Origin: an uncultured Flavobacteriaceae bacterium
Lineage (GTDB): Bacteria; Bacteroidota; Bacteroidia; Flavobacteriales; Flavobacteriaceae
Length of the DNA stretch: 64,000 nt
Assembly (NCBI GenBank): GCA_947500525.1
Contig: CANMSH010000003.1
Coordinates: 434,001-498,000, forward strand
Reading direction: 5' to 3'
Shown here: one piece after another, positions 1-64,000 of the stretch
Position numbering within the stretch: position 1 is the first letter of the stretch
Layout of the letters: every line of letters begins with the position of its first letter
The notes under the pieces: generated by a model
The model's database searches: none
The model's input: the letters and a program-made list of their open reading frames with translations, nothing else
What the model was told of the DNA's origin: nothing
Made by a program: the position numbers and the translations under genes

Positions 1-2
1 GC

Positions 3-140
3 AAACATTATCAGGTACTTAAGTCGTTACCCGAAAGTCCTCAAATGCCAACCGGATATCCAGGAATGATGCTATTTTCATTAGTTCCTCCTTTGTGGTT
101 TAAATATATGAATGCTAAAATAACCACTTTTCAACACTAA
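3..140 (+). CDS. alkB: Alkane 1-monooxygenase (AlkB-type), C-terminal fragment cut by the window edge
   Basis: Only the last 45 codons are present, in the frame that ends with TAA at 138-140; the ORF track missed it because there is no start. The readable tail contains PTGYPGMMLFSLVPPLWF, which resembles the conserved C-terminal segment of membrane-bound AlkB alkane hydroxylases (PTGY...PPLWF...M). Known members are integral membrane diiron enzymes that hydroxylate the terminal carbon of medium-chain alkanes with rubredoxin as electron donor. The iron-binding histidine boxes lie outside the window, so the family call rests on this tail alone. It ends 12 bp before the nitroreductase and may be cotranscribed with it. 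A related membrane fatty-acid desaturase is the main alternative. Confidence 0.6.
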   Translation, partial: KHYQVLKSLPESPQMPTGYPGMMLFSLVPPLWFKYMNAKITTFQH

Positions 141-152
141 TTATTCGATATT

Positions 153-890
153 ATGACTCCAGAAAAAAGTGTATCTGAAGCAGTTCATTATAGACGATCT
201 GTTCGTATTTATGATCCCGAAAAACCAATTGATACTACCAAAGTAAAAGAGTGTATCGTACTAGCCTCTTTAGCACCAAACAGTAGTAATATGCAATTAT
301 GGGAGTTTCATCATATTACTTCTGATGAAATCAAAAAGAAAATGATTCCTTTATGTTTGGGTCAAAATACGGCTAAAACTGCAGAACAATTTGTGGTTAT
401 TACAGTTCGAAAAGATGAATGGAAAAAGCGACAGAAAGCAAATTTAGGCTATGTAGATTCGGTATATGGAAAAGCAACACCAAAGGCCAAGCAATCAAGT
501 AGAGAAAAGGTAGCAAGAGCTTACTATGGGAAATTAATGCCATTCGCCTACACAGATTTTCTAGGTATTTTTGGTTATCTTAAATATGTAATGATACTAT
601 TCATGGGGCTATTCAAGCCTACATACAGAGAGGTACGCAAACAAGATATTCGTGTAGTGGCTCATAAAAGTGCAGCATTGGCAGCTCAAAATTTCATGCT
701 AAGTATGGCAGCTATTGGCTATGACACCTGCCCTATGGAAGGCACAGATACATGGCGAATTAAACGTTTGTTGAATTTACCATTAGGTGCTGAAATAAAT
801 ATGGTTATTAGTTGTGGTATACGTAAACCAGAAGGCGTATATGGCGATCGTTTTAGAGTACCTTTTGAAACGGTTTATAAGGAGGTATGA
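153..890 (+). CDS. Nitroreductase family FMN-dependent oxidoreductase
   Basis: A 245-residue protein with the nitroreductase fold. The N-terminal RRSVRIYD corresponds to the FMN-phosphate-binding RRS(I/V)R motif of the family, LASLAPNSSNMQLWEFHHI is the usual PS..N.QPW-like segment, and MLSMAAIGYDTCPMEG is the C-terminal flavin-contacting region. Such enzymes reduce nitro groups, quinones or enones with NAD(P)H; the substrate cannot be read from sequence. The middle (about residues 128-152) is unusually hydrophobic for this family (GYLKYVMILFMGLF) and may touch the membrane or cover the active site. It lies 12 bp downstream of the AlkB-like gene, so a joint role in oxidising or detoxifying hydrophobic compounds is possible but inferred. 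A strong Shine-Dalgarno sequence for a 13-codon ORF overlaps its 3' end. Confidence 0.8.
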   Translation: MTPEKSVSEAVHYRRSVRIYDPEKPIDTTKVKECIVLASLAPNSSNMQLWEFHHITSDEIKKKMIPLCLGQNTAKTAEQFVVITVRKDEWKKRQKANLGYVDSVYGKATPKAKQSSREKVARAYYGKLMPFAYTDFLGIFGYLKYVMILFMGLFKPTYREVRKQDIRVVAHKSAALAAQNFMLSMAAIGYDTCPMEGTDTWRIKRLLNLPLGAEINMVISCGIRKPEGVYGDRFRVPFETVYKEV

Positions 891-928
891 ATGAATTAAA
901 AAGTATGTTATTCATATTTTTTAAATGA
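887..928 (+). other. 13-codon ORF with a strong Shine-Dalgarno sequence; probable truncated gene start
   Basis: AAGGAGG at 879-885 lies only 1 bp before an ATG at 887 that overlaps the nitroreductase stop as ATGA. The frame encodes MNELKSMLFIFFK and then stops. A perfect Shine-Dalgarno sequence is rare in this AT-rich flavobacterial window, so the site looks like a former translation-coupled operon partner that lost its body. It could also be a fortuitous purine run. Confidence 0.3.
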
Positions 929-985
929 CACTTTTCTTAACTCGGCATGAAACTCAGGATAATTTTCTTTCAATGGTTCCAAACA
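908..985 (-). pseudogene. Possible C-terminal remnant of a lost gene
   Basis: On the minus strand a 25-codon open stretch without a start reads LKENYPEFHAELRKVSF and ends at a TAA (908-910). Its composition looks like real protein rather than random AT-rich translation, and it lies directly downstream of the GH43 gene on the same strand. I do not recognise the family. It may be the tail of a deleted gene; the assignment is tentative because it is so short. Confidence 0.25.
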
Positions 986-994
986 TCATATCAA

Positions 995-2653
995 TTATTG
1001 TTCGTCATATAAAAACCAATCCATTTTTGCCACTTTATTACTTTTCTTACCAGAGGAAGTAGCGTACATACCAATATAAACTCCATTAAATTTCTTTGCG
1101 ACTTCATCAGAAAGTATGGAATAATCCTGGATTTCACCAATCGGTTTTAAACTATTCATAGAATCACCGTAACTAAACTGTGCCTTAATTCCTTCTACTT
1201 CTACATGAAAGATAACAGAATCTCCTGTATAGGGAACTTTAGCTATTTCTATTAAATCAATTGCTCCAGTACTATCATTTTGATAGGATTTAATTAAAAC
1301 CAATTGTTTTTTTTGTTTTAATAACTGAAAATTATTTCCAGTTCTGCGGTACACAACTAATCCTGCTTTTTCGTGTTCTTTGCGCGATTTAAAATGAATT
1401 TTGGTTGCTGCCTGATAGTTATGATGTTTGGTACGTCTCGCTATAAAGGAAGGATTTTTTAATTCTTGTACCGTTTGAGGGCGTAATTTTAATTCTAAAA
1501 AGCCATTTTCAATCTTATGCCAACTTGTTTTAGGGGTTCTTAAAAAATTCCATTCGAGTCCAAGTTCATGATCAAAATTTTCTTGTTTTGGCATTTTATC
1601 TACGGGAGTCCATGGCAATTCAGGACGCTTTTGTTCAAACTGCAATAAACCTTTTCCTGGGTTAAAAATTGGCGTTATACCAGATTCTTGTTTTGTCATT
1701 TCCACCTTTGCCAAAAAAGTTTCTCGTGCAAGTGTAATGTACCCATCTACTTTTCGTTTGGCAAGCATCACACTCCACCACTCTCCATTTTGTGTTTGCA
1801 CCAGATCAGCATGACCGGTTTGACCAATAGGATATGATGTCCCCAAATGGCGATGCGTTATGACAGGATTGGCATGGTTAGGAATGTATGGTCCCCAGAG
1901 ATTTTTGCTGTTAAATATAGTCACTGAATGATATTCACCGGTACCTCCTTCTCCAATAAGCAATACATACTCATTATCAATTTTAAATAAATGTGGACCC
2001 TCTGCCCAACGAGCATTTGATGCATGTCCATAAGTAAGTTGCTTTTTCTCTCCTATTAACTCTCCTTTGTCAGGGTTAATTTCCTGCATCCAAATCCCAT
2101 TTTTACCAGGCCAATCATTATTAGAATTGTCAATCAATCCTGCTCCTGTGTAATAACATCTACCATCATCATCCCAAAAGAGTGATGGATCAATTCCTGG
2201 AGCGTCTTTAATCCATATGGGATCGCTCCAAGAGCCAGTCGGATCTTTTGTGGTAATTATAAAATTACCCTTTTGTCCAACCATGGTCGTAATAATATAA
2301 AATGTGCCTTTATGATACCGAATGGTAGGGGCAAAAATCCCATTAGAATTTCTTAAACCATCTTTATAGTTGATTTGAGTTGGGCGAGATAAACCATGGC
2401 CAATTTGTTTCCAGTTCACTAAATCTTTACTTTCATGGATGGGTAGACCAGGAAACCATTCAAAACTAGAGTTAACCATATAATAGGTATCTCCAACACG
2501 ACATATAGAAGGGTCTGGGTAAAAGCCAGACAAAATGGGGTTTTTAAAGTTTGTAGGAGTTGTTTGGGCAGCAACATTGAGATAAACGAATGTACAAAGG
2601 AATAGCTTTATTAGTTTTAAAGCCATAATTGAAATTTTACCATCGGTTTTCAT
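995..2653 (-). CDS. Secreted glycoside hydrolase family 43 (beta-xylosidase / alpha-L-arabinofuranosidase type)
   Basis: A 552-residue GH43 enzyme. After a signal peptide (LIKLFLCTFVYLNVAAQ) comes NPILSGFYPDPSICRVGDTYY, where the Asp of YPDPS is the expected general base. GIDPSLFWDDDG carries the pKa-modulating Asp and ARWAEGPHL carries the general-acid Glu. This five-bladed propeller (about residues 35-330) is followed by a C-terminal beta-sandwich (about 350-550) of the GH43 C2/DUF1349 type. Family members release xylose or arabinose from xylan or arabinan oligosaccharides. An alternative ATG at 2626 (MALKLIKLFL) would give a tighter signal peptide. No SusC/SusD pair or other CAZyme is nearby, so this is not a classical utilisation locus; it follows the aldo/keto reductase gene by 178 bp. 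Confidence 0.9.
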   Translation of the reverse strand: MKTDGKISIMALKLIKLFLCTFVYLNVAAQTTPTNFKNPILSGFYPDPSICRVGDTYYMVNSSFEWFPGLPIHESKDLVNWKQIGHGLSRPTQINYKDGLRNSNGIFAPTIRYHKGTFYIITTMVGQKGNFIITTKDPTGSWSDPIWIKDAPGIDPSLFWDDDGRCYYTGAGLIDNSNNDWPGKNGIWMQEINPDKGELIGEKKQLTYGHASNARWAEGPHLFKIDNEYVLLIGEGGTGEYHSVTIFNSKNLWGPYIPNHANPVITHRHLGTSYPIGQTGHADLVQTQNGEWWSVMLAKRKVDGYITLARETFLAKVEMTKQESGITPIFNPGKGLLQFEQKRPELPWTPVDKMPKQENFDHELGLEWNFLRTPKTSWHKIENGFLELKLRPQTVQELKNPSFIARRTKHHNYQAATKIHFKSRKEHEKAGLVVYRRTGNNFQLLKQKKQLVLIKSYQNDSTGAIDLIEIAKVPYTGDSVIFHVEVEGIKAQFSYGDSMNSLKPIGEIQDYSILSDEVAKKFNGVYIGMYATSSGKKSNKVAKMDWFLYDEQ

Positions 2654-2771
2654 ATTAAGTTGATTTTATCCCATATAAGGGTTGATATATAGTTTTGTGT
2701 TGTACGACTGAGGTTGCTTTAAACAATTACTTTTTCTCATCTTTTAAACTTTTAATCAATATTACATAAAA

Positions 2772-2788
2772 TCAGGATAGTTTCCTGA
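2772..2788 (-). terminator. Weak hairpin between the aldo/keto reductase and GH43 genes
   Basis: A 6-bp inverted repeat TCAGGA/TCCTGA with a 5-nt loop. On the minus strand it is followed by TTTTATG, which fits a weak intrinsic terminator for the upstream aldo/keto reductase. Confidence 0.35.
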
Positions 2789-2831
2789 CAGTATTAGCGA
2801 TTGGGTATGTTTCGACATGCATTTCCAACAA

Positions 2832-3815
2832 TTAGTAAACACCTCTAATATTACTATGGATATTCGTACGATAAAATTCTTTTAATTCTTTCATTAGCGG
2901 GTTCGAAAGCGATGATAAATCACTAGTTCTAGCATTTTGCATCACTTGTTTTGCCGAGCTTGCTCCGGGAATAATGGTTGTGACTTCTTTATGATCTAAT
3001 ATCCAGCGTAAAGACATTTCTGCTAATGATAAGTTTTCGGGGCAAAATTCTTTAAGTTCATCTGACAATTTTACTCCAACTTTGAATGGCAGACCCGCAA
3101 AAGTTTCACCTACATTAAAGGCTTCTCCATCTTTATTAAAATTTCTATGGTCACTTTTGGCGAACTGTGTTTCGCTTGTGAATTTACCAGAGAGTAAACC
3201 ACTAGCTAATGGTAAACGAACAATAATTCCAACCCCTTTTTCATGCGCTTGTGGCAACAATTCATCCGTTAATTTTTGCCTAAAAATATTATAAATGACT
3301 TGTAATGATTGAAGTCCTTCTTGCTCAAGACATATTAAGCCTTCTTCAACGCTCTCTACACTCGCTCCAAAATGAGTTATTTTGCCTTCTTTCTTTAAGG
3401 TTCTCAACCAATCAAAAATCTCACCTTTCTTTAATTCCTCTATTGGTATACAATGCAGCTGCAATAGGTCAATACAATCTTTATGAAGGCGTTTTCTCGA
3501 AGCATCTACTGATCTTCTTAATGCTTGCTCACTATAGGAGTTTGGAAATACATTGCCACTGCGCCCAAATTTAGTTGCGACTTTTATATTGGCATTCGAC
3601 GCTTTAATAAATTCACCTATTAACTCTTCGCTTCTCCCATCACCATATACATCAGCTGTGTCAAAAAAATTAACGTCGTTACGAACGGCTTCATCAAGAA
3701 TTTCTCTCGCTCGTTGTTTATTGATTTTGTCACCCCAATCTCCACCTAATTGCCAGCAACCTAGTCCTATTTCACTTATTGCAAATCCGTTATTCCCTAA
3801 CTGTCTCTCTTTCAT
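2832..3815 (-). CDS. Aldo/keto reductase
   Basis: A 327-residue NADPH-dependent aldo/keto reductase with a TIM-barrel. All four catalytic residues are visible: Asp and Tyr in FFDTADVYGDGRSEELIG, Lys in VATKFG, and His in LLQLHCIP. The C-terminal RWILDHKEVTTIIPGASS is the cofactor-binding segment typical of the oxidoreductases related to YajO and the plant pyridoxal reductases. Substrates are sugars, aldehydes or ketones and cannot be fixed from sequence. The start gives MKERQLGNNGFAISEIGLG, the standard family N-terminus. It lies 11 bp downstream of the penicillin-acylase-like gene on the same strand and is probably cotranscribed with it. Confidence 0.9.
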   Translation of the reverse strand: MKERQLGNNGFAISEIGLGCWQLGGDWGDKINKQRAREILDEAVRNDVNFFDTADVYGDGRSEELIGEFIKASNANIKVATKFGRSGNVFPNSYSEQALRRSVDASRKRLHKDCIDLLQLHCIPIEELKKGEIFDWLRTLKKEGKITHFGASVESVEEGLICLEQEGLQSLQVIYNIFRQKLTDELLPQAHEKGVGIIVRLPLASGLLSGKFTSETQFAKSDHRNFNKDGEAFNVGETFAGLPFKVGVKLSDELKEFCPENLSLAEMSLRWILDHKEVTTIIPGASSAKQVMQNARTSDLSSLSNPLMKELKEFYRTNIHSNIRGVY

Positions 3816-3826
3816 TTTCTTTACTA

Positions 3827-6208
3827 TTATTTGTTTCTTCGTGGTTTTAATACCAACTTACGCTCTAATTTTTCGATTGTTTCTTGGTTCATTAGCATTG
3901 GTATGAACTCGCCATCAACAAATTTTTGCGCTTGATCTCTATAATGAGGGCTCAACGGATTTCCAGATTGCCCTGTTGGCAAAATACTCATGCTTCCTTC
4001 AACATCAGAAAAATCAATCACGCGTCTCGTAGATGGACCCGACGACACCCGGTAATATCCGCTACTATTTAGACTAAATGCCAAATTATTAATAACCTCT
4101 TTGCCTCCATTAACCTCATAAGGCCCCACATTAAAATAACTCCGTAAAGAAGGAACTTTTCCTACAGCATGGTTATGCTCGATGGTATGAACCCTGTTCC
4201 ATGTCCATGTCTCCAAATTGTCTCCCAATTGATTTTCTAAAAAAACTACTGCTCCTTTGATAGACTTTCCTATAATTAGTTGTCTAGTTTCTTTAATATC
4301 CTTTGTAGAAATATCATCCCACCACACCGAACTATCTCTTGCGATTTGCGCTGGTGTTGTCTTTTTTTGATGTGAAGTATTTAGAAAAATAGGAAAGGCA
4401 TCACCTAATTCATCCTTATATGTATTCACTAAAAATTCGTACATAAAACGATTATATATAGTAGGCGCGACACTTTTTAAATCATAATTACCGTCCCATG
4501 ATTTTAATATATCTAGTGCTTGTATTTCCTTATCAGAAAAATCAACACCACGAACACCTTCTACAACATCTTTTATAATATCTGGAGTGGTAGCACTTGT
4601 AACATCATTGATCATTGCCAACACATCTTTCTTTGTGAAATCATTCTTCGCTTCTAGTATGTTAACAATACGTGTTGCTCTATCTTTTGGTTGGTAATAC
4701 CCTGGATATAATATCCCTGCAATTGAATCTGGCTGATTATTTGCTGAATATACAAACTTCCAAGATGGGTTTATCGCCTGCGGATTCTCTTCAAAGTCAA
4801 GATATTCCTTTTCATCATCGGTACTATTGCCTCTCAATATTAATTTAGGGTTAACATCGTTTTTGAATTTATGGAGCTTTGCCGAAGCGAACCATGCAAT
4901 ATTATTTTCGGCATCGCCATACATCACATTTAAACCAGGAGCATGTATGAGTCTTGCGGCTTCCTTAAATTCTTTCAGGTTTTTTGCATGCGACATCTGA
5001 TAAGATACATCTAACATTCTATTTTCAAAATTCGTGTATACCCAATCCATCGCTATGGGGCGTTCATCATTTATTTGCTCAATCATATCATTTACAATAG
5101 GACCATGATTACTTAACCTTAAATCGTAAGATATTGTTTCACCATCTTTTACTTTGATATTTTTTTTAATCGTATTATATGCTTGCGGCCCATTTGGTGT
5201 AAGGTATTCGTCAGTATTTTCAGGGTTATTTTCTTCAAAATAGAAATCAACATCGTCATTAGCAAACATGGTCAAGCCATAAGCATAGTTTCTATTATGT
5301 CCTAATAACGGAAATGGTGTTAAGGCTAAGTTATATCCATACATTTCGTAATCGGGCGTTACAATATGCGATTCATACCAAACAGAGGGTTGCGAAAAAC
5401 CAATATGCGGATCATTAGCAAAAATGACTTTTCCGTTCTTTGTTTTTTCTGGACCGATCACCCAACTGTTGCTCCCAATAAAAGGAGAAATAGGAAGTGC
5501 TCCATAAACTTCTGTCACGGCTTGCGCCAAACGACTTTCAAAAATGGCATTTTTCTCGTTTTTAATAAGTGTTTGATCTTCTACAGGTATATTTAGTTCT
5601 CTTAAATAGTCGGCCCCTAATTTCTCTTTTATTTCGGTAAGTACAGGTTCTGTTTTATGGGCAATGGCAAAACTAAACCCCATATATCCTATAACATTAT
5701 AAACATCTTTTAAAGTATAAGCTTCTTTATCTAGACCAACCAAATAAAATTCTATGGGCGTAGGGCCATTTTTGATAAATTGATTTACCCCGTCTAAATA
5801 CGCCATGGCTAGTTTATAGGCTTCACTATTTGTATCTAAATTTGCGATCGTTTTCTCAGCCGCTTCTTCTATACCTAAACTAGAAAAGAACTTATCATTT
5901 CGCACTAATTCTTTACCAAATACTTCTGCCAATCTCCCTGCGGCTATCCTCCGTATAAGTTCCATTTGCCAAAGTCTATCTTGGGCATGAGCATAGCCCA
6001 ATGCTCTTCTAGCATCTAATTCGTTTTGAGCATATATATGAGGAACACCATAGTCATCATAAAAGACAGTCACCTCATTTTGAAGATTTTCTAAACGAAG
6101 TTCACCTTCATAAGTGGGCTTTAAACTCTGGGCAAAAAAGAATCCGAAAATTAGGAGTATTATTATGATAACTGCTAAGCTTAACAGTATTTTTTTTAGA
6201 ATTTTCAT
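3827..6208 (-). CDS. Penicillin acylase (penicillin amidase) family N-terminal nucleophile hydrolase
   Basis: A 793-residue precursor of the Ntn-hydrolase penicillin acylase family. An N-terminal membrane segment (ILLSLAVIIIILLIFGFFF) serves as signal or anchor. Residues about 40-245 form the alpha-chain region, with VPHIYA and GYAHAQDRLWQMELIRR as hallmark sequences. IGSNSWVIG near residue 245 holds the autocleavage site; Ser246 becomes the N-terminal nucleophile of the beta chain. FANDPHIGFS and the distal NHGPIVND and HTIEHNHAVGKV segments are also conserved. Members hydrolyse amides including acyl-homoserine lactones, beta-lactam side chains and acylated lipids; the natural substrate here is unknown. 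Location is probably periplasmic. It stands between the cox terminator and the aldo/keto reductase gene. Confidence 0.92.
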   Translation of the reverse strand: MKILKKILLSLAVIIIILLIFGFFFAQSLKPTYEGELRLENLQNEVTVFYDDYGVPHIYAQNELDARRALGYAHAQDRLWQMELIRRIAAGRLAEVFGKELVRNDKFFSSLGIEEAAEKTIANLDTNSEAYKLAMAYLDGVNQFIKNGPTPIEFYLVGLDKEAYTLKDVYNVIGYMGFSFAIAHKTEPVLTEIKEKLGADYLRELNIPVEDQTLIKNEKNAIFESRLAQAVTEVYGALPISPFIGSNSWVIGPEKTKNGKVIFANDPHIGFSQPSVWYESHIVTPDYEMYGYNLALTPFPLLGHNRNYAYGLTMFANDDVDFYFEENNPENTDEYLTPNGPQAYNTIKKNIKVKDGETISYDLRLSNHGPIVNDMIEQINDERPIAMDWVYTNFENRMLDVSYQMSHAKNLKEFKEAARLIHAPGLNVMYGDAENNIAWFASAKLHKFKNDVNPKLILRGNSTDDEKEYLDFEENPQAINPSWKFVYSANNQPDSIAGILYPGYYQPKDRATRIVNILEAKNDFTKKDVLAMINDVTSATTPDIIKDVVEGVRGVDFSDKEIQALDILKSWDGNYDLKSVAPTIYNRFMYEFLVNTYKDELGDAFPIFLNTSHQKKTTPAQIARDSSVWWDDISTKDIKETRQLIIGKSIKGAVVFLENQLGDNLETWTWNRVHTIEHNHAVGKVPSLRSYFNVGPYEVNGGKEVINNLAFSLNSSGYYRVSSGPSTRRVIDFSDVEGSMSILPTGQSGNPLSPHYRDQAQKFVDGEFIPMLMNQETIEKLERKLVLKPRRNK

Positions 6209-6248
6209 TTTGTAGGAGTTACTTTTTCCAAATATAGTGAAACAAAAA

Positions 6249-6271
6249 ACAGCCTCAAAGATTGAGGCTGT
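6249..6271 (-). terminator. Intrinsic terminator ending the act-cox operon
   Basis: A perfect 10-bp stem ACAGCCTCAA/TTGAGGCTGT with a 3-nt loop, lying 25 bp after the coxA stop. On the minus strand it is followed by a TTTTTTG tract; the plus strand also has T residues, so it may work in both directions. Confidence 0.85.
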
Positions 6272-6295
6272 TTTGTCTGTCTATTTAATATGCAT

Positions 6296-8065
6296 TTAAA
6301 AAACTTCTTCTCCTTCTCGGATAGGAACATTTTGAGGTGTAAAATCTTGTCCGCCCCATAATTCTCCATTTGCATCAGTCTTACTATAATCATAAGGCCA
6401 ACGCTCTACATGAGGAATCTCTCCTGGCCAGTTACCGTGCATATGTTCTACAGGTGCTGTCCACTCAAGCGTATTCGATTTCCATGGATTTTGAGGAGCT
6501 TTAGGTCCTTTCTTAATACTAATAAAGAAGTTCGCTAAAAATATCAATTGCGCAAAACCACCAATTAACGCGAAGATTGTGATCACTACATTAATAGCTA
6601 ATAAATCATCGAATATTGGAAACGCTGTATTGTTATAGTATCTACGTGGTAACCCTGCCAGTCCTGTAAAGTGCATTGGAAAAAATACCCCGTACGCAGA
6701 AATTGCAGTCAACCAAAAATGTAAGTATCCCAAATCTTTATTCATCATTCTACCGTACATCTTAGGGAACCAATGATACACACCTGCAAACATTCCAAAA
6801 ATTGCAGATACACCCATTACCAAGTGGAAGTGTGCTACTACGAACATGGTATCATGAACGTTAATATCTAAGCCACTATCTCCTAAAATTAACCCTGTTA
6901 AACCTCCGGTTATAAATGTTGATACCAACCCAATAGAAAACATCATCGCAGGATTGAGTTGCAAGTTTCCTCGCCACAAGGTGGTAATATAATTAAATGC
7001 TTTTACCGCAGATGGAATTGCAATTAAAAGTGTTGTGAATGTAAATACTGATCCTAAGAATGGGTTCATACCCGTTACGAACATATGATGTCCCCAAACG
7101 ATCGTTGATAAGAATGCAATTGCAATAATCGATGCGATCATGGCGCGATATCCGAAAATCGGTTTACGCGCATTTGTGGCAATTACTTCTGATGTCAATC
7201 CTAATGCTGGCAATAATATAATATATACCTCTGGGTGACCTAAGAACCAAAATAAGTGTTCAAATAAAATTGGAGATCCTCCTTTATAATGTAATACCTC
7301 TCCAGCAATAAAGATGTCTGACAAGTAAAATGAAGTACCAAAACTTCTATCAAAAATTAACAATAACGCTGCCGATAATAATACTGGGAACGAAATAACA
7401 CCGATAATCGCCGTGATAAAGAATGCCCAAATTGTTAATGGTAATCTTGTCATTTTCATTCCTTTGGTACGAAGATTCAATACCGTTACGATATAGTTTA
7501 ATGAACCTAATAATGAAGATGCAATAAAAACAGCCATAGAAACTAACCACAATGTCATACCTACACCAGAACCGGGCATTGCTTGCGGCAAGGCACTTAA
7601 TGGTGGGTAAATAGTCCAACCAGCAGATGCAGGTCCTGTAGTTACGAATAAGGATAAAACCATTATTACACTTGACAAGAAGAACATCCAATAAGAAAGC
7701 ATATTCAAAAAGCCCGATGCCATATCACGTGCACCAATTTGCAATGGAATTAATAAGTTACTAAACGTACCACTTAAACCCGCCGTTAATACAAAGAAAA
7801 CCATAATGGTACCGTGTATTGTAACCAAGGCCAAATACATATCTGGCGTCATTACGCCTCCCTCTCCTCCTTCTCCAAGGAATGCTTCAATAATTCCAAA
7901 TGACTCACCTGGATATGCTAATTGTAAACGAAATAGCATTGACATGAAAATACCAATAATTCCCATAATCATCCCAGTAATCAAATACTGCTTGGCAATC
8001 ATTTTATGATCTTGACTAAAGATATACTTTGTTACAAAGGTTTCTTTATGATGATGATCTGACAT
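6296..8065 (-). CDS. ctaD: Cytochrome c oxidase subunit I (aa3-type, A1 family)
   Basis: A 589-residue haem-copper oxidase catalytic subunit with about 12 membrane helices. The ligands are visible: His84 (low-spin haem a), His277 and Tyr281 in GHPEVY (CuB with the His-Tyr crosslink), His326-His327 (CuB), and His412 (haem a3) and His414 (haem a) in VAHFHLVMG. The Glu of HPEVY marks an A1-type D-channel. It reduces O2 to water and pumps protons. It is the last gene of the operon, after subunit II, with a strong terminator behind it. No subunit III or IV gene lies here; the ACIII NrfD-like subunits precede it instead. The His-rich N-terminus (SDHHHKE) is common in Bacteroidota homologues. Confidence 0.97.
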   Translation of the reverse strand: MSDHHHKETFVTKYIFSQDHKMIAKQYLITGMIMGIIGIFMSMLFRLQLAYPGESFGIIEAFLGEGGEGGVMTPDMYLALVTIHGTIMVFFVLTAGLSGTFSNLLIPLQIGARDMASGFLNMLSYWMFFLSSVIMVLSLFVTTGPASAGWTIYPPLSALPQAMPGSGVGMTLWLVSMAVFIASSLLGSLNYIVTVLNLRTKGMKMTRLPLTIWAFFITAIIGVISFPVLLSAALLLIFDRSFGTSFYLSDIFIAGEVLHYKGGSPILFEHLFWFLGHPEVYIILLPALGLTSEVIATNARKPIFGYRAMIASIIAIAFLSTIVWGHHMFVTGMNPFLGSVFTFTTLLIAIPSAVKAFNYITTLWRGNLQLNPAMMFSIGLVSTFITGGLTGLILGDSGLDINVHDTMFVVAHFHLVMGVSAIFGMFAGVYHWFPKMYGRMMNKDLGYLHFWLTAISAYGVFFPMHFTGLAGLPRRYYNNTAFPIFDDLLAINVVITIFALIGGFAQLIFLANFFISIKKGPKAPQNPWKSNTLEWTAPVEHMHGNWPGEIPHVERWPYDYSKTDANGELWGGQDFTPQNVPIREGEEVF

Positions 8066-8094
8066 ATCTATTTTTTTATTTTATTCTTTAATTA

Positions 8095-9135
8095 TTATAA
8101 ACTTTCAGCAAGGGTCTTTTGTGTTTTTAACCATTTGTTAAAATCAGCTTCTTCTTCAACAATAATTTTCAATTGCATATTGTAATGTGAAGCTCCACAA
8201 ATCTTATTACATAATAGTAAATAGTCAAACTCTACTTCCTCTTTCCCTTGCGACTTTCTCAACGCATTGATATTCTCAAATTTCGTTTTAGTATCAGGAT
8301 ATGCTCTCATTTCTTCAGTTGTTACTGAAGGTGTATATTTAATTTGTGTTACCATTCCAGGCACACAGTTCATTTGAGCTCTAAAGTGAGGCATATACGC
8401 CGAGTGTAATACATCTTGAGAACGTAATTTAAATATGACTGTTCTACCCTTTGGTAAGTGTAATTCTTTTAAAAACGTTTCTGGGTTTGGTGCTAATGCG
8501 ATATCATCTGCTGCATTTTTATCACTCATATCTACACCCATTGTATTGGTTCCTTCGATAAAACGAACATTGGCATTTCCTAATGTATTATCATCACCTG
8601 CATAACGCGCTTCCCATTGAAACTGTTTGGCATACAATTCTATGATTAAAGGATTTTCGGCGTCAGAGGCATCCATTACTTGATTCCATGTCCAAAGACC
8701 ATAAATAATCATTCCTGCCAAAACTACCGCCGGAGTGATTGTCCACCACATTTCGAGTTTATGACTATCAGCAAAGAAATACGCTTTTCTACCTTCGGTC
8801 CCTCTATACTTAAAAGTAAACCAAAAAATTAAAGCTTGCAGTATAAATTGAACAACAAGTATAAGTGCCATTGAATACTTAAACAATAGATCTATATGGT
8901 ATGCTTCTTCAGAAGCCCCTAACTGTGGTAACAACACTTCTCTTGTTCCCCACAAACTCAACACCATTAATACGTATATAAAAGTCATTAAGACAAGCAT
9001 AAGCTTTCCGTTAATGTCATTCTCTTTTGGCGTTGCGGTTTGATTCTCTTTTTTAGTTAATCCTAACAATTTTACTAATTGCCAACAAACAACCATTAGA
9101 GCTACACCGATAATAATATAAAATAATGCCTTCAT
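8095..9135 (-). CDS. coxB: Cytochrome c oxidase subunit II
   Basis: A 346-residue subunit II with the dinuclear CuA site in CNKICGASHYNM plus the upstream His of DVLHSAYMPHF, and a conserved aromatic patch in KQFQWEARY. It takes electrons from cytochrome c or directly from the ACIII haem subunits. About four hydrophobic helices precede the cupredoxin domain rather than the usual two (residues 3-23, 46-63, 84-108 and 131-150), so the N-terminus is extended. No haem c motif is present, so it is not a caa3-type fusion. It lies 24 bp downstream of actF and 29 bp upstream of coxA. Confidence 0.96.
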   Translation of the reverse strand: MKALFYIIIGVALMVVCWQLVKLLGLTKKENQTATPKENDINGKLMLVLMTFIYVLMVLSLWGTREVLLPQLGASEEAYHIDLLFKYSMALILVVQFILQALIFWFTFKYRGTEGRKAYFFADSHKLEMWWTITPAVVLAGMIIYGLWTWNQVMDASDAENPLIIELYAKQFQWEARYAGDDNTLGNANVRFIEGTNTMGVDMSDKNAADDIALAPNPETFLKELHLPKGRTVIFKLRSQDVLHSAYMPHFRAQMNCVPGMVTQIKYTPSVTTEEMRAYPDTKTKFENINALRKSQGKEEVEFDYLLLCNKICGASHYNMQLKIIVEEEADFNKWLKTQKTLAESL

Positions 9136-9159
9136 TTGTTATACTTGATATAATTTCTT

Positions 9160-10554
9160 TTAATGATGAAAAATTTCACTCTCTTTTATTAGAGGATTTC
9201 CTTTAGGATGCAATGGTGCTTTTGTCAATGCATTAAACACAACATAAATAAACAATCCTGCAAAGAAAAGGATACCTCCTATTTCAGGTAATCCGAAATG
9301 CCAATTACTTCCTACAGTACCTGGTGATACTAATAAGAATAAGTCAAGATAATGTCCGGCAAGAATTACCAAACCAGCAATTACTACAAACCATGGCACT
9401 TTTTTATAATCACTATTCATCAATACTAATATTGGAAACGCAAAGTTCATAACGATCATCCCGATAAATAAAGGCTGATAGTTTCCGATCAATCTCGGAT
9501 AAAAATATGCCGTTTCTTCCGGAATATTTGCATACCATTGTAACATAAACTGTGCAAAGAAAAGGTATGTCCAAAAAATACTGAACGCAAACATATACTT
9601 TCCTAAATCATGAATATGGTAATCGTTTACATTTGGTAAAAACCCTTTTGCTCTTAAATAAATCGTCACGAAAGTAATCACTGTAATACCAGACACGAAC
9701 ATACTTGCGAATACATAGAATGAGTATAATTGACTAAACCAGTGATGATCAATCGCCATTAACCAGTCAAACGCCATGAACAACTCTGTTACTAAAAACA
9801 CTACTAAGAACACCACTGAAAGAGTAAAGTTTTTATTATAGTGTTTTAAATCTGTTGCTTCGTCTTGTAATCTTGAGTTTTTAATAATGAAATGTTTAAA
9901 GCCTATCCAAATCAATACGTAGATAACGGCTCTAATTAACCAAAACGGAATGTTCAACCACCATCCTTTTGTTTCCATGGCATAGTCATAGTTAGGTGCC
10001 GCTGGATCTACACTTGTATACATCCAAGCGAACATATGATTTGCATGTCCCACCGACGATGCTATTAAAAATACTAACACAATAATAGAACCTGGTACGA
10101 TATAAGCTGACACACCTTCCATTACTCTAAATAACACTGGAGACCATCCTGCAGTTGAAGCTCTTTGAATACAATAGTATACAAAAGCACACACACTTAA
10201 TAATAGAAAGAATAGCATGGCAATATAAATGGCAGCCCAAGGTCTATTTTTAGCTTGATCCAATGAGTGTTGCAAATGTTCTTCTTCTGAGACTCCATGT
10301 CCATCTTCACTGCCATGAGCGTCACTATCAGTAGGTGTATGCAATGCTTCTTTGGTATGCTCTTCATTTGCATGACCAGCATCTGTATCATGACTGTCAG
10401 CAACAGTACCATGACCATCTTCTGCATGAAGCATCTGCTCTTTTAAATCCTCAATTGTGTTCGGTGCAGTAATAAAACCATACGCTATACCTAAAGCACC
10501 AATAATCATCAATGCAATCGCTGTGGTTTTTAATCTACTTGAAAATGTGTACAT
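9160..10554 (-). CDS. actF: Alternative complex III quinol-binding membrane subunit ActF
   Basis: A 464-residue NrfD/PsrC-like integral membrane subunit with about ten helices. In alternative complex III, ActF and ActC form the paired membrane core in which menaquinol is oxidised. The operon position between ActE and oxidase subunit II supports ActF. Odd feature: between the first helix and the second (about residues 39-103) there is a long acidic, His-rich segment holding about ten His residues (GHANEEH, DAHGSEDGHG and similar), which could bind metal. The ORF at 10197-10427 is a shadow of this segment. Confidence 0.92.
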   Translation of the reverse strand: MYTFSSRLKTTAIALMIIGALGIAYGFITAPNTIEDLKEQMLHAEDGHGTVADSHDTDAGHANEEHTKEALHTPTDSDAHGSEDGHGVSEEEHLQHSLDQAKNRPWAAIYIAMLFFLLLSVCAFVYYCIQRASTAGWSPVLFRVMEGVSAYIVPGSIIVLVFLIASSVGHANHMFAWMYTSVDPAAPNYDYAMETKGWWLNIPFWLIRAVIYVLIWIGFKHFIIKNSRLQDEATDLKHYNKNFTLSVVFLVVFLVTELFMAFDWLMAIDHHWFSQLYSFYVFASMFVSGITVITFVTIYLRAKGFLPNVNDYHIHDLGKYMFAFSIFWTYLFFAQFMLQWYANIPEETAYFYPRLIGNYQPLFIGMIVMNFAFPILVLMNSDYKKVPWFVVIAGLVILAGHYLDLFLLVSPGTVGSNWHFGLPEIGGILFFAGLFIYVVFNALTKAPLHPKGNPLIKESEIFHH

Positions 10555-10578
10555 ATCTATAATATTCCGTGTAAACGT

Positions 10579-11166
10579 TTATTTTAATAAATCATTTCTT
10601 AATTTCTCAACATGGTGTACAACCTGCCATCTTTCGGTAGCACTTAATTGAGATGAGTGTGACCCCATAATTCCTTTACCTCTCATAATGACATGATAGA
10701 TACTACCTTCTGTAATATCTCTATCTTTATAATTTGGTACGCCTAAAAATTTTCCATTTTGTACTAATGGTCCTTGCCCATCTCCTTTGGTTCCATGACA
10801 AGCCACACAATAAATACCATATAAGTATTTACCTTGTTCTAAATTAGCCTTTGACACTCTACGAATAGAATCATTCGGAGCCAATATCTTTATTGGCGAG
10901 AACAATGAATCTTTAGCAACGAGTAATGCTCCAGGTGTATCTGGATAATCATAGGGTACATTTCCTCTAGATATGGTTCCTTCTACAGGTAATCTAGCCG
11001 ATATACTATCAACTCCTATTGTAGATTCACCGTAAGTTTCATAACCTACTGGCGTATACATATCTGTATCTGCCATATATTGTACTTGTCTTGACCTTTT
11101 ATCTTCACATGACGATAAGGCTACAACTACTATCAGTACTGTTATTATTTTAACAAAGCTTTTCAT
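10579..11166 (-). CDS. actE: Alternative complex III monohaem cytochrome c subunit ActE (lipoprotein)
   Basis: The ATG at 11166 gives a 195-residue lipoprotein, MKSFVKIITVLIVVVALSSC, with lipobox Cys20; the ORF track's longer start overlaps actD and would spoil the signal peptide. One class I cytochrome c domain follows (about 110-190), with haem motif CVACH and the distal Met in RGKGIMGSH. In ACIII this subunit passes electrons from the ActA haems towards the oxidase. It starts 10 bp after the actD stop and ends 24 bp before actF. Confidence 0.92.
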   Translation of the reverse strand: MKSFVKIITVLIVVVALSSCEDKRSRQVQYMADTDMYTPVGYETYGESTIGVDSISARLPVEGTISRGNVPYDYPDTPGALLVAKDSLFSPIKILAPNDSIRRVSKANLEQGKYLYGIYCVACHGTKGDGQGPLVQNGKFLGVPNYKDRDITEGSIYHVIMRGKGIMGSHSSQLSATERWQVVHHVEKLRNDLLK

Positions 11167-11176
11167 ATATATTCTA

Positions 11177-11701
11177 TTAGTGCTTTTCTTTAACATTAAT
11201 TTCTACAGCTCCAGTTCCTTTTAATAATGAAGCTAATGTATCTTCATCTCCATCTACAGCTACTTCCATTAAAAAATGATCATCCGTTGTTCTTGGATCA
11301 GGATTTTCAGCTTCTCTAAATGGCCAAATTTTACTACGCATATAAAACGTTATTACCATTAAATGCGCCGCAAAAAATACCGTCATCTCAAACATTACAG
11401 GAACGAATGCAGGCATGTTCTCTGCGAAACTAAAACTTGGTTTACCCCCAATATTTTGAGGCCAGTCTTGAATCATAATGAAATTTAAAAACCAAACGGC
11501 GAAACCTAAACCTGTTAAACCATACATAAATGCAGTGATTCCTAATCTGGTAGGCTCAAGGCCCATTGCCTTATCTAGCCCATGTACTGGAAAAGGAGTA
11601 TACACTTCTTCTATATGGTGATGTGCAGCTTTTACCTCTTTAACGGCTTTTAAAAGCACGTCATCGTCATCGTATAAAGCATGTATTACTTTCGAACTCA
11701 T
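11177..11701 (-). CDS. actD: Alternative complex III subunit ActD (DUF3341)
   Basis: A 174-residue DUF3341 protein. An N-terminal soluble part (VIHALYDDDDVLLKAVKEVK, then HHIEEVYTPFPVHGLDKAMG) is followed by two membrane helices (about residues 55-80 and 99-119) and a short acidic tail. The segment VYTPFPVHGLD is the recognisable family signature. ActD is a small structural membrane subunit without cofactors that packs against ActC and ActF. It lies 2 bp after the actC stop and 10 bp before actE, so translation is probably coupled. Confidence 0.93.
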   Translation of the reverse strand: MSSKVIHALYDDDDVLLKAVKEVKAAHHHIEEVYTPFPVHGLDKAMGLEPTRLGITAFMYGLTGLGFAVWFLNFIMIQDWPQNIGGKPSFSFAENMPAFVPVMFEMTVFFAAHLMVITFYMRSKIWPFREAENPDPRTTDDHFLMEVAVDGDEDTLASLLKGTGAVEINVKEKH

Positions 11702-11703
11702 AA

Positions 11704-13446
11704 TTACGATTTAAGTTTGTTAGCTTGACCCGCCCAATCATCTCTTTCTGCTCTTCCAGGGAAAGAACCAGTAATTGAATCTAACAGATCATATTCTTTT
11801 TTAGTCATTTTACTCACTTGCGCAAACGTATAAATACCTATTTGGTTTAAAGTTTTTTCCATTACTGGACCAATTCCTTTTACCTTCTTCAAATCATCCG
11901 CTTGCATTGTACTAGCATCAAAAGCTCCTAAACTATTTAATAGACTATTAGTTTGAGCATCTTTATCATCTGCATCAGCTATAATTTCTTCAACTGGAGT
12001 ACTTATTACTTCTTCAGCTTTTGTTTCAACAACTTCTTTTATTGTTTTTTCAACTGGTGCCCCACCTTCTCGTGCACGCTTATAGTTATCACCTGTAGAT
12101 TTCAAAATAGATTTCACCTCAGCCTGTGCAATCACTGGGAATGTTCTAGCGTATAACAAGAATAATACAAAGAAGAAACCAAGTGTTCCTATGAAAATAC
12201 CAATATCAACAAAGGTTGGTGAGAACATCGTCCAAGAAGAAGGTAAATGACCTCTACTCAAGTTAATTACGATAATATCAAAACGCTCAAACCACATACC
12301 AATATTGATAAATATTGATATAACGAAGGTCCAAATATAATTTGTTCTAATTTTCTTAAACCAGAATAATTGTGGTATCACTGAGTTACAAATAATTAAA
12401 GACCAAAATGCCCACCAATATGGTCCTGTAGCAGCACCAACCGATAAATACACAAAGTCTTCATAGCTACTACCTGTATACCAACCTACAAACAATTCTG
12501 ATAAATATGCAACAGTTACGATACCTCCTGTTACTAAAATTACTTTATTCATATTTTCGATATGAACTCTCGTAATATAATATTCTAAATTAGATACCTT
12601 ACGCATAATTAAGAGCAAGGTTTGTACCATCGCGAAACCAGAGAATACGGCACCTGCTACGAAATATGGTGGATATACGGTACTATGCCATCCTGGAATT
12701 ACAGATGTAGCAAAGTCAAATGATACAATGGTGTGTACCGATAACACTAATGGTGTTGCCAAACCAGCCAATACCAATGATACTTCTTCAAATCGTTGCC
12801 AGTCTTTTGCTTTTCCGCTCCATCCGAAACTTACTAAGCTGTATATTTTTTTCTGAAATGGTTTTGTTGCTCTATCACGAATCATCGCAAAATCAGGCAA
12901 TAAACCTGTCCACCAGAATACGAGTGATACTGATAGATATGTAGAGATTGCAAATACATCCCATAATAATGGTGAGTTAAAATTCACCCATAAAGAACCT
13001 AATTGATTTGGAATTGGTAATACATAAAAACCATCCCAAATTCTACCCATGTGAATTAATGGGAACAATCCAGCTTGCACTACTGCGAAAATTGTCATTG
13101 CTTCTGCAGAACGGTTAATACCCATTCTCCATTTTTGACGGAATAACAACAATACCGCCGAGATCAAGGTTCCGGCATGACCGATACCTACCCACCATAC
13201 AAAGTTGGTAATATCCCAAGCCCAGTTAATTCTATTGTTCAAACCCCAAACACCAATACCTGTACCTATTGTATAGACAATGGCTCCAACTCCCCATAGA
13301 AATGCAACTAATGAAATGATGAAGGCAATCCACCATTTTTTATTGGCTTTACCTTCGATAGGAGCAGCAACATCAACAGTGATATCATGATATGATTTAT
13401 CACCTGTAATGATGGCTTCTCTAATAGGCGCTTCGTAATGACCCAT
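11704..13446 (-). CDS. actC: Alternative complex III membrane subunit ActC (NrfD-like) with C-terminal helix-hairpin-helix domain
   Basis: A 580-residue polytopic NrfD family protein with about ten helices (residues about 35-440), one of the two membrane subunits of ACIII. The ligand-contacting helices include VWWVGIGHAGTLISAVLLLF and FERFDIIVINL. Odd feature: the helices end near residue 440, followed by a charged linker rich in Glu and Lys and then a C-terminal domain (about 517-580) beginning LKKVKGIGPVMEKTLNQIGI and ending GSFPGRAERDDWAGQ. This is a helix-hairpin-helix fold of the type also appended to other Bacteroidota proteins such as ribosomal L21. It is not a known part of the ACIII catalytic core. 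Spacing to actB is 25 bp and to actD 2 bp. Confidence 0.93.
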   Translation of the reverse strand: MGHYEAPIREAIITGDKSYHDITVDVAAPIEGKANKKWWIAFIISLVAFLWGVGAIVYTIGTGIGVWGLNNRINWAWDITNFVWWVGIGHAGTLISAVLLLFRQKWRMGINRSAEAMTIFAVVQAGLFPLIHMGRIWDGFYVLPIPNQLGSLWVNFNSPLLWDVFAISTYLSVSLVFWWTGLLPDFAMIRDRATKPFQKKIYSLVSFGWSGKAKDWQRFEEVSLVLAGLATPLVLSVHTIVSFDFATSVIPGWHSTVYPPYFVAGAVFSGFAMVQTLLLIMRKVSNLEYYITRVHIENMNKVILVTGGIVTVAYLSELFVGWYTGSSYEDFVYLSVGAATGPYWWAFWSLIICNSVIPQLFWFKKIRTNYIWTFVISIFINIGMWFERFDIIVINLSRGHLPSSWTMFSPTFVDIGIFIGTLGFFFVLFLLYARTFPVIAQAEVKSILKSTGDNYKRAREGGAPVEKTIKEVVETKAEEVISTPVEEIIADADDKDAQTNSLLNSLGAFDASTMQADDLKKVKGIGPVMEKTLNQIGIYTFAQVSKMTKKEYDLLDSITGSFPGRAERDDWAGQANKLKS

Positions 13447-13471
13447 AATTATATCTAATTCTTAATTATTA

Positions 13472-16400
13472 TTATGCTTCTTTTGTATTTCTCACATCTA
13501 ATTGATAGAACACATTTGGTTGTGTACCCACAAAATCTAATAAATGGAACGTTCTATCATCTTCTTTTAAATGTGCAACTGTATTTTCTTTATTGTTCAC
13601 ATCTCCAAACTGCATTGCTCCAGTACTACATGCATTCGCACAAGCGACTTGGAATTCATCTTTTGCAGGTGGTCTACCTTCTCTCTTCGCTTTCAAGATT
13701 GTTGCCTGTGTCATTTGAATACACATAGAACATTTTTCCATTACTCCACGAGAACGAACTACCACGTCTGGGTTCAATACCATTCTACCTAAATCGTTGT
13801 TCATATTATAATTGAACTCATCATTATCAAAATACTTAAACCAGTTGAATCTACGAACTTTATAAGGGCAGTTATTTGCACAATATCTTGTTCCTACACA
13901 ACGGTTATAAGCCATTTGATTTTGACCTTGACGTCCGTGCGATGTTGCCGCTACCGGACATACAGTTTCACAAGGAGCGTGATTACAATGCTGACACATG
14001 ACTGGTTGAAAAGTAACTTCTGGATTATCTGATGGATGTGTTTGCGCTTCAAAGAACGAACCACTACCAAATATACCTTCTTCTTTACCTCTCTCTACAG
14101 TCATATCAGAACTGTAATATCTATCGATACGCAACCAGTGCATATCTCTACTCTTTCTAATTTCTTCTTTACCAACTACAGGAACATTGTTCTCAGCATG
14201 ACATGCTACAACACAAGCTCCACAGCCAGTACAACCAGCTAAGTCAATTGATAAGTTAAATTTTGGTCCTATACTATCATCAAACTTCTCCCAAAGATCT
14301 ACCTTCTCTAAAGCTACATTTTGGTGATCCATTTGCACATGTGGTGCTGGATTCCAATCATGTTTTGGTTTATTGATAAAATCATCTAAGGTTGTTTCAC
14401 GTATAATTTCATCTCTTCCCATCAACGTATGCTGTAATTGAATACAAGCAAACTCATGGTTTCCTGCTACTTTCTCAATACTTACAGACTGTGCTGTTTT
14501 AAAGTTTTGATACAAAGGATATGCATTGACACCAACCTTCATATGATCACTAACACCAACTTGTCTACCATATCCTAAAGCCAATCCAATAACACCAGGT
14601 GTTTGACCAGGTTGAATATAAACAGGCACATTTTCTACGGTAACACCATTCACCGTTACATTTACCAAATTACCATCTAATGCACCATTAGAAACAGTTA
14701 CGTTTTTAATATCATTTGCTTCGGCGTCTACTCTAGACATGGTAACATAATTGTCCCAAGAAGTTCGCGTGATTGGATCTGGCAATTCCTGTAACCAAGG
14801 GTTGTTTGCCATTTGTCCGTCACCTAAACCTGTTTTTGTATATAGGGCTAATTCTAAACCTTCTGTTGCTGATGTTTTCGCTAAAGCGGAAACTGCAGCA
14901 GAAACATTTGCCGATGGCGCGGTGTAAAGTTCATCAAGCTCACCTTTAGTTTCTTCAACCTTTACAGAGGAAACACTCTTACTGAATACACCATCATGCA
15001 ATGCTTGATTCCAAGATCTTCCGTTCAGAATATTAGAATTCCAATTTGCTTTGATATAATCATGGTATGTTTGACCACTACCCATCCACTTCAATACCGA
15101 ATCTTCAAACTGACGCGTATTAAACAAAGGTCTAATTGTAGGTTGCATCAAACTATAGTGTCCTTTTTTCATGCTTACATCTCCCCAAGACTCTAAATAA
15201 TGAGGAGTTGCTCCTACATACTTCGCATTGGTAGATGTTTCGTCATCTTTCATGGTGAATGCAACCGACAACACATTTTTTTGTGCTTCAGCAAATTCAG
15301 CACCATTATATAAGGTATATGCAGGATTTGTATTATAGGTAATTAAAGCACCTACTTTACCTGCTTTCATATCATTTATTAATTGAGAAACTGCTGCATC
15401 ACTAGCGCTTCTCACATATTTAGGCGCCGCTACATCTACAGCTGCACTTTTTAATGCTTTATTAATAGCTAAGGCTACTAACTGTGCATTTTTATCTTGA
15501 ATTCCGGTTACAACTACACCTTTACTCCCTGCAGCTTTCAATTGAGACACTGCTTTCGCAACATTTTCATTTGCAGGTTTCGCACCATTCGTTACCGCAT
15601 TGTAAATAGCAACCAAGGTTTGTACTTGTTCTGCTGATTTCACCATATAACGTTTATCAGCATTCGCTCCAGTCAATGTCATATTAGATTCAAACTGAAT
15701 ATGACGTGACATTTTACCATGGTGTGGTACTCTGCTTTTAGCATACCCCACTTCAAAATTACCACCTTGCCAGTCACCTAAGAAATCAGCTCCAATTGAG
15801 ATGATAACATCAGATTTACTGAAATCATAATCAGGTAATGCTCTTTCACCATACATCGCTTCAAAAGCATCTAAGGCTGCAGATTCTGAAACCGCATCAT
15901 AGGTAATATGTTTCGCATTCGGATATACTATTGTAAAATCTTTAATTAATTTATGAGCAGATGGACTCGCTAGTGTTCCTGTTAAGAAAACAATTGATTT
16001 ATCACTTCCTTTCAAGGCAGTCAACGCTGCACCTACTTCTTTATCAAGTGTTGTCCAATCGCTATTTGCATCTTTTACTTTTGGTCCTTTTAAACGATTG
16101 TTATCATATAAATTCAATACCGAAGCTTGCACCCTTGCATTTGTACCACCGCTTACTTTGGCCAATTTATTTGGCTCAATTTTAATAGGACGCCCTTCAC
16201 GAACTTTAATCAACACATTTGCAAAATCATAACCATCTGCAATAGAAGATGCATAATAATCTGGTACTCCAGGCACCACATCATCTGGTTTCACTACATA
16301 AGGTATCGATTTAATCACTGGTCCTTCACAAGCCGCTAAAGAAGCCGCAGCTGTTGTGAATCCAACATATTTTAAGAAATCTCTACGCGATGTTTCAGAA

Positions 16401-16540
16401 GAAGCTAACGTTTCTTTATCTCCAAGAAATTGATCTGTTGGAATATCTGAAGCAAATTCATTTTGCTCAAGCTTTTCAACAATAGAGCTATTTTCGTTAA
16501 GCTCCTCAACACTTTTCCAGTATTTCTTGTTTGATGCCAT
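13472..16540 (-). CDS. actB: Alternative complex III iron-sulfur subunit ActB (Tat-exported, molybdopterin-oxidoreductase-like)
   Basis: A 1022-residue fusion of a degenerate molybdopterin-oxidoreductase domain (about residues 70-730) and a ferredoxin domain (about 765-1000). The Tat signal SRRDFLKYVGF is followed by a lipobox-like LAAC, so the protein may be exported folded and lipidated. The Fe-S ligands are in CTGCGACVVAC, CQHCNHAPCETVC, CVGTRYCANNC and CSMC...CANAC; in solved ACIII structures these hold three [4Fe-4S] and one [3Fe-4S] cluster. The Mo-binding part is known to lack cofactor in this family. It accepts electrons from quinol and relays them to the ActA haems. Confidence 0.96.
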   Translation of the reverse strand: MASNKKYWKSVEELNENSSIVEKLEQNEFASDIPTDQFLGDKETLASSETSRRDFLKYVGFTTAAASLAACEGPVIKSIPYVVKPDDVVPGVPDYYASSIADGYDFANVLIKVREGRPIKIEPNKLAKVSGGTNARVQASVLNLYDNNRLKGPKVKDANSDWTTLDKEVGAALTALKGSDKSIVFLTGTLASPSAHKLIKDFTIVYPNAKHITYDAVSESAALDAFEAMYGERALPDYDFSKSDVIISIGADFLGDWQGGNFEVGYAKSRVPHHGKMSRHIQFESNMTLTGANADKRYMVKSAEQVQTLVAIYNAVTNGAKPANENVAKAVSQLKAAGSKGVVVTGIQDKNAQLVALAINKALKSAAVDVAAPKYVRSASDAAVSQLINDMKAGKVGALITYNTNPAYTLYNGAEFAEAQKNVLSVAFTMKDDETSTNAKYVGATPHYLESWGDVSMKKGHYSLMQPTIRPLFNTRQFEDSVLKWMGSGQTYHDYIKANWNSNILNGRSWNQALHDGVFSKSVSSVKVEETKGELDELYTAPSANVSAAVSALAKTSATEGLELALYTKTGLGDGQMANNPWLQELPDPITRTSWDNYVTMSRVDAEANDIKNVTVSNGALDGNLVNVTVNGVTVENVPVYIQPGQTPGVIGLALGYGRQVGVSDHMKVGVNAYPLYQNFKTAQSVSIEKVAGNHEFACIQLQHTLMGRDEIIRETTLDDFINKPKHDWNPAPHVQMDHQNVALEKVDLWEKFDDSIGPKFNLSIDLAGCTGCGACVVACHAENNVPVVGKEEIRKSRDMHWLRIDRYYSSDMTVERGKEEGIFGSGSFFEAQTHPSDNPEVTFQPVMCQHCNHAPCETVCPVAATSHGRQGQNQMAYNRCVGTRYCANNCPYKVRRFNWFKYFDNDEFNYNMNNDLGRMVLNPDVVVRSRGVMEKCSMCIQMTQATILKAKREGRPPAKDEFQVACANACSTGAMQFGDVNNKENTVAHLKEDDRTFHLLDFVGTQPNVFYQLDVRNTKEA

Positions 16541-16604
16541 ATTAAATTGACTATTTATATTTGACTTGCGTCTAATTCTTTAATTTATACTTTTATACAG
16601 GTAT

Positions 16605-17813
16605 CTAGTAGTGACATTTACCACATTCCATACCGCCCATTTGAGCTACTGTTACCTTTTCGATACCATATTTCTTAGATAACTGCTCATGTATTTTTTT
16701 ATAATACTCGTTGCCTTTTAAATCAACTTCAGTTTCTTTATGACAATCTATACACCATCCCATTGTTAATGGCGAATATTGATACAATTCATCCATTTCC
16801 TCTACAGGACCATGACATTTCTGACACTTAATACCACCCGCCGTTACGTGCTGAGAGTGATTGAAATATGCAAAATCAGGTAGATTATGAATACGCACCC
16901 ATTTTACTGGTTTTTGTTCATAATTTTCTTTGTATGCAAAATTATCTGCATCCCATCCGATGGCATCGTATAGTTTTTTAATCTCTAAATCTAATTCTGC
17001 CTTTCCTAATTTCTCCTCTCCAATCATCACCTTAGTTGTCTCTGCAACTTCAGAAATACTCTTGTGACAGTTCATACAAACGTTCAAAGAAGGAATTCCA
17101 GAATGCTTGCTATGTTTTGCCGAAGAGTGACAATATTGGCAGTCTACTTTATTTTCGCCAGCATGAATTTTGTGCGAAAATGCAATCGGCTGAATAGGTT
17201 GATACCCTTCATCTAAGCCAACATTCATAAGTGCTTGATATCCGAAATATCCTACAGTTAAGAGTAATGCTATCGTGGCTACTAGCTTTAAAAATTGATT
17301 GTCGCTTTTTAAGTAAATCCATAACACCAATAAGATCAAAACAGCTAATACCACATATGACATCCATGCCGTTGAGGGTTCTTTGACTACTTCATCATCT
17401 CCGCCACCAACAACAACTTTCTTATCTATATCGCCGTGAGTTGTATAGGCTAAAATTGCATCAATATCATCATCTGATAATTGAGGAAAAGCCGTCATCA
17501 CAGACCCGTTGTACTCATTAAAAATGGCGATTGCATCGGCATCACCAGTTGCTCTTAAAGCTGCATTGTCTTTAATCCAAGCTTTTAACCATTCGTTTGT
17601 TCTTCTCTCCTCAACTCCTCCTAATGCAGGCCCTGTAAACTTCTTCTGAAGCATGTGACAAGACGCACAATTTGCATTAAAAATTTTCTTACCCGTTCGT
17701 ACCTGGGTAGAGTCAATTTCTTGTGCAGAAAGTTGAGATGTAAAAAGTAAAATGAATGTAAGACTTGATAGGAATAATCTTAAAAATCGATTGTGTTGAT
17801 TCACACTTTTCAT
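16605..17813 (-). CDS. actA: Alternative complex III multihaem cytochrome c subunit ActA with an extra N-terminal cytochrome c domain
   Basis: The ATG at 17813 gives a 402-residue protein with a signal peptide (FLSSLTFILLFTSQLSAQ); the ORF track's start is 17 codons further upstream. The N-terminal part is a monohaem cytochrome c (CASCH, about residue 50, distal Met in SVMTAFPQLS). Two adjacent membrane helices (about 150-192) follow, then a pentahaem domain with CQYCH, CMNCH, CQKCH, CIDCH and CGKCH. There are therefore six CXXCH motifs, against five in the core ActA. The last motif lies 2 residues from the C-terminus. It is the first gene of the operon, preceded by a candidate promoter, and lies 64 bp before actB. 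Confidence 0.94.
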   Translation of the reverse strand: MKSVNQHNRFLRLFLSSLTFILLFTSQLSAQEIDSTQVRTGKKIFNANCASCHMLQKKFTGPALGGVEERRTNEWLKAWIKDNAALRATGDADAIAIFNEYNGSVMTAFPQLSDDDIDAILAYTTHGDIDKKVVVGGGDDEVVKEPSTAWMSYVVLAVLILLVLWIYLKSDNQFLKLVATIALLLTVGYFGYQALMNVGLDEGYQPIQPIAFSHKIHAGENKVDCQYCHSSAKHSKHSGIPSLNVCMNCHKSISEVAETTKVMIGEEKLGKAELDLEIKKLYDAIGWDADNFAYKENYEQKPVKWVRIHNLPDFAYFNHSQHVTAGGIKCQKCHGPVEEMDELYQYSPLTMGWCIDCHKETEVDLKGNEYYKKIHEQLSKKYGIEKVTVAQMGGMECGKCHY

Positions 17814-17895
17814 ATGGTAGAATATATTTCTGTCTTTTTGGTATGATTTTTTCTTAACTAACAAGACATAACAATGCCAAGTTTTTAAGATTGCA

Positions 17896-17903
17896 CAAAA
17901 ATA
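17896..17903 (-). promoter_or_regulatory. Candidate -7 element of the act-cox operon promoter
   Basis: On the minus strand this reads TATTTTTG, matching the flavobacterial -7 consensus TAnnTTTG, about 83 bp before the actA ATG. A clear TTG at the -33 position is not visible, so confidence is moderate. Confidence 0.45.
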
Positions 17904-17976
17904 GCATTTATATACATTATAGAAAATCTAAAAATAATGTTAAATGTAATTTATAACTATTCTAAATAAGGGTTGT

Positions 17977-18009
17977 TTGTAAAATGATAAAAACAAAATT
18001 TTAAATTTG
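17977..18009 (+). promoter_or_regulatory. Candidate promoter of the SPOR-domain gene
   Basis: TTG at 17977-17979 and TAAATTTG at 18002-18009 with a 22-bp spacer fit the flavobacterial TTG/TAnnTTTG promoter. Transcription would begin near 18016, about 12 bp before the chosen ATG at 18028. This supports rejecting the TTG start at 18007, which lies inside the -7 box. Confidence 0.6.
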
Positions 18010-18027
18010 CCAATATTAATATTCATA

Positions 18028-18429
18028 ATGAGAAAGTTAACCTATAAAAATCAAGGTTGGTTGCTAATATTTGCATTGATATGCTCTTTAAATTTAGTGG
18101 CACAAACCGAAGAAGGAACCATCAAAGTTCAAAGCAATCAACGCGTCAAACAACTCGTTGCTAAGAAACGCGCTTTCAATAAAAATCAAAAATTTATCAA
18201 AGGCTATAAAATTCAGTTATTTTTTGGCTCAGAACAAAATGCAATTGCCATTCGAAAGAAATTTGGAGAGGTGTTTCCAGACATTCCTACCGAGCGTTTA
18301 TTGCATTCTCCGTATTGGAAAGTTTGGGTAGGTTCGTACAAAACAAAGTTGGAGGCAGATAGAGCCTTGGCAGAAATAAAAGATGGATTTCCGGGGGCCA
18401 TAAGAGTCAACGCAAAAGTTCCAAATTAA
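18028..18429 (+). CDS. Secreted SPOR-domain protein
   Basis: A 133-residue protein with a signal peptide (NQGWLLIFALICSLNLVAQ) and a C-terminal SPOR fold (about residues 55-130), read from GYKIQLFFGSEQNAIAIRKKF and WKVWVGSYKTKLEADRALAEI. SPOR domains bind glycan strands of peptidoglycan that lack stem peptides, so a periplasmic, cell-wall-associated role is likely. The protein consists of little else than this domain, so it may be an adaptor or a marker of septal wall. The ORF track's TTG start at 18007 lies in the promoter; the ATG at 18028 gives the better signal peptide. It is divergent from actA and is followed by a terminator. Confidence 0.88.
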   Translation: MRKLTYKNQGWLLIFALICSLNLVAQTEEGTIKVQSNQRVKQLVAKKRAFNKNQKFIKGYKIQLFFGSEQNAIAIRKKFGEVFPDIPTERLLHSPYWKVWVGSYKTKLEADRALAEIKDGFPGAIRVNAKVPN

Positions 18430-18454
18430 CGGAAAGATGAACAAATAAGATATA

Positions 18455-18486
18455 AAAAAGCATTCTCATCAAAGAGAATGCTTTTT
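18455..18486 (+). terminator. Intrinsic terminator after the SPOR gene
   Basis: A perfect 13-bp stem AAAAAGCATTCTC/GAGAATGCTTTTT with loop ATCAAA, followed by TTTATTTTAT. Both flanks carry T runs, so it may be bidirectional. It lies 25 bp after the stop and directly before the ruvB promoter. Confidence 0.9.
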
Positions 18487-18490
18487 ATTT

Positions 18491-18498
18491 TATCTTTG
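18491..18498 (+). promoter_or_regulatory. Candidate -7 element of ruvB
   Basis: TATCTTTG matches TAnnTTTG and lies only 6 bp before the ruvB ATG at 18505, which would make the mRNA nearly leaderless. No TTG is visible at -33, because the terminator stem occupies that position. Confidence 0.4.
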
Positions 18499-18504
18499 TT
18501 TTAT

Positions 18505-19527
18505 ATGAATGAAAATTTAAATCCTTCGAGTGACGATTTATCTCATGAAGAACTCGATCTAGAGAAGAAATTAAGACCTCTAAGTTTTAATGATTTTACA
18601 GGTCAAGATCAAACGCTAGAAAATCTAAAAATATTTGTCGAAGCGGCGAATCAACGGGATGAGGCCTTAGATCACACCCTGTTTCATGGCCCTCCCGGTC
18701 TAGGTAAAACGACCCTGGCACATATACTTGCTAATGAATTAAATGCGAGCATCAAAGTTACCTCTGGCCCTGTACTTGACAAGCCCGGAGATCTTGCCGG
18801 CCTACTCACAAATCTTGGAGAACGAGATGTCTTGTTCATTGATGAAATTCATCGATTAAGTCCAATTGTTGAAGAGTATTTATACTCAGCAATGGAAGAC
18901 TACAAAATTGACATAATGATTGAATCTGGCCCTAACGCCAGAACTGTTCAAATAAATTTAGAGCCTTTCACCCTGATTGGTGCTACTACTCGTTCTGGAT
19001 TGTTAACGGCGCCCATGCGTGCTCGTTTTGGGATTAGTAGTCGTTTAGAATATTATAAAACCGAATTACTTACAACTATCGTTCAGCGAAGTGCTTCTAT
19101 ATTAAATGTACCAATTTCTATGGAAGCCGCTATCGAAATTGCAGGACGCAGCCGCGGAACACCTCGAATTGCCAATGCCTTATTAAGAAGAGTGCGCGAT
19201 TTTGCTCAAATAAAAGGTGATGGACATATTGATATTGATATTGCAAAATTCGCCTTAAAAGCCTTGAATGTAGATGCGCATGGTCTTGATGAAATGGATA
19301 ATAAAATATTGAACACTATAATCGATAAATTTAAAGGAGGACCCGTTGGTATCACGACCTTGGCAACAGCTGTGAGCGAAAGTTCAGAGACGATTGAAGA
19401 AGTATATGAGCCTTTCTTAATTCAGCAAGGTTTTATTGTTCGCACACCTCGCGGAAGAGAAGTTACTGAAGCTGCCTATAAGCATTTGGGGAAAATTAAA
19501 GGTGGTATTCAAGGTGGACTGTTTTGA
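18505..19527 (+). CDS. ruvB: Holliday junction branch migration ATPase RuvB
   Basis: A 340-residue AAA+ motor. Walker A is GPPGLGKTT, Walker B is LFIDEIH, sensor 1 is IGATTRSG and the C-terminal winged helix ends [23 protein letters not shown]. It forms hexamers that pump DNA through the RuvA-Holliday junction complex. The ATG at 18505 ([16 protein letters not shown]) is preferred over the track start at 18478, which lies inside the terminator. ruvA is about 5 kb downstream and not in the same operon, unlike in enterobacteria. The stop is 9 bp before the cytochrome P450 start, so the two are probably cotranscribed. Confidence 0.97.
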
Positions 19528-19536
19528 TTCCTCGCT

Positions 19537-20874
19537 ATGGCCAACTATAAATATCCGAAAGCTTTATCTCTACTTACTTTCTTTTTGAATGCCGAGACCA
19601 TTCGGAAAAATCCGATTCCTTTTCATCAAAAACATTTTGAAAAACTTGGTGATTCTTTTTCGGTTTCATTGGGACCTAGCAGAAAAATAATGTTGACACG
19701 AGATCCTTTAATTGTTAAGCATATTCTTCAAAAAAATCATAAAAACTATTTCAAATCGAAAATTCAAACCAAATACTTAACAAAGTATTTAGGTTTCGGA
19801 TTGTTAACTGCTAATGGAGATCATTGGCTTAAGCAGCGAAGATTAATTCAACCGGCTTTCCATAAACAAAAAATGGAGCAACTTATTAGTCTGATGCAAC
19901 AGACGATTAGCACAAACTTAAGTCATATTGAGACGAACAAGACCATTTCGGTTTTTCCTATAATGAATAATGTAGCTTTTAACGTCATAGCTAGCTCGCT
20001 ATTTAGTGAGTCTTCGCACAATGCAGAATTACCTCGACTTCAAAAAATCATTGAACAAATTCAAGTGTTTTTGGTAAAAGAAGTACGTCTTCCGCATAAA
20101 GGCTGGTGGTTTAAATTAACCGGACAAGTAAAGCATCATAAAAGACTGTCTGAAGAGAGTCGTTCAATTCTACGAAACATCATAGAAACCCGTAAGGCTT
20201 CAAATAAGGAACATGGTGATTTATTAGATATGCTACTAGCGACACGCTATGAAGATACAGGTGAAGCAATGCCTATGCAACAATTAATTGATGAGATTTC
20301 TATTTTATTTGTGGCCGGACATGAAACAACTGCCAATGCCTTGACGTTTACCTTATTTCTCTTAGCAAAACATCCTGAAATTTGTGATAAAGTATATGAA
20401 GAAATATTGCAAGTAACGAGTGAAAATCAAAATCCCGCAGCATATATAGGGAGGTTAAACTATACCAGGGCCTGCATTGATGAAGCCATGCGCTTATACC
20501 CTCCTGCCTGGATCACTGATCGTGAAAATTATGAAGATGATACCCTAGGTAATTTTCACATCAAAAAGAATACATTAATAGGAGTTTCCTTTTATGAATT
20601 ACATCGTCATCCAGATTACTGGGAGCGTCCTAACGAGTTTGTTCCTGAACGTTTTTTACACGACAACAAAAAGAAATCTGCGGGTCATTATTACCCTTTT
20701 GGTGCTGGCCCTCGTATGTGTATTGGTCTCGGTTTTGCCATTTATGAAATGGTCTTAACCATTTCACATATCGTAAAACGATATACGCTGAGTACGACCC
20801 AAAAAGAAGTACAATTAAATCCGTTAATTACGTTAAAACCCGTTGACGTTTCAATATTATTTAAAGAAAGATAA
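19537..20874 (+). CDS. Cytochrome P450
   Basis: A 445-residue soluble P450. The haem-thiolate motif is FGAGPRMCIGLGFA (Cys about residue 390), the I-helix oxygen-binding motif is AGHETTA, the K-helix ExxR is EAMR and the meander contains PERF. The N-terminus lacks a membrane anchor. The overall pattern is closest to the bacterial relatives of fatty-acid or alkane hydroxylating P450s, but the substrate cannot be assigned. No ferredoxin, ferredoxin reductase or fused reductase domain is adjacent, so its electron donor is elsewhere. It is placed between ruvB and queG with short gaps (9 and 30 bp), a functionally mixed operon. Confidence 0.93.
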   Translation: MANYKYPKALSLLTFFLNAETIRKNPIPFHQKHFEKLGDSFSVSLGPSRKIMLTRDPLIVKHILQKNHKNYFKSKIQTKYLTKYLGFGLLTANGDHWLKQRRLIQPAFHKQKMEQLISLMQQTISTNLSHIETNKTISVFPIMNNVAFNVIASSLFSESSHNAELPRLQKIIEQIQVFLVKEVRLPHKGWWFKLTGQVKHHKRLSEESRSILRNIIETRKASNKEHGDLLDMLLATRYEDTGEAMPMQQLIDEISILFVAGHETTANALTFTLFLLAKHPEICDKVYEEILQVTSENQNPAAYIGRLNYTRACIDEAMRLYPPAWITDRENYEDDTLGNFHIKKNTLIGVSFYELHRHPDYWERPNEFVPERFLHDNKKKSAGHYYPFGAGPRMCIGLGFAIYEMVLTISHIVKRYTLSTTQKEVQLNPLITLKPVDVSILFKER

Positions 20875-20890
20875 TTGTATTTTTACAATT
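20873..20890 (+). promoter_or_regulatory. Small perfect inverted repeat between P450 and queG
   Basis: AATTGTA/TACAATT with a TTTT loop overlaps the P450 stop codon and ends 14 bp before the queG TTG start. A further TACAATT-like copy follows at about 20894. It could be an operator or a weak processing hairpin; no T tract follows, so it is not a good terminator. Confidence 0.3.
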
Positions 20891-20904
20891 AAATACAATT
20901 CATT

Positions 20905-21831
20905 TTGAATTCAAAAAACAAGCATACTTCTCTTATTAAGACCGAAGCCAAACGCCTAGGTTTTTTATCCTGTGGTATTTCTAAAGCTGAGTTCTTACAA
21001 GAAGAAGCCCCTCGTTTAGAAAATTGGCTCAACCAAAACAGTCACGGAGAAATGCAGTATATGGAAAATCATTTTGATAAACGGCTTGATCCAACAAAAT
21101 TAGTAGACGATTCAAAGTCGGTTATTTCGTTATTATACAATTACTTTCCTGAAGAAAATCAAAAAGACCCAAAGGCTCCTAAACTTAGCAAATATGCTTA
21201 CGGTACTGATTATCATTTTGTAATTAAAGACAAGCTTAAAAGTTTGCTGCATTTTATTCAAGATGAAATTGGAGAAGTATCTGGGCGTGCCTTTGTAGAT
21301 TCAGCACCTATATTAGAAAAAGCTTGGGCCGCCAAAAGTGGTTTGGGTTGGATAGGAAAACATAGTAACTTGTTAACCCAACAGGTTGGTTCTTTCTATT
21401 TTTTAGCAGAACTTATCATTGATCTAGATTTGCTTTACGACACACCAGTAACCGATCATTGCGGTACATGCACTGCATGTATTGATGCTTGCCCAACAGA
21501 AGCCATTGTAGCACCTTATGTAGTTGATGGAAGTAAGTGCATTTCCTATTTCACTATTGAATTGAAAAATGAAATACCGTCATCTGTAAAAGGGAAGTTT
21601 GACAATTGGATGTTTGGCTGTGATATATGTCAAGATGTATGTCCATGGAATCGTTTTTCAAAATCTCATCAAGAACCACTGTTCAATCCACATCCCGATT
21701 TATTGAGTATGACCAAAAAAGATTGGCAAGAAATTACAGAAGATGTTTTTAAAAAAGTATTTAAAAAATCGGCTGTAAAACGAACCAAGTTTTCAGGTCT
21801 TCAAAGGAATATTGAATTCTTACTGGAATAA
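20905..21831 (+). CDS. queG: Epoxyqueuosine reductase QueG
   Basis: A 308-residue cobalamin-dependent iron-sulfur enzyme that performs the last step of queuosine synthesis, reducing epoxyqueuosine to queuosine in the wobble position of GUN tRNAs. The two [4Fe-4S] ligand sets are [12 protein letters not shown] and [11 protein letters not shown], and [25 protein letters not shown] is the conserved cobalamin/active-site region. The protein is shorter than the E. coli enzyme (about 379 aa) because the C-terminal HEAT-like part is reduced. The start is TTG at 20905; no ATG fits. It follows P450 by 30 bp. Confidence 0.95.
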
Positions 21832-21893
21832 TCTTTTAACGACAAATATTTATATATATTCGTTCTTAGTTTGCTATAAAAAACGCTAAGAAT

Positions 21894-21924
21894 TAAAATT
21901 AGTTAATAATATTAACTAATTTTA
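21894..21924 (+). promoter_or_regulatory. Perfect 31-bp palindrome upstream of the malic enzyme gene
   Basis: Two 15-bp arms (TAAAATTAGTTAATA and its exact reverse complement) around a single A. It lies 29 bp before the maeB ATG and about 63 bp after queG. Its symmetry and position suggest a repressor or activator operator. If transcribed it could also form an AT-only hairpin, a weak terminator at best. Confidence 0.55.
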
Positions 21925-21952
21925 CAACAGATACAAATCTATTCAATTTTAT

Positions 21953-24226
21953 ATGAGTACTGATAAACAAAAGCAAGAAGCATTAGACTACCATTCGAAA
22001 CCAACACCTGGTAAAATAAAAGTAGTTCCTACCAAAAAATACGCAACACAAAGAGATTTATCGTTAGCATATTCTCCTGGAGTTGCTGAACCTTGCTTAG
22101 AGATTGCAAACAATAAAAAAGATGTCTATAAATATACCTCGAAGGGTAATTTAGTGGCCGTAATTTCTAATGGAACCGCTGTATTAGGCTTAGGAAATAT
22201 AGGGCCAGAAGCCTCAAAACCCGTGATGGAAGGGAAAGGTTTATTGTTTAAAATTTTTGCTGACATTGATGTATTCGATATTGAAGTTGACGCGACAGAC
22301 GTTGATAAATTCGTTGAAACAGTTAAAGCAATTGCGCCTACTTTTGGAGGCATTAATTTAGAAGATATTAAGGCTCCGGAAGCTTTCGAAATAGAACGTA
22401 GACTTAAAGAAGAGTTAGATATTCCGGTGATGCACGATGATCAACATGGAACGGCCATCATATCTGCAGCAGCGTTGAAAAATGCTTGTGAAATAGCCAA
22501 AAAAGATATTTCTGAGGTTCAAATTGTTGTAAGTGGTGCGGGAGCAGCAGCAGTATCTTGCACTCGTCTCTATCTAAAATTAGGGGCGAGATTAGAGAAT
22601 ATTGTAATGACTGATAGCAAAGGTGTTATTCGTAAAGACAGAGATAATTTAACCTCTCAAAAAGCGGAATTCGCCACTGCGAAAGATCTAAATACCTTAG
22701 AGGAAGCTATGCGAGGTAGTGATGTTTTTATTGGTTTATCTCAGGGTAATATTGTCACTGAAGAAATGATAAAATCGATGGCAAAAAATCCAATTGTTTT
22801 TGCGATGGCCAATCCCGAACCAGAAATCAACTATGATTTGGCCATTAAGACGCGAAAAGACATTATTATGGCGACAGGTCGGTCAGATCATCCTAATCAA
22901 GTTAATAATGTTTTAGGGTTTCCTTTCATTTTTAGAGGAGCCTTAGACGTAAGAGCGACTGCCATTAATGAAGAAATGAAAATGGCCGCTGTCTTGGCAT
23001 TGGCTGATTTAGCAAAACATCCAGTACCAGAGCAAGTAAATATTGTATATGATGAAGTGAATTTGACTTTTGGAAAAGAGTATATAATACCGAAACCTTT
23101 TGATCCTCGTCTTATTTATGAAATTCCACCAGCGATTGCAAAAGCCGCCATGGATTCTGGGGTCGCAACAGAACCAATATCTGATTGGACAGCCTATCGT
23201 GATGAATTAATGGAGCGCTTAGGAACAGGAAGTAAAGTAGTACGTCTATTGCATAATAGAGCGAAGACAAATCCTAAAAAAGTAGTTTTTGCTGAAGCTG
23301 ATCATTTAGATGTAATGAAGGCTGCACAAATTGTATATGATGAAAAAATTGCACATCCAATTTTACTCGGAGATCGAGAAACAATTTTAGAATTAAAAGC
23401 TGAAATTGGTTTTAATGATGATGTTGAAATTATAGATCCTAAAACACCTCAAGAAAAAGAAAGAAGGAATAAGTTCGCAAAAAAATATTGGAAATCTCGT
23501 CAACGAAAAGGCATTAAGTTGTTGGATGCTCAAAAATTAATGCGCCAACGTAATTATTTTGCAGCCATGATGGTGAATGAACAAGAAGCAGATGCACTTA
23601 TTACGGGTTATACAAGAAATTATGCCACCGTTGTAAAACCAATTTTAGAATTGGTAGGAATGGCAAAAGGTGTGAGCAGGATTGCCGCAGCGAATTTGAT
23701 GCTCACGAAGCGAGGACCCATGTTTTTAGCCGATACGACTATTAATATTAATCCTACTGCAAAACAGTTAGCCAAAATTTCACAATTGACTGCGTCTCTC
23801 GCTAAATTTTTTAATATCAAGCCAAATATTGCGATGCTCTCTTTCTCTAATTTTGGAGCTTCCAATAGCGAACATTCAGCTAAAATTGCCGAAGCTATTA
23901 AAGACATTCATGAAAACTTTCCTAACGTGGTAATCGATGGTGAATTACAAGCAGATTTCGCCTTGAATTCAGAAATGCTTAAAAAAGAATTTCCTTTTTC
24001 TAAACTCGTAGATAAAAAAGTGAATGTGTTAATTTTTCCGAACTTAGATTCTGCCAATATTACTTATAAAATGATGAAAGAGTTATATGATGCTGAGTCT
24101 ATTGGCCCGATAATGATGGGATTAAAGAAACCTGCTCATATTCTTCAATTAGGAGCGAGCGTTGATGAGATGGTAAATATGACCGCTGTAGCAGTTATTG
24201 ATGCACAACAAAAATCGAAAAATTAA
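21953..24226 (+). CDS. maeB: NADP-dependent malic enzyme with C-terminal phosphotransacetylase-like domain
   Basis: A 757-residue MaeB-type enzyme that decarboxylates malate to pyruvate with reduction of NADP+. Malic domain: [13 protein letters not shown] (active-site Tyr), [36 protein letters not shown] (metal site) and the Rossmann motif VVSGAGAAA. From about residue 430 a phosphate acetyltransferase-like domain follows ([27 protein letters not shown]). In MaeB this domain is regulatory and responds to acetyl-CoA rather than being catalytic. The gene stands alone, with a palindromic site upstream and a 140-bp structured gap downstream. Confidence 0.96.
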
Positions 24227-24253
24227 TTTTGTTTTTGTATTATTGTACCATAA

Positions 24254-24357
24254 AGGTTTAAAGTTAAAATATGATATAAAACTACTTTAGTATCTATTTC
24301 TCGAAACTATACATATTTAATGCATAAAATATGCGTAGTTTTAGCAATTTTAAACCT
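24254..24357 (+). promoter_or_regulatory. Nested inverted repeats in the ruvA-sprA leader
   Basis: An outer 9-bp repeat AGGTTTAAA (24254-24262) / TTTAAACCT (24349-24357) encloses an inner near-perfect hairpin: AAACTATACATATTT (24304-24318) and AAAATATGCGTAGTTT (24326-24341) with a 7-nt loop, allowing one G-T wobble and one mismatch. The structure ends 9 bp before the ruvA ATG. It could be an RNA leader structure or two operators; no known riboswitch motif was recognised. Confidence 0.45.
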
Positions 24358-24366
24358 ACAGTCTAA

Positions 24367-24948
24367 ATGATTACTCACATACGAGGTAAACTAGTTGAAA
24401 AGAACCCTACCTATGCTATTATTGAATGTAATGGTGTTGGTTATTTCTTACATATTTCTCTGAACACTTTTTCGAAAATTCCTGATAGCGAAGCCGTCAT
24501 TTTATACACACATTTGTCAATTCGCGAAGACGCACATACCTTGTTCGGTTTTGCTGACAAAACGGAGCGTGAAATTTTCAGACTACTTGTTTCGGTTTCT
24601 GGTGTAGGACCAAGCACTGCGAGAACGATGTTATCTTCAATGACTACAGATCAAATTCAGCAAGCCATTGCCTCCGAAGACACACCAACAATTCAATCTG
24701 TTAAGGGAATTGGCGCGAAAACAGCCCAACGCGTTATTATCGATTTAAAAGATAAAATTCTAAAAACGTACGAACTCCAGGAAGATTCTGTTAATTCTAA
24801 CAATACCTTGAAAGAAGAAGCGTTATCTGCTTTAGAGGTTCTTGGATTTACAAGAAAGCAGGTAGAAAAAATGATACAGAAAATCATTCAAGAATCACCA
24901 AGTATAAGTCTTGAAAACATTATTAAACAAGCACTTAAAAACTTGTAA
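24367..24948 (+). CDS. ruvA: Holliday junction DNA-binding protein RuvA
   Basis: A 193-residue RuvA. Domain I is an OB-fold (MITHIRGKLVEKNPTYAIIECNGVGYFL). Domain II has tandem helix-hairpin-helix motifs (VSGVGPSTARTML and VKGIGAKTAQRVIIDLKDK). The C-terminal domain III (about residues 148-193, EALSALEVLGFTRKQVEKMI) contacts RuvB. It holds four-way junctions open for RuvB. It is directly followed by sprA with no gap, so the two are cotranscribed; ruvB is in a different operon. Confidence 0.97.
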   Translation: MITHIRGKLVEKNPTYAIIECNGVGYFLHISLNTFSKIPDSEAVILYTHLSIREDAHTLFGFADKTEREIFRLLVSVSGVGPSTARTMLSSMTTDQIQQAIASEDTPTIQSVKGIGAKTAQRVIIDLKDKILKTYELQEDSVNSNNTLKEEALSALEVLGFTRKQVEKMIQKIIQESPSISLENIIKQALKNL

Positions 24949-27900
24949 TTGTTGAAATTTAGTATACTAAAGACATATAGCTCCCTTTTATTTTTTGTGT
25001 TGTTTTTTACAACATTAATTGCGCAGTCTCAAATTCCTCCTCCACCGAAACCTAAAGCTTCAGAAAAAAAAGACACAGCAAATGTGCCTTTGACGAAAAT
25101 AGACACCATCAAAATTGATTCGGTAACGGCATTGCCGTATCCTTTTAAATCAGGTCAAAAAGGAGGGCTTTTCTTAAACGAAATTAAGAATATGGAGGTG
25201 ATCTATGATCCTGTGAAAGGTCACTACATTTTTGTAGAAAGAATTGGTGATTATTTAATCAAGCATCCTTTTTACATGACCGCCAAAGAGTACGAAGAAT
25301 ATCGTTTGACCCGTGACATTCTCAAGTACTTTAAAGAAAAAATAAGTGCTGTTGGTGGACGAAAGAAGAACGCAGCTGAAGCTCAAAAAAATCTGCTCCC
25401 CGCATATTATGTCAAATCTGAATTTTTCGAGAATATTTTTGGAGGCAACAAAATAGAAGTTAATCCGCAAGGTTCTGTTTTGGTTAAAATGGGATTGTTA
25501 TTTCAGCGCGTTGAAAATCCGCAATTATCAGAGCGAAATAGAAGAAGTAGGACATTCGATTTTGGACAGGAAATAAATGCAAGTTTAAATGCCCAAGTTG
25601 GAAAAAGATTAAGAGTGAATGCGGCTTTTGACACACAGGCTAATTTCAACTTCCAAAACCAAGTAAAATTAGAATATACACCTACTGAAGATGATATTAT
25701 TCGAAAAATTGAAGTTGGTAATGTAAGCATGCCTATTCAAAGCTCCTTAATTTCGGGCGCACAAAATCTCTTTGGGGTAAAAACAGAATTACAATTTGGT
25801 AAGACCACAGTAACGGGAGTATTTTCTCAACAACGATCTCAAACCAGATCTGTACAAGCTCAAGGGGGATCGACCATACAAGAATTTAACATTAGAGCTA
25901 GTGACTATGATGATAATAGACACTTCTTTTTGTCACAACAATTTAGAGATGGCTATAACGATGCCCTGAAACAGTTACCATTGGTGACAAGCTCAAAATA
26001 TATCACAAGAGTTGAAGTTTGGATTACGAATAGAAATTCTACGACGGAAAACGTTCGAAATATTGTTGCACTTGCAGATTTAGGTGAAGGTGATGTTTCT
26101 AACTTAGGTGCCTCTGCATTAGTTACTGTAAATGGATCTCAAGACCCTTCAAATGAAACGAATAGCTTGAGTACTTTTTTGACTTCTGGCAATCCAATTC
26201 GTAACATTTCGACCGTTACGAATGCCCTCGCTGGTTTTTCTCAAGGAAGTGATTATTCTATTTTAGAAAATGCACGTAAACTAACTCTTGGTATTGACTT
26301 CGAACTAAATCCTCAACTCGGATATATTACTTTAAACAGACGCCTAGCCGACAGTGATGTTTTGGCCGTAGCTTACGAGTACACCGAAAACAGTCCGAAT
26401 GCAAGTAATCCTGGAGAAAATGTTTTTAGAGTGGGTGAATTGAGTGGAGATGGTGTTACGGCTCCAGACAATTTAGTAGTTAAACTTTTACGCAGTGAGA
26501 TTATTGATACAAGTTTACCATTGTGGGACCTCATGATGAAAAATGTGTACAGTTTACCAGGAGCATTTCAATTACAGCCTGATGGCTTTCGATTAGAAGT
26601 CTTGTACCAAGATGATGCTACAGGAGTACCAATCAACTTTTTACAAAATGCTGAGACCATTATTAATAGCGATTCAGTAAGTAAACAACCCCTGTTAAAT
26701 TTATTACGTCTAGATCTTCTTGATGGAACGAGCAACATTTTAGATGGAGGTGACGGTTATTTTGATTTTATCGAAGGTGTAACTATTAATTCACAAGACG
26801 GATATATTATTTTTCCTACTGTCGAGCCCTTTGGATCTAGCAGTACAACTGCGGTAGATCTTCTTGAGACTGGAGAATTGGGTCAAATCTTAACGGATCC
26901 AGCTGACGATAGATTCATATTTAATGAGTTATATGACAATACAAAAGCGCAGGCTCAAAACGACTTTCAAAGCAAAGACAAATACTCATTATCTGGTTAT
27001 TTTAAATCAGAATCTAGCGGAGGAATACGACTAAATGCCTTTAACGTTCCCAGAGGATCTGTGACGGTTACTTCAGGTGGTAGAGAATTATTAGAAGGCT
27101 CAGACTATGTGGTAGATTACCAAAGTGGTACAGTGCAAATCATAAATCCCAATTTAGTTGCTTCAAATGCTCCCATTAACGTTTCAGTTGAAAATAATAA
27201 TGGATTCAATCAGCAACGACGAAGTTTCATGGGAATTGATGTGCAACACATTTTTAATGACCAATTGGCTGTGGGTGGAACCATTGTTAATTTAAATGAA
27301 CGCCCGTTTACCCAAAAACCTCAATTTGGTGCAGAGCCCGTGAATAATACAATTATGGGTTTTAACTTAAATTACAATACCGAGGTTCCTAAATTCACAA
27401 AATGGGTAAACAAACTGCCCAATATAGATACTGATGCCACTTCCAACTTTTCATTAAGAGCCGAAGCAGCCTATTTATTACCTGGATCTCCCAGAGGAAT
27501 TAACCTTAGCGGAGAAGCTGCATCCTATGTAGATGACTTCGAAGGTTCGCAAATACCTTTAGATATTAGTTCACCTAGACAATGGTTTTTAGCAAGTGTT
27601 CCTCAGAAACAAGCAGTAAATTCTGATTTAGATTTTACAAATGCGAATGTAGCACCAGGATTAAATTCAGGAATACCGGGCGCAAATAACGCTAACCTAA
27701 GATTGGGGGCAGAAAGATCAAAATTAGCTTGGTATACTATTGATAGACTCTTTTACGGAACTACATTAAAACCGAGTAATATCAATGATGTAGAATTGTC
27801 TCGAGCTGAAGTTAGGCGAGTTGGTTTTCGAGAATTGTTCCCTGAGCTCGATCTCGATGTTACTCAAAGCAACATCATCAACACCTTAGATTTAGCCTAC

Positions 27901-30900
27901 TATCCTAAAGAAAGAGGACCCTACAATTTTAACGAAACAGTTCCTACAAACACATACGATGCGAATCCAGAAGATAAATGGGCTGGAATTATGCGTGCAT
28001 TGAACACGACTGATTTCCAACAAGCCAATGTTGAATATATTCAGTTTTGGTTGATGGATCCTTATGAAAATTATTCGATTACACCTGAAGAAGGTGGTGA
28101 AAGTATTGTTACTCCTGCTGATTTTGGAGGAGAACTTTATTTCAACTTAGGAAATATTTCTGAAGATATTTTACCTGATAATAGACGAATGTATGAAAAT
28201 GGGTTGCCAAGAGATGGTGTTAAAATAGATGAAACGGGATTATCGCCAAATGTAAATAGAACCGAATGGTCTGATGTGCCAATTAATCAATCATTGATTT
28301 ATGCTTTCTCTGAAGAAGATGATGAAAGACCTAACCAAGATGTTGGTCTTGACGGATTAACAGATGCAGAAGAGACAGCAAGGTTTCCCGGCTTTGGAGA
28401 AGACCCCTCAAATGATAATTATAATTTCTTTCGCGGTGGTAATTTAGATGCTATTAACGCTTCAATATTAACGCGGTATCGTAATTTCAATAATGCAGAA
28501 GGAAACTCTCCTACTATCAATAATTCTACAGAATCTTTCCCTACTTCGGGAACTTCTTTTCCGGATATCGAAGATATTAACCGTGATCAAACGATGAGTG
28601 CTGTAGAGAGTTACTATCAATATCGAATTTCTTTAAACCCAACGGATTTAGTTGTTGGGCAAAATAATATAGTAGATCAAAAAAATGTTACCGTTAATCT
28701 ACCTAACGGAGCAACACAGCAAACCACATGGTATCAATTTAGAATTCCGATTACTACGGGAACTCCAATAGGTGGAATTTCTGGATTTAATGCTATTCGA
28801 TTTATGCGAATGTATTTAACAAAATTTAGAATACCAGTCGTATTGCGTTTCGGAGAGCTAGAATTGATTCGAGGAGATTGGAGACGTTACACACGGTCTT
28901 TGGTAGAACCTTTACCTGCAAACCCTGAGTTAGATGAAGATGACAATAGAAATTTTGAAGTTGGTGTAGTTAATATTCAGGAAAATGAAAATAAACAGCC
29001 CATACCGTATGTCTTGCCCCCTGGAGTGAGAAGAGAACGTTTGCAAGGTAGCACTACAATACAAGAGCAAAACGAGCAATCTTTACTAGTTCGAGTAAAA
29101 GAATTAGAACCGGGTGAAACGCGCGCAGTATTTAAAAACACAAGTTATGACATGCGAATGTTCAACAAACTTAAAATGTTCGTACATGCCGAAAGTATCC
29201 CTGGACTTCCTGATACAGACAATAATGACCTTACCGCTATCATTCGTTTAGGAAGTGATACCGATGATAATTTTTACCAATTAGAAATCCCATTAAAAAT
29301 TACAGAGTCAGGGCAAAGCTTGGCAGACAGTATTTGGAAGAATGATTTCGACACCAAACTTAGAGACTTAGGTAAACTAAAATTAGAGCGTTTAAATACA
29401 ACCGCGCCACTTAATCAATTGTACCCAAGTATAGCCAGTGATCCAGAGGCTAGAATTCGAGTAAAAGGAAATCCGAATTTATCGAACTTAAGAACCTTAA
29501 TGATTGGGGTGAGAAATGATGCAACGACCAATAAAACTGCAGAGCTATGGTTTAATGAATTACGCGTTGCTGAGTTTGACAATAAAGGCGGCTGGGCTGC
29601 GGTGTTAAATGCCGATGCCAACTTTGCAGATTTTGCTGACGTCTCAGTTTCAGCAAGAGCAAATTCTGACGGTTTCGGAGCTTTAGAACAACGTGTACAA
29701 GAAAGGAGTCAAGAAGATGTTAAACAATATGATATTGTTACCAATGTGAACCTCGGTCAACTACTTCCGAAAAAAGCTGGTATTAAAATACCTTTAAACT
29801 ATAGTATATCTGAAGAGTTCAAAGATCCGAAATGGGACCCGCAATATCAAGATGTGTTATTTGAAGATGCCGAAGATATTAATCCAAATAGTGAAAACTC
29901 AAGAGACTATACTAAACGAAGAAGTATCAACTTAATTAACGTTCGTAAAGAAAGAACGAATAACGAAAAAAAGAAACGTTTTTACGATATTGAAAATGTT
30001 ACCGCTTCCTATTCATTCAGCGAAACCTATCATAAAGATTATAATGTGGTTCGTTTTATTGATCAAAATGTCAGGGCATCGGCAAACTATAACTATAGCT
30101 TTAAGCCGCTCCCCTTAGAACCACTTAAGAATTGGAAATTTTTAAATAAAAGTAGTTATCTAAAATTTATCAAAGACTTTAATATAAACTTACTTCCAAC
30201 ATCAATTTCGGTCAATTCCAATATTACGCGAAGTTTCAACCAACAAGAATCCCGATCTTTGGTAGAAACACTGCCGGCATTGCCAGTATTAACGCAACGT
30301 CGTTTTATGTTCGATTGGGATTATACCGTTGCTTATGACCTTACTAAATCGTTGCAATTTTCATTTAACGCGGCTAATAATTTCATTTATGATGAATTTG
30401 ATCCAGAAAGTGATGAAACCATTTTCAACAATTTCTTTGAAATAGGTAGACCAAATAATTATCATCAAACGTTGGATGCCAATTATAAAATACCGATTAG
30501 CAAAATACCTATTTTCGATTTTATTAGTGCAACCTATAAGTATACTGCCGATTTCGATTGGCAAGCTCCGTCTAATAGTTTCATAGATCAAATTGGTAAT
30601 ATTATCCAAAACGCTAATACGCACTCGTTATCAGCCGATTTAGATATGCGTAAATTCTATAAGCGCACTGGGCTATTAGATCTTGCAAAGCCTAAACGAA
30701 AAAAGAAAAAAAGAACTGCAAAAAAGAAAAAGAAAGGCGAAAAGTCGAAACCTACCCTTGCGAAAACCGTTAAACCCAAAACACCTAGAAAGAACACCAA
30801 AAAAATTACTGGAGGTAGAAAAGTACTTCAAAGCTTTGTAGATGTATTAACTTCTGTAAAAAAGATACGAATTGGATACACAGAAAACAATGGTACAGTA

Positions 30901-32157
30901 TTACCAGGCTATCGCCCAGAAATAGGCTTTTTAGGGAGAAATCGTTTTGGAGGAGGTTTGGCTCCAACTTTAGGCTTTGTATTTGGGAGTCAACGAGATA
31001 TAAGACAAACGGCTATTGCGAATGAATGGCTCATAACTAATGACGACTTCAGTAAAACGTTTAGCACTAGAAAACTTTCTAAATTAGATTTGAGTGCCGA
31101 AGTACGTCCATCTAAGAACCTTAATATTGAATTAACAGCCAGTCGCGTATTTGCGAGTAATATAGCACAACAAATCGCACTTAATGATGCTGGTGATGCA
31201 TTAGATACCGACTTCCCTGTGAATGAGTTAGGAAACTTTAGTATCAGTACTTTTATGCTTAAGAATGCTTTTGACGGTAATGGTGACGCTACTTTTGAAA
31301 AATTTAAAGCTAATAGAATTGTTGTGGCGCAGCGCTTGGCTGGTTTACCAATAGATCCAAATGCGACAGCTTTCCCAGCGGGTTACGGCCCTAATAGTTC
31401 TGATGTTTTACTACCTGCATTCTTAGCGACATATACTGGCCAGAGTCCTGAAAAAGTAAAGACAAGTCCTTTTAGAGATATTCCTATTCCAAACTGGCGT
31501 ATTAACTATAAAGGATTAATGAAATTTGCCTGGTTTAAAAAACACTTTAGAAACTTTACCATAGAGCATAAATACAATGCTACGTATTCTATTATTGGTT
31601 TTAGTAATAACCTACTTTTTGGAGGTGCCAATGACCTTAACGGAAACTTGCAACCCGAAAAACTATTCACTGGTATCAATTTGGTTGAAGAATTTTCTCC
31701 TTTAGTAAAAGTCGATATGAAAATGCGAAATTCATTCTCGCTCAGAGCAGAGGTTCGTAAAGACAAAGCCTTAAATTTAAACTTCAACAATAATACCCTT
31801 ACAGAGATAAGAGGGACAGAGTATATACTTGGTCTTGGCTATCGCTTAAAAGATGTTCGACTAAAAATTAAAACTGGCGAAGTGAAAACAACTTTTAAAG
31901 GAGATATTAATTTAAAAGCAGATTTAGGAATCCGAAATAACTCTACAATTATTAGATCGATCGATATTAATAATAATCAAATAACCGGAGGTCAAAAATT
32001 AATCTCCTTTAAATTTGTCGCAGACTATGCGTTAAATCAAAACTTATTGGCTTCATTTTTCTATGATCAAAACTCTTCTGAATTTTTGATTTCTACCACT
32101 TTCCCAAGAAAATCTGTGAATGCTGGAATAAGTTTGCGATATACTATTGGAAATTAA
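24949..32157 (+). CDS. sprA: SprA, type IX secretion outer-membrane translocon and gliding motility protein
   Basis: A 2402-residue protein of the SprA/SOV family, the length expected for flavobacterial SprA. SprA is the very large single-chain beta-barrel through which type IX substrates, including gliding adhesins, cross the outer membrane. The N-terminus has a signal peptide (LLFFVLFFTTLIAQSQ) and a proline-rich IPPPPKPK stretch; long beta-rich repeats run to the C-terminus, which ends GISLRYTIGN. The start is TTG at 24949 or 24952, immediately after the ruvA stop, with no ATG in reach. Odd feature: about residues 1913-1950 form a Lys-rich loop (KRKKKKRTAKKKKKGEKSK). gcvH and a VanZ-like gene follow closely. 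Confidence 0.96.
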   Translation: MLKFSILKTYSSLLFFVLFFTTLIAQSQIPPPPKPKASEKKDTANVPLTKIDTIKIDSVTALPYPFKSGQKGGLFLNEIKNMEVIYDPVKGHYIFVERIGDYLIKHPFYMTAKEYEEYRLTRDILKYFKEKISAVGGRKKNAAEAQKNLLPAYYVKSEFFENIFGGNKIEVNPQGSVLVKMGLLFQRVENPQLSERNRRSRTFDFGQEINASLNAQVGKRLRVNAAFDTQANFNFQNQVKLEYTPTEDDIIRKIEVGNVSMPIQSSLISGAQNLFGVKTELQFGKTTVTGVFSQQRSQTRSVQAQGGSTIQEFNIRASDYDDNRHFFLSQQFRDGYNDALKQLPLVTSSKYITRVEVWITNRNSTTENVRNIVALADLGEGDVSNLGASALVTVNGSQDPSNETNSLSTFLTSGNPIRNISTVTNALAGFSQGSDYSILENARKLTLGIDFELNPQLGYITLNRRLADSDVLAVAYEYTENSPNASNPGENVFRVGELSGDGVTAPDNLVVKLLRSEIIDTSLPLWDLMMKNVYSLPGAFQLQPDGFRLEVLYQDDATGVPINFLQNAETIINSDSVSKQPLLNLLRLDLLDGTSNILDGGDGYFDFIEGVTINSQDGYIIFPTVEPFGSSSTTAVDLLETGELGQILTDPADDRFIFNELYDNTKAQAQNDFQSKDKYSLSGYFKSESSGGIRLNAFNVPRGSVTVTSGGRELLEGSDYVVDYQSGTVQIINPNLVASNAPINVSVENNNGFNQQRRSFMGIDVQHIFNDQLAVGGTIVNLNERPFTQKPQFGAEPVNNTIMGFNLNYNTEVPKFTKWVNKLPNIDTDATSNFSLRAEAAYLLPGSPRGINLSGEAASYVDDFEGSQIPLDISSPRQWFLASVPQKQAVNSDLDFTNANVAPGLNSGIPGANNANLRLGAERSKLAWYTIDRLFYGTTLKPSNINDVELSRAEVRRVGFRELFPELDLDVTQSNIINTLDLAYYPKERGPYNFNETVPTNTYDANPEDKWAGIMRALNTTDFQQANVEYIQFWLMDPYENYSITPEEGGESIVTPADFGGELYFNLGNISEDILPDNRRMYENGLPRDGVKIDETGLSPNVNRTEWSDVPINQSLIYAFSEEDDERPNQDVGLDGLTDAEETARFPGFGEDPSNDNYNFFRGGNLDAINASILTRYRNFNNAEGNSPTINNSTESFPTSGTSFPDIEDINRDQTMSAVESYYQYRISLNPTDLVVGQNNIVDQKNVTVNLPNGATQQTTWYQFRIPITTGTPIGGISGFNAIRFMRMYLTKFRIPVVLRFGELELIRGDWRRYTRSLVEPLPANPELDEDDNRNFEVGVVNIQENENKQPIPYVLPPGVRRERLQGSTTIQEQNEQSLLVRVKELEPGETRAVFKNTSYDMRMFNKLKMFVHAESIPGLPDTDNNDLTAIIRLGSDTDDNFYQLEIPLKITESGQSLADSIWKNDFDTKLRDLGKLKLERLNTTAPLNQLYPSIASDPEARIRVKGNPNLSNLRTLMIGVRNDATTNKTAELWFNELRVAEFDNKGGWAAVLNADANFADFADVSVSARANSDGFGALEQRVQERSQEDVKQYDIVTNVNLGQLLPKKAGIKIPLNYSISEEFKDPKWDPQYQDVLFEDAEDINPNSENSRDYTKRRSINLINVRKERTNNEKKKRFYDIENVTASYSFSETYHKDYNVVRFIDQNVRASANYNYSFKPLPLEPLKNWKFLNKSSYLKFIKDFNINLLPTSISVNSNITRSFNQQESRSLVETLPALPVLTQRRFMFDWDYTVAYDLTKSLQFSFNAANNFIYDEFDPESDETIFNNFFEIGRPNNYHQTLDANYKIPISKIPIFDFISATYKYTADFDWQAPSNSFIDQIGNIIQNANTHSLSADLDMRKFYKRTGLLDLAKPKRKKKKRTAKKKKKGEKSKPTLAKTVKPKTPRKNTKKITGGRKVLQSFVDVLTSVKKIRIGYTENNGTVLPGYRPEIGFLGRNRFGGGLAPTLGFVFGSQRDIRQTAIANEWLITNDDFSKTFSTRKLSKLDLSAEVRPSKNLNIELTASRVFASNIAQQIALNDAGDALDTDFPVNELGNFSISTFMLKNAFDGNGDATFEKFKANRIVVAQRLAGLPIDPNATAFPAGYGPNSSDVLLPAFLATYTGQSPEKVKTSPFRDIPIPNWRINYKGLMKFAWFKKHFRNFTIEHKYNATYSIIGFSNNLLFGGANDLNGNLQPEKLFTGINLVEEFSPLVKVDMKMRNSFSLRAEVRKDKALNLNFNNNTLTEIRGTEYILGLGYRLKDVRLKIKTGEVKTTFKGDINLKADLGIRNNSTIIRSIDINNNQITGGQKLISFKFVADYALNQNLLASFFYDQNSSEFLISTTFPRKSVNAGISLRYTIGN

Positions 32158-32195
32158 TTTAAAAAAATTAAATTCGCATCAATAAATAAAACACT

Positions 32196-32576
32196 ATGAA
32201 TATTCCTGCAGAATTAAAATATACAAAAGACCACGAATGGATTAAAATTGATGGCGATATAGCGACAATCGGTATTACGGCTTTTGCACAAAGCGAATTG
32301 GGTGATATTGTTTATGTTGATGTAGATACACTGGATGAAACGGTGGCCAAGGATGAAGTTTTCGGTTCGGTTGAAGCGGTAAAAACTGTTTCAGACCTTT
32401 TTATGCCTTTGACAGGAGAAGTGATCGAATTCAATGAAGATCTTGAAGATAATCCAGAAAGTGTGAATAGTGATCCTTATGGTGCTGGTTGGATGATCAA
32501 AATACAAATAAGCGATACCGCTGAAATAGAATCTCTTCTTGATGCTGACGGGTATAAAAACATTATTGGAGCGTAA
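32196..32576 (+). CDS. gcvH: Glycine cleavage system H protein
   Basis: A 126-residue lipoyl carrier protein. The lipoylation motif is SVEAVKTVSD with Lys63 as the expected attachment site; LKYTKDHEWI and ITAFAQSELGDIVYV are standard family segments. It shuttles the aminomethyl group of glycine between GcvP, GcvT and GcvL, none of which is in the window. It begins 38 bp after sprA, and its 3' end overlaps the VanZ-like gene by 35 bp in another frame. Confidence 0.97.
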   Translation: MNIPAELKYTKDHEWIKIDGDIATIGITAFAQSELGDIVYVDVDTLDETVAKDEVFGSVEAVKTVSDLFMPLTGEVIEFNEDLEDNPESVNSDPYGAGWMIKIQISDTAEIESLLDADGYKNIIGA

Positions 32577-32937
32577 TGCATATCTGATTGCAATTGCCTT
32601 AACACTATTTATTACGATTACAAGTTTAGTTTCTTTAAAGGGAATCAAAACAGTATCGATCGGTATCGACAACTTCGATAAAATTGTTCATTTCATATCG
32701 TACTTCGCTCTTACATTGAGTTGGTTTTTCGCCTTGCAAACACTTGTTAAAAAAAGAAAAAACAAAGTCATTATAGTACTATCTATAATAGCTTATGGCA
32801 TAATTATTGAGGCTTTACAAGGTGGAATGACAACTCATAGACAGGCCGATATATATGATATATTGGCAAATTCTATAGGAGTACTTTTAGCAACAATTTT
32901 ATTTCCTAGACTAAACCAATGGTTTGATTCTATTTAA
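32542..32937 (+). CDS. VanZ-like family membrane protein
   Basis: A 131-residue protein with four hydrophobic segments (about residues 13-30, 45-63, 73-89 and 107-125) and the VanZ-like signature IDKIVHFISYFAL with the later RQADIYDILANSIGVLLA. VanZ proteins are small membrane proteins of unknown biochemical function; one member gives low-level teicoplanin resistance. The ATG at 32542 is preferred to the TTG one codon earlier; it overlaps gcvH by 35 bp, which suggests translational coupling. The location beside sprA and gcvH is probably an operon rather than a functional clue. Confidence 0.85.
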   Translation: MLTGIKTLLERNAYLIAIALTLFITITSLVSLKGIKTVSIGIDNFDKIVHFISYFALTLSWFFALQTLVKKRKNKVIIVLSIIAYGIIIEALQGGMTTHRQADIYDILANSIGVLLATILFPRLNQWFDSI

Positions 32938-32999
32938 AAAAAGTTGTTTTTATCATTATTTATTTATTAAATTAGCAAACAAATAAATCTCTTTTACAG

Positions 33000-33719
33000 A
33001 TGGAAGTTAAAAAAAACCCGAAAGCAAATCTAGAAAGCTATACTAAGTTGTTTATGCAACTAGGTTTAGTACTTGCCTTACTGATTATTTATGTGGGAAT
33101 TGAGTATAAAACCTTTGATAGAAGTTTAGCCGATTTAGGTGATGGTACAAATCAAGAAGAAATAGAAGAAGACATTCCAATTACAGAACGTATTGAACAA
33201 ATTAAACCACCGCCACCGCCACCGCCTGCTCCAGAAAAGATCGAAGTAGTTGAAGATGAAAAAGAAGTAGAAGAGACTGTATTAGAATCTACAGAAACCG
33301 ATGAAGACGAAGTTGTTGAAATTGAAGAAATAGAAGAAGCTGTAGAGGAGGAAGAAGTTGCCGAAGATGTACCTTTTGCAATTATCGAAGATGTACCTGT
33401 ATATCCTGGATGTAAAGGAACAAAAGCTCAGAAAAAAGCCTGTTTGAATAAATCAATGCAAAAACACGTGGCACGTAAGTTTAATGCTGATTTAGCAACA
33501 GATTTAGGTTTAGCTCCTGGTAAAAAGAAAATATTTATCCAGTTTAAGATAACTAAAACCGGTACGATTCAAATTATTGGAGCAAGAGCACCACACGCAA
33601 GACTTGAAAAAGAAGCAAAGCGTGTTGTAAACTTATTGCCTAAAATGATCCCTGGAAAACAGCGTGGTCGTCCTGTGAACGTAACCTATATGTTGCCAAT
33701 TTCTTTTAATGTAGAATAA
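33000..33719 (+). CDS. tonB: Energy transducer TonB
   Basis: A 239-residue TonB. One N-terminal membrane helix (FMQLGLVLALLIIYVGI), then a periplasmic spacer that starts with a polyproline stretch (IKPPPPPPPAPEK) and continues as a very acidic Glu-rich run (about residues 80-122), then a C-terminal TonB domain (about 140-239) with VYPGCKG, FQFKITKTGTIQ-like strands and RGRPVNVTYMLPISF. It transmits proton-motive force from ExbBD to TonB-dependent receptors. ExbB/ExbD are not nearby. It is followed by a strong terminator and by a paralogue. Confidence 0.92.
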   Translation: MEVKKNPKANLESYTKLFMQLGLVLALLIIYVGIEYKTFDRSLADLGDGTNQEEIEEDIPITERIEQIKPPPPPPPAPEKIEVVEDEKEVEETVLESTETDEDEVVEIEEIEEAVEEEEVAEDVPFAIIEDVPVYPGCKGTKAQKKACLNKSMQKHVARKFNADLATDLGLAPGKKKIFIQFKITKTGTIQIIGARAPHARLEKEAKRVVNLLPKMIPGKQRGRPVNVTYMLPISFNVE

Positions 33720-33741
33720 TGTAATACGTAAATATAATATC

Positions 33742-33769
33742 AAAATCCCAACCTCTCGGTTGGGATTTT
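33742..33769 (+). terminator. Intrinsic terminator after the first tonB
   Basis: Perfect 12-bp stem AAAATCCCAACC/GGTTGGGATTTT with loop TCTC, followed by a run of T (TTTTTTTTT over the stem end and after). Located 22 bp after the stop codon. Confidence 0.93.
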
Positions 33770-33827
33770 TTTTTGGTATGTTTCTTGTGGTTGTTAACAT
33801 AATTTTAACGTCTTAAATTAAAATCTT

Positions 33828-34556
33828 ATGAAAACACAAAAACAACACCGAAATGACAAGTTACAAAAAAGTTCATTATTATTTCTTCAGTTAGGACTGG
33901 TCTTAGCCTTATTCGTCACCTACACCACTTTAGAATTTAGAAGTATTAAAAAAAGTATTGTTGTTGATAATATGGAGTGGGAGCCTCCGTTCGAGATTGT
34001 GCCAGATGTACCTACAATAATCTTCAAAAAGGAGAAAGTGCCTGTCGAAAAAAAAACACGATCTAAAATAATCGAAAAGATTGAAATAGTCCCTAACATA
34101 GAACCAACTATTGAACAGATTCTTGAACCTACTGATATAATAGATGAACCTACTATAAAAAGTCAAATTGAGAATATAGTTGAAGTTCCAACCACTATTA
34201 CAGACGATCCTCAACCTTTTATTCTAATAGAAAACCCACCGATCTTTCCAGGATGTGAAAATCTAGAAAAGGAAGCTTCCAAAAAATGCTTCGCAAACGG
34301 AATTTCAAAATTCGTCAATAAAAAATTCAACACAGAGATCGCTGAAGGTTTGAATGGCAAACAAAAAATATATGTTCAGTTTGTAATAGACAAAACAGGT
34401 ACGATTACAGATATTCAAGCCAGTTCTCCTCATGAAAGGCTCAAGAAAGAAGCCATTCGAGTAGTAGAAAAACTTCCTAAAATGACACCAGGAATGCAAC
34501 GTATGAGAGCCGTAAAAGTAACATACACATTACCCATAGTCTTTCATGCATACTAA
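33828..34556 (+). CDS. Energy transducer TonB paralogue without polyproline spacer
   Basis: A 242-residue TonB-like protein with one membrane helix (LLFLQLGLVLALFVTYTTL) and a C-terminal TonB domain (IFPGCENLEKEASKKCFANG to AVKVTYTLPIVFHAY). Its spacer has no polyproline; instead it is rich in Ile, Glu and Pro (EPTIEQILEPTDIIDEPTI). The paralogue upstream and the exported protein at 52311 share the xPxYPGC...KxC pattern. It has its own terminator and is separated from the first copy by one, so the two are separate transcription units formed by duplication and probably serve different receptors. Confidence 0.9.
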   Translation: MKTQKQHRNDKLQKSSLLFLQLGLVLALFVTYTTLEFRSIKKSIVVDNMEWEPPFEIVPDVPTIIFKKEKVPVEKKTRSKIIEKIEIVPNIEPTIEQILEPTDIIDEPTIKSQIENIVEVPTTITDDPQPFILIENPPIFPGCENLEKEASKKCFANGISKFVNKKFNTEIAEGLNGKQKIYVQFVIDKTGTITDIQASSPHERLKKEAIRVVEKLPKMTPGMQRMRAVKVTYTLPIVFHAY

Positions 34557-34564
34557 CAAATAAT

Positions 34565-34588
34565 AAAATCCAGCCAAGGCTGGATTTT
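34565..34588 (+). terminator. Intrinsic terminator after the second tonB paralogue
   Basis: Stem AAAATCCAGC/GCTGGATTTT with a 4-nt loop CAAG, followed by TC and TTTT; 8 bp after the stop. Confidence 0.88.
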
Positions 34589-34605
34589 TCTTTTACACAA
34601 TTTGG

Positions 34606-34613
34606 TATTTTCG
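34606..34613 (+). promoter_or_regulatory. Candidate -7 element of deoC
   Basis: TATTTTCG is a one-base variant of TAnnTTTG, 16 bp before the deoC ATG. The -33 TTG is not evident. Confidence 0.35.
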
Positions 34614-34629
34614 TAGAAATTACATTTGA

Positions 34630-35373
34630 ATGAACATTAACACCTTTTTAGAGAGTACTTATTTGAAAACCTCTGAACAAGCGAATACTACTGATAGTGA
34701 AACACTAGATATCATCACAGAGTTGATACAAGAGGCAATTGAATATCAATTTAAACTCGTTATGATTCGACCAGAATTTATTACCGAAGCAAAGCGAATG
34801 ATCAAAAAAGAGCAAAGTAAGGTTTTAGTGGGCACAGTCATAGGTTTTCACGAAGGAACGAATACAATAGAACAAAAAATTAAAGAAGCTAAGGCGACCA
34901 TAGATAACGGTGTCGACGAATTAGATGTTGTGATTAATTACTCTGCATTTTTAGAAGGGAATATAAACCTTGTGAAAGATGAAATTAAACAATGTACTAA
35001 ACTAGTTCTTGATGCCAACAAAACCATTAAATGGATTATTGAAACTGCAGCATTGACAAATGATCAAATTATTACCTTAACAAAACTAATTCGTGATACA
35101 ATTTTGACTAATTTTGGTAATGAATGTGTAACTTCTGTTTTTGTAAAATCTTCTACTGGATTCTTCAAAACAGAAGATAATAAACCCAATGGAGCGACGT
35201 TTGAAACAATAGCGTTAATGGTTAAGAATGCAGCTCCCTTATCTGTAAAAGCAGCAGGAGGTGTTCGAACGTATGACGATGCATTAAAAATGATTACCTT
35301 GGGTGTGACTAGAATTGGAACTTCTTCCGCTAAAAAAATTGTATTGAAACAAAAAACTAACATCAATTATTAA
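34630..35373 (+). CDS. deoC: Deoxyribose-phosphate aldolase
   Basis: A 247-residue class I aldolase that cleaves 2-deoxyribose 5-phosphate to glyceraldehyde 3-phosphate and acetaldehyde in deoxynucleoside breakdown. The Schiff-base Lys is Lys173 in FVKSSTGF; Lys207 in VKAAGGVRTYDDA and Asp in DELDVVINY complete the site. The N-terminus is divergent (ESTYLKTSEQ in place of the usual DHTLL), but the core is intact. It is followed after 6 bp by an N-acetyltransferase gene, a linkage with no clear logic. The nucleoside transporter and thyA elsewhere in the window belong to the same metabolic area. Confidence 0.94.
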   Translation: MNINTFLESTYLKTSEQANTTDSETLDIITELIQEAIEYQFKLVMIRPEFITEAKRMIKKEQSKVLVGTVIGFHEGTNTIEQKIKEAKATIDNGVDELDVVINYSAFLEGNINLVKDEIKQCTKLVLDANKTIKWIIETAALTNDQIITLTKLIRDTILTNFGNECVTSVFVKSSTGFFKTEDNKPNGATFETIALMVKNAAPLSVKAAGGVRTYDDALKMITLGVTRIGTSSAKKIVLKQKTNINY

Positions 35374-35379
35374 AATTAT

Positions 35380-35955
35380 ATGGATCTTAATTATTTTGCT
35401 CATGAAACTGCTGTAATTGACGACAATTGTATCATCGGAGATCACACTAAAATATGGCACTTTAGTCATATTATGCCAAATTGTAAAATAGGAAATAAAT
35501 GTAATATTGGACAAAATGTTGTTGTATCTCCTGATGTTGTTTTAGGTAACAATGTTAAAGTACAAAATAACGTATCTATCTATACTGGTGTAGAATGTGA
35601 AGATGACGTGTTCTTAGGTCCTTCTATGGTTTTTACAAATGTTATAAATCCTAGAAGTGCAGTGATTAGAAAAGATGAATACAAAAAGACAATTGTAAAA
35701 AAAGGAGCTAGTATTGGTGCGAATGCCACCATTATTTGTGGAAACAACATTGGAGAGTTTGCCTTGATTGGAGCAGGAAGCGTGGTAACTAAAGAAGTGC
35801 TTCCCTATGCTCTAGTAGTAGGTAATCCATCAAAACAGATAGGCTGGATTAGTGAGTATGGACATAGATTAGAATTCAATGACCAAAATATTGCCGTTTG
35901 CCCTGAAAGTAATGACACCTATGAACTAAAAAACAACCGCGTTCAAAAGCGTTAA
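35380..35955 (+). CDS. Left-handed beta-helix N-acetyltransferase (WbpD/WlbB-like)
   Basis: A 191-residue hexapeptide-repeat acyltransferase. Repeats of the [LIV]-G-x4 type run through most of the protein (CKIGNKCNIGQNVVVSPDVV, VKKGASIGANATI), and FTNVINPRSAVIRKDEYKKT and GAGSVVTKEVLPYALVVGNP are characteristic of the UDP-2-acetamido-3-amino-glucuronate N-acetyltransferases WbpD/WlbB. Those act on surface polysaccharide precursors with acetyl-CoA as donor. Here there are no other sugar-nucleotide genes next door, so the exact substrate is inferred. It is followed 25 bp later by a RemB/Wzi-like outer-membrane gene, consistent with a surface-polysaccharide role. Confidence 0.82.
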   Translation: MDLNYFAHETAVIDDNCIIGDHTKIWHFSHIMPNCKIGNKCNIGQNVVVSPDVVLGNNVKVQNNVSIYTGVECEDDVFLGPSMVFTNVINPRSAVIRKDEYKKTIVKKGASIGANATIICGNNIGEFALIGAGSVVTKEVLPYALVVGNPSKQIGWISEYGHRLEFNDQNIAVCPESNDTYELKNNRVQKR

Positions 35956-35980
35956 TCTATACCAAAGTTAAACCATTCAT

Positions 35981-37639
35981 ATGAAGCAATTTCTTCAACT
36001 AGGTTTTATCCTTTTATCCGTCCAACTAATCGTAGGTCAAGGAAGTACTGATCCTACAAAAAGTCTCTTCCCTGAACATGATAGTCAGTTAAATATTCCG
36101 TTTACTCACAACTCATATACTGAATTGGATTATTTCTTTAATAAAGGTGATAATTCTCACACAGCCTCTAAACCATATTTATTTATGGATGCTGAGCGAT
36201 ATGTGAATTTAAGTAACCTAAAATCAGAACTTCTTAAAAATAAGTCATCATTTATTGGTAGAAAACTTTGGAACGAACATTTCTTTTCTGTTCACAAAGA
36301 TGACTATTGGTTTACTATTAATCCTGCGTTGGATTTACAATTAGGTAAAGACAATTCTGAAGATGTTTCATTCACATATAATAATACAAGAGCTTTGAGA
36401 ATTCAAGGAGGTTTGGGTAAAAACTTTAATTTTTCAACGACATTCTATGAAAGTCAAGGAAGGTTCGCCGACTATATAAACCAGTCGGCTAGAGCTACCC
36501 CTCCAGTGGGAGCAGGCGCCATAGTTCCTGGTCGCGGTAAAGGTAAATTATTACCCGAAGGAGGCTTCGATTATCCAGTTGCTGAGGCGTATCTATCGTA
36601 CACCCCAAATGACTACTTTAATTTTCAGTTTGGAAATGGCAAAAACTTTATAGGTGACGGGTATCGCTCCTTTATGCTTTCGGACGTTGCTTCTCCAAAG
36701 ACCTTTTTCAAAATAAATACCAAGTTTTGGAAGATAAAATATACGAACATTTGGATGTGGCTCGACGATGTGCGTCGTGACGTAAGCATTGACAACAATA
36801 ACTTCCGAAAATACGTGGCTATTCATCACCTCAGTTGGAATGTTAATAAGCGCTTAAATCTTGGCTTGTTCGAAGCAGTCGTTTCGGCGAATACTGGTAA
36901 TGGATTTGATATTAATTTTTTCAATCCTGTCATTTTCTATCGAGCGGTAGAATTTACAAAGGGATCAAACAGTGGAAATGCCATGATTGGACTTAATGGT
37001 AAGTATAAATTAACTAAGGATATCACCGCGTATTCGCAATTTATATTGGATGAATTGACGGTTGGACGTTTTTTTGACGGAGATGGTTATTGGGGAAATA
37101 AATTTGCCTTTCAATTAGGAGCTAAATATTTCAATGCTTTTAAAGTGGATAACTTGTATTTACAGGGAGAATTTAATATTACAAGACCATATACCTTTAG
37201 TCATTTTGGTAATGGCACATTAAATTATGGTCATTTTAATCAGCCCTTAGGACATTTATGGGGTAGTAATTTTTGGGAAACAATCGGTATTGCTCGTTAT
37301 AAAAAAGGGAGATGGTTCGCCAATGCCAAAATCATTTTAGGTGAAAAAGGGTTTGATCAAGATGGTCTAAACTATGGCGGTGACATCTACCGAAATAATG
37401 ACGAAAGAATTGCTGATACTGGCAACGAAATAGGTCAAGGGAATAAAACGTCAATATTCATTGGTGATTTACAAGCTGGTTACGTAGTAAACCCTACGAC
37501 AAATCTTCAATTCTTCGGTGGTCTTACGGTGAGAAACTTTGATCCAACAATTCAAACTAGCAATTTTGCAAAGCAAAATACAACTTGGTTTACCGTTGGC
37601 CTAAGAACAGATTTATTTAATTGGTATTTCGATTTTTAA
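35981..37639 (+). CDS. RemB/Wzi-like outer-membrane beta-barrel protein
   Basis: A 552-residue secreted, beta-rich protein with a signal peptide (FLQLGFILLSVQLIVGQ). Alternating strands ending in WFTVGLRTDLFNWYFDF indicate an outer-membrane barrel closing with an aromatic residue. QFGNGKNFIGDGYRSFML is the most distinctive segment and matches my recollection of proteins annotated as gliding motility RemB and as capsule-assembly Wzi-like barrels; I cannot distinguish the two without a search. RemB is linked with gliding over surfaces in Flavobacterium. Context with a polysaccharide N-acetyltransferase and the tail-to-tail DUF5686 gene supports a cell-surface role. Confidence 0.7.
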   Translation: MKQFLQLGFILLSVQLIVGQGSTDPTKSLFPEHDSQLNIPFTHNSYTELDYFFNKGDNSHTASKPYLFMDAERYVNLSNLKSELLKNKSSFIGRKLWNEHFFSVHKDDYWFTINPALDLQLGKDNSEDVSFTYNNTRALRIQGGLGKNFNFSTTFYESQGRFADYINQSARATPPVGAGAIVPGRGKGKLLPEGGFDYPVAEAYLSYTPNDYFNFQFGNGKNFIGDGYRSFMLSDVASPKTFFKINTKFWKIKYTNIWMWLDDVRRDVSIDNNNFRKYVAIHHLSWNVNKRLNLGLFEAVVSANTGNGFDINFFNPVIFYRAVEFTKGSNSGNAMIGLNGKYKLTKDITAYSQFILDELTVGRFFDGDGYWGNKFAFQLGAKYFNAFKVDNLYLQGEFNITRPYTFSHFGNGTLNYGHFNQPLGHLWGSNFWETIGIARYKKGRWFANAKIILGEKGFDQDGLNYGGDIYRNNDERIADTGNEIGQGNKTSIFIGDLQAGYVVNPTTNLQFFGGLTVRNFDPTIQTSNFAKQNTTWFTVGLRTDLFNWYFDF

Positions 37640-37647
37640 ACTAAGCT

Positions 37648-40137
37648 TTAAAAGAAAAATCCGATCCCTCCTTTTATTCCGAATTTAGTTGCACCTGGAA
37701 GATCCAAATAATTGCCTCGAAAGATAAAATCTATCCGTATCAATTTAAAGATATTATCTACTCCAAAGCTATATTCATAATAGGGTTTCGTAGGAGCCGA
37801 CGCATTACCTTCCCTTAAAAAAGTACTCAATTGTGCATTTTCTGGCGACAAATTACCGACAATACCCCGTACACCCACAATTTCACGTAAATTCAATTTT
37901 CTTAGTAACGGTATTCTTGAAAAAATACGACCATTAAAATTATGTTCAAGATGTAGTGAAGCATATTCATCTGTGATAAACTCATAATAATCTAATAGAT
38001 CAAAAGTTCTTGGCGCTCTAAAAAGCGTTTGGTTTCCTGGAACAGCATCTAATAAAGACAATGGCACCTCTCCAAAAGTTTTTCCAAGTTCGAGGGTATA
38101 TCTCAACTTACCAAATCCACCCATTAAAAGTCGGTGGCGATAATACAGTTGCAACTTATCATAATTAAAGTCACTATTTAACACCCCTTTTAATCCTTTC
38201 GTATAACTCATATAGAGCGTTGGATACCTTCCCGCATTACTCACATCTCTATCTACGCCAAAACCAGCATTCTTTCTACCAGGTGTGTAATTAATGGCAA
38301 AATCGACTTCTGTTTGTTTTACTTTTGATTGTAAATCACCATTTTCGTCCAAATAGGTAACATCAAATAAATCTGGAGCAGCGGCCCTCAGGGTCTTATA
38401 GGTAGCCCCCAGTTTGAAATTCAAATTCCGTATGGGTTCGACATCTATCGCTAAATTTGTTAAATTTAAATTGGTCAATCTGAAATTCTCTCCCCGGGTG
38501 AAAAACGCTGCAGAAGCAAAACTTCGATTCAATACATCATTTGCCGTGGTTAGACTTACGCCCGTTTGTTCGACATCTCTCCTATTCCCACCAGACAGAA
38601 TAATTCTATTCTTTTTATCAACCATCCATTTACCTCCAATACCATACTTGAACTTATTATCTCTCGTACCATAGGCCATAAACCCTTGAATACGCCATGT
38701 ATCATTTTGAGTAAAAAAGGTTCGTCCTCCTACTCTAATTCGAGTACCTTCTACATCGTTACTTCCTAACGTAGAAAAAATAGGACCATAATCAAAACCG
38801 TTAAATAACTGCCAATACCCAGAGGCTAACGTTGCTCCTAAACTGTACAATTGTTTAAATTTTCGTACTGTTTTTAACGTATCTAACATTTTATAAATTC
38901 CAACCTCATCATCATTTAATTTTTCCATTCGATTCTTATTCCAAAAATCGTCTGGGCGATTATAGATTTCCTCTTTGTAGGCATCTACTCGCTTTGCATA
39001 AAATTTATCTTCTAAAACCTTATCAAATTCGTAGTTATTAAATAAGGTCGTCCTTCTTCCATAGACTCCTTTCGATTCTTCTTTCTTTCTAAAGGCAAAA
39101 TCAGACATCATATGATCTCTCTTTAATAAGAAAACCGAATCATTTAATACATTAAACTCTTGTTCAATATGAATTTCTTTTACCCAATTGATATTGGCAC
39201 TTTTAGTGGCGTCCATTTCAATTTCCTTCACGGCAAACGTAGAATCATTGACCCAAAAGTCACCTTTGAACGTAAGTTCATTTTTCCTTCTCGGATAGAA
39301 TAGAATATTATAACACCATTTATTATCGATAAAGGCACTATCTGTTAAGACATAATTATAGACTGAAACACCCGTACGAGAGAGCGGGCTTGTAAAACTC
39401 TTATCAAAAAACTTCAAATAATTATCATAAATATTGTAATCTACATAGAGTTGTTTCACGAATTCTATTAATTCCTGATTACTTTCAAAGCCCGAGTTTT
39501 TATTGGCAATGAGTTCTTCTCTAAATTTCTTCGAAGGTCTATTTTTACCATGTGTTTTATACATCGCTTCATTGATAAAAATAGGTAGATATGGTTTTCC
39601 TGTAACACTCGAAGTATCTATTTGATCAAATACGAACTCCATTCCTTTAAAAAGTTTCTTTTTCTTAAACTTCTCATCGATGTTATTAAGATCAAACTCA
39701 ATTTTCTCGTATTTGTCATATTGGTATTGTGGATACAAATAGATGCCATTTTGTCTCTTTTTTGCCCAGATTTTTCGAAGAATAGCAATTGCTGGATTCC
39801 CTTTTTTCTTTTGTTTCCCAGAATAAAGCACGACTTCGTCTAACTGAGCTCCTTCTGCTAAGACAATTTTTAAATCAAAATTTCTGGCTTTTAACGGAAC
39901 AATTTTTGTTTCATATCCTAAAAAGGAGACGATTAATTCTGTATATGTTTTGTCAGATTCTAAATAAAATTTCCCATTCTCATTCGAAACGGTACCCACT
40001 GTAGACCCTTTAAACACAATATTTGCGTAAGGTACAGGTTCATTTAGTTCATCAATTACAATACCGCTTACTTTTACCTGAGCCGACACTATCATTGAAC
40101 ATAATAGGAGTGCCAGTGTTATTAGTTTAGTATTCAT
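37648..40137 (-). CDS. DUF5686 outer-membrane protein with carboxypeptidase-regulatory-like N-terminal domain
   Basis: An 829-residue secreted protein. Signal peptide ITLALLLCSMIVSAQ, then a beta-sandwich of the CarboxypepD_reg-like type (VKVSGIVIDELNEPVPYANIVF to VSFLGYET), as at the start of SusC receptors, then the DUF5686 region (about 110-829), which ends in barrel-like strands (FGIKGGIGFFF). DUF5686 proteins are widespread in Bacteroidota and their function is unknown; an outer-membrane location is likely. No TonB plug or TonB box was seen, so it is not a TonB-dependent receptor. It is convergent with the RemB/Wzi-like gene (8 bp) and follows pdhB by 71 bp. Confidence 0.86.
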   Translation of the reverse strand: MNTKLITLALLLCSMIVSAQVKVSGIVIDELNEPVPYANIVFKGSTVGTVSNENGKFYLESDKTYTELIVSFLGYETKIVPLKARNFDLKIVLAEGAQLDEVVLYSGKQKKKGNPAIAILRKIWAKKRQNGIYLYPQYQYDKYEKIEFDLNNIDEKFKKKKLFKGMEFVFDQIDTSSVTGKPYLPIFINEAMYKTHGKNRPSKKFREELIANKNSGFESNQELIEFVKQLYVDYNIYDNYLKFFDKSFTSPLSRTGVSVYNYVLTDSAFIDNKWCYNILFYPRRKNELTFKGDFWVNDSTFAVKEIEMDATKSANINWVKEIHIEQEFNVLNDSVFLLKRDHMMSDFAFRKKEESKGVYGRRTTLFNNYEFDKVLEDKFYAKRVDAYKEEIYNRPDDFWNKNRMEKLNDDEVGIYKMLDTLKTVRKFKQLYSLGATLASGYWQLFNGFDYGPIFSTLGSNDVEGTRIRVGGRTFFTQNDTWRIQGFMAYGTRDNKFKYGIGGKWMVDKKNRIILSGGNRRDVEQTGVSLTTANDVLNRSFASAAFFTRGENFRLTNLNLTNLAIDVEPIRNLNFKLGATYKTLRAAAPDLFDVTYLDENGDLQSKVKQTEVDFAINYTPGRKNAGFGVDRDVSNAGRYPTLYMSYTKGLKGVLNSDFNYDKLQLYYRHRLLMGGFGKLRYTLELGKTFGEVPLSLLDAVPGNQTLFRAPRTFDLLDYYEFITDEYASLHLEHNFNGRIFSRIPLLRKLNLREIVGVRGIVGNLSPENAQLSTFLREGNASAPTKPYYEYSFGVDNIFKLIRIDFIFRGNYLDLPGATKFGIKGGIGFFF

Positions 40138-40208
40138 ATATAGTATATATAAAAATTCCTTTCAGAGTTGGACTTGAAAGGAATCTATATAGCAATTTTA
40201 ATGCCAAC

Positions 40209-41189
40209 TTATTTCACGTACAACACAGATTTAACTGCTTTAATTACATCCTTGTGATTTGGTATCCATTCTTCAAGTAATACCGGTGAATAAGGTGCGG
40301 GAGTATCTGCCGTTGTGATACGCTGAATTGGCGCATCTAAATAATCAAACGCCTGTTCTTGAACTTGATAGGTAATTTCAGAAGCTACACTGGCAAACGG
40401 CCATGCTTCTTCTAAAATAACCAACCTATTTGTTTTTTTAACAGAAGTTAAGATCGCCTCGTGATCCATAGGTCTCACTGTTCGTAAATCAATAATTTCT
40501 GCAGAAATATTTTCTTTCGCCAATTCGTCTGCGGCTTTATAAGCTTCTTTTATAATCTTACCAAAAGACACTATGGTTACATCTGTACCTTCTCTTTTAA
40601 TATCGGCAACACCAATAGGTAAAATATACTCGCCTTCTGGCACCTCTCCTTTATCACCATACATTTGTTCAGACTCCATAAAGATAACCGGATCATCATC
40701 GCGAATAGCAGCTTTTAATAATCCCTTTGCATCATACGGATTTGAAGGAACGATCACTTTTAATCCTGGCGTATTTGCGAACCAATTTTCAAATGCTTGA
40801 GAATGAGTCGCTCCTAACTGACCTGCCGATGCCGTTGGACCTCTAAATACGATTGGACATTTAAATTGTCCTCCAGACATTTGACGGATTTTAGCTGCAT
40901 TATTAATAATTTGATCAATACCCACTAATGAAAAGTTAAACGTCATATATTCTACAATAGGTCTATTACCTGTCATGGTAGATCCAATGGCAATTCCAGC
41001 GAAACCGAGTTCAGCAATTGGTGTGTCAATAACACGTTTAGCACCAAACTCATCGAGCATGCCTTTAGAGGCTTTATAAGCACCGTTATATTCGGCCACT
41101 TCCTCACCCATTAAATATATACTTTCATCACGGCGCATTTCTTCGCTCATAGCCTCACAAATGGCTTCTCTAAATTGAATTGTTTTCAT
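40209..41189 (-). CDS. pdhB: Pyruvate dehydrogenase E1 component, beta subunit
   Basis: A 326-residue transketolase-type E1 beta subunit. The thiamine-diphosphate-binding region reads IAELGFAGIAIGSTMTGNRP with the active Glu in VEYMTFNFSLVGIDQIIN; FRGPTASAGQLGATHSQAFE and PFASVASEITYQVQEQAFD are other family landmarks. With an alpha subunit it decarboxylates pyruvate and acetylates lipoyl-E2. The alpha subunit and E2 genes are not in the window, so pdhB is transcribed alone here. A good promoter is visible, divergent from etfB and flanked by the palindrome at 41260-41281. Confidence 0.94.
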   Translation of the reverse strand: MKTIQFREAICEAMSEEMRRDESIYLMGEEVAEYNGAYKASKGMLDEFGAKRVIDTPIAELGFAGIAIGSTMTGNRPIVEYMTFNFSLVGIDQIINNAAKIRQMSGGQFKCPIVFRGPTASAGQLGATHSQAFENWFANTPGLKVIVPSNPYDAKGLLKAAIRDDDPVIFMESEQMYGDKGEVPEGEYILPIGVADIKREGTDVTIVSFGKIIKEAYKAADELAKENISAEIIDLRTVRPMDHEAILTSVKKTNRLVILEEAWPFASVASEITYQVQEQAFDYLDAPIQRITTADTPAPYSPVLLEEWIPNHKDVIKAVKSVLYVK

Positions 41190-41210
41190 TTATTCTAATT
41201 AATTCGAACA

Positions 41211-41239
41211 CAAAAATAAGAAAAAACAAAACACTTCAA
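41211..41239 (-). promoter_or_regulatory. Candidate pdhB promoter
   Basis: On the minus strand, TTG (complement 41237-41239) and TATTTTTG (complement 41211-41218) with an 18-bp spacer match the flavobacterial consensus. Transcription would start about 15 bp before the pdhB ATG. Confidence 0.65.
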
Positions 41240-41259
41240 GTCAAAGAAAATAGAATATT

Positions 41260-41281
41260 TTTACTATGCATGCATAGTAAA
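41260..41281 (+). promoter_or_regulatory. Perfect 22-bp palindrome between pdhB and etfB, probable operator
   Basis: Two 11-bp arms TTTACTATGCA and its reverse complement meet without a spacer. It ends 15 bp before the etfB -7 element (TACCTTCG), so it covers the -33 region, a classical repressor position. The pdhB promoter lies on its other side. The size and symmetry are typical of TetR- or MarR-type dimer operators; the cognate regulator is not in the window. Confidence 0.7.
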
Positions 41282-41296
41282 TTGAAAAAAATGTAG

Positions 41297-41304
41297 TACC
41301 TTCG
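41297..41304 (+). promoter_or_regulatory. Candidate -7 element of the etfBA promoter
   Basis: TACCTTCG differs by one base from TAnnTTTG and lies 49 bp before the etfB ATG. The region where the -33 box should be is occupied by the palindrome. Confidence 0.5.
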
Positions 41305-41353
41305 CCAAAGTTATTTATTTAACGAATTTTACACATAAAAAACACTATAAAGA

Positions 41354-42094
41354 ATGAAAATATTAGTTTGTATAAGTCATGTTCCTGATACAACTTCGAA
41401 GATCAATTTCACAGATAACGATACGAAATTTGATACAAACGGAGTTCAATTTGTGATTAATCCTTACGATGAATTCTCATTGACAAGAGCAATGTGGTTT
41501 AAAGAAAAGCAGGGTGCCACCGTAACTGTTGTAAATGTAGGCAATGCGACTACAGAACCTACACTGCGAAAAGCATTGGCTATTGGTGCAGATGATGCTA
41601 TTCGGGTAAATGTTGAAGCAACCGATGGTTTTTTAGTTGCAAAAGAATTAGCTGCTGTCGTAAAAAATGGTGGATATGATCTAGTGTTGGCAGGAAAAGA
41701 ATCTGCTGATTATAATGGACAAATGGTTCCTGGGATGTTAGCTTCCTTAGTAGATTTTAACTTTGTAAATGGTTGTGTTGGAATTGAAGTTGATGGTTCG
41801 GCAGCCACCTTAACAAGAGAAATTGACGGAGGTGATGAAAAAGTATCTTCAACATTGCCTTTAGTTGTCGCCGGACAAAAAGGAATTGTAGAAGAAAAAG
41901 ACCTTAGAATACCAAATATGAGAGGTATCATGATGGCCCGTAAAAAACCATTACAAGTACTTGATCCTACCGGGGCTGCTGCTGCAACGCAATCGCAGTC
42001 TTTCGAAAAACCAGCCGCTAAAGGTGCTGTGAGCTTAGTTGATAATGTTGATGATTTGATTCATCTATTACACAACGAAGCCAAAGTAATATAA
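41354..42094 (+). CDS. etfB: Electron transfer flavoprotein beta subunit
   Basis: A 246-residue ETF beta subunit, opening MKILVCISHVPDTTSKI and containing LVLAGKESADYNGQMVPGMLA, which contacts AMP and the domain interface, and the recognition-loop region GGDEKVSSTLPLVVAGQKG. With EtfA it carries electrons from acyl-CoA and other dehydrogenases to the quinone pool through ETF-quinone oxidoreductase. etfA follows after 99 bp that hold two inverted repeats. The probable operator upstream suggests regulation with fatty-acid or branched-chain amino-acid oxidation. Confidence 0.96.
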   Translation: MKILVCISHVPDTTSKINFTDNDTKFDTNGVQFVINPYDEFSLTRAMWFKEKQGATVTVVNVGNATTEPTLRKALAIGADDAIRVNVEATDGFLVAKELAAVVKNGGYDLVLAGKESADYNGQMVPGMLASLVDFNFVNGCVGIEVDGSAATLTREIDGGDEKVSSTLPLVVAGQKGIVEEKDLRIPNMRGIMMARKKPLQVLDPTGAAAATQSQSFEKPAAKGAVSLVDNVDDLIHLLHNEAKVI

Positions 42095-42108
42095 AGAGGT
42101 TTTTATTG

Positions 42109-42127
42109 TTTCGAATTAAATTCGAAA
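42109..42127 (+). repeat. Perfect 19-bp inverted repeat in the etfB-etfA gap
   Basis: TTTCGAATT and AATTCGAAA around a single A, 14 bp after the etfB stop. It could act as an operator or as an mRNA hairpin adjusting expression of etfA relative to etfB. Confidence 0.5.
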
Positions 42128-42157
42128 TCTTATAGAATTTAGATAAAGTTTAACATG

Positions 42158-42177
42158 TCTTGCCTTTGAGTGCAAGA
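42158..42177 (+). repeat. Second hairpin in the etfB-etfA gap
   Basis: TCTTGC/GCAAGA with an 8-nt loop, 16 bp before the etfA ATG. Short stem, but its position between the cotranscribed genes and near the ribosome landing site makes an RNA role possible. Confidence 0.35.
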
Positions 42178-42193
42178 TTCAAATAAAAAATAT

Positions 42194-43156
42194 ATGTCTG
42201 TTTTAGTTTTTGCCGATTCATCGGAAGGAAAATTTAAAAAAACTGCTTTCGAAGTAGTTTCTTACGGAAAAAAAGTGGCAGAGCAATTAGGAAGCTCTAT
42301 GACAGCAGTAACCATTAACGGTGGTGACGCTTCAGAATTATACACCTATGGTGCCGAAAAAGTACTTGAAGTAAAAGAAGGAAGTTTGTCGTCTTTTAAC
42401 GCAAAGGCGTATGCCGCTATTATTAGTCAAGCTGCAAATGCACAAAATGCTGATGTAGTAATTATTGATTCGAGTGTTGATGGGTTAACAGTAGCGTCAT
42501 TAGTGGCAGTTGCATTAGACGCAGGGTATGCTTCAAATGTTGTTGATTTACCAAGTAGTACGAGTCCGTTTACTGTAAAACGTAAAGCTTTCTCTAACAA
42601 AGGATTTAACAATACTGTTATCTCTACCGATAAAAAAGTTATTGGAGTTGCGAAGAATTCATATGGTGCTCACGAAAATTCTGTATCAGGTTCTTCTGAG
42701 AGTTTCAGCGCAACAATTCCAGAAATGGGTGTGAAATCAGAAAGCGTGAGTAAAGCTAGTGGTAGTGTTACCATTGCTGATGCTGATGTTGTTGTTTCGG
42801 CTGGTAGAGGGTTGAAAGGACCTGAAAATTGGGGAATGGTCGAAGAACTGGCCACTATTTTAGGTGCCGCAACTGCATGCTCTAAGCCTGTTTCTGATTT
42901 AGGTTGGAGACCACATAGCGAGCATGTTGGACAAACGGGTAAACCAGTAGCATCTAATTTATACATAGCCATTGGAATTTCTGGAGCCATTCAGCACTTA
43001 GCAGGAATCAATGCTTCTAAAGTAAAAGTTGTTATTAACACTGACCCTGAAGCTCCATTCTTTAAAGCGGCAGACTATGGTATTGTAGGAGATGCTTTTG
43101 AAGTAGTTCCACAATTAATTGAAAAATTAAAAGACTTTAAAGCACAAAACTCATAA
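42194..43156 (+). CDS. etfA: Electron transfer flavoprotein alpha subunit
   Basis: The ATG at 42194 (MSVLVFADSSEGKFKKTAFE) gives 320 residues and the standard family N-terminus; the track start at 42170 falls in a hairpin. The FAD-binding C-terminal half contains VVSAGRGLKGPENWGMVEELA, GWRPHSEHVGQTGKPVASNLYIA and GISGAIQHLAGI, all conserved. EtfA holds the redox FAD of the ETF heterodimer. It is followed by a large imperfect hairpin that probably ends the transcript. Confidence 0.96.
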   Translation: MSVLVFADSSEGKFKKTAFEVVSYGKKVAEQLGSSMTAVTINGGDASELYTYGAEKVLEVKEGSLSSFNAKAYAAIISQAANAQNADVVIIDSSVDGLTVASLVAVALDAGYASNVVDLPSSTSPFTVKRKAFSNKGFNNTVISTDKKVIGVAKNSYGAHENSVSGSSESFSATIPEMGVKSESVSKASGSVTIADADVVVSAGRGLKGPENWGMVEELATILGAATACSKPVSDLGWRPHSEHVGQTGKPVASNLYIAIGISGAIQHLAGINASKVKVVINTDPEAPFFKAADYGIVGDAFEVVPQLIEKLKDFKAQNS

Positions 43157-43174
43157 AATTTATTAAATTGTGCC

Positions 43175-43228
43175 TGCAAAAGGCTGTCTAATTTAGGACA
43201 AAAAATCCTTTATTAGATGGCTTTTGCA
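43175..43228 (+). terminator. Long imperfect hairpin after etfA, probable terminator
   Basis: Arms at 43175-43198 and 43206-43228 pair as TGCAAAAG...TCTAAT...AGGA with their complements, interrupted by two small internal mismatched patches, with a 7-nt A-rich loop; TTTTAG follows. It is longer than the other terminators here and ends 14 bp before the next ATG. Confidence 0.6.
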
Positions 43229-43242
43229 TTTTAGAATCAACT

Positions 43243-43851
43243 ATGAGTTTAGTACGACTGAACATAAAAGGCATATCATATAGCCAAACACAAAGCGGTG
43301 CTTATGCATTGGTTTTAAGTGAAATAGAAGGAGAAAGAACCTTACCTATAATTATTGGAGCTTTTGAGGCTCAATCTATAGCAATTGCCCTAGAGAAGGA
43401 AATCAAACCTCCAAGACCATTAACTCATGACCTTTTTAAAACCTTTTCTGACCGTTTTCAAATAAAGGTAAAACAGGTTATCATACATAAATTGGTAGAT
43501 GGTGTTTTCTACTCAAGCCTCATTTGTGAACGTGATAGAATAGAAGAAATAATTGATGCACGTACTTCTGACGCAATAGCGTTGGCAACTAGATTTAACG
43601 CGCCGATTTTTACGTACGAAAATATTCTAGATAAGGCTGGTATTTTTTTAAAATCGAAAGACGATTCTGTTGAAGATATTGCAAATATTGAAGTTGAAGA
43701 AACCGTTTCTGAACCCTCAATACCGCAAGACGCTTCGTTTAAAGAAATCTCGCTCAATGAACTTCATAACAAATTAGATGAAGCCGTTGTTAATGAAGAC
43801 TATGAATTAGCAGCCAAACTGAGAGACGAAATTTCTAAACGTCAAAAATAA
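43243..43851 (+). CDS. Bifunctional nuclease family protein (DUF151) with C-terminal UVR motif
   Basis: A 202-residue protein. Residues 1-135 form the DUF151/BFN domain (YALVLSEIEGERTLPIIIGAFEAQSIAIAL and ARTSDAIALATRFNAPIFTYENIL); plant and bacterial members were reported to have RNase and DNase activity. After an acidic linker comes a UVR motif (LHNKLDEAVVNEDYELAAKLRDEISKR), the helical hairpin by which UvrB and UvrC interact. The combination is common in Bacteroidota. The cellular substrate is unknown. The nucleoside transporter gene follows after 19 bp and may share its transcript. Confidence 0.9.
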   Translation: MSLVRLNIKGISYSQTQSGAYALVLSEIEGERTLPIIIGAFEAQSIAIALEKEIKPPRPLTHDLFKTFSDRFQIKVKQVIIHKLVDGVFYSSLICERDRIEEIIDARTSDAIALATRFNAPIFTYENILDKAGIFLKSKDDSVEDIANIEVEETVSEPSIPQDASFKEISLNELHNKLDEAVVNEDYELAAKLRDEISKRQK

Positions 43852-43870
43852 ACCCTTACTAACATCTATT

Positions 43871-45361
43871 ATGCGAAATTTACTTTGTATTCTTCTTGCC
43901 ATTTTTACATTTAATACATATGCGCAAGATTCATTGCAAGTAACCTCGGTAGATTCAGTATCAATAGAAAAAGTAAGCACTTCGAAAGTTGATGAACTCA
44001 ATGATAACTCAGAAACGAAGACAGCTCAAGTAAGTAACGATACTATTATTCCAAGTCAAGGTTTTTCCATGAACTCATTATGGAGAGGTGTATTAGGAAT
44101 GATTTCATTGTTGCTCATTGCATTTCTTTTTAGTAGTAACAAAAGAGCTATTGATTGGAAAAAAGTCGCCATAGGATTATCTCTTCAGCTGATCATAGCA
44201 ATTGGTGTGTTGAAAATATCCTTTATTCAGAAAGGCTTTGAATTGATAGGAGGTTTATTCATAGAAATACTAAATTACACAAGAGCTGGAAGCAAATTTT
44301 TATTCGATGGATTAGTAGTCGATATGGACACTTTTGGATATATTTTTGCTTTTCAAGTGCTCCCTACTATCATCTTTTTTTCTGCCTTAACTTCTTTATT
44401 ATTTTACCTAGGTATTATTCAAAAATTAGTAAAAGTACTAGCATTATTATTATCCAAAGTATTAGGTATTTCAGGAATGGAGAGTCTCTCTGTTGCCGGG
44501 AATATATTTCTAGGGCAAACGGAAGCACCATTGCTTATCAAGGCCTATTTAGAAAAAATGAATAAATCAGAAATGCTTTTAGTAATGATTGGTGGTATGG
44601 CTACTGTGGCTGGAGCAGTTCTTGCCGCCTATATTGGTTTTCTTGGTGGAGAGGATACCGCGCTACAATTAGTCTTTGCGAAACATTTACTGGCAGCTTC
44701 TGTCATGGCCGCTCCTGGCGCTATTGTCATTTCTAAAATACTCTATCCTCAAACAGAAACCGTGAATACAGATGTATCTGTATCTCAAGAAAAAATTGGT
44801 TCTAATATACTTGACGCCATTGCCAATGGAACAACAGAAGGATTGAAGCTTGCGGTTAATGTAGGTGCTATGCTTTTAGTATTTGTAGCTTTTATCGCAA
44901 TGATTAATGGCATATTTGGTTGGATAGGAGATATTACAAATCTGAATGATTGGATGGCAGCTAATACTGCATATCCTGCCCTTTCTTTGGAAGCCATTCT
45001 AGGAACAATATTTGCACCACTCATGTGGCTTATTGGTGTAGCAACAGCTGACACTATGCTAATGGGGCAACTCCTCGGTATAAAATTGGCCGCTAGTGAA
45101 TTTGTTGGATATATTCAGTTAGCAGAACTTAAAAACGCTGCCAATGCAACGCATTTAACTTACAATAAATCTATCATTATGGCCACCTATATGCTTTGTG
45201 GCTTCGCCAACTTCGCATCTATAGGTATTCAAATTGGAGGTATCGGGTCATTAGCTCCAGGACAACGTAAAACCTTGTCTGAATTCGGTATGAAAGCTTT
45301 AATTGGAGGTTCTATAGCTTCTTTGATTTCTGCGACTATCGCCGGAATGATCATTGGCTAA
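43871..45361 (+). CDS. Concentrative nucleoside transporter (CNT/NupC family) with N-terminal periplasmic extension
   Basis: A 496-residue CNT transporter that imports nucleosides with Na+ or H+. The family signatures are GNIFLGQTEAPLLIKAYLEKM and AVNVGAMLLVFVAFIAMING, with later LMWLIGV and NFASIGIQIGGIG. Odd feature: the protein begins with a signal-peptide-like segment (LLCILLAIFTFNTYAQ) and about 50 polar residues before the first transport helix near residue 68; classical NupC proteins lack this. Its substrate would feed the salvage enzymes elsewhere in the window (deoC, deoxynucleoside kinase, thyA). It lies 19 bp after the BFN gene and converges with the DUF5916 gene. Confidence 0.92.
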   Translation: MRNLLCILLAIFTFNTYAQDSLQVTSVDSVSIEKVSTSKVDELNDNSETKTAQVSNDTIIPSQGFSMNSLWRGVLGMISLLLIAFLFSSNKRAIDWKKVAIGLSLQLIIAIGVLKISFIQKGFELIGGLFIEILNYTRAGSKFLFDGLVVDMDTFGYIFAFQVLPTIIFFSALTSLLFYLGIIQKLVKVLALLLSKVLGISGMESLSVAGNIFLGQTEAPLLIKAYLEKMNKSEMLLVMIGGMATVAGAVLAAYIGFLGGEDTALQLVFAKHLLAASVMAAPGAIVISKILYPQTETVNTDVSVSQEKIGSNILDAIANGTTEGLKLAVNVGAMLLVFVAFIAMINGIFGWIGDITNLNDWMAANTAYPALSLEAILGTIFAPLMWLIGVATADTMLMGQLLGIKLAASEFVGYIQLAELKNAANATHLTYNKSIIMATYMLCGFANFASIGIQIGGIGSLAPGQRKTLSEFGMKALIGGSIASLISATIAGMIIG

Positions 45362-45405
45362 ATGCTATATTATACACCTACTCCTATCGTAATCATCTTT
45401 GCGAT

Positions 45406-47580
45406 TTAAAAATCAAATCGATAATTCATTTTAAAAGCAATACCCCAGTTTTTACGCCTGATATTTTGATCAAAATTATCAGTAGCTACGAGATACACAT
45501 ATGATAATGGTTTATATTCCCATTGTAAACGACTATTTACATTGAAATTATCTGCCTGCGTATTGTATTGTACATACGTTGTCCAATTTAAACGATTATT
45601 AAAAAAGATCTCGCCCGTAAAACGTGCAAGATGAAAGGTTTCTTCTCCCAAATCATTCAAATCAATTTTATTGATATCGTAAGAAGCTTCAAGATTAGCA
45701 AAAGGCAATAATTGATAATTCAAATATACACCTCCAGTGGTTCTTTTGCCACTATAGTAACTTCCTTTTCTCACATTAAAACGATATCTAAACTTTTGAT
45801 TGTTGGCCGAATTATAGCCAATTTTCAAGGTACCGAAACGATAGATATCAGGCACCAAAGAATTTCCGTTTCCTAATGGATCAAATCCATATTTTAAATC
45901 AATATAATCATAGTTAACAACGAAATATACCGCTGACAAATTTTTAAAGAAAATAGCCGAATTATAGAAGTGTTGTGATTGTGAGAGCTCTCCCTCTTCG
46001 TCAAAATAATTATCTAACCCATAATTTATAAAACGAATAGAGTTTAACCACGACGACTTTTCATAAAACTTTTCATATTCTATTCCCGAAGAAGTTTGAG
46101 TGTACCCTTCTCGTATTACAAGATCATTTAAGGCATCATAGTTATAAAGTCTGGGTGTAAAACCAACATCGGTTATATAATTCTTTTCTAACTTTCTAAT
46201 AGACGTATTCCAATTCAGTCCTCTTTTATTAAACCAAATCCCTGCATTGTAAAAATTATTATCACCACTAATGTTTGTGGTAAGGCTTTTACCATAATTA
46301 AGTAATCCGATCCACTTATTATTGTTTGATTTATAATTCAAATTAATACCAGCAACGCGATTATAATTATTAGAAAAGTTGAATTTTTGGGTTTCTTGTC
46401 TATTGATAAAGTAACCTGTAGTAGTGAAATTTTTCGATAATTGTTGTTCACCAACTACTACTCCATAATTTTGTGATGCAACAGCATTCTTTGCATCTGT
46501 TTGTACATTGAGCACACCTATTCTTGTCTTTGATGATAGATTGCCAGACAACTTAAGTCCGAATTGAATATCGCTCGCCGCCCCTATTCTTCTTGAGTAA
46601 AACGGGTTTACACCGACAACACCCAAATTCGAAAATAGATCACTATTCTCTAAAAAGAAGTTTCGTCTTTCTGGAAAAAAAATGGAGAAACGTGTTAAAT
46701 TAGTCACCTGTTGATCTACATCTATTTGTGAAAAATCAGGATTTATCGTAGCATCCAATTTCAATGAAGAAGATACATTGTATTGAACATCTAAACTAGG
46801 TTTAAATCTCGTTTGGTTATTCTTCTCTAGAACATCATTTTCATAATTGATCGTTTGTGATGGCGTTACTGCAAAACGTGATGGTGTAATAGTTGGTAGT
46901 GCATCTACTGTGAACTTCTCAGTAAAACGCAAATCAAATAATCTATAGTTACGCTTCACGTTCTTTAAAATTGTCCACGCGTTCTTTTTAATATCTCGAA
47001 CATAAAACTGAATACCAAATACAGCTTCTCCTTTCGAATAATTCAAGGCTTTTAAAGGAATTGCCATTTCATATTGTTTTTGTGTCCCATTAGTAAAAGT
47101 CTGTGCATTCCATACGGCGTTCCAACTTGTATTGAAATCAAAACCTTCATTAATTCGTTCAACCAATCCATCAATAAGAGTACCATACCCATTTACCGAA
47201 AAATAGTACGCATTTTGTTCTTGATTTTGAGTGTCAATTAATAGTACAATTCCGTCACTCAAACCGATGGGAATATCTCGCTTTAAACTACTTACCTGTG
47301 TTCGCGCTTCGCTGTCATTATAAACGGCACTTACAAATAAATACTCACCGTTATGAAATAATTTTACAATCGTTTGATTTTCTGCTAGGCCCTCATCAGT
47401 TGGTAAATAATTATAGAAGTTGGTATATGCTTGTAAATTACTCCAAACAGCTTCATCAAATTTTCCGTCGATCGAAATTTTAGCATCCACAAACTTAATA
47501 TTCGGAGTTTGAGAAAATAAAACTTTGCTAAAAAAGGAAAAGAAAATTATCAATAACCCTAATCTGATTTCCTTTTTCAT
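45406..47580 (-). CDS. DUF5916 secreted protein with CBM9-like N-terminal domain
   Basis: A 724-residue secreted protein. A signal peptide (LLIIFFSFFSKVLFSQ) precedes a carbohydrate-binding family 9-like domain (about residues 28-215; KISIDGKFDEAVWSNL, FHNGEYLFVSAVYNDSEA) and then a DUF5916 region (about 235-724) with barrel-like strands and an aromatic C-terminus (IAFKMNYRFDF). RFSIFFPERRNFFLENSDLF is the most recognisable motif of DUF5916. Function is unknown; outer-membrane localisation is likely. The start overlaps the stop of the NTF2-DJ-1 gene as ATGA, so the two are translationally coupled. Confidence 0.88.
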   Translation of the reverse strand: MKKEIRLGLLIIFFSFFSKVLFSQTPNIKFVDAKISIDGKFDEAVWSNLQAYTNFYNYLPTDEGLAENQTIVKLFHNGEYLFVSAVYNDSEARTQVSSLKRDIPIGLSDGIVLLIDTQNQEQNAYYFSVNGYGTLIDGLVERINEGFDFNTSWNAVWNAQTFTNGTQKQYEMAIPLKALNYSKGEAVFGIQFYVRDIKKNAWTILKNVKRNYRLFDLRFTEKFTVDALPTITPSRFAVTPSQTINYENDVLEKNNQTRFKPSLDVQYNVSSSLKLDATINPDFSQIDVDQQVTNLTRFSIFFPERRNFFLENSDLFSNLGVVGVNPFYSRRIGAASDIQFGLKLSGNLSSKTRIGVLNVQTDAKNAVASQNYGVVVGEQQLSKNFTTTGYFINRQETQKFNFSNNYNRVAGINLNYKSNNNKWIGLLNYGKSLTTNISGDNNFYNAGIWFNKRGLNWNTSIRKLEKNYITDVGFTPRLYNYDALNDLVIREGYTQTSSGIEYEKFYEKSSWLNSIRFINYGLDNYFDEEGELSQSQHFYNSAIFFKNLSAVYFVVNYDYIDLKYGFDPLGNGNSLVPDIYRFGTLKIGYNSANNQKFRYRFNVRKGSYYSGKRTTGGVYLNYQLLPFANLEASYDINKIDLNDLGEETFHLARFTGEIFFNNRLNWTTYVQYNTQADNFNVNSRLQWEYKPLSYVYLVATDNFDQNIRRKNWGIAFKMNYRFDF

Positions 47581-48689
47581 TTTTCTGCAACACTAATTAA
47601 TTGTATAATTTTTAACGAAACCTCTTCTGATGATAAAAAATTTTGCCCAGTGACCAATCTACCATCAACCTCAACATGTGATTTACTACGTTCTGAAAAA
47701 TGAAACTTCCCTCCTCTATCTTCAATGGTCTTTTTAATCAAAAATGGGAAGGTCTTAAAGTATGCTTTTTCTTTATTTTCGAAATCATCGGGATAACCAC
47801 TCACATTTTTACCATCTACCAAATATTTTCCATCTTTTGTTTTTAAATTAACAATACCTGCTGTTCCATGACATACTGAAGAAATGATACCGTTATATTG
47901 CTCATAAACCTCCATGGCTATATCCTGAATCTCTTTATTCTCTGGTACTCCGAACATGGCTCCTCCACCTCCAATGTATTGCACTGCTTTATACTTTGAA
48001 GCCTGCACTTCTTTAGGAGATTTTGTATTTTTCAATGCACTCATAAAATCTCTGTCATAAACATATTTTTTAATCAATTCATCAGAAGTATTGATATATG
48101 ACAACGGTACCGCACCGCCTTTAGGACTTACAAAGTCAATAACATAACCAGCTTTTTTGAACACATTATACGCATGTACTATTTCTGAAAAGCTATTACC
48201 AGTATTTAACTTAGTATTTCCATAGAAATGAGCATTCGAAAGGATAAATAATACAGCATTTTGATTTGGGTCATCGACTCGAGTTGCCGTTTTGCTGATT
48301 ATTTTCCAATTGTTTTCGATCTTTTTTAATAAAAATAAATCGATATATATCATATTTCTTTCGGGAAAAGAAATTTCTACTTTTGCATTCGCAATATCTT
48401 TTGTTACTTCTATTTCTAGAATTTTTGCATAACGTCCGTTGAACTTTCCTTTTTCACCTCTTTTAAAAAAACCTGCGTATTCTTTCGGCGTATACATTTT
48501 GAATCCGTCTTTAGCAGTAAGATATAAGGTGGCATTGTCAGCAAAAGCACTTTCAAGCATTTCGAGCTCATTATAAGAGCTTCCGTTCATATAATTTTGG
48601 AGTGTCTCTGTAATTAATGAAGATTCTGATTGTGCATTCATTCCTTGAAAAAGTAGAAAGGTGATAAACAGTAAACTATAATTTTTCAT
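47577..48689 (-). CDS. Secreted NTF2-like / DJ-1-PfpI fusion protein
   Basis: The ATG at 48689 gives 370 residues with a signal peptide (YSLLFITFLLFQGMNAQ). Residues about 20-140 resemble the NTF2-like lumazine-binding fold (ITETLQNYMNGSSYNELEMLESAFADNATL, NNWKIISKTATR). Residues about 148-370 form a DJ-1/PfpI domain; SSVCHGTAGIVNL carries the nucleophile-elbow Cys and the following His. That resembles the Hsp31-like glyoxalase III and chaperone group, whose members convert methylglyoxal or repair glycated groups. Whether this exported form is an enzyme is inference. It is coupled to the DUF5916 gene and is divergent from the Nudix-like lipoprotein gene. Confidence 0.85.
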   Translation of the reverse strand: MKNYSLLFITFLLFQGMNAQSESSLITETLQNYMNGSSYNELEMLESAFADNATLYLTAKDGFKMYTPKEYAGFFKRGEKGKFNGRYAKILEIEVTKDIANAKVEISFPERNMIYIDLFLLKKIENNWKIISKTATRVDDPNQNAVLFILSNAHFYGNTKLNTGNSFSEIVHAYNVFKKAGYVIDFVSPKGGAVPLSYINTSDELIKKYVYDRDFMSALKNTKSPKEVQASKYKAVQYIGGGGAMFGVPENKEIQDIAMEVYEQYNGIISSVCHGTAGIVNLKTKDGKYLVDGKNVSGYPDDFENKEKAYFKTFPFLIKKTIEDRGGKFHFSERSKSHVEVDGRLVTGQNFLSSEEVSLKIIQLISVAEK

Positions 48690-48865
48690 GATAAGGTGTT
48701 TTCGATTCGAATACAAACATGAAAAAACAACAGCACAACGGTGTAATCAGTTATAATTTAGGCGTCCTGAATTATAATTCTGGAGTTATTACGACTTCAC
48801 AACAAACTATTTTCTCTATCAATTTCGGATATTCGAAACATGAAAACACTAAAATTCAAATAGTT

Positions 48866-49435
48866 ATGAGAAAATTTATCATTGTTATAGTATTCACATC
48901 TCTCTTGTCTTGTGACACACAAAATGAGAATAGCCATACAGCGCCTACCCATAATTTTACCGTAGAACGTCTTATTATTCTTAATGAAAAAAATGAGATC
49001 TTTATGACACGAGAGCAAGATGTTTGGGGCGCTCCATCTTTTTCTTTCGACAAACGTCAGTATGTTAAAGAAAGCATCGATAGTTTGGCAAATGCATATG
49101 GTTTATCAATCTCCCGACCAGAATTGCGTGGATATTTTGGGTTTAAATATAAATATCACCCATTTGCTACAAGACGCGCCTTTTATGTAGCCGAGTATAT
49201 AAGTGGTAATCCCATAATACCAGCTCCCATGGAAGAATTTAAATGGATGTCTTTAGAGGAAGTCATAGAAAATTCTATTGTCGATGCTTGGAAAGATATT
49301 TTCAAACATATTTTAGAGAATCCGAACACAGTATGGGGAGCATCTTTTGAGGTATATAGAGATGGATCAGATCACCGAACAAGAACTACTGAATCATTTT
49401 ACCCATTATTTAAGACAAAAGAAATCGAAGAATAA
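48866..49435 (+). CDS. Nudix-like lipoprotein lacking a canonical Nudix box
   Basis: The ATG at 48866 gives a 189-residue lipoprotein with lipobox LLSC (KFIIVIVFTSLLSC); the track start at 48719 adds 49 poor residues. The mature part follows Nudix fold order: VERLIILNEKNEIFMTREQD, WGAPSFSFD, a helix KRQYVKESIDSLANAYGL, then FKYKYHPFATRRAFYVAEY and EEFKWMSLEEVIE. In the place of the GX5EX7REUXEEXGU box the helix lacks the REUXEE acidic cluster, so Mg-dependent hydrolysis of diphosphates is doubtful. Exported Nudix-like proteins are unusual, because nucleotides are cytosolic. It converges with the AraC gene and is divergent from the DJ-1 fusion. Confidence 0.7.
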   Translation: MRKFIIVIVFTSLLSCDTQNENSHTAPTHNFTVERLIILNEKNEIFMTREQDVWGAPSFSFDKRQYVKESIDSLANAYGLSISRPELRGYFGFKYKYHPFATRRAFYVAEYISGNPIIPAPMEEFKWMSLEEVIENSIVDAWKDIFKHILENPNTVWGASFEVYRDGSDHRTRTTESFYPLFKTKEIEE

Positions 49436-49447
49436 GAAGGTAAACAC

Positions 49448-50497
49448 CTAACTAAATTGCTTTTTAAACGCTGCTGGAGTTTTGCCAACGGCCTTTTTAA
49501 AAGTAGCGTAAAAACTTGATTTAGAAGAAAAGCCAGCCTCGTAACCAATAGCCTCTAAGGTGAATTGATTATTTTCTTTCAGTAAGCGTTTTGCTTCATT
49601 TATACGATGGTCATTTACGTATGAAGCGAAGCTTTTCCCTAGATTATCATTCAATAATTGGGATAATTTATGTGTAGAAATATGGATATCTTTCGCAACC
49701 AATTGTAATTTTATATCTGCCTTTTTGTAAAGCTCTTTATCTTTCATCAAATCATTTAACTGCTTAATTAAAAAATTCGCTTCAGATTCATCAATCTTTT
49801 TAGCGCCATACTTTTGCGGAATATCCTGAAAAATAGTATTCCTATTTTTCTTAAACAAAAAGAAAAACAACAAACCATAAAAGACGACTGAAAATGTAAT
49901 TGTTCCGACTAGATACAAATAAAAGTAGCCGATCATATAAGCAGAAAATATTAATACGTTTCCTACAAAAACAGCCACTAGCCATAACTCTGCTGTTGTA
50001 CATTTTTGAGTTTTACTGAATAGTTTTAAAAAAATATCTTTAAGTACTACTCCAGATAATACAATATAAATACCCCAAATGAAATAAATAAAATGAACAA
50101 AATAGACATGCCAAAATTCAATATTCGTTTCATAAGGTTTGATAATTCCAACAATTAAGACGACTAAAAATAAAATGCCAATATGAACTTTCCAAGAAGT
50201 TGGAATCACTCTTATATTTTTGACCGACGACCTCAAATAATAATATAAGAATATCCCTATTAAAAAACAGGCCGACAATCCTATTTGAGGTATTATTAGT
50301 TCCTTCTCTGAAGCTTCGGTAAAAATCATATATACCGATTTTCCGATTCGAATACTCAACATTAAAACAAGTAATCCGAAAAAGATATTTTGGGGGCGTT
50401 TTTGTTTAGAAAAGAATAAGAAATAAAAGCTCGCTAAAAAGCCGTTAAAAACTCCTACTGAACAAATAAAAAAAAGTATTGGATCTTTAAATGTCAC
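49448..50497 (-). CDS. AraC family regulator with a multi-pass membrane sensor
   Basis: A 349-residue protein. The N-terminal half (about 1-215) has six or seven hydrophobic helices ([42 protein letters not shown] and others), and the C-terminal 110 residues are an AraC DNA-binding domain with two helix-turn-helix motifs ([41 protein letters not shown]). It therefore reads a membrane or periplasmic signal and binds DNA directly. Targets are unknown; the nearby surface genes and thyA are candidates. The start is GTG at 50497; no ATG is better. It converges with the Nudix-like gene (12 bp) and is divergent from thyA. Confidence 0.9.
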
Positions 50498-50670
50498 CGT
50501 TTATGCAAAAATTATTTTCGCCCAAGTTAATAAATAAAATCCCAAATATTGTTAATCTTCTCTTAACCAAATTCAAATACTACGTTGATAACTTTTATAT
50601 AATTTTAGGGTACTTTCTCTTTGTAGTTACTCCTTTTTTTTACTTTTATTTTCTAGAAAATGATGACGAC

Positions 50671-51495
50671 ATGAAACAATATTTAGATTTAGTAAAGCAC
50701 GTTTTAGAGAACGGTAATGAAAAAGGAGATAGAACCGGAACGGGCACCAAGAGCGTTTTTGGTTATCAAATGCGTTTTGATCTAAGTGAAGGTTTTCCGA
50801 TGGTTACAACAAAGAAATTGCATCTTAAATCTATTGTTCATGAATTGCTGTGGTTTATTAAAGGAGATACGAATGTAAAATACTTACAAGATAATGGCGT
50901 GCGCATTTGGAATGAATGGGCCGACGAAAATGGCGATTTAGGTCCGGTTTATGGACATCAATGGCGTAATTGGAATAGTGATGAGATAGACCAGCTAAAA
51001 GATGTCATCACGACTTTAAAAAACAATCCGAACAGTAGAAGAATGCTTGTTTCTGCATGGAACCCAAGTGTTTTACCAGATACGTCAAAATCATTCAGTG
51101 AAAACGTTGCAAATGGCAAAGCCGCACTCCCTCCATGCCATGCTTTTTTTCAGTTCTATGTTGCTGATGGTAAACTCTCCTGCCAACTGTATCAAAGAAG
51201 TGCCGACATTTTTCTAGGCGTACCATTTAATATAGCTTCATATGCGTTATTTACATTAATGATGGCGCAAGTGTGTGGTTATGAACCTGGAGAATTCATA
51301 CATACGTTTGGAGACGCACATATCTATAACAACCATTTCGAACAATTAGAGTTGCAACTCTCTCGTGATACTCGACCGTTACCAAAAATGATATTGAATC
51401 CAGAAGTGAAAAACATAACAGATTTCACTTTCGATGATTTTACCTTAGTTGATTACAATCCGCATCCGCATATAAAAGGCGCGGTAGCTGTATAA
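50671..51495 (+). CDS. thyA: Thymidylate synthase
   Basis: The ATG at 50671 ([18 protein letters not shown]) gives 274 residues and the true family N-terminus; the first 60 codons of the track ORF are AT-rich upstream sequence with no homology. Landmarks: [12 protein letters not shown] (phosphate-binding Arg), [12 protein letters not shown] with the nucleophile Cys, [22 protein letters not shown] and [12 protein letters not shown]. It methylates dUMP to dTMP with methylene-tetrahydrofolate. folA and folK-dNK occur 2.5 and 6.6 kb downstream. It is convergent with the CBM48 gene, 2 bp apart. Confidence 0.97.
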
Positions 51496-51497
51496 AA

Positions 51498-51794
51498 TTA
51501 TAATTCTAATACAGCGTTTTCAGCACCCGCATAGTTGTTCCAAACATAGCTATCGGCTTGCTCATCATTCGTGTACTTACTATCAATTAAATACCTGAAT
51601 TCATAATTTGCGTTTTTCGCTAAATCTATTGAACCTTTAAAAGTACCGTTTTTCAATTTTCTTAATTTTGAAGCACTGGTGTCCCAATTGTTAAATGAAC
51701 CAATAACTGCAACTCTCTTTGCTTCTTTCGCTGGTACTGTAAATGTTACTTTACATACGGGTTTACTTTTTAAATACTGTTTCTTAATTGCCAT
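51498..51794 (-). CDS. Stand-alone CBM48 / AMPK-type glycogen-binding-like domain protein
   Basis: A 98-residue protein that is one isoamylase early-set beta-sandwich: CKVTFTVPAKEAKRVAVIGSFNNWD, then LKNGTFKGSIDL and YEFRYLIDSKYTND. The motif GSFNNWD and the following strand pattern match the AMPK beta-subunit/CBM48 family, which binds glycogen or maltodextrin. No catalytic partner is fused or adjacent. It has no signal peptide and is therefore cytosolic. It may target another protein to glycogen or act as a small sugar sensor; this is inferred. It converges with thyA with a 2-bp gap. Confidence 0.85.
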   Translation of the reverse strand: MAIKKQYLKSKPVCKVTFTVPAKEAKRVAVIGSFNNWDTSASKLRKLKNGTFKGSIDLAKNANYEFRYLIDSKYTNDEQADSYVWNNYAGAENAVLEL

Positions 51795-51963
51795 ACTATT
51801 TAACTTTAAAATTTGATATAAAATTAGGCAAGAATCGCTAATAAAACCGCATTATTCGTTAAGTCTATGTTATTTTTATGAATATCAAATTTTCGTTCTC
51901 GATAAAAAATTGAAATCTTAAAAAAGGCATTGTTAAAATTTCATTTTATCTTTTTTTTAACAG

Positions 51964-51992
51964 TTGTTTTTCAGCAAATACTAGTATTTTTG
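51964..51992 (+). promoter_or_regulatory. Candidate promoter of the 63-aa gene / exported TonB-domain operon
   Basis: TTG at 51964-51966 and TATTTTTG at 51985-51992, 18-bp spacer, fit the flavobacterial consensus. A second -7-like box, TAACTTTG, is at 52035-52042 without a TTG upstream. The 293-bp gap 51795-52087 holds these elements and nothing else that I recognise. Confidence 0.55.
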
Positions 51993-52087
51993 TAACTAAC
52001 CTAACATCAATAACCGTTAATTAGATAAATAGTCTAACTTTGAAGTATTCAAGACATAGTGTTTACATCAATTAAATAACTTGAGAA

Positions 52088-52279
52088 ATGGAAAAAGGAG
52101 AATTAAAAAGAAACATTCTAGAAAGAATAGAAAGTATTGATGATATAAATAGGTTATCTGCAATTCAAACGATACTGAACACTTTAGAAAGTGAACAGAT
52201 CAGTTTAGACCAAGTGAATGATGCCTTAGAAACGGAAGACTTTTCAGGCTACATTAAAGAATGGTTAAAAAATATGTAG
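52088..52279 (+). CDS. Small acidic protein of unknown function (63 aa)
   Basis: A 63-residue, Glu-rich, predicted helical protein (MEKGELKRNILERIESIDDI to DFSGYIKEWLKNM) with no signal peptide, cysteines or membrane segment. It is not a shadow of another gene, has a purine-rich AGAAATGG start context and a plausible promoter. I do not recognise the family. The N-terminal ELKRNILERIESIDDINRLSA resembles the N-terminal helix of antitoxin-like addiction-module components, but no toxin gene is adjacent. It precedes the exported TonB-domain gene by 31 bp. Confidence 0.65.
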   Translation: MEKGELKRNILERIESIDDINRLSAIQTILNTLESEQISLDQVNDALETEDFSGYIKEWLKNM

Positions 52280-52310
52280 TTTTGTAACTCATTTTTATAA
52301 AATTGTTTCA

Positions 52311-52778
52311 ATGAAAAAGATTACTTTTTTATTAATTGTATTCTTAAGTAGTTCTGCCATGTACTCTCAGGAATCTGAAGAAATTATCGAAGAAGTCGCT
52401 ATTGAAGAAGTGGTTGATAAACCTCAAGATATACCATTCTCGATTATTGAAGAAGTTCCTATTTACCCTGGATGCGAAAATCTTGGCAGAACTGATAAAA
52501 AAACCTGCTTTCAGAACAAAATCGTTAAACATATCTCTAAGAATTTTAATTATGTGAATAAAGACAGTTTAGCGTCGGGTCGCAAAAAGATTTACGTGAT
52601 GTTTACTATTGACAAAGAAGGCATTGTAAAGAACATCAACGCTCGGGCTCCTCATCCCGCATTGGCCTCAGAAGGCAAAAGAGTAATTCAGTTGATACCT
52701 CAAATGACTCCTGGAAAACAAAGAGGAAAACCTGTTAATGTGAAATATCTACTCCCCATAACTTTTACAATAGAATAA
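52311..52778 (+). CDS. Exported TonB C-terminal domain protein without membrane anchor
   Basis: A 155-residue protein. A cleavable signal peptide (ITFLLIVFLSSSAMYSQ) is followed by a short acidic stretch and a TonB C-terminal domain (about residues 44-155): IYPGCENLGRTDKKTCFQN, then MFTIDKEGIVKNINARAPHP and RGKPVNVKYLLPITF. It matches the C-terminal domains of the two TonB proteins at 33000 and 33828, including the paired Cys, but has neither the uncleaved membrane helix nor a proline-rich spacer, so it cannot take energy from ExbBD by itself. It is followed after 7 bp by the 2TM gene and folA. Confidence 0.88.
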   Translation: MKKITFLLIVFLSSSAMYSQESEEIIEEVAIEEVVDKPQDIPFSIIEEVPIYPGCENLGRTDKKTCFQNKIVKHISKNFNYVNKDSLASGRKKIYVMFTIDKEGIVKNINARAPHPALASEGKRVIQLIPQMTPGKQRGKPVNVKYLLPITFTIE

Positions 52779-52785
52779 TTACAAT

Positions 52786-53172
52786 TTGGAATCAAAAGAA
52801 CAGCACGAAGTTTATGAAAAAGCTCGCAAAAGAGTAAAACAAAAAAAGCGATTGTATTATCACTTTTTATTGTTTTTAGTAGGTTCAGTATTTTTAATAG
52901 TACTGAACGTTGTTTTTGACGTTGGTGAACAATTTGGAGAATGGTTTAAATATGCAGTTGCTGCTTGGTTGTTTCTTTGGATACTACATTTTGTGAATGT
53001 ATTCATTACGAATCGTTTTTTTGGTAAAGATTGGGAACGTATAGAGACCGAAAAACTCATTTCTAAACATGCTGAAAAAGTTGAAAAGTTAGAGAATAAC
53101 CTCATTAAGAACAAAATTATTACACCTAACGACGCATTGCCAGAGTCAGAAAAAAAAAATCTAGATCTATGA
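52786..53172 (+). CDS. 2TM domain-containing membrane protein
   Basis: A 128-residue protein of the 2TM family. A basic N-terminus (HEVYEKARKRVKQKKRLYYH) leads into two helices (about residues 27-44 and 56-74), then FFGKDWERIETEKLI, the usual post-helix signature of this family, and a helical tail that may form a coiled coil. Function is unknown; in Bacteroidota the domain often occurs next to LytTR regulators, none of which is seen here. The start is TTG at 52786, 7 bp after the previous stop. The stop overlaps the folA start as ATGA. Confidence 0.85.
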   Translation: MESKEQHEVYEKARKRVKQKKRLYYHFLLFLVGSVFLIVLNVVFDVGEQFGEWFKYAVAAWLFLWILHFVNVFITNRFFGKDWERIETEKLISKHAEKVEKLENNLIKNKIITPNDALPESEKKNLDL

Positions 53173-53657
53173 TCACTCTTATTGCCGCCATTGGTAAGAA
53201 TAATGAGTTAGGAAAAGACAACGATTTAATTTGGCACTTACCCAACGATCTTAAAAGGTTCAAAAAGGTTACGGCAGGACACCATGTAATTATGGGTCGA
53301 AAAACGTATGAATCCCTGGGCAGACCGTTACCAAATCGTACGAACATAATTATTACTCGTAATTCGAACTATAAAGCAGATGGTTGTGTTGTTGTGCATT
53401 CTTTAAAAGAAGCCATTGCAGCGGCTCAAGAAGATGAAAATCCATATATTTTAGGAGGTGCCGAAATTTATAATCAGGCTATAGCAATAGCCGATTATTT
53501 AGATATAACCCATGTAGATGCTTCGCTTGATGCGGATGCTTTTTTTCCTGAAATTGACGAAAATCTATGGGTTACAATTGCCCGAGAGGATCATCAAAAA
53601 GACGAAAGGCATCAGTATAATTACAGCTTTGTGACATACAAAAAAGTGGGCCGATAG
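53169..53657 (+). CDS. folA: Dihydrofolate reductase
   Basis: A 162-residue DHFR that reduces dihydrofolate to tetrahydrofolate with NADPH, regenerating the cofactor used by thymidylate synthase. Motifs: LIAAIGKNNELGKDNDLIWHLPNDLKRFK (active-site acidic residue in LPNDLKRF), GRKTYESLGRPLPNR, and the NADPH-binding ILGGAEIYNQA. Length and order are standard. Its start overlaps the 2TM gene by 4 bp (ATGA), and its stop codon lies inside the terminator hairpin. Confidence 0.96.
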   Translation: MITLIAAIGKNNELGKDNDLIWHLPNDLKRFKKVTAGHHVIMGRKTYESLGRPLPNRTNIIITRNSNYKADGCVVVHSLKEAIAAAQEDENPYILGGAEIYNQAIAIADYLDITHVDASLDADAFFPEIDENLWVTIAREDHQKDERHQYNYSFVTYKKVGR

Positions 53658-53666
53658 CCCACTTTT
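53642..53666 (+). terminator. Terminator overlapping the folA stop
   Basis: Perfect 10-bp stem AAAAGTGGGC/GCCCACTTTT with loop CGATA; the TAG stop lies at the loop. Both flanks can supply U runs, and the convergent gene ends 46 bp away, so it may be bidirectional. Confidence 0.85.
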
Positions 53667-53712
53667 CACCAATTTAACTAAACTTATGAATCAAATACAG
53701 ATCATAATATTT

Positions 53713-54309
53713 TTAGATGTCTAAGTTTTGAATAAATCTTCTACCCTCTACCTTGATTACGAAGGTGTAAACACCTTTCGCTGAAGTAGAAAAATCATAG
53801 ATTTTTCCTAAAACATCTCCTTCTTTTTCAATTTTCCCAGCATATATTGATTCTCCATTGTCTGCAAAGATTTCAACATTTAAAACCTCATTATTTACAG
53901 AAGCCTTAGAAACGTGTACATATTTCTTATTACTAACAAACACCACTGGTTTAAAAATACTCTCTTCTAATTCTTTATCGAAAGTAACAACAGAAGCCGT
54001 CACTTTAAAGGGAACAATTTTAATCTCTACGTCTTGTTCCATTTCAAAATAATAATTACCATTTGGTAGTGATGTTAAATCAAATCCTTTTGTATAATTA
54101 CCGTTTAACTGTATTGCTTCCTTATATAATATCAATCCATTTACATCTTTAATAGATAGAATTGAACCTTTCTTTACATCGTTAAAAGTTACATTCGTTC
54201 TTACTCTTTTCCCTTTGTTTGTGTTACCTGAAATCTCATTTCCGTAACTTACTGAAACACCTACTATTAGTGCTACAAGTACTAAACTTTTTCTAATTGT
54301 TGTTTTCAT
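53713..54309 (-). CDS. Secreted beta-rich protein of unknown function
   Basis: A 198-residue exported protein with a signal peptide (KSLVLVALIVGVSVSYG). The mature part contains two similar beta-rich halves: the first around GSILSIKDVNGLILYKEAI...GFDLTSLPNGNYYFEME, the second around NVEIFADNGESIYAGKI...YDFSTSAKGVYTFVIK. This resembles the Por-sorting-like and DUF3244-like beta-sandwiches common in Bacteroidota, although a complete T9SS C-terminal signal is not evident. Function cannot be assigned. It has a perfect -7 element in the divergent region shared with the AraC gene. Confidence 0.72.
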   Translation of the reverse strand: MKTTIRKSLVLVALIVGVSVSYGNEISGNTNKGKRVRTNVTFNDVKKGSILSIKDVNGLILYKEAIQLNGNYTKGFDLTSLPNGNYYFEMEQDVEIKIVPFKVTASVVTFDKELEESIFKPVVFVSNKKYVHVSKASVNNEVLNVEIFADNGESIYAGKIEKEGDVLGKIYDFSTSAKGVYTFVIKVEGRRFIQNLDI

Positions 54310-54338
54310 AATTTATTATTTTACATTATTAGACAAGG

Positions 54339-54346
54339 CAAAGGTA
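54339..54346 (-). promoter_or_regulatory. Candidate -7 element of the secreted protein gene
   Basis: TACCTTTG on the minus strand, a perfect TAnnTTTG, 30 bp before the start codon. No clear TTG at -33. Confidence 0.5.
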
Positions 54347-54468
54347 TAAGCAATCTACATGTCTAAAAACATCAGTTTTGACGAATTTATATACAAAATT
54401 AACATTAAGAAATTGTTAAGAGCCTATTTAGGTTAATTTAGCATATATTATTGTTAAATTACTACACA

Positions 54469-54495
54469 TTGATTATTTCTTATGATGTACCTTTG
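54469..54495 (+). promoter_or_regulatory. Candidate promoter of the AraC/cupin regulator
   Basis: TTG at 54469-54471 and TACCTTTG at 54488-54495 with a 16-bp spacer; the ATG lies 17 bp after the -7 box. Confidence 0.6.
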
Positions 54496-54512
54496 TAAAA
54501 AAACTGAGGATA

Positions 54513-55385
54513 ATGGCACTGCGAAAACCAGCTTTTGAAAAAGTAAGTCCAGAATTTGGGAGTTCTATTTTAGTCAAGCAACATACAGAGAAAAGGAAAA
54601 ATAGTCATATGTTTTGGCATTTCCATCCTGAAATAGAACTTGTTTATGTAAATAAAGGGCGTGGCAAGAGACACATTGGAAATCACTTGTCTTATTTTAA
54701 TAATAGTCAACTCATTTTAATTGGATCAAATTTACCGCACAATGGGTTTACGGATGGATTAACGGCAAAAGGTTCGGAAACCGTTGTACAGTTTAAACCA
54801 AATTTTCTAGGAGATACTTTTTTTACGCTCCCAGAAATGGCAAGTATATTAACCTTATTTGAGCGTGCTAAAAAAGGCATTTTGTATCCTCCTGAAACGA
54901 AAAAGATATTGGGACCTCAAATAGAAAATCTAGCCACATTGGAAGGGTTTGAGCGTATTAACAAACTATTGGAAATATTACATGAACTTTCTTCGGCTGT
55001 AGACTATACTATATTAAACGCAGACGGTTTTGCTTTTGAGACAGAACCTCAAGACAGCACAAAGATTGATTTAATTTTTAAACATATCAACCATAATTTC
55101 CATCGTCATATTAGTTTAGATGAAATTGCAGATAAAGTAAGCATGACGGTCCCCGCATTTTGTCGATATTTTAAAAAAGCAACCGGAAAAACCTTCACGA
55201 AACTTGTGAATGAATATCGCGTTGTTCATGCCACGAAGTTATTATCTGAAAGTCAAAATAGTATTACTGATATATGCTTTGAATGCGGTTTTAATAATTT
55301 CTCACATTTCAACAAATTGTTTAAAGAATTTACAGGCAAGAGCGCTTCAAAATATCGAAGCGAAATGAAGCGCATTATTCAATAA
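54513..55385 (+). CDS. AraC family regulator with N-terminal cupin domain
   Basis: A 290-residue cytosolic regulator. The N-terminal cupin (about 20-110; FWHFHPEIELVYVNKGRGKRHIGNHL) would bind a small ligand, probably a sugar or sugar-like compound. The AraC DNA-binding domain is about 185-290, with two helix-turn-helix motifs (SLDEIADKVSMTVPAFCRYFKKATGK and SITDICFECGFNNFSHFNKLFKEFTGK). Ligand and target genes are unknown and no carbohydrate operon is adjacent. It has a good promoter, and is convergent with sppA (9 bp). Confidence 0.92.
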   Translation: MALRKPAFEKVSPEFGSSILVKQHTEKRKNSHMFWHFHPEIELVYVNKGRGKRHIGNHLSYFNNSQLILIGSNLPHNGFTDGLTAKGSETVVQFKPNFLGDTFFTLPEMASILTLFERAKKGILYPPETKKILGPQIENLATLEGFERINKLLEILHELSSAVDYTILNADGFAFETEPQDSTKIDLIFKHINHNFHRHISLDEIADKVSMTVPAFCRYFKKATGKTFTKLVNEYRVVHATKLLSESQNSITDICFECGFNNFSHFNKLFKEFTGKSASKYRSEMKRIIQ

Positions 55386-55394
55386 TGTGTCTGG

Positions 55395-57167
55395 TTATTT
55401 TATTTCTAGAAGAAATGGCATTCTAGCTTGAATTCCCTTTAAATCTAAATATCCCTTCATATTCTTGTACATATTGTAATTATCAATACCGAGTTCTTCC
55501 TTCAACAATTTTTCTTTAGTCTTCGCTGAAATAGAAAACGGACTAAAAGTATCTTGAAAATCAACTTTAAATCTAGGATAATTAGTCGTTCTATACGTTT
55601 CTATCTCTGCTAGTTCTGCGGCCATCTTTATGGCATCTTCTAAACTTCCTAATTTATCTACTAAACCATTCTCAAATGCTTCGGTGCCTGTCCAAACTCT
55701 ACCTTGTGCAATATTATCTACTTCTTCTGGGGTCATTCCTCTACCTTGTGCGACTCTGTTTACAAAAGTCGAGTAAACATCTTTAACACCTTCTTCCGTT
55801 ACATTACGAAAATCCTCTGACATGGGTTCAAAAAGACTATATCCAACAGATTGCTTGTTGGTACCAACTTGCTCGGCATTGATCCCAATATTATCAGCAA
55901 ATTTATTGATATTCGGTATCATACCGAAAACACCAATAGAACCGGTTATTGTCGTCGGTTCAGCAACAATAGAATCAGCATTACAAGCAATATAATAACC
56001 TCCAGAGGCTGCTAAATTACCCATAGAAACAACTAACGGTTTTTCTTTTTTCGCTAATTCTAATTCTCTCCAAATCAAATCTGAAGCTAAAGCACTACCA
56101 CCTGGAGAGTTTACACGCAAAACAATTGCTTTTACTCTCTTATCTTTTGTTACTTTTCGCAAAGCTTCTGTCATTTTACCCTGACCAATATAGCTATGAT
56201 CTCCGTCACCGTACATAATATTGCCTTGAGCATATAAAACTGCTATTTTATCTGTTGCAGAAGACTTGATTCTTCCTTTTCCTGAAGAAATATAATCATT
56301 AATGGTAACCGTGTTTAGCTTATCAGTAGAATCTAAGTCGGCTAGGGTCTTTAATTTATCTTCATACTGATCAAAATACAACTGAGCATCAATCATACTA
56401 TTTTCAAGGGCCAATGACGGTGTTCTTAAAAGTAAGTCATCTGCAATTTTATTGATTTCTTCATCTGATTTATTTCTACTCTCCCCAATATCTGTGACCA
56501 TTTCACTCCAAATTGAGTTCAAAAAAGAAGAAATTTGCTCTCTATTGGCGTCACTCATTTCATTAGATAAAAAAGGCTCTACTGCACTCTTGTATTTACC
56601 ATGACGTATGATTTCCATTTTTACCCCATATTTATCTTCAAAGTCTTTGAAATATAATATCTCGCTTGACAAACCTTTAAACTCACCTGCACCAACCGGA
56701 TTCATATAAATCGAATCGGCTACTGAACTCAAGTAATAATTTTTCTGAGTAAAAACATCTGCATAGGCAACAATAAACTTACCTGATTCTTTAAACTCCA
56801 ATAATTTATTTCGAATAGTTTGTGTTTGGGAAATACCAGCATTCACAAAAAGAGTATTGATACTAATTCCTTTAATGTTGTCGTCAGTCTTGGCATTTTC
56901 TATGGCATTAATAATTTCATGCATTTCTAACACATCACTATCACTACTTCCCAAAAAACTAGCAAAAGGGTCAGTTACACTATAATCATCAACAATAGCA
57001 TTCTCTAAATTCAATTCTAAAATCGAGTTATTCTTAACAACCACTGCAGCTTCTTCACCAAATGAGGATGCCGAAGCACTTACAAAGGCTAAAAACACTA
57101 AAAACATAATACCTCCAGCAATAAATACTCCTAGTATAACCGCCAATAATTCTCTTAAAAATGTCAT
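55395..57167 (-). CDS. sppA: Signal peptide peptidase SppA, 67-kDa type (protease IV)
   Basis: A 590-residue membrane-bound S49 serine protease of the double-domain type. An N-terminal membrane anchor (LLAVILGVFIAGGIMFLVFLAF) precedes two S49-like halves. The general-base Lys is in HGKYKSAVEPFL in the first half, and the nucleophile Ser is in GNLAASGGYYIACNAD in the second; these match Lys209 and Ser409 of E. coli SppA. It degrades cleaved signal peptides in the inner membrane. It is convergent with the AraC gene and divergent from folK-dNK. Confidence 0.95.
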   Translation of the reverse strand: MTFLRELLAVILGVFIAGGIMFLVFLAFVSASASSFGEEAAVVVKNNSILELNLENAIVDDYSVTDPFASFLGSSDSDVLEMHEIINAIENAKTDDNIKGISINTLFVNAGISQTQTIRNKLLEFKESGKFIVAYADVFTQKNYYLSSVADSIYMNPVGAGEFKGLSSEILYFKDFEDKYGVKMEIIRHGKYKSAVEPFLSNEMSDANREQISSFLNSIWSEMVTDIGESRNKSDEEINKIADDLLLRTPSLALENSMIDAQLYFDQYEDKLKTLADLDSTDKLNTVTINDYISSGKGRIKSSATDKIAVLYAQGNIMYGDGDHSYIGQGKMTEALRKVTKDKRVKAIVLRVNSPGGSALASDLIWRELELAKKEKPLVVSMGNLAASGGYYIACNADSIVAEPTTITGSIGVFGMIPNINKFADNIGINAEQVGTNKQSVGYSLFEPMSEDFRNVTEEGVKDVYSTFVNRVAQGRGMTPEEVDNIAQGRVWTGTEAFENGLVDKLGSLEDAIKMAAELAEIETYRTTNYPRFKVDFQDTFSPFSISAKTKEKLLKEELGIDNYNMYKNMKGYLDLKGIQARMPFLLEIK

Positions 57168-57299
57168 TCGTTTATTATTTTATTAAGTAAGTCTTATTTT
57201 AAATGAATCCGTTACATATGACTTCTTAAAATGTTCATAAATTTAAAGATGTAAATATAAACTTTTATTGCCTGATTTTATTTTCTTTGCCTATATAAG

Positions 57300-58430
57300 A
57301 TGAAGATTCAACGCACTACATATCTATCATTGGGATCTAATAAGGGAAATACTCTTAAAAACTTGCAATTGGCTTGTAATGAGATTGCTCAAAAAATAGG
57401 TAGAATAATTCGAATTTCATCGGTTTATAAAACGGCTCCTTGGGGTTTTGAAAGTGAAGACTTTTTAAATATTTGTATAGAAGTGTCAACAAATTTAACT
57501 CCTGAGAAACTCCTCAAAACTGTGCTAGCGATAGAAACTAATATGGGTAGAAAGCGGCAGGTATCTAAAGAGTATAGCGCCAGAGTTATAGATATAGACA
57601 TTCTACTTTTTGATGATGAAATCATTTTTCATGAAAATTTAAAAGTACCGCACCCAAATATGTTGGAACGAAAGTTTGTCTTGGTACCTCTCACAGAAAT
57701 TGCATCTAACTTAAAACATCCTATTGCGAAAAAAACAATATTGATGTGTTTACAAAGCTGTACTGATACCTCTGATATCGAAAAAACCGACTTGCAACTA
57801 CAACGACCTATATCGATCGTTGATAAATTTAATTACATCGCGATCGAAGGAAATATTGGAGCTGGTAAAACCACCTTGGCGAAAATGATTGGTGATGACT
57901 TTAACGCAAAGTTGGTATTGGAGCGTTTTGCTGACAATCCTTTTTTACCAAAATTTTACGAAGATAAAGATCGCTATGCTTTTCCATTAGAAATGAGTTT
58001 TTTAGCCGATCGGTATTCTCAACTATCGGATGATTTGGCACAATTTGATCTCTTTAAAAACTTTATCGTTTCTGACTATTATATTTTTAAATCTCTCATT
58101 TTCGCTCAAGTCACCTTGGCGAAAGAAGAATATGTGTTATATCGACGGATGTTTGATATTATGTATAAAGAAATTACAAAGCCAGACCTCTACGTTTATT
58201 TATACCAAAACACAGAACGCTTATTGAAGAACATAAAAAAAAGAGGGCGAGATTATGAACAAAACATTGCGAGTGAGTATTTAGAAAAAATACACCAAGG
58301 TTATTCTGGATTTATTAAAACCGAACAAAATTTGAACACCTTAATTATAGATGTTTCGTCACTCGATTTTGTAAATAACACGGCTGATTACGATTATATT
58401 ATCAAGCAAATTAATGAAGTTGATATTTAA
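57300..58430 (+). CDS. folK: Fusion of HPPK (FolK) and deoxynucleoside kinase
   Basis: A 376-residue two-domain protein. Residues 1-155 are 2-amino-4-hydroxy-6-hydroxymethyldihydropteridine pyrophosphokinase: YLSLGSNKGNTLKNL, PWGFESEDFLNICI, RVIDIDILLFDD with the Mg-binding Asp residues, and VPHPNMLERKFVLVPL. Residues 177-376 are a deoxynucleoside kinase: P-loop EGNIGAGKTT (183-192), LERFADNPF and SFLADRY. The first half makes the pterin pyrophosphate for folate synthesis, and the second phosphorylates salvaged deoxynucleosides. Both halves look catalytically intact. The fusion joins the two precursor routes to dTMP synthesis and is known to me from other flavobacteria. It is divergent from sppA. 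Confidence 0.93.
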   Translation: MKIQRTTYLSLGSNKGNTLKNLQLACNEIAQKIGRIIRISSVYKTAPWGFESEDFLNICIEVSTNLTPEKLLKTVLAIETNMGRKRQVSKEYSARVIDIDILLFDDEIIFHENLKVPHPNMLERKFVLVPLTEIASNLKHPIAKKTILMCLQSCTDTSDIEKTDLQLQRPISIVDKFNYIAIEGNIGAGKTTLAKMIGDDFNAKLVLERFADNPFLPKFYEDKDRYAFPLEMSFLADRYSQLSDDLAQFDLFKNFIVSDYYIFKSLIFAQVTLAKEEYVLYRRMFDIMYKEITKPDLYVYLYQNTERLLKNIKKRGRDYEQNIASEYLEKIHQGYSGFIKTEQNLNTLIIDVSSLDFVNNTADYDYIIKQINEVDI

Positions 58431-58484
58431 AAACAGGAAGCAATTGCTGCGTCAAGCTTAATTTACTATAAACGTCTCCTTTTA

Positions 58485-58820
58485 CTATTCTTTCAAGAGC
58501 TCGAGCTTTTCAGCAAAATAAGCGCAAAAATCTCGCATTGTAGCCGTCATTTTCTCATCATTGGTCGCTCTGTAGAAAGTATCAGACATAGATAGCAATG
58601 TTTGGTGAAAAAAATGTTGCATTTCTTCTAATGGCATGTCTTTTGTCCATAAATCCATTTTCAAGGTTTCTTTTTTATTCGGATCCCAAACAGATATCAT
58701 GAATGCTTTTGTTTCTTCGTTATCAACACCACCATCTTTGGCATCCCAAGATAACTTTTCAGGAATTTTATTGTCGTCTAATTCGACTTTGAATTTGATT
58801 TCAGATGTATGTGCAGCCAT
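58485..58820 (-). CDS. gldC: Gliding motility protein GldC
   Basis: A 111-residue cytosolic protein matching GldC in length and content (SEIKFKVELDDNKIPEKLSWDA, FFHQTLLSMSDTFYRATND). In Flavobacterium johnsoniae, loss of gldC reduces gliding rather than abolishing it; its biochemical role is unknown. The start overlaps the gldB stop as TAATG, so the two are translationally coupled. No signal peptide or membrane segment is visible. Confidence 0.94.
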   Translation of the reverse strand: MAAHTSEIKFKVELDDNKIPEKLSWDAKDGGVDNEETKAFMISVWDPNKKETLKMDLWTKDMPLEEMQHFFHQTLLSMSDTFYRATNDEKMTATMRDFCAYFAEKLELLKE

Positions 58821-59788
58821 TATTTCGTTGGTTTATATTTTGATTTTTTATAGATGACTTCGTTTTCGGTACGAACCATTTGCTGTAAGTCTACCTTATT
58901 ATGTTTCATATATGATCTCACTATTTGCCATCCAAACCACGCTCCTATTTTGCCAGGAGATTCGTTGTCATTTGCCAAAAAGAATTTCGAAAAGGGAGCA
59001 TCCTCTATAAACCTACGTGATAACTCAGGGTCGGTGCTAAAAAGGTAGTCACTCTCAACGAAATATTTCCAAATATCAACATCATTTAACGCTGCCCACT
59101 CCATTTGCGCTTCAGTATATCCAATTTTATGGGCACGACTTACTTTAGGTAAAAAAGCATCAAGCATATACGTTGATTTTCCTTCTTGTATAATTCTTGA
59201 GATAAAGGTTCTATCATTGGTTCGAGGAATTTCTCTTTGTGCTAATTCTTTTGCCACCGTAACGGCCATATGGTCTTTGGTAAAGTTTCTTTTTATATAC
59301 TCCGGAAAATCAGCATAAATAGCACTCTCTTCACCAAGAAACGCATCTAAGGATACCAGTAACAAACTATCCGCATAAATTACGCGTCGTTCGTAATTCA
59401 CATTGGTAAGTAAGGTGATTATCGTGGGTTCTTGAAATCCTTTGTAGTAATATTTTACGTGTTTAAAAAGTGATGCTAAATTTTCTTTTTGATCATCAAA
59501 ATTTTTATATACTCCTTGGGTTTTTGCAAATAAATCTTGCTCATCCTTATCCTGCATTTTGGCTACCCATATACTATCTGGAGTAGCGGCAGGAAACAAC
59601 AACGGAAATTCACTTTTTAAATCTTCTAACTGGGTGACAGGTGTTGTATAAAAGGCCGTATCAAAACGTTTTACCTTTACGTCAACGTCTATATTTGAAA
59701 CATCAACTTCTAACTTATTTTCTTCTGCGCAAGAAAATAAAATGCTTAAACATAAAAAGAGTATATTATATTTATAAATCGCCTTCAC
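58820..59788 (-). CDS. gldB: Gliding motility lipoprotein GldB
   Basis: A 322-residue lipoprotein (lipobox ILFSC, Cys20) of the GldB family, required for gliding in F. johnsoniae and conserved in relatives. The mature sequence has the family landmarks KVKRFDTAFY, FPLLFPAATPDSIW, LLVSLDAFLG and GKIGAWFGWQIVRSYMK. Some conserved features recall peptidase-like or substrate-binding folds, but the mechanism is unknown. The start is GTG at 59788. Its promoter, with TAGTTTTG as -7, overlaps the divergent nadE promoter region; gldC follows with overlap. Confidence 0.94.
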   Translation of the reverse strand: MKAIYKYNILFLCLSILFSCAEENKLEVDVSNIDVDVKVKRFDTAFYTTPVTQLEDLKSEFPLLFPAATPDSIWVAKMQDKDEQDLFAKTQGVYKNFDDQKENLASLFKHVKYYYKGFQEPTIITLLTNVNYERRVIYADSLLLVSLDAFLGEESAIYADFPEYIKRNFTKDHMAVTVAKELAQREIPRTNDRTFISRIIQEGKSTYMLDAFLPKVSRAHKIGYTEAQMEWAALNDVDIWKYFVESDYLFSTDPELSRRFIEDAPFSKFFLANDNESPGKIGAWFGWQIVRSYMKHNKVDLQQMVRTENEVIYKKSKYKPTK

Positions 59789-59806
59789 AATTTTTAGATT
59801 TTTTAG

Positions 59807-59814
59807 TATTTTCG
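59807..59814 (+). promoter_or_regulatory. Candidate -7 element of nadE
   Basis: TATTTTCG is a one-base variant of TAnnTTTG, 32 bp before the nadE ATG. It lies 9 bp from the gldB -7 element on the other strand, so the two divergent promoters would overlap. Confidence 0.35.
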
Positions 59815-59823
59815 CTTCAACGA

Positions 59824-59831
59824 CAAAACTA
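59824..59831 (-). promoter_or_regulatory. Candidate -7 element of gldBC
   Basis: TAGTTTTG on the minus strand, a perfect TAnnTTTG, 35 bp before the gldB GTG start. Confidence 0.45.
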
Positions 59832-59846
59832 CTAAATTGTTTCGCA

Positions 59847-60638
59847 ATGCATACAGAAAAAGTTACAAAACATATTGTTAAATGGTTAAAAGATTACGCT
59901 ACAAATGCCAAAGTGAATGGTTTTGTTGTAGGGGTATCTGGTGGAATTGATTCTGCGGTGACTTCATCGCTTTGCGCCGAAACTGGTTTTGATGTATTAT
60001 GCCTTGAAATGCCTATTCATCAAGGACAAAATCAGGTAAATAGAGCAAAAGAACATATTGCACAATTAAAAGAGCGTTATGACAATGTGCGTTCTCAAAA
60101 TGTAGATCTTACTGCTGCTTTTGATGTTTTAAAAGACACTTTCCCTACAGATGGTGCTAAAGATAAAGTAGATCTCTCTTTAGGAAATACGAGAGCTCGT
60201 TTACGAATGACAACGTTGTATTATTTTGCGGGCATTAACGGGTATTTGGTTTGCGGTACTGGAAACAAAGTGGAAGATTTTGGCGTTGGATTCTACACAA
60301 AATATGGTGATGGAGGCGTTGATTTGAGTCCGATTGCTGATTTGATGAAATCAGAAGTATATGCCGTGGGTAAGTACTTAAAAGTACCAGCTTCTATATT
60401 AATAGCAAAACCTACGGATGGTTTGTTTGGTGATTCTCGTACTGATGAAGATCAAATTGGTGCGACTTATGACGAACTAGAGTGGGCCATGTACAGAGCC
60501 GATGAAGGAAAGACCGCTGATGATTTTGAAGGTAGAGAACAACGTGTAATGGAAATTTACACCTGGCGAAATAAGGCCAACAAACATAAAATGGATCCTA
60601 TTCCGGTTTGTGTGATTCCGAAGGAACTGAAGCGTTAG
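59847..60638 (+). CDS. nadE: NH3-dependent NAD+ synthetase
   Basis: A 263-residue NadE without the glutaminase domain, so ammonia is the nitrogen donor for amidation of deamido-NAD+. The ATP pyrophosphatase P-loop is VVGVSGGIDSAVTSSL; NTRARLRMTTLYYFA, CGTGNKVEDFGVGFYTKYGDGGVD and KPTDGLFGDSRTDEDQIG are conserved active-site segments. Its neighbours on the other side are gldB and gldC, a combination I recall from other flavobacteria. The 3' end overlaps the convergent gene by 41 bp. Confidence 0.96.
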   Translation: MHTEKVTKHIVKWLKDYATNAKVNGFVVGVSGGIDSAVTSSLCAETGFDVLCLEMPIHQGQNQVNRAKEHIAQLKERYDNVRSQNVDLTAAFDVLKDTFPTDGAKDKVDLSLGNTRARLRMTTLYYFAGINGYLVCGTGNKVEDFGVGFYTKYGDGGVDLSPIADLMKSEVYAVGKYLKVPASILIAKPTDGLFGDSRTDEDQIGATYDELEWAMYRADEGKTADDFEGREQRVMEIYTWRNKANKHKMDPIPVCVIPKELKR

Positions 60639-61365
60639 TTTTTAACTTTTCGTAACGTTCATACCAACTCCTTTGAACTTTTCTAAACATTTGAGGATCT
60701 AATAGTAATTTTTCAGTAGTACTTGGTCTTACGGTTGAAGAAAAATAAAAATTTCCATTCTTATGTAGAATTATTATTGAATACATATCTACACCCTTCC
60801 CAAAGATTTTTTGTAGCAACAAATTCTCATCTTTATACCACTTTACTTGACTCTTAGAAATTGGATAGTCATTTTCACGATTATAAAAATTATAGAGTTC
60901 GGCATTTTTTATTCGCCAATATCTTTCTTTCATTTTCCTAAGACCACTCTTGAAATGCTTAAAACTCCCAATACTTCTAAAACTACTTGGAATTTTAGAT
61001 CCCGTCTTGTTAATAACAACGTAATTCTTCTTAACCATGTTCTTAACAACGGGTAAGGAGTCATAATAATGTATTACCCAAATCTTACTGGTATCTAATT
61101 TGTATTTCTTTTTAAAAAATTTATTCAGTTGCTTTTTTTTCTCAAATCCAATATCTCCAAAAAACTCTCTAAATTTTAGTTTCTTATAATCGATAGTATC
61201 TGATGTATAATGTGTATAATAGAATAACTTTGATTCCAACCTTCTTTCGAACTCAGCCGAACTTATTTCTTTATAATTCTCATCAACATAAGTTAGTTTT
61301 TTAGTTTGGGCTGTGCCGCCTAAAATTGACAAGGAGAAAAAAACAAAAAATAATAGCTTCTTCAT
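60598..61365 (-). CDS. Secreted protein of unknown function (255 aa)
   Basis: The ATG at 61365 (MKKLLFFVFFSLSILGGTAQ) gives a clear signal peptide; the ORF track's start is 9 codons upstream. The mature part is Lys- and Tyr-rich (FRSIGSFKHFKSGLRKMKERY, KNGNFYFSSTVRPSTTEK) with no motif that I recognise. It is 37 bp downstream of dnaG and probably in the same operon as dnaG and clpX. Its last 41 bp overlap the 3' end of the convergent nadE. Confidence 0.75.
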   Translation of the reverse strand: MKKLLFFVFFSLSILGGTAQTKKLTYVDENYKEISSAEFERRLESKLFYYTHYTSDTIDYKKLKFREFFGDIGFEKKKQLNKFFKKKYKLDTSKIWVIHYYDSLPVVKNMVKKNYVVINKTGSKIPSSFRSIGSFKHFKSGLRKMKERYWRIKNAELYNFYNRENDYPISKSQVKWYKDENLLLQKIFGKGVDMYSIIILHKNGNFYFSSTVRPSTTEKLLLDPQMFRKVQRSWYERYEKLKTNASVPSESHKPE

Positions 61366-61402
61366 AAACGGCTTTAAGTATTGAAACATCAAAAATGACT
61401 TC

Positions 61403-63364
61403 CTACACGACTCTATTCAATTTCTCAAATAGTAATTTTTTAAGAGAGGTATAGTTTACAATCATTTCAAGCATACCTTGGCGCTCTTCAATAGGCTGTT
61501 CTCCTTCTAGAAGTTCTTTGATTTTTAATTCTATTAAAATTCGACGTAAGTTCAAAATGGCATCCATAACAAGTTTAGACAGGTTTTTATCTTTTCCTTT
61601 TACATAAATCTCCTTGCGTAACCAATCACTCAAGACATACTTTTCATCATCCATTAAAATATCTGTCACAGCTTGCCCTATTTCTTCATCTTCACTATTG
61701 ATAAATGTATCAATATTCACTTGCTCATCTTGATTTAGTTGATGAATAATATGGTAATAAATTTTTTGAAAAACGGCATTGCTAAATTCTATTTCGTCAT
61801 CATGCAAATGCAGGTAAATCTCTTTTGAGACCGTATTTTGATAATCTTCTTTTACAATCTTTACATTACCCTCATCGTCTTCTACTTCAACAAAATCAGT
61901 AAAATCAACTTCTTTGTCTCCATACAACAACAAAATCTCAATCAATTTCTTCTCCAATCTATTAAGCTGATCAACTTTTTTTAATTCTTTGGGTTTTCCT
62001 TTAACCACCTCAAAAGAAGCTTCATCTTTCTGCTGTGCTGGTCGTTTTGAGGCATCACGTAATTCTCGTTTTGATAATTGAGCTAGTTCACTAAACAACA
62101 CCTTTTCAGAAATATCCATAATGCGCGAACATTCTTGCACATAGATTTCTCGTTGAATATTGTTGGGTATTTTCGAAATGCTCACTACAATATCGCGTAT
62201 CAATGCTGCTTTCTTAACTGGATCATTTTGCGCTTCATCCATAAGCAAGGATACTTTAAACTGAATAAAGTCTTGCGCATGTTCTTTTAGATAGGTTTGT
62301 AATTCTTCTAAGGAATGGTTTTTAGCAAAGCTATCAGGATCTTCTCCCTCAGGGAATGCCACTACCTTCACATTCATTCCTTGCTCGAGAATCAAGTCTA
62401 TCCCTCGAATAGAGGCTCTAATACCTGCAGCATCACCATCAAACAATACTGTAATATTTTGTGTCAATCGGTTGACCAAACGTATCTGATCAGAAGTTAA
62501 CGCTGTACCAGAAGAAGCCACAACATTTTTAATACCAGTTTGATAAAAAGAAATCACATCGGTATATCCTTCAACTAAATAACAGTTATCTTCTTTGGCG
62601 ATGGTTTGTTTTGCATGATAAATACCATAAAGTACTTTACTTTTATGATAAATTTCACTCTCGGGAGAATTTAAATATTTGGCTGCTTTCGCTTCAGAAG
62701 AAAGAATACGTCCCCCAAAACCAAGCACTCTACCTGACATACTATGAATAGGAAACAAGACCCGTCCGCGAAAGCGATCAAATTGCTTGTTCTCTTTAAC
62801 AATCGTAAGTCCGGTTTTCTCTAAAAATTCTAGCTGATAACCTTTCTTTATAGCCGTATCGGTAAAGGCGCTCCAGTCATCCAACCCATAACCTAGCTCA
62901 AAGGTCTCTATCGTTTCGTTGGTAAAACCGCGCTCCTTAAAATAAGACAAGCCAATGGCTTTTCCTTTTTGTGTATTAAGTAAAATATCGTGAAAATAGT
63001 TACGCGCATATTCAGAAACGAGATACATGCTTTCGCGCTCATTCTGTTGTTCTTTTTGTTCATCAGACTGCTCCGTTTCTTCAATTTCTATATTGTACTT
63101 TTTCGCGAGATAGCGAATCGCTTCAGGATATGAATAGTGCTCATGCTCCATTAAAAAGGAAATCGCGTTTCCTCCTTTACCAGTACTAAAATCTTTCCAT
63201 ATTTGTTTTACGGGAGACACCATAAATGATGGTGACTTTTCATCAGCGAATGGGCTAAGTCCTTTGAAGTTACTTCCTGCTTTCTTTAGTTGTACAAAAT
63301 CACCGATAACTTCTTCGACACGAGCCGTATCAAAAACCTTGTCTATGGTGTTTTTGGAAATCAT
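61403..63364 (-). CDS. dnaG: DNA primase DnaG with degenerate zinc-binding domain
   Basis: A 653-residue primase that makes the RNA primers for replication. The RNA polymerase/TOPRIM core (about 240-370) is intact: FRGRVLFPIHSMSGRVLGFGG, LVEGYTDVIS (catalytic acidic residue), SGTALTSDQI and LFDGDAAGIRA. The C-terminal part (about 440-653) would bind DnaB. Odd feature: in the N-terminal zinc-finger domain the usual CPFH and CFGC ligands read SPFA (37-40) and DFST (58-61), so no Zn site remains. This seems general in flavobacteria rather than a defect. It lies 6 bp after the clpX stop and is probably cotranscribed with it. Confidence 0.96.
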   Translation of the reverse strand: MISKNTIDKVFDTARVEEVIGDFVQLKKAGSNFKGLSPFADEKSPSFMVSPVKQIWKDFSTGKGGNAISFLMEHEHYSYPEAIRYLAKKYNIEIEETEQSDEQKEQQNERESMYLVSEYARNYFHDILLNTQKGKAIGLSYFKERGFTNETIETFELGYGLDDWSAFTDTAIKKGYQLEFLEKTGLTIVKENKQFDRFRGRVLFPIHSMSGRVLGFGGRILSSEAKAAKYLNSPESEIYHKSKVLYGIYHAKQTIAKEDNCYLVEGYTDVISFYQTGIKNVVASSGTALTSDQIRLVNRLTQNITVLFDGDAAGIRASIRGIDLILEQGMNVKVVAFPEGEDPDSFAKNHSLEELQTYLKEHAQDFIQFKVSLLMDEAQNDPVKKAALIRDIVVSISKIPNNIQREIYVQECSRIMDISEKVLFSELAQLSKRELRDASKRPAQQKDEASFEVVKGKPKELKKVDQLNRLEKKLIEILLLYGDKEVDFTDFVEVEDDEGNVKIVKEDYQNTVSKEIYLHLHDDEIEFSNAVFQKIYYHIIHQLNQDEQVNIDTFINSEDEEIGQAVTDILMDDEKYVLSDWLRKEIYVKGKDKNLSKLVMDAILNLRRILIELKIKELLEGEQPIEERQGMLEMIVNYTSLKKLLFEKLNRVV

Positions 63365-63370
63365 AGTAAT

Positions 63371-64000
63371 TTATGATACCGCTTTTAACTTACTTAATGT
63401 TGATTTAGTGAGTTTGCTTTCGGCATATTTTTTAGTAACCTTCAATACTTTTTCATCGCTTCCTGGTAACTCGAACATTGCATCGGTTAGAATGGCTTCA
63501 CATAAAGATCGTAGCCCTCGGGCACCCAACTTATATTCTACCGCTTTCTCTACAATATAATTCAGCGCTTTTTCATCAATATCAAATTTGATATCATCCA
63601 TACCAAACAGTTTATCATACTGCTTCATGATGGCGTTTTTAGGCTCCGTTAAGATAGCTCGAAGTGTACCCGCATCTAACGGATTCATATAGGTTAATAC
63701 TGGTAAACGGCCAATAATTTCAGGAATCAATCCAAAATCTTTTAAGTCTTTTGGAACAATATATTGCAATAAATTATCTTCGTCTACCCGTTCTTCATTC
63801 TTAGAAGCACTATATCCTACAGCTTGCATATTTAAGCGCTTGCTAATTACTCTATCGATACCGTCAAAAGCTCCACCTGCAATAAACAAAATATTACGAG
63901 TATCAACTTCTACAAATTTCTGATCAGGATGCTTTCTACCACCTTTTGGCGGCACATTTACTACCGTTCCTTCAAGTAATTTCAATAAGGCTTGCTGTAC
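63371..64000 (-). CDS. clpX: ATP-dependent protease specificity subunit ClpX, C-terminal part cut by the window edge
   Basis: The minus-strand frame is open to the window end, so this is the C-terminal 209 residues. It starts [25 protein letters not shown], which includes the pore-2-loop region, followed by [37 protein letters not shown] (sensor/IGF-loop side) and the sensor 2 motif [15 protein letters not shown]. ClpX unfolds substrates and passes them to ClpP. The track start at 63985 is only an internal TTG. The remainder, including the zinc-binding and Walker regions, lies beyond the window. dnaG follows after 6 bp. Confidence 0.96.

Follow-up and report, generated by a model that had tools for sequence, protein, structure and literature searches.

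Palindrome and genes at the etfB locus

The window, the whole stretch of 64,000 nucleotides that was analysed, comes from one contig of an uncultured Flavobacteriaceae bacterium. It includes the intergenic region between the divergent genes etfB and pdhB, where the following features were recorded.

41260-41281, no strand: perfect 22-bp palindrome TTTACTATGCATGCATAGTAAA, its own reverse complement, with 11-bp arms and no spacer
41262-41279: 18-bp consensus TAYTATGCRYGCATARTA, the inner part of the palindrome
41297-41304, + strand: etfB -7 box TACCTTCG, of the Bacteroidota type TAnnTTTG with one mismatch, conserved in relatives
41354-42094, + strand: etfB, electron-transfer flavoprotein (ETF) beta subunit, the putative regulated target; ORF with NCBIfam ETF beta-type matches
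42170-43156, + strand: etfA, ETF alpha subunit; ORF with Pfam ETF_alpha and ETF matches
41211-41218, - strand: likely pdhB -7 box TATTTTTG, read from the window sequence
40209-41189, - strand: pdhB, pyruvate dehydrogenase E1 beta subunit, the divergent neighbour; NF006667 and NF008854 above cut-off

etfA lies 3' of etfB and is probably in the same operon. The palindrome without mismatch or spacer that the first-pass annotation had described was confirmed, as was the gap of 15 bp between its end and the etfB -7 box. Among the spacer-free palindromes of the window it is the longest, the runner-up having arms of 8 bp. In a second-order Markov simulation, 11-bp arms were reached in 0 of 40 windows and the maximum was 10 bp, found in 8 of 40, so the length alone is only moderately unusual; it is modest evidence, and conservation is the strong evidence. 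The inner 18-mer with ≤3 mismatches had one match in the window versus 0.01 expected. A weaker site at 27987-28004 was set aside as chance; it sits within an ORF of 2402 aa (24949-32157), which we take to resemble SprA of the type IX secretion system. On the other side, a -33-like TTG/TTTG of pdhB was read at about 41237-41245. The palindrome begins roughly 14 to 22 bp beyond this -33 region in the window sequence, and the operator is outside the pdhB core promoter.

Conservation across Bacteroidota

The motif (≤2 mismatches) was found in 43 of 60 genomes of relatives, with 3 matches in total for the reversed control. Conservation at orthologous etfB genes, the check proposed with the first-pass annotation, was borne out, with a site upstream of etfB (≤2 mismatches to TAYTATGCRYGCATARTA) in 35 of the 36 Flavobacteriaceae genomes that have the gene. 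The exact core TATGC-NN-GCATA was present in 126 of 140 distinct regions upstream of marR, a MarR-family regulator gene described below, and in 133 of 140 with ≤1 mismatch; the corresponding values for shuffled upstream sequence were 0% and 0.14%. These marR sites occur in the relatives and, among named organisms, in Aureibaculum, Tenacibaculum, Polaribacter, Lutibacter, Christiangramia, Salegentibacter and Flavobacterium, and as far as Cyclobacterium, and fadB adjoins marR in all 101 loci checked. In one genome, two operator copies 28 bp apart lie upstream of marR (G058:C15:46264-46309). In a class-wide sample, the exact consensus was found in 24 of 295 genomes and its reversed control in 0 of 295. 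The simulated arms of up to 10 bp would speak for a functionless chance palindrome, but position and spacing are conserved in dozens of genomes, the reversed control is nearly empty and the sites are mostly intergenic; chance, already refuted by this conservation, retains a negligible probability. The palindrome is a real, deeply conserved regulatory site.

Sites elsewhere in the genome and in relatives

Genome-wide counts for the own genome were obtained by pattern searches. The inner 18-mer with ≤3 mismatches occurs at five places (reversed control, 1), as follows.

Site 1: etfB/pdhB intergenic region
Site 2: 20 bp upstream of the start of a MarR-family gene, at the head of marR-fadB-fadA-fadE (beta-oxidation)
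Site 3: upstream of a FadH-like flavin oxidoreductase (reductase)
Site 4: upstream of a TonB receptor gene that has a GDSL lipoprotein gene after it
Site 5: flanked by a prephenate dehydratase gene on one side and a histidine kinase-enoyl-CoA hydratase pair on the other

Each of the five lies in a promoter region, and the scatter into coding sequence that a genome scan could have revealed was not seen among them. Site 5 is limited to the own genome and the close relative G004. The bare core TATGCNNGCATA occurs at seven places in the own genome; four of these lack the R-Y centre and the outer TAY/RTA match and most likely arose by chance, three of the four sitting in reading frames. The TonB-receptor/GDSL-lipoprotein pair spans L008:5503-9916, and the operator stands at this TonB receptor family in seven genomes, relatives included (loci L241, L244, L246, L247, L257 and L262). 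The receptor family with the operator, next to which the GDSL lipoprotein lies in the own genome, is a candidate lipid-uptake system.

Of 63 sites examined in loci that were mostly neither marR nor etfB, 58 were outside predicted reading frames. Recurrent targets were a nitronate monooxygenase-like gene, one TonB receptor family, EtfB, FadH-like enzymes and acyl-CoA dehydrogenase, together with thiolase, FadL, FadD and KAS III-like enzymes, the last named from sequence. The commonest extra target was the nitronate monooxygenase-family gene (PF03060; L249, L252, L258, L260, L263, L266, L279 and L296). Acyl-CoA carboxylase, CoA-transferase and Fe-S protein targets were found only in the distant family f55. 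The first-pass annotation had proposed a regulon of acyl-CoA or branched-chain amino-acid oxidation. The acyl-CoA part stands; branched-chain amino-acid oxidation was not seen in the own genome, and targets of a branched-chain type were found in f55 only. Of the target types named for an enrichment scan, acyl-CoA dehydrogenase and thiolase were recovered in relatives, and the regulator gene carrying a site was marR and not a TetR gene.

Candidate regulator

The regulator had been placed outside the window, which agrees with the position of the candidate gene on another contig.

Contig C8, L006:7716-8174, - strand: marR, 152 aa, first gene of marR-fadB-fadA-fadE

The protein matches Pfam MarR (PF01047) at 44.7 bits versus a cut-off of 24.6, and its Pfam matches are MarR-type/winged-helix only, with no GntR or TetR DNA-binding domain. 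Against the named NCBIfam MarR equivalogs (e.g. HpaR, SlyA, OhrR and the Saro_0803 family) the best score, 41.3 bits, was below the cut-off of 200. An AlphaFold model built from 30 orthologues had a mean pLDDT of 90.5; all 50 of its 50 best Foldseek matches were MarR-type, and the closest folds were MarR-family proteins including the DNA-bound AbfR, MepR, SlyA and CouR. A search of solved structures with the MarR sequence returned remote MarR proteins only. The presumed recognition region, GMExTSLSRxLK, is nearly invariant. An 18-bp consensus inside a 22-bp palindrome fits the MarR-type operator range of about 16 to 22 bp; of the earlier assignment to a TetR/MarR-type operator, the size class was upheld, and the candidate that heads the fadB-fadA-fadE operon belongs to the MarR and not the TetR family.

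Presence of the motif follows presence of the gene. Among the relatives, 41 genomes had both motif and marR, 1 the motif only, 6 marR only and 11 neither (Fisher p=5e-7, with shared ancestry ignored). In the class sample, a marR homologue was found in 23 of 23 motif-positive versus 28 of 46 motif-negative genomes (p=3e-4, ancestry ignored), the 23 positives having been re-searched and the 46 negatives hand-picked, many from the same families. Genomes without marR almost always lack the motif. The gene carries an operator in its own promoter, which is autoregulation by position, with family f55 as the exception.

Two cases would favour a different main binder of the beta-oxidation operator, either a TetR protein or the product of a second MarR gene (L009:4208-4645), with marR merely a target. 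In f55, no site lies upstream of the closest marR homologue (about 41% identity), though other sites are present in the genome; this exception rests on two genomes whose marR was read. Genome G046 has two sites (L270 and L271), one of them upstream of an alpha/beta hydrolase gene, and no marR at E<1e-3. The second MarR gene is also close to the FadH-like site, at a distance of two genes. However, none of the five places is a site of this second gene itself, and the marR linked to fadB carries the operator in its promoter in almost every genome and occurs together with the motif. A different main binder is therefore unlikely. Judged from sequence, the palindrome is almost certainly bound by a MarR-type repressor whose gene lies in another part of this genome.

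Promoter geometry

In 95 of 125 marR loci, 8 to 9 bp separate the 18-bp operator from the start of the -7 box TAnnTTTG, and the operator occupies the -33/-7 spacer. In the own genome (L006 around 8174-8230, minus strand) and close relatives there is a gap of about 4 bp between the end of the -7 box and the start codon of marR, which suggests that the marR-fadBAE transcript is leaderless. At etfB, most loci have a TAnnTT(T/C)G box 16 to 21 bp past the end of the 18-bp operator (mode 17; 17 bp in the own genome), and the start codon is at a variable distance from the operator, about 50 to 167 bp. Here the -33 region falls under the operator, and the conserved site and spacing support the earlier placement over the etfBA promoter. 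Both geometries fit promoter occlusion.

Between the operator and pdhB the distance can be anything from about 69 to over 400 bp, and in three genomes it reaches about 0.9 to 1.25 kb; since it is so variable, pdhB is probably a bystander and not a target. Among the sites examined, no operator was found at pdhB without etfB. Control of pdhB, and with it the pyruvate entry that the first-pass annotation had included in the regulon, is not supported, the distance to pdhB being variable and that to the etfB -7 box nearly fixed. The MarR protein could instead activate these promoters, or combine activation with repression. This would include pdhB, whose -33 region has the site directly on its upstream side; in about half of the genomes, 69 to 77 bp lie between the operator and the start of pdhB, which puts the operator past the likely promoter of that gene. 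Against this, the positions at etfB and marR are the geometry of a repressor, and the operator remains with etfB where pdhB moves away, so activation is quite improbable. Repression by an autoregulated MarR-family protein of fatty-acid beta-oxidation, encoded by marR on C8 and with the palindrome as its etfBA operator, is very likely.

Proposed mechanism

From the observed sites, their conservation, the promoter geometry, the co-occurrence with marR and the target families, we infer DNA binding by MarR, repression rather than activation, and a ligand. When fatty acids are absent, a MarR dimer on TAYTATGCRYGCATARTA would block etfB at its -33 region and marR-fadBAE at its -33/-7 spacer. Once fatty acids are imported and activated, a ligand, most likely an acyl-CoA, would bind the dimer and free it from the DNA. 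Release would switch on beta-oxidation together with the ETF needed by acyl-CoA dehydrogenase, and also the FadH-like reductase and the TonB-receptor/GDSL-lipoprotein pair. Across many Bacteroidota, the site would in this way couple ETF to the genes of fatty-acid breakdown.

Significance and comparison with known systems

Bacteroidota have a major part in the degradation of marine organic matter. An exact-sequence search of the open-access literature found the operator in no paper, and a topic search of the same literature, with subscription papers and RegPrecise outside its scope, found no Bacteroidota regulator of fatty-acid degradation. The regulon appears to be without prior description in the searchable open literature, an absence that is not proven. 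Tentatively, and at somewhat less than an even chance, the protein may be a previously undescribed, class-wide master repressor of Bacteroidota lipid catabolism: a MarR protein unrelated to FadR, PsrA and FadP that senses acyl-CoA and coordinates beta-oxidation, ETF and the TonB-receptor/GDSL-lipase pair as dedicated outer-membrane lipid uptake. With a defined operator, regulator and target list, the question of Bacteroidota fatty-acid regulation becomes directly testable, and there is a lead for assigning poorly understood genes, such as the TonB-receptor/GDSL pair and the nitronate monooxygenase-like gene, to lipid use.

FabT of Streptococcus and Lactococcus is a MarR-family regulator of lipid metabolism that acts on fatty-acid synthesis, not degradation; it is likened to this MarR by family and lipid role. 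CouR (6c2s, 6c28), a repressor whose structure was determined with a 23-mer DNA duplex, shares the MarR fold and has only remote sequence similarity (phmmer E=5e-4). It is released by an acyl-CoA-type ligand, p-coumaroyl-CoA, and controls aromatic-acid, not fatty-acid, catabolism. The regulators of fatty-acid degradation found described are proteins of Proteobacteria: FadR, of the GntR family, and PsrA and FadP, of the TetR family (PMC5343134). Like these, the present system regulates beta-oxidation operons through a palindromic site, with fad genes as targets and, as for FadR, fadL (PMC5343134). Unlike them, the protein belongs to the MarR family and to another phylum, the likeness being one of role.
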